Assembly: GCA_030621535.1 (NCBI GenBank) | Contig: JAUXHM010000014.1 | Span: 1-12,568 of the forward strand | From: Candidatus Methanophagales archaeon | Lineage (GTDB): Archaea; Halobacteriota; Syntropharchaeia; Alkanophagales; Methanospirareceae | Direction: 5' to 3' | Length of the DNA stretch: 12,568 bases | In this document: positions 1-12,568 of the stretch, piece by piece | How the letters are laid out: every line of letters starts with the position of its first letter | Numbering within the stretch: position 1 is the first letter of the stretch | Notes under the pieces: model-generated | Databases searched by the model: none | Told to the model about the DNA's origin: nothing | What the model saw: the letters and a program-made list of their open reading frames with translations, nothing else | Position numbers and translations under genes: made by a program

Positions 1-2441
1 TCTTCCTTGCTTGATGCCCCGTAATAAGGCGGCAGGTTATAGAATCGCTGTAACAAATCATCCACAAAATTCGACACGCGAACCAAATGCGATGCCGCAT
101 CAACCGAAATCACAATGTCTTGCTGCTTGAGTTCCACTATTTGTGCGTCGCTTTCCAACTCCGCACCGCTTAGGTCATGCGAGTACCCCAGCTCTTTTGC
201 TCTTTCCACGCTCAGCCCTATTTCTTTCGGCTTGAAATGCGTCAATGGCAAATTCGTGAAATCGTATCTTATCGTACCGTCTTTAAACACGAACACACCA
301 TGCTTCGCTCTTAATATCCCCTTCCCAAGATGCTCCGCCACTTTTTGACTCGATATAAGGCCTTGCACACATTTTACGTCCACTTTGTTAATGTCAAAAT
401 CAATGCCCAACCTGCTCAGCGTTTTGTGATAGTAGTCCCACAAATCAACGCTTTTTTTACCTCTGGATGCCGGATACCGGACACGGGATACAGGTTTAGG
501 TTTGACTTGCATCTTGGATTTTGGATTTTGCATCACCACCTGAGTTTGAAAATTGCCCATTTCCACTTCTATCACTCTTTCTTTTAACGCTCTCTTCAGA
601 GACCTGTTCTTTCCCCCGTATTCCCCTACTGGGAAGATAGAATGAGGTGCAGGTTGCATTTTCCTCTCTTTTGATTTCTCGGGTCTTCCCATTCTCATGC
701 CTATTCTTGTCGGCGCTTTCGGTCTCGTCTTTATTCGCACTGACTCATCCCTACTCAAATCATCTGTTATCCCCAAACACCGTAGCAAAGCACCCGGCTC
801 TTCTATCCTGACCTGCATCCTGCATCCTGCATCCTGCATCTTTTCCTGACTTTGATGCAGGACAAGCAAATCCTCCAGAATCGCCTTTATTTTCCCTTCT
901 GCGTCATCGGGAATAAATAGTGCCTTTTCATCTGATACGGGATGCGGGTTTGTCTTGCCTCTTGCATCCTGCCTCATGCATCCCTTTTCGCATATCCACT
1001 CCGCTAAATATTCCCGGTCCTGCTCAGTTATGTCCTCCCACAAATAGGTATATGCAGGATGTAACGGCACTGCGAAGCGCGATGTGATTTCTATTGCTTC
1101 TGTTTGACTCGGTGTTTTGCAACGCCACTTCTCTGCTTCTTCCTTCGCGCTCGCTTCTAACTCCTTTAACCACCATTCATGCGAGTATGCACCGGGCATT
1201 AACCGATGCCCCGTTTCCAGAAACTCACCGTAATCAATGAGTATCTCACCTAAATCCACTATTTCCGCTATTTCCTCCCTTACCCTCTGAACGTCTTCAA
1301 CGGAATTTAATCTGATCAGGCTGCCATCTCTTAATTTCACTGTCGGTCCCTCAATGGAATCCACGGGAACAACACAAGCGGCTTTACCAGGCAGTTCGGG
1401 CTTTAGCTGCGTTCCCACGGCAGTGAATTCAAGTAAAGACATCGCTGCAGGGTGAATGCCCGCGGAAGCAAAACCCGAATTGCGTGCCCGACCATATCTC
1501 AATCCGAATGCCCCTTTTTCTGATGGTTTTCCGAATACGGGTCTCCCAGCTATCACGTCCGCTAAAAAATCCCGCTCTCCTTTCTCTACCTTCGATTTTA
1601 CTAACTTACTCACCCATTCCCAGCCCTGGATACCCATTTTATCAACATGCCTTTTTATCTTCGGCGCCTTCATTGCCATTCCTTCTGTGAGAACGAGTAC
1701 CATCCCGCCCCTTATTTTATTCGTGGCGACTCGTTCAAGGTCTTTATAGCCTCCAACTTCTCTATCCTCCGTAGGGTCGCCGTCTATGCAAATAGGGCAA
1801 TTCCCCACGATTTCCTTTATCTCTTCGTCCGTAGGCGTGTATTGCAATCCGCTTATTTGTGCATAGGCGGAAACCTCCAGTATATATCGCCCTATTTCTT
1901 CTTCTCGCGGCGAATACGCTGCAAATCCCACTTTACTCCTTAGATAATCCGCAACCAATACAGAAAGCGCCTGAGCAGTTCCACCTGCACTTCTTATCGG
2001 ACCCGAATAAAATATTTTAATGTACTCGCTCGAATCGTCGTTTCTTCCCGTTTCAACCCGCGCTATGCCATCCAAAGGCGCAGCAACCACGCCTTCGGTG
2101 AGAATCGCTACTGCGGTTCTAACTGCATGCTCTATCACTTCTATGCGCTTGTAGTTGCCGAATTTTTCTTCTGCGAAGTCATATCCTACTTTTAACGCTA
2201 TTTCCTCTCTACTGTGACCTTCTCGCTCTAATTCTCTTATCCTTCCGCTTATGCCTTTTATTCCTATAAGCGCTTCTACGCGAGCTGCAAGGTCTTTGGT
2301 TATCTCGATTTCTGGCTGAAGCGAAGGGTCAAAACCTCTTTTCCTCGCCTTTCGTGCTATTTCTGTTTCCTTTTTCAGTTTCTCCATCAACGTTTCATCG
2401 TATATCGCAGTCATGGTCATAGTCATAGCCGTCTTTACCAT
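1..2441 (-). CDS. polC: DNA polymerase D large subunit DP2, partial (C-terminus beyond the window)
   Basis: This is the catalytic large subunit of the archaeal replicative polymerase PolD, which works with the small exonuclease subunit DP1. About 813 N-terminal residues are visible; full DP2 proteins run roughly 1,100-1,300, so the C-terminal part, probably including the catalytic Asp cluster, lies off the left edge. DP2-type stretches seen in order are FYSGPIRSAGGTAQALSVLV, LQYTPTDEEI, NCPICIDGDPTED, NKIRGGMVLVL, TRIGMRMGRPEKS, GILRAKHGVFVFKDGTIRYD, LPLTHFKPKEIGLS and VSNFVDDLLQRFYNLPPYYG. The frame is open from 2441 to the edge with no intein. ATG 2441 is chosen because an in-frame TAG lies immediately upstream; ATGs at 2426, 2420 and 2414 are alternatives. 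It follows the 818-residue gene by 57 bp on the same strand. It is odd in carrying three heptamer-repeat tracts, in frame, at about residues 487-503, 534-543 and 636-659. Confidence 0.95.
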   Translation of the reverse strand, partial: MVKTAMTMTMTAIYDETLMEKLKKETEIARKARKRGFDPSLQPEIEITKDLAARVEALIGIKGISGRIRELEREGHSREEIALKVGYDFAEEKFGNYKRIEVIEHAVRTAVAILTEGVVAAPLDGIARVETGRNDDSSEYIKIFYSGPIRSAGGTAQALSVLVADYLRSKVGFAAYSPREEEIGRYILEVSAYAQISGLQYTPTDEEIKEIVGNCPICIDGDPTEDREVGGYKDLERVATNKIRGGMVLVLTEGMAMKAPKIKRHVDKMGIQGWEWVSKLVKSKVEKGERDFLADVIAGRPVFGKPSEKGAFGLRYGRARNSGFASAGIHPAAMSLLEFTAVGTQLKPELPGKAACVVPVDSIEGPTVKLRDGSLIRLNSVEDVQRVREEIAEIVDLGEILIDYGEFLETGHRLMPGAYSHEWWLKELEASAKEEAEKWRCKTPSQTEAIEITSRFAVPLHPAYTYLWEDITEQDREYLAEWICEKGCMRQDARGKTNPHPVSDEKALFIPDDAEGKIKAILEDLLVLHQSQEKMQDAGCRMQVRIEEPGALLRCLGITDDLSRDESVRIKTRPKAPTRIGMRMGRPEKSKERKMQPAPHSIFPVGEYGGKNRSLKRALKERVIEVEMGNFQTQVVMQNPKSKMQVKPKPVSRVRYPASRGKKSVDLWDYYHKTLSRLGIDFDINKVDVKCVQGLISSQKVAEHLGKGILRAKHGVFVFKDGTIRYDFTNLPLTHFKPKEIGLSVERAKELGYSHDLSGAELESDAQIVELKQQDIVISVDAASHLVRVSNFVDDLLQRFYNLPPYYGASSKE
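465..534. repeat. Degenerate heptamer array A inside polC
   Basis: Ten consecutive 7-bp units are readable on the plus strand with no slippage: GGATGCC, GGATACC, GGACACG, GGATACA, GGTTTAG, GTTTGAC, TTGCATC, TTGGATT, TTGGATT, TTGCATC. The first half is GGATAC-like; the second half is TTGSATY-like, close to the complementary motif. The array is translated in DP2 as a Lys/Pro/Gln/Arg-rich, low-complexity stretch around residues 636-659. It ends just before the conserved DLWDYYHKTLSRLG segment. Confidence 0.75.
814..841. repeat. Heptamer array B (TGCATCC)4 inside polC
   Basis: Four tandem units are visible: TGCATCC three times, then TGCATCT. A partial, diverged copy (TATCCTGACC) precedes them at 804-813. 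Because 7 is not a multiple of 3, the repeat is read in all three frames, giving KMQDAGCRMQ in DP2. It lies between LLVLHQSQE and VRIEEPGALLRCLGI, where other DP2 proteins have a short variable loop (family statement from memory). Confidence 0.85.
934..982. repeat. Degenerate heptamer array C inside polC
   Basis: Seven units are readable: GATACGG, GATGCGG, GTTTGTC, TTGCCTC, TTGCATC, CTGCCTC, ATGCATC. The order GATRCGG, then GTTTGWC, then TTGCATC-like units matches array A, so the two look like diverged copies of one element rather than independent slippage. It encodes an MRQDARGKTNPHPVSD-like segment after the conserved LAEWICEKG in DP2. Confidence 0.7.
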
Positions 2442-2498
2442 CTATGCAAATCGTTTCTCAAAAGAAAAAGTTTTGTGAAAGAAATAACTTTTAAAGTA
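2442..2498 (-). promoter_or_regulatory. Short gap upstream of polC with possible TATA box and T-rich stretch
   Basis: Read on the minus strand, this 57-bp gap starts with CTTTAAAAG, a TATA-like box about 40-45 nt before the polC ATG. It is followed by a T-rich run (CTTTTTCTTTTG, about 2459-2470) that could end transcription of the upstream gene. No strong Shine-Dalgarno sequence precedes ATG 2441. polC could therefore have its own promoter, be read through from upstream, or both; the sequence alone does not decide. Confidence 0.3.
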
Positions 2499-4955
2499 CT
2501 ACTCAACTATAATATCCCCCACCTCTCTTTCATACATGTCTCTCATATAAGCCACCGTGCCCATAATGACCCGGTTTATCGTATAGATAAAAGCTGCGCC
2601 ATACAGAATGCACGCAATGAAGAACAAAGACAGTATATAACTCCATTCGCTTTTTACCTCTTTTAACTTCTTTTCTGTATCCTCAGACATAAGTGACTCA
2701 CCTGCGACCTTGTAGTTCTTTAATGCATCTTCCAGGTATTTCTCCGCCAATCCATAGCTCTCAGAAAAAGTATCGTATTTATAAGGATTCAAAAGAAGAT
2801 GTGTATTCCAGATTCTAATAAGATCGTTCTCCCTGCTATTCATTATGTTTTTATCCGCTTCAATCCGAAAGTGTGTTGCATCGCTTGCTAATTCATCATG
2901 CTTATCCATGAGCAAAGATTCCTCATAGACACATTCCAATTTCTTTTCTTTATCGTTTAGCAGGCCATATATAGTAGCGGCATATTGATATGAAAGAGCG
3001 GATTCAAGCACATTTTCCTCCTTTTTTAATCTGCTTATGTCGCCCATTGCCATTGCGTGCTCTACCGCTTTCTTTATGTCCCACCCTCGCCCTTCAAGCA
3101 TTTTCGCCTCGTCAATCAACACCTCCTCTGTTGTCCTATCCGCACCCGTTGAGATATCCTTTGCATACCCAGATATATCCCAATTGTTCAGCTCGGAATT
3201 CGAACCTACTGTGGATGCGGATACCGAGGCACTCAATAAGTTCTCCACTGCTTTTCCATAGTTTTCCTCTTCACTGGATATAATACCATCATTCAGCGAT
3301 GATATTAGAGAGAGTGCGCCCTTCGTCAAAACAGGTATTTTTTTCCAGTCATCAGCATCTATTTCGCTTCCCTCTACAACTTCCAGCATCTCTACCCCGT
3401 TTGATATTATAACTTCTGAGGATGGATAACTCTTATATAACTGGGTTCCTCTGAATAATCTAAAACTTTCTATCATCTTCGTGATGTTTATCGGCACAAT
3501 CTTCGCCTTTACTTCCATTCTCTTTGCTCCTATCTCGTAAGCACTTATATCATACTTCCACGAATAATCCTTAGGCACTGCCTCCAATCCGGATTCTATT
3601 TTGAGCGTAATATTTCTTGACTCACCAGGAGGTATTTCATAGAAATCCGTCTCTTCTTTTAGCCATTTCCCGTATTCACCACTCTTTGAAAATCGTAAAT
3701 TCCGCACCGGTTTGTAAAGATAGACCTCCGTTAATGTTATATTCGCGCTTTTCTTTTTATATCCACGCTCTTTCAGCTCTATGGTCCCGAAATCAATAGA
3801 AGGGGGAGATGTTGTGAAATAAGGAGAGGTGGAGGAGACTGTAAAATCAACCGGCCATATTATCACTATGGTTATGTCCACATCACCATGCCCAGCCCCT
3901 CCGGCATCTATATACAACCTTCCGTGATACGTTCCTTCGGGTGCATCGTATGGTGCAATGACATGAAGTTCAATGTTTTCACTGCTCTTTCCAGAAACCG
4001 ATCCAGAAGGATTGACTATCTCAATTTCTATCTCTCGGGGATATTCTGTGAGCCAACTATTGAAGTCCATCGTCTCATCACCTTCATTCCTCACCCGCAC
4101 ATCAATATATCTATCATATTTGCGAACAGTGCCCTTTGGCTCATCGAACTTTATTTCCAAATCTCCATCGTGAAGTTTTCCGAGTTTCGGTGGCATCAAT
4201 ATGTATGCTTCAATCGTTATCGAGTCTGGACTTATTTCGGTATGGCTTGTGGTGGTTGTGATTTTGTAGTCCCATGAATATTCGTTTTTAATAATGGGGT
4301 CCTTTTCAGAAGTTATCTGAAATTTAATCTCAGCAAAAGAATCCTTATCTATCTGATTTGGTGGGTCATCTTTAATCGTAACCCACGGGTTTCCACTTAT
4401 TTTTTTTATTTCGATGCCTTTTACATCTTTATACCCATATACCTCGCTGATCGTAATCGTTTCTGATTCTTTGGATTTCTTGCTACCTATCTTTTCTCCT
4501 CTAAAATTGATTGAAGAAGGAGATACCACGATCTTTGCACAGTGTATTATCTTTACAGTGACAGTGGCGACCGTCACTTCTTCAGCTTTTATCTCGAGGT
4601 AATACGATATCTCATCCGCATCCCAAGATGCCTTGATCGTAATAACTTTGAATTCTCCTGGATCGAGGGGAAAATTATCAGAACAGGGAACAATCTTGGG
4701 ATCATGGCTAATGCTCACCACGGTGGCATTTTTTCCATTGTTAGTGATTGTTATAGTTTCCTCTGCTGTATAGAAATCCTCAGAGTGTCTTTTTGAATCA
4801 AATAATACTTTTACCTCAGGCTCAGGCGGAGTTACTACTATTTGAGGATTAGATGCGCTTGCACACCCTATACCTATGCACATTAAAAGGAAAGAAAAGA
4901 CGAAAATAGTAATACAAATACTAAACAATAAGCTCTTCGCCCAACCTCGTGTCAT
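2499..4955 (-). CDS. Bitopic surface protein: signal peptide, four Ig-like domains, helical stalk, C-terminal TM
   Basis: No named family is recognised. Numbered from ATG 4955, the 818-residue product has a signal or anchor helix (about 8-33, with a possible ASA cleavage site). Four beta-sandwich-like domains follow at about 37-137, 138-254, 256-366 and 367-488. The last two repeat the first two with a constant offset near 238 residues: SINF/SIDF, EVYGYK/EVYLYK, YSWDY/YSWKY. A helical stalk (489-770), a TM segment (773-793) and a cytoplasmic tail ending REVGDIIVE complete it, so nearly all of the protein is outside. ATG 4955 is preferred because GAGGAG lies 4 nt upstream; an in-frame GTG at 4967 adds four residues but has no ribosome site. 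It overlaps the upstream gene by 35 bp, suggesting translational coupling. A structural or scaffold role at the envelope is inferred. Confidence 0.9.
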   Translation of the reverse strand: MTRGWAKSLLFSICITIFVFSFLLMCIGIGCASASNPQIVVTPPEPEVKVLFDSKRHSEDFYTAEETITITNNGKNATVVSISHDPKIVPCSDNFPLDPGEFKVITIKASWDADEISYYLEIKAEEVTVATVTVKIIHCAKIVVSPSSINFRGEKIGSKKSKESETITISEVYGYKDVKGIEIKKISGNPWVTIKDDPPNQIDKDSFAEIKFQITSEKDPIIKNEYSWDYKITTTTSHTEISPDSITIEAYILMPPKLGKLHDGDLEIKFDEPKGTVRKYDRYIDVRVRNEGDETMDFNSWLTEYPREIEIEIVNPSGSVSGKSSENIELHVIAPYDAPEGTYHGRLYIDAGGAGHGDVDITIVIIWPVDFTVSSTSPYFTTSPPSIDFGTIELKERGYKKKSANITLTEVYLYKPVRNLRFSKSGEYGKWLKEETDFYEIPPGESRNITLKIESGLEAVPKDYSWKYDISAYEIGAKRMEVKAKIVPINITKMIESFRLFRGTQLYKSYPSSEVIISNGVEMLEVVEGSEIDADDWKKIPVLTKGALSLISSLNDGIISSEEENYGKAVENLLSASVSASTVGSNSELNNWDISGYAKDISTGADRTTEEVLIDEAKMLEGRGWDIKKAVEHAMAMGDISRLKKEENVLESALSYQYAATIYGLLNDKEKKLECVYEESLLMDKHDELASDATHFRIEADKNIMNSRENDLIRIWNTHLLLNPYKYDTFSESYGLAEKYLEDALKNYKVAGESLMSEDTEKKLKEVKSEWSYILSLFFIACILYGAAFIYTINRVIMGTVAYMRDMYEREVGDIIVE

Positions 4956-5880
4956 CCAACTCCTCACCCCATTTCTTGAAATCCATCCATATTATAACGG
5001 TGAAGAAGGAAAGGATAAAAAGATAAATTGCAACCACCTTAAGCGTGTCAAGCATCAACCGGTGATAAACAATTTTTATCTCATTTTCAATCCCTTTCAC
5101 ATTCCCCAGTTCTTTATCCTTATGCTTCTCATATATTTTCTTCGCTTTTTCAAAAGAATCCCTCGCTCTTATTATCTCCATAAAAGCAGCGCCAACGATT
5201 TCTGAAGAGGGATTCCTCGCTTTATCGAGATGTGAACTCGCTTCGTCAATGAACTCGGATGCCTTTCTCATGTCTCTCTTATATACCCATTCGTCTCTCC
5301 TCGACTCGAACTCCATCCTGCTCGCATCGCTTAGCGTATATATGCCACCTTTTTTATATGAAATTGAACTTATCTTCTCATATTCGATCTTAAGCTCTGT
5401 CTCTTTCTCGTTCCTTGAAATATCCTCAAAGAATTTCCCCTCGCTCCTGTAAAACCGCTTAAGTGCAAGCTCTGCGAGCATTGGTATTTCCGATATGTCG
5501 TATCCGCTGAGCGCATTTAGGTCCATATTATCCGCGATTTCAATCGCTTCTATGTGGTCTGAAGGGACTGAACTTTTGCTTAAATCCGCCATTTCTTCAA
5601 AATCGTCAATAATTCCGAGAAAAATATCCACCCACTCCTTTGTACCCCAGGTCACATCCTTACCTTCCATCCCCTGTATCACCGCTTGTGTCTTTGCCTT
5701 TGCAAGATATAACTCACCATAGTCGTCAAATAATTCGGGCTTATCTACTGATATTATATCTTCAAGCAGCTCCCTCTTCATCTCATCTGACCCTGCTGCG
5801 GGTGTGGAAAAAGAGAGGGTGCTGAATATAATCACGGTTAGCATTAATATCATCAATGTAACCAGGCTTCGCTTTTTCAT
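4921..5880 (-). CDS. Bitopic helical surface protein with C-terminal TM and short cytoplasmic tail
   Basis: No named family is recognised. The 319-residue product begins MKKRSLVTLMILMLTVIIF, a signal peptide ending near STPAAGS. About 245 mostly helical, charged residues follow, then a TM segment (about 279-299, VVAIYLFILSFFTVIIWM) and a basic-acidic tail ending DDTRLGEELIV. Its layout resembles the C-terminal half of the downstream 818-residue protein: both have helical stalk, TM and short tail, with similar segments such as IPMLAELAL and IPVLTKGAL. It could be a shorter paralog without the Ig-like part. ATG 5880 is preferred over an in-frame TTG at 5883; no ribosome site precedes it, and a TATA-like box 23-32 nt upstream suggests a leaderless message. 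It is the first gene of the minus-strand arm. Confidence 0.88.
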   Translation of the reverse strand: MKKRSLVTLMILMLTVIIFSTLSFSTPAAGSDEMKRELLEDIISVDKPELFDDYGELYLAKAKTQAVIQGMEGKDVTWGTKEWVDIFLGIIDDFEEMADLSKSSVPSDHIEAIEIADNMDLNALSGYDISEIPMLAELALKRFYRSEGKFFEDISRNEKETELKIEYEKISSISYKKGGIYTLSDASRMEFESRRDEWVYKRDMRKASEFIDEASSHLDKARNPSSEIVGAAFMEIIRARDSFEKAKKIYEKHKDKELGNVKGIENEIKIVYHRLMLDTLKVVAIYLFILSFFTVIIWMDFKKWGEELDDTRLGEELIV

Positions 5881-5928
5881 CAAAAATATATAGCACGATG
5901 AACTATAAATTTTTTAAGGAAATCACTT
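5881..5928. promoter_or_regulatory. Compact divergent promoter between the two arms of the module
   Basis: Only 48 bp separate the two opposing start codons. On the minus strand a TATA-like box (complement of CTATAAATTT, 5903-5912) lies 23-32 nt before ATG 5880, the spacing expected for a leaderless archaeal transcript. On the plus strand AAAAATATATA (5882-5892) could serve as a TATA box, giving a leader of roughly 10-15 nt that includes AAGGA (5916-5920), 8 nt before ATG 5929. The two promoters overlap, so the arms may be co-regulated or compete. Box assignments are by eye. Confidence 0.5.
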
Positions 5929-6864
5929 ATGACACACCTGTTCATCGGAATAGGAAACGCAGGGGGAGCAATTCTCAATGCTTTACTGGAATATAAAGAG
6001 GTGAGAAGAGCCAAGCCAATCGTTATCAAGTCCAAGCCCGAACCGGAAAAAGAGAGCGACAAGGAGGATAAAATAGAGGCGACTCTAAAGAAAGTAAAAG
6101 GCATTGAATTCGCTTTTTTGTTCTCCGGACTTGGTGATTGCAATATAACGCTTCATATAGCAGAAACGCTGACCGGGCTAAACATAAAAGTATTTCTTGT
6201 TGGCGTTTTGCCTGCGAACAGGCGAGAAAAAAGAGAAGAGCTGATAAATGCATATTATTCGATGGAAAAGCTAAAGGAGCATGTTAACTCATTTATAATC
6301 GTTGATAACCAGAGGATAGCGCACCTTCCTAATTTCGAAGATTATTATCCCCAGTATAATAGGTATATCGCATCTTGTATCGCAGACATTCTTATTGGGA
6401 CATCACGACCCGGTTCGTTACCCGAGGAGATGCAATTGTCTATGCATATGGATGAGGTAGTAAAGGCTTTGTCCTTCGAGAGTGAGCCCGGATATGTGGC
6501 ATTATCGAGGGCTTCAGAGCTTACGAAGGGATTATGGGGGTATATCTTCCCTTTTCTGAGGCACAGACCTCTTGACCTCAGAACACTTCTTCATGTTTCA
6601 TTGGATAAGCTCAGCGTTTCTGATGCACCGATAGGCTGTGATAAGAGCATCTCCTTTCTTCGAGTCCCGGAATATTATATTAGAAATAGAAGTGTGGATA
6701 GAGAACTGATAGAGGAATTCATGCCCTCGTATTCAAAAGAGTGCCATCTGGCTGTATCCACTACAAAGCGAAATATAGCAGCGATAACCAATTTGTTCAC
6801 CTATAAGTTCGATCAATTGGAAAGACTGCGGGAGATAAGGGGGCTTGCATATGAGAAAACATGA
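5929..6864 (+). CDS. Degenerate FtsZ/tubulin-fold protein lacking the GGGTGSG loop
   Basis: The order of elements follows FtsZ. There is an N-terminal strand and T1 loop (LFIGIGNAGGAILNALL, residues 4-20). A strand then leads to the T4 position (FAFLFSGLGDCNITLHIAE, 61-79), followed by S5 (IKVFLVGVLP, 86-95), S6 (SFIIVDNQRI, 121-130), an H7-like helix (YNRYIASCIADIL, 143-155) and a C-terminal domain. At T4 the phosphate-binding GGGTG(T/S)G is replaced by SGLGDCN. At the T7-like position (MHMDEVVKAL...GYVALS) only one Asp of the usual Asn/Asp set is evident. The linker at 35-52 is short and charged. It probably binds nucleotide weakly or not at all and may cap, seed or regulate the 900-residue relative encoded downstream (inference). 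It is the first gene of the plus-strand arm, with AAGGA 8 nt before ATG. Confidence 0.75.
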   Translation: MTHLFIGIGNAGGAILNALLEYKEVRRAKPIVIKSKPEPEKESDKEDKIEATLKKVKGIEFAFLFSGLGDCNITLHIAETLTGLNIKVFLVGVLPANRREKREELINAYYSMEKLKEHVNSFIIVDNQRIAHLPNFEDYYPQYNRYIASCIADILIGTSRPGSLPEEMQLSMHMDEVVKALSFESEPGYVALSRASELTKGLWGYIFPFLRHRPLDLRTLLHVSLDKLSVSDAPIGCDKSISFLRVPEYYIRNRSVDRELIEEFMPSYSKECHLAVSTTKRNIAAITNLFTYKFDQLERLREIRGLAYEKT

Positions 6865-8140
6865 GATTATAATTGTTCCATTAGCGTATTTAGCATTAAT
6901 CGCTCTCGGCATCTTCATTCTTTTCAGCACCGGGTCTGACATTGCAATAACCAGTATACTTATTCTCATCCTCGCAACAATAGTAGCGGCGTTCTTAGTT
7001 CGATACCTCGTTACGGTAAGGAAGAGAAGCATAAAGGAGAAGGTGATGGAGCGGGACATCGAGGGGATTGCAAATCGGTATGCAGAACAAATGCGAATTT
7101 TATACGATTTCGAAGATAAATATGCGATAAGCACAAAAGAATTCAGGAATGAGTTGGAGAAGGTAAAAGAGGGTTTATTTGAGCTGGGCTGCGTGGTAAA
7201 CGGGAGGATAAGAATAGACAGAGCGAAGCTCAGAAAAGTAGTTTTTGCAGATGTTGAATGGGTGATTAAGATGTTCGAGGGCATAAAGGACAGGCATGAG
7301 GTCGTCCTTTATTCTCGGATGATAGATAAATGCAGAGACTATTTGGGAAGTATAAAAGAGCTTGAAAACGCAGGGTATGAGAATATACGGGGCAAGATAG
7401 AGGGGATAGAATCTAGGATAAGAGAAAGCGAAGGTGTTGAAGTGGATTCACTTGAGCTATCCATGTTTATGAATGGTGTGGCTTCAATCTTGGAAGAAGC
7501 GCTGAGAATCTGTTTGCGGGATGCACATGATTTAGAAGTGGAAGGGAGAGAGAGTGCAAAAACAGATACATCCAGAATCAGAACCGATATAAAAATTGTC
7601 GAGCACAGCATAGAGCATGGAAACTACGAAAACGCATCAAAAGTATTGAAAAGCGTGATTGAACGATTGGTAGGGGTGTTGAAGGATGCGTTTGAAAGGT
7701 ATAAAGCTCACGCGCTTGAGCTGACAAACGTAGTAGTTGAAATTTCGGATACGGAAGAAGAGAAAAAAGAGGTGGGAGAGATGAGGAAAAGCATAGAGGA
7801 ATGCATGTTGCCTTCACAGATGCGAAAGCTGCGGGGGCATGGTAATGCGCTCATAAGAAAATCCATTTCCGCTCTGGAGGCAGTTTATAACAAGATATTC
7901 GAGATTGAAGGGAAAATACTGAAGGAGAATCCGACAACGGAAGTATATCCCGTGGAATATTGGGCAAGAGATAAGATGGGTGAGATAGAGGAACTTAAGT
8001 CAATGTTAGCCTCTGCCTCCTCGGATACAAAGGGATTTATTCATAGATACAGACTCTTAGCTTCGGATGCTCATTCGAGGTTGATGTATGATTCCGAGAG
8101 GTTAAAGTATATAAAGGCAAATAATATATCTAAAAAGTAA
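6851..8140 (+). CDS. Two-TM protein with long cytoplasmic helical domain
   Basis: No family is recognised. The 429-residue product has two TM helices at about 6-26 and 32-54. About 370 residues follow that are almost entirely charged helix, with heptad-like stretches throughout (for example 60-130 and 180-330). Arg/Lys residues at the N-terminus and just after TM2 (RYLVTVRKRS) place both ends inside the cell, so the helical domain is cytoplasmic. This recalls, by topology only, membrane-anchored FtsZ regulators such as EzrA; no sequence homology is claimed. ATG 6851 is chosen over an in-frame TTG two codons upstream because AAGGGGG ends 7 nt before it. The gene overlaps the preceding one by 14 bp, which suggests coupled translation and a shared role. 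Confidence 0.88.
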   Translation: MRKHEIIIVPLAYLALIALGIFILFSTGSDIAITSILILILATIVAAFLVRYLVTVRKRSIKEKVMERDIEGIANRYAEQMRILYDFEDKYAISTKEFRNELEKVKEGLFELGCVVNGRIRIDRAKLRKVVFADVEWVIKMFEGIKDRHEVVLYSRMIDKCRDYLGSIKELENAGYENIRGKIEGIESRIRESEGVEVDSLELSMFMNGVASILEEALRICLRDAHDLEVEGRESAKTDTSRIRTDIKIVEHSIEHGNYENASKVLKSVIERLVGVLKDAFERYKAHALELTNVVVEISDTEEEKKEVGEMRKSIEECMLPSQMRKLRGHGNALIRKSISALEAVYNKIFEIEGKILKENPTTEVYPVEYWARDKMGEIEELKSMLASASSDTKGFIHRYRLLASDAHSRLMYDSERLKYIKANNISKK

Positions 8141-8173
8141 TATTAATATATTAAAGGGAAAGAGGTATCAGAT
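8105..8173 (+). promoter_or_regulatory. Possible internal promoter before the 146-residue gene
   Basis: A TATATAAAGG motif near the end of the preceding gene and an AT-only run (TATTAATATATTAAA, 8141-8155) in the 33-bp gap both resemble archaeal TATA boxes. The gap also holds GGGAAAGAGG (8156-8165), a purine-rich ribosome site 8 nt before ATG 8174. This is the widest gap in the plus-strand run, so a second transcript start is possible but unproven. Confidence 0.25.
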
Positions 8174-8614
8174 ATGGAACCCCAAAGTATAGGAATACTG
8201 ATTGTTGTCATATTGCTAATCATAGAGGTAGTGGTGATGTTGACAAAGTTAAAAGTGGACAAGATGCTTCTTCTTATGCCCGTCATCGGTGTAATATTCG
8301 CCGTTATCTCCTTTGCGTTAAATGAATACCGGGATAAGATTCTTTCTTCTTTATCAAGCTCTGCTTCTCATGCTGTGATATATGTTATATTAGCAGTAGG
8401 AGTTATATTTGGATTATTTAGTGTCGTGGTGTGGTTTAAGGGAGAGAAAGAAGCAAGAAGACTTAGTTCAGCAGCAAAAAGCATAGATAGCACGGTTGCG
8501 GGGATTGAAAGCGATATAAGAGGGAGCGGGATGGAAATAGAGCATTTCGATGACGAGATGAGCGCTATTAAAACAAAGGTAGAAGATTACGAATCGAAAG
8601 AGAAGGGGGTATGA
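8174..8614 (+). CDS. Small three-TM protein with cytoplasmic coiled-coil tail
   Basis: No family is recognised. The 146-residue product has TM helices at about 5-24, 31-50 and 67-87. A roughly 55-residue charged tail follows, with a heptad-like pattern (RRLSSAAKSIDSTVAGIESDI and onward). The short KLKVDK loop between TM1 and TM2 and the KGEKEARR sequence after TM3 put the C-terminus in the cytoplasm and the N-terminus outside. Such a tail could pair with the coiled coils of neighbouring proteins (inference). It lies 33 bp after the preceding gene and 10 bp before the large tubulin-like gene, so it is very likely part of the same unit. Confidence 0.82.
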   Translation: MEPQSIGILIVVILLIIEVVVMLTKLKVDKMLLLMPVIGVIFAVISFALNEYRDKILSSLSSSASHAVIYVILAVGVIFGLFSVVVWFKGEKEARRLSSAAKSIDSTVAGIESDIRGSGMEIEHFDDEMSAIKTKVEDYESKEKGV

Positions 8615-8624
8615 TACTGAATAG

Positions 8625-11327
8625 ATGGAAAAGGGAGAAGATACGGTAAACAGGATTGTCATTGGAATTGGTGGGCAGGGAGGCACCATCGTAAATAATA
8701 TATTGCGAATGCTGAAGTTCAAAGCAGGGAAAGCGCCGAAGAATGAGGAGTTTTTGATTATAGATACTGATCAGGCATCTGCGAACGCATGCAGCGAAGT
8801 AGAAGAGCGGAAGAAAATAATACTAAGCAGACCGGATACGATTTTGATGAAGAACACCAATAGATGGCTTCCTGACCCATATCTTTCGGCTGCCGGTGCG
8901 GGATGTGGACAACATCGGATATATGGTAGGGCGATGTATAATGTGCATCGAGAGAGGATATTCAGTGCGATAGGTTCAGCGGCGTCGGAATTGAGGAACA
9001 GAACCGGTGGTAAGGACTTCTTCATTCTGATGGTGTGCGCATTCGGCGGGGGAACGGGGTCGAGCATGCTACTTGACGTTGCAATAGACATACGCGATTG
9101 GATATCAAAACAGTTTGGGTCTGAGCCTGTGATGTTTGGAATTGGTATTCTCCCTTCGAGCAAGGAATCCGTGCTTCCGACGGGTAATGCCCTCGGTACA
9201 ATGAAAGAACTTCATTTCCTTATGTCCCATACTGAGGACATCATAATAGATGACAAGAATTATTCTAATCCATTCAAATTGTTTTTCCTTTTAGGTAGAG
9301 ACCTTCAGGGGCAGAACCGGGACGAGGAACTGGAAAGGGCGATACCAAGGTTCCTTCTCGACCTCGGATTCCTGCCGGGTGGAACGGTCGAAACGAAAGG
9401 CAAGTGGCTCGACCTCAATGACCTTCAGAACAGAGCAAGGGGTTACGAAAACAGGTTTGATTCCCTGGGTTACTACGAGTGCGTATTCCCTACTGAGAAA
9501 TTATTTTTGTATTATGACATTGAGGATGAGATACCAGTGGTTAGACAAAGATTGGTAGAGATAGAGGCAAAAATATCGGATATAAGGGGGAAAATAGACT
9601 CACAAAGGGGAGAATTGGAAAGGTTCGAGGGCAGGATAAAGGACGTTCAGCGAGAGATAGATAGTTACGAATCGGCGGCGGGAATGTTCACTCACGTGAA
9701 TGCGGCTGCAACTACGGATGCAAAGGCGAAACTGGATAGAGCGAGGAAGAAATTATCGGGCTTGAAGGAGGAGGTGTTCGACCTTGAGATAAGGGCAAGC
9801 GACACAGAAGAGGAGAAGAGACTGGCAGAGCGTAATTTAGAACGGCTTGAGGCGCTTAAGAACAAGCTTTTCCGCGAGATAACTTCGCCCCTGAACACGA
9901 GGAGTTATCATCAGATAGAATTATCAGAAGAGGAGATAAGGGGCTTAAAGCGGAGCAGAGAAGACCTGAAAAATCTCTCCTTTTTCGAGATTATGAAAAA
10001 TCTCGACCGCGAAGAAGAGTACTTCAGGTGGACGCATTCGCCGATTAATGAGGGCGACGTCATATTCAATCCGATGGTAAACTACCGGCATTCGATAGGG
10101 AATGCCATGACATCAAAATATATAGACGTCCTTCATGATTACGGATTCCTTACGTTGGATGCGCAAGGGAATGTGGTGAATGAGGAGGAGAAGTTCGGGC
10201 ACTTCATCGCGGTGTTGAGCACAAGGGCGGACAATTTTGATGATGCGAGGCTCGGCGGCGGCGCATTTAAGAGCATGGTGACAGAAAGATTTACAAAGGA
10301 TGCGGACGTTCTGAAATTGGATACACCGGCACGTGCGCACAGCTTTGCCATGTACACGCTTATGATTGGGGTTCAACCATGGGCGCCTGGTCCCGGGCTT
10401 CCGCCGAGACTTCGTGAATTGGAATGGCTTGAGAAAGCATATAGCGCAAGCGATTTCTCTAAACTGCCGCGGCACCACTCTCTTTTCTATGGGACCCCAA
10501 AACCATTCTCTGAGATCACCGGAGTACCATACACACCTGGTGCGGAGGAAAAAAACAGGGATATGGTAACGAATTACTGGAGGGATTACGAGATAATAGA
10601 GCCCGAAGCAATCTGGAATAACGTTCCTGTCGTGCTTGCACAGTGCTTGAAGATGTTCGATGATTTGCTAACTGGCCTGGATATGGCAGAGGATATAAAA
10701 AATGTGCGTGTCCCGGACCCGGAGAGCTACTCAATAGCAAATCTTACGATGCTGGTTCACGGTTTTGAAAACGCGAGTAAAAGCATGGAAAAGGTGAAGA
10801 GATGGACTAAAGAAGCGGAAAGAGGATTTGTGCTATTGAAAAACGAGCTTGATGAATTGATATTTAAATTAAAAGGAATGGAAAGGGCACCCGCTGAAGA
10901 TAAAGCAGAGAAAATGCTGAGAATGATAGACGACTCCTCAAGAAATATGGAGATATTGCTTGACAGGATTGAAGACCTGTCGAACAGGTTCAGTGACGAT
11001 ATAAAATCGGTCATTGAAAAAGCGATGGGTTTTCTCGGCAGGATACCTTCTGACGAGACTACCTCAAGCGTGATAAGGCATATAACGAAGGCTGAGTCCG
11101 AGATTTCGAAGCTAAGAGAGGATAGCATGAAAGCGGCAAAGGGGATAAAAGAGATGGGCGGTCCACTCGCAATGATGTTGTCCTCGCTAAAGGAACTGAA
11201 AAAGATAACGGAATCGGTGGGATCAGAAGCTGAAACCAAAGGTGGCGAAGGGAGGAAAGGGAAAAAGAAGGGTGTAGAGCTGCCTGATTTGTCACTAAAT
11301 ATGGGAAGGGGAGAAGAAGGAGAATGA
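8625..11327 (+). CDS. Large FtsZ/tubulin-like GTPase with coiled-coil insertion
   Basis: The N-terminal domain carries the tubulin/FtsZ nucleotide-binding signature: T1 GIGGQGG (residues 14-20), IDTD (46-49), GAGCGQ (91-96) and T4 AFGGGTGSS (139-147), followed by the S5-like MFGIGILPSS. It fits the large tubulin-like families of bacteria and archaea (the FtsZ-like group described by Makarova and Koonin, and Pfam Tubulin_2; placement from memory). A long coiled coil (about 303-450) interrupts the globular part. A beta-rich domain resumes at about 475-670 (including FGHFIAVLSTRADNFDDARLGGG). A second coiled coil spans about 715-865, then a Gly/Lys linker and a short C-terminal peptide (VELPDLSLNMG). 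No TM segment is seen. It is about 2.5 times the length of FtsZ. It probably forms GTP-dependent filaments and is the likely core of this module. It starts 10 bp after the preceding gene. Confidence 0.88.
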   Translation: MEKGEDTVNRIVIGIGGQGGTIVNNILRMLKFKAGKAPKNEEFLIIDTDQASANACSEVEERKKIILSRPDTILMKNTNRWLPDPYLSAAGAGCGQHRIYGRAMYNVHRERIFSAIGSAASELRNRTGGKDFFILMVCAFGGGTGSSMLLDVAIDIRDWISKQFGSEPVMFGIGILPSSKESVLPTGNALGTMKELHFLMSHTEDIIIDDKNYSNPFKLFFLLGRDLQGQNRDEELERAIPRFLLDLGFLPGGTVETKGKWLDLNDLQNRARGYENRFDSLGYYECVFPTEKLFLYYDIEDEIPVVRQRLVEIEAKISDIRGKIDSQRGELERFEGRIKDVQREIDSYESAAGMFTHVNAAATTDAKAKLDRARKKLSGLKEEVFDLEIRASDTEEEKRLAERNLERLEALKNKLFREITSPLNTRSYHQIELSEEEIRGLKRSREDLKNLSFFEIMKNLDREEEYFRWTHSPINEGDVIFNPMVNYRHSIGNAMTSKYIDVLHDYGFLTLDAQGNVVNEEEKFGHFIAVLSTRADNFDDARLGGGAFKSMVTERFTKDADVLKLDTPARAHSFAMYTLMIGVQPWAPGPGLPPRLRELEWLEKAYSASDFSKLPRHHSLFYGTPKPFSEITGVPYTPGAEEKNRDMVTNYWRDYEIIEPEAIWNNVPVVLAQCLKMFDDLLTGLDMAEDIKNVRVPDPESYSIANLTMLVHGFENASKSMEKVKRWTKEAERGFVLLKNELDELIFKLKGMERAPAEDKAEKMLRMIDDSSRNMEILLDRIEDLSNRFSDDIKSVIEKAMGFLGRIPSDETTSSVIRHITKAESEISKLREDSMKAAKGIKEMGGPLAMMLSSLKELKKITESVGSEAETKGGEGRKGKKKGVELPDLSLNMGRGEEGE

Positions 11328-12370
11328 AACGCTTATTTTATGTTTCACTTGCTGTTTTGGCACTCACACTTTTAGTTTTATCCGTGGGAATTGGATTTGC
11401 AGCAGTTCAGGATGTGCTGAGGCTTGATGAGGAGAACTCGTATGTCCTCAACTTGGAGACCGGAAGTAAGCTGAGATACGTGGAGTTTTTGGATAGCAAA
11501 CAATTTGAAGGCGATAGGTTGGAATTCCACATATATGTGAGCAAGACCGGGAATCCCATTTTAGATGATTATGTCTTAGAATTGAGGACGAACATGGAGA
11601 ATCCTGAATGGAAGTTTGGTGATAATTTCTCTCATTCTGCAAATTGGATTGTCTGGAAGGGAAAGGAAGAGCATGAGCGTATGGTTCCAACGGTAATATT
11701 GTCTGGCGATGTCCCAAAACCAATAAGAAAAGTAAAAGAGCCGGGGTTCGAAGCATACGACATATATGGAATTGGCGAGGGTGAAGTGTATGTTGAACTA
11801 ACTGTTGGGACGTCGAAGGATGGGAGGACATTAGAAAGAATTATACAAAAATTGGAACCGTCAATGAAGTTCTTCTCGACGAATAAAGAGATTCAAGATG
11901 CGAAGACTGAAATGGATAAAAATTTAGAAGAGGCAAGAGGTAAGATAGGTGGAACCGATTTGGAAGAGGATATACGAAAGTTATATGAAGAAGGCCATCC
12001 AGGTTGGGCATCAGAGCTATCGGAACATTATAAGAAATTATCTGTTGCGGCTGAGCCGCCTCCTCTCTCACTTTATATCATCTTGGCGGTAATATTGGGA
12101 TTGATACTGGGTTCTGCATTCGTGTACGTGTATGTTTCGAGAGGAGGGGGTAAAGGAGTGGATGTAAGTCAGATTTCAGCGGAGTTGAATGATACATCGG
12201 GGAAGATAGAGGAGAAATCAAGTTCAATCAATGCGATATCAACGAGGTTTGCGAGGAGTGAGGATGATGAGAAGAGGGGTGTTGCAAGAGAGTTGATACG
12301 GATAAGGGCGAGTTTGAATGAGATTTCGAATGAGATAAGGACGATTGCAGATAGGATTAGAGAACGATAA
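11324..12370 (+). CDS. Bitopic protein: signal peptide, outer beta domain, TM, cytoplasmic coiled coil
   Basis: No family is recognised. The 348-residue product begins with a signal peptide or anchor (residues 1-27). An outer beta-rich domain (about 28-175) is followed by a helical stretch (176-240) and a PPP hinge. A TM helix (248-271) and a basic RGGGK turn lead to a cytoplasmic coiled coil (281-347, SQISAELNDTSGKIEEKSSS onward). Unlike the two minus-strand surface proteins, whose tails are about 20-25 residues, this one sends about 75 residues into the cytoplasm and could bind the coiled-coil parts of the tubulin-like protein directly. The ATG overlaps the preceding stop as ATGA, with GGGGAG 10 nt upstream, so translation is probably coupled. 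It is the last gene of the plus-strand arm. Confidence 0.9.
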   Translation: MKRLFYVSLAVLALTLLVLSVGIGFAAVQDVLRLDEENSYVLNLETGSKLRYVEFLDSKQFEGDRLEFHIYVSKTGNPILDDYVLELRTNMENPEWKFGDNFSHSANWIVWKGKEEHERMVPTVILSGDVPKPIRKVKEPGFEAYDIYGIGEGEVYVELTVGTSKDGRTLERIIQKLEPSMKFFSTNKEIQDAKTEMDKNLEEARGKIGGTDLEEDIRKLYEEGHPGWASELSEHYKKLSVAAEPPPLSLYIILAVILGLILGSAFVYVYVSRGGGKGVDVSQISAELNDTSGKIEEKSSSINAISTRFARSEDDEKRGVARELIRIRASLNEISNEIRTIADRIRER

Positions 12371-12373
12371 AAA

Positions 12374-12395
12374 CCTTTTTGCCTGCACAAAAAGG
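12374..12395 (+). terminator. Hairpin just after the last gene of the plus-strand arm
   Basis: CCTTTTTG and CAAAAAGG form a perfect 8-bp inverted repeat around a 6-nt loop, four bases after the stop codon. It is not followed by a clear T-run, although the stem itself is T-rich on one side. It could mark the transcript end or protect the 3' end. A competing hairpin, GGATT/AATCC (12394-12409), shares its right arm, and ATGAG/CTCAT (12421-12434) follows. Confidence 0.4.
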
Positions 12396-12518
12396 ATTTA
12401 GCTTAATCCAATCTGACTAAATGAGTGTCCTCATAATCATTTACAATACCAAGACCTGAAACGCATCCGGCGGCGACAGGGATGGAACATTTAAATGCAA
12501 TAAAATTATGCTTGGGGT
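12396..12518. other. Gap after the module, no gene seen
   Basis: Beyond the hairpins, no open frame with a credible start or ribosome site is visible on either strand. An ATTTAAATG motif around 12489-12497 could be a TATA-like box for the gene that appears to start at 12519; the distance of about 22-30 nt would fit a leaderless message. Confidence 0.3.
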
Positions 12519-12568
12519 ATGGGCGAAAAAGCCGTAAGAGGGTTTCTCGGCGTGATACCCACGATTTT
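12519..12568 (+). CDS. Probable start of a further gene, truncated by the window edge
   Basis: An ATG at 12519 opens a frame that stays open for the 16 full codons left (MGEKAVRGFLGVIPTI). A TATA-like box lies at leaderless spacing upstream, and GGGGT directly precedes the ATG. The upstream ATG at 12508 runs into a stop within ten codons. The visible residues are too few to name a family, and the frame could end just past the edge. Confidence 0.35.
   Translation, partial: MGEKAVRGFLGVIPTI

Follow-up and report, generated by a model that had tools for sequence, protein, structure and literature searches.

The window, a 12,568-nucleotide stretch from an archaeon of the ANME-1 group (Methanophagales), contains two genes of the tubulin superfamily and five genes for predicted membrane proteins (Table 1), referred to below by their initial letters, A to G. 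The genes form two divergent arms, with A822 and B320 on the minus strand and C311, D431, E146, F900 and G348 on the plus strand. A first-pass annotation of this DNA had claimed seven reading frames, and all seven were present at the places given. It had also proposed a 45-bp promoter region shared by both arms. This region does lie between the arms, but its length is 48 bp if B320 starts at the ATG at 5880, which is probably the start, rather than at the TTG at 5883. The host genome is about 61% complete, and proteins nearly identical to those of the window carry the names ANME-1 or Methanophagales. Judging from its sequence, the window also holds part of the gene for the large subunit of DNA polymerase II; this frame (3-2441) contains low-complexity stretches, such as MQDAGCRMQ, that resemble translated short DNA repeats.

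Table 1. Genes and other features of the seven-gene locus
Feature	Position	Strand	Description
A822	2499..4967	-	Signal-peptide-like start; C-terminal membrane segment at residues 778-796, preceded by a large predicted ectodomain that is Ig-like and then helical
A822 tail			About 25 residues after the membrane segment, conserved; A is also conserved in haloarchaea
B320	4921..5883	-	Signal-peptide-like start, helical predicted ectodomain, membrane segment at residues 280-298, conserved tail ending in LGEELIV
Divergent region common to both arms	5881..5928	.	Putative promoter; TATA-like CTATAAATTTTT at 5903-5914
C311	5929..6864	+	Tubulin fold, GTP loop lost (pseudo-tubulin)
D431	6845..8140	+	Membrane hairpin predicted at the N terminus, with a long helical domain predicted in the cytosol
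E146	8174..8614	+	Three predicted membrane segments, charged helical tail
F900	8625..11327	+	FtsZl1/Tubulin_2 protein; intact GGGTGSS, coiled coil, helical C-terminal part, linker, C-terminal peptide ELPDLSL
G348	11324..12370	+	Signal-like start, predicted ectodomain, membrane segment at residues 249-267, cytosolic coiled coil

C311 matched the Pfam Tubulin family (E = 7.8e-8, 33.3 bits, cut-off 33) and was confidently predicted to adopt a full tubulin fold with N-terminal nucleotide-binding and C-terminal domains. The T4 GGGTG loop was missing from C311 and from the 43 other rows of its type (44/44), and all 18 remaining rows of the 62-row alignment had it. F900 matched Pfam Tubulin_2 (PF13809; E = 1.3e-21, 77.7 bits, cut-off 27). 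Its GTP loop, GGGTGSS, was invariant in 29 of 29 sequences, with the last glycine of the GGGTG(S/T)G-type motif replaced by serine. The AF2 model placed helices at residues 290-350 and 360-419 and several more across 667-872, with low confidence at about 420-660; matches to coiled-coil families in Pfam fit the extended coiled coil and helical C-terminal domain of FtsZl1. The C-terminal peptide of F900 was missing in two Syntrophoarchaeum-like genomes. The model was poor overall (pLDDT 61, pTM 0.37), with the C-terminal half not modelled, so that polymerization is only a candidate property of F900. A sequence search for solved relatives returned no tubulin or FtsZ among the matches listed (E = 0.012 and weaker).

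The two proteins thus agree with the earlier proposal of one apparently active tubulin, F900, in which the loop is intact, and one degenerate tubulin, C311, in which the fold is kept and the loop lost. The possibility that C311 would prove to lack the tubulin fold was not borne out. For F900, the claim of a tubulin fold is backed by structure prediction in part, as the comparison covered only about residues 10-175. A virus origin and a defense system were also considered and rejected: of nine proteins compared with PHROGs, only F900 gave a match, between its helical C-terminal part and a tape-measure family (E = 2e-4), and PADLOC matches were confined to the coiled coil of F900 (E = 1.5e-4 or weaker). 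Some ANME-1 genomes carry another Tubulin_2 type of 906-1058 aa (L178, L179 and L180), which in L179 has a weakly GTPase-like neighbor.

None of the five other proteins (A822, B320, D431, E146 and G348) matched a Pfam family above its cut-off. Simple hydropathy, with the second segment of D431 placed by eye, revealed transmembrane-looking hydrophobic segments in each, and the sides of the membrane given for their domains are predictions. The tails of A and B contained residues invariant in 15 aligned rows: R799, G803, Y807, D810 and G817 in A, and W305, L314, G315 and E317 in B. Tails resembling those of A and B recurred in haloarchaea, Methanoperedens and Hydrothermarchaeota; the resemblance was rather good for A and poor for haloarchaeal B, whose tails varied much. 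The C-terminal membrane segment of A822 is preceded by four basic residues and followed by two, which, by the positive-inside rule, argues against a cytosolic tail of A. A search for solved structures related to A by sequence returned none at E values up to 1. Some relatives of A carry Pfam PF22544, PF11614, PF15780 or PF06280, which we take to be Ig-like or Fn3-type names. In one genome, G006, a site (C198:7516-7712) gave only two short hits to the C-terminal end region of A, the rest of the gene being absent, perhaps a decayed remnant.

Genome-wide searches for A822, C311, D431 and F900 covered the window's own genome and those of 58 relatives, 59 in all, and found them in 30, 29, 29 and 29 genomes, respectively. 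All four were present in 26 genomes and none in 27; the six partial sets (G003, G006, G009, G011, G017 and G022) include several fragments or contig ends. Matches were confined to the window's family, except for those in G040 and G042, which are Syntrophoarchaeum-like judging from the name of protein P0068. Gene order was examined in 20 stretches from 13 genomes. The order A-B<>C-D-E-F-G, where <> marks the divergence, was unbroken in seven (G004, G005, G010, G018, G023, G030 and G042), although the gene caller did not call E in G010; in L156, E was not called because an opposite-strand reading frame was kept. The locus was split into A-B<>C-D and E-F-G in G015, G024, G027 and G033; A, B<>C-D and E-F-G were all apart in G021; and A-B was apart from C-D-E-F-G in G040. 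Since other genes continue at the breaks in these six genomes, the splits are not merely contig ends.

This linkage across genomes rules out accidental neighbors and is in accord with the first-pass view of a recurring system with linked membrane partners, the order being kept in 7 of 13 genomes and the genes lying in two or three pieces in the other six. The membrane genes were not scattered: they were mostly linked, and were retained in the genome where unlinked. The view of the seven genes as the unit fared less well. E-F-G lies away from C-D in 5 of the 13 genomes and A-B detaches in G040, and the part common to other archaea consists of A-D and a second tubulin gene.

We evaluated how far this core extends. 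A profile of A matched 59 of the 392 genomes of the phylum, 40 of which belonged to the ANME-1 family or were G040 and G042. Eight of the other 19 were of a haloarchaeal type, with E values from 3e-22 to 2e-44; the remaining 11 had weak matches only (9e-10 to 9e-4), many in very long proteins. In all eight haloarchaeal-type genomes, B was found just upstream of A within a single gene order, C, (Y), D, T, P, B, A, where T is a second tubulin and P is a PEGA-like protein. Q, R and S precede C in six of the eight, R being a third tubulin-like protein. A scan of 84,980 species for the C family, based on two short patterns, detected a C relative at 27 loci. Because one pattern, GGGTGCG, misses degenerate C proteins such as the window's, this number is not a full count. 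It also overlaps the A-profile count, since at least L226, L235, L244 and L248 correspond to G022, G331, G337 and G282. C, D, T, B and A occurred together in 23 of the 27 loci, from Methanoperedens, Hydrothermarchaeota and haloarchaea, and R in 19. The other four comprise L232, which lacks only A, whose expected place is beyond the fetched flank; L243 and L226, which run into a contig end; and L249, with C plus a weak A alone. The divergent layout of the window, A-B<>C, is also found, followed by D and T, in Methanoperedens (L225 and L242) and Hydrothermarchaeota (L245).

By sequence comparison, the homology of the ANME-1 and haloarchaeal A-D partners is firm: hhalign gave 98.7 for B and 96.7 over 376 columns for D, and single Halobacterium salinarum proteins retrieved ANME-1 A, B and C. 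The A-D core is therefore not specific to ANME-1, where F900, E and G replace T. The second tubulin is F900 only in ANME-1 and the Syntrophoarchaeum-like genomes. With a Tubulin-family search, five genes were detected in each of G040 and G042 (95% and 92% complete); their scores are consistent with two FtsZ proteins, a CetZ-like protein, C and F, so that no gene remains for T, although this search detected T in both G236 and G254. Orthologs of E and G turned up only alongside F900, so the tie of these two proteins to the core rests on ANME-1 and its near kin. When E and G were compared by hhalign with the haloarchaeal families X, Y, P, S, Q, D and B, no counterpart emerged, the best probability being 21.3.

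Several further genes were observed at these loci. One ANME-1 genome, G022 (L176 and L177), carries a haloarchaeal-type version besides the usual type of A. Alongside B' and A', this set comprises a 437-aa second tubulin, a 696-aa D', an AAA ATPase, a beta-propeller protein and two proteins with PEGA domains; the GTP loop is intact in its C' tubulin, which is located at a contig end. The 437-aa tubulin appeared to hold a third copy of the tail motif, which we rejected because it was absent from the ends of the other T proteins inspected. In several haloarchaeal loci, the opposite strand beside A (L277, 446-7591; also L206, L208, L213 and L219) encodes further proteins, among them a beta-propeller protein and an ATP-binding protein, the latter with a relative in L176 of G022 as well. 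These genes may form another conserved part. The R family (L218, 392-2020) starts with a CxxC...H zinc-finger-like stretch, and one member, from Halorubrum, has KGTGCG where GGGTGCG is expected.

A tree of 44 tubulin-superfamily rows (2 of the 46 prepared were left out) contained single clades for C (support 100/99), T (100/100), R (100/100), FtsZ (100/100), CetZ-like proteins (100/100) and FtsZl1 (98/95); the FtsZ and CetZ labels are our own assignments, based partly on motifs. Branches were long, making the order between clades unsafe, and the program warned of a false T-R join. C311 falls outside canonical CetZ, with C in its own clade and the six CetZ-like rows in another. F900 groups with the FtsZl1 proteins in a clade of five rows, where F900 and the bacterial-type FtsZl1 row have long branches and a possible false joining was flagged.

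In H. salinarum R1, the haloarchaeal set lies on plasmid PHS2 as eleven genes, from OE_RS12025 (A) to OE_RS12075 (Q). Of these, C and R bear the annotation cell division protein FtsZ, and the remaining nine are labeled hypothetical. Among 72,556 plasmid records, five, all haloarchaeal, contained both A and T, and neither was found in any other record; one of the five is from Natrinema sp. SYSU A 869. Pattern-based scans of viral_contigs, which work best for close relatives, returned no relatives of A, C or F. The available part of an H. salinarum expression paper (PMC8303175) contained nothing on the plasmid genes.

F900 belongs to a published family, FtsZl1/Tubulin_2, and so is not in itself an undescribed protein. 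Makarova and Koonin (2010; PMC2875224) described operons of this family, and the portions of their paper at hand report a von Willebrand A (vWA) protein in the majority, a diverged GTPase frequently and many unnamed membrane proteins. As far as these portions describe FtsZl1, F900 resembles it in its N-terminal FtsZ-like domain, coiled coil, helical C-terminal part and membrane neighbors. The window's seven genes differ from the published operons in having a second, degenerate tubulin and neither a vWA nor a GTPase gene; the Pfam lists of the seven proteins contain no vWA or small-GTPase family, as the first-pass annotation had noted. A, B and D, moreover, also occur in a haloarchaeal system with a second tubulin other than FtsZl1. 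C, T or R genes are probably the Halo.Tub proteins of Santana-Molina et al. (2023; PMC9871819), matched by description: in the passages available, Halo.Tub is CetZ-like, found in Halobacterota, outside canonical CetZ, and present in quasi-tandem copies with coiled-coil neighbors. Those passages mention neither A, B and D partners nor a degenerate member, and draw no connection to ANME-1 or FtsZl1; within the literature text searched, that paper alone uses the term. CetZ itself (structures 3zid, 4b45 and 4b46) differs from C in clade, in its GTP loop, which C311 has lost, and in the dedicated membrane partners of C. Tubulin-superfamily genes are also reported, in the excerpts at hand, from the Borg elements of Methanoperedens (PMC11208441 and PMC9879509), a likeness of description only; two Methanoperedens genomes hold the module. 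No text in the literature searched (including PMC9856176 and PMC5898192), a weak sample with few subscription papers, joined A, B or D to these tubulins. The earlier suggestion of a distinct system thus mostly stands, with an A-D core accompanied by T or F900 and no vWA or GTPase gene among the window's seven, but the F900 family is described and Halo.Tub gives a hint in print.

On balance, we lean slightly toward reading the seven genes as the ANME-1/Syntrophoarchaeum version of a conserved archaeal system, a membrane-tethered tubulin scaffold that organizes extracellular proteins. The core kept together with a second tubulin gene consists of the single-pass proteins A and B, the CetZ-like tubulin C, and D with its hairpin and long helical domain. 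The system would encode at least two tubulin-superfamily proteins with dedicated membrane partners. GTP-bound F900 (or T) would form filaments beneath the membrane, and C311, having lost its GTP loop, may act as a non-hydrolyzing subunit, cap or adaptor. D431, E146 and G348 would tether the assembly to the membrane, and the short conserved tails of A and B would dock on it from inside, allowing the scaffold to position or cluster the outer domains. GTP binding, filament formation, a shared complex and the membrane sides are all what we infer from the sequences. The task would likely be to shape or maintain the envelope or to build a structure for surface contact, and not ordinary cell division, since two genes of the FtsZ clade and one of the CetZ clade are located elsewhere in the window's genome.

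The large ectodomains of A, B and G, and in haloarchaea also those of the PEGA-like P and of Y, would suit a surface machine for adhesion, cell contact or secretion, in which the ectodomains do the work and the cytosolic tubulins serve as an assembly platform that only sorts and anchors them. The patchy distribution, as for an accessory surface trait, points the same way, but no pilin, secretion ATPase or sortase family was found among the seven proteins, and we consider this explanation rather unlikely. It is improbable that the locus is a reduced FtsZl1 membrane-remodeling system of the published kind with lineage-specific accessories, even though F900 is an FtsZl1, unnamed membrane proteins are many in the published operons as far as seen, and G254 has a Tubulin_2 gene about 6 kb from C. 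The vWA and GTPase genes are absent from the seven, and the A-D core of haloarchaea, Methanoperedens and Hydrothermarchaeota is accompanied by T but not by F900.

The tubulin folds might instead be nucleotide switches of a sensor or signaling device and form no filaments, as the lost GTP loop of C311 and the unmodelled C-terminal half of F900 would allow. With up to three tubulin-type genes per locus and none of the seven proteins matching a kinase, receiver or DNA-binding family, this is highly improbable. We give hardly any credence to a plasmid or mobile-element device for partition or maintenance, as TubZ, later fixed in chromosomes: the five haloarchaeal plasmid records are in its favor, but partition has no need of ectodomain proteins, the viral contigs held no relatives, and the four genes searched for are complete in 26 of the 59 ANME-1-related genomes.

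Beyond the scaffold reading of the seven genes, we suggest more tentatively, at somewhat less than even confidence, that the loci represent an undescribed and widespread archaeal trans-envelope machine. Its cytosolic scaffold, built from two or three different tubulin-superfamily proteins of which one is degenerate in ANME-1, would be coupled through dedicated hairpin and single-pass proteins to large extracellular proteins, and the second tubulin would have been swapped, T versus the only distantly related FtsZl1-type F900, with the envelope partners kept. Apart from FtsZ and CetZ, the cytoskeletons of archaea are poorly understood. Methane oxidizers and haloarchaea appear to share an apparently uncharacterized cytoskeletal machine in which tubulin relatives, including one without a GTP loop, are joined to conserved transmembrane and probably extracellular partners. 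The presence of the module in cultured H. salinarum R1 makes this multi-tubulin system testable outside the uncultured ANME-1.
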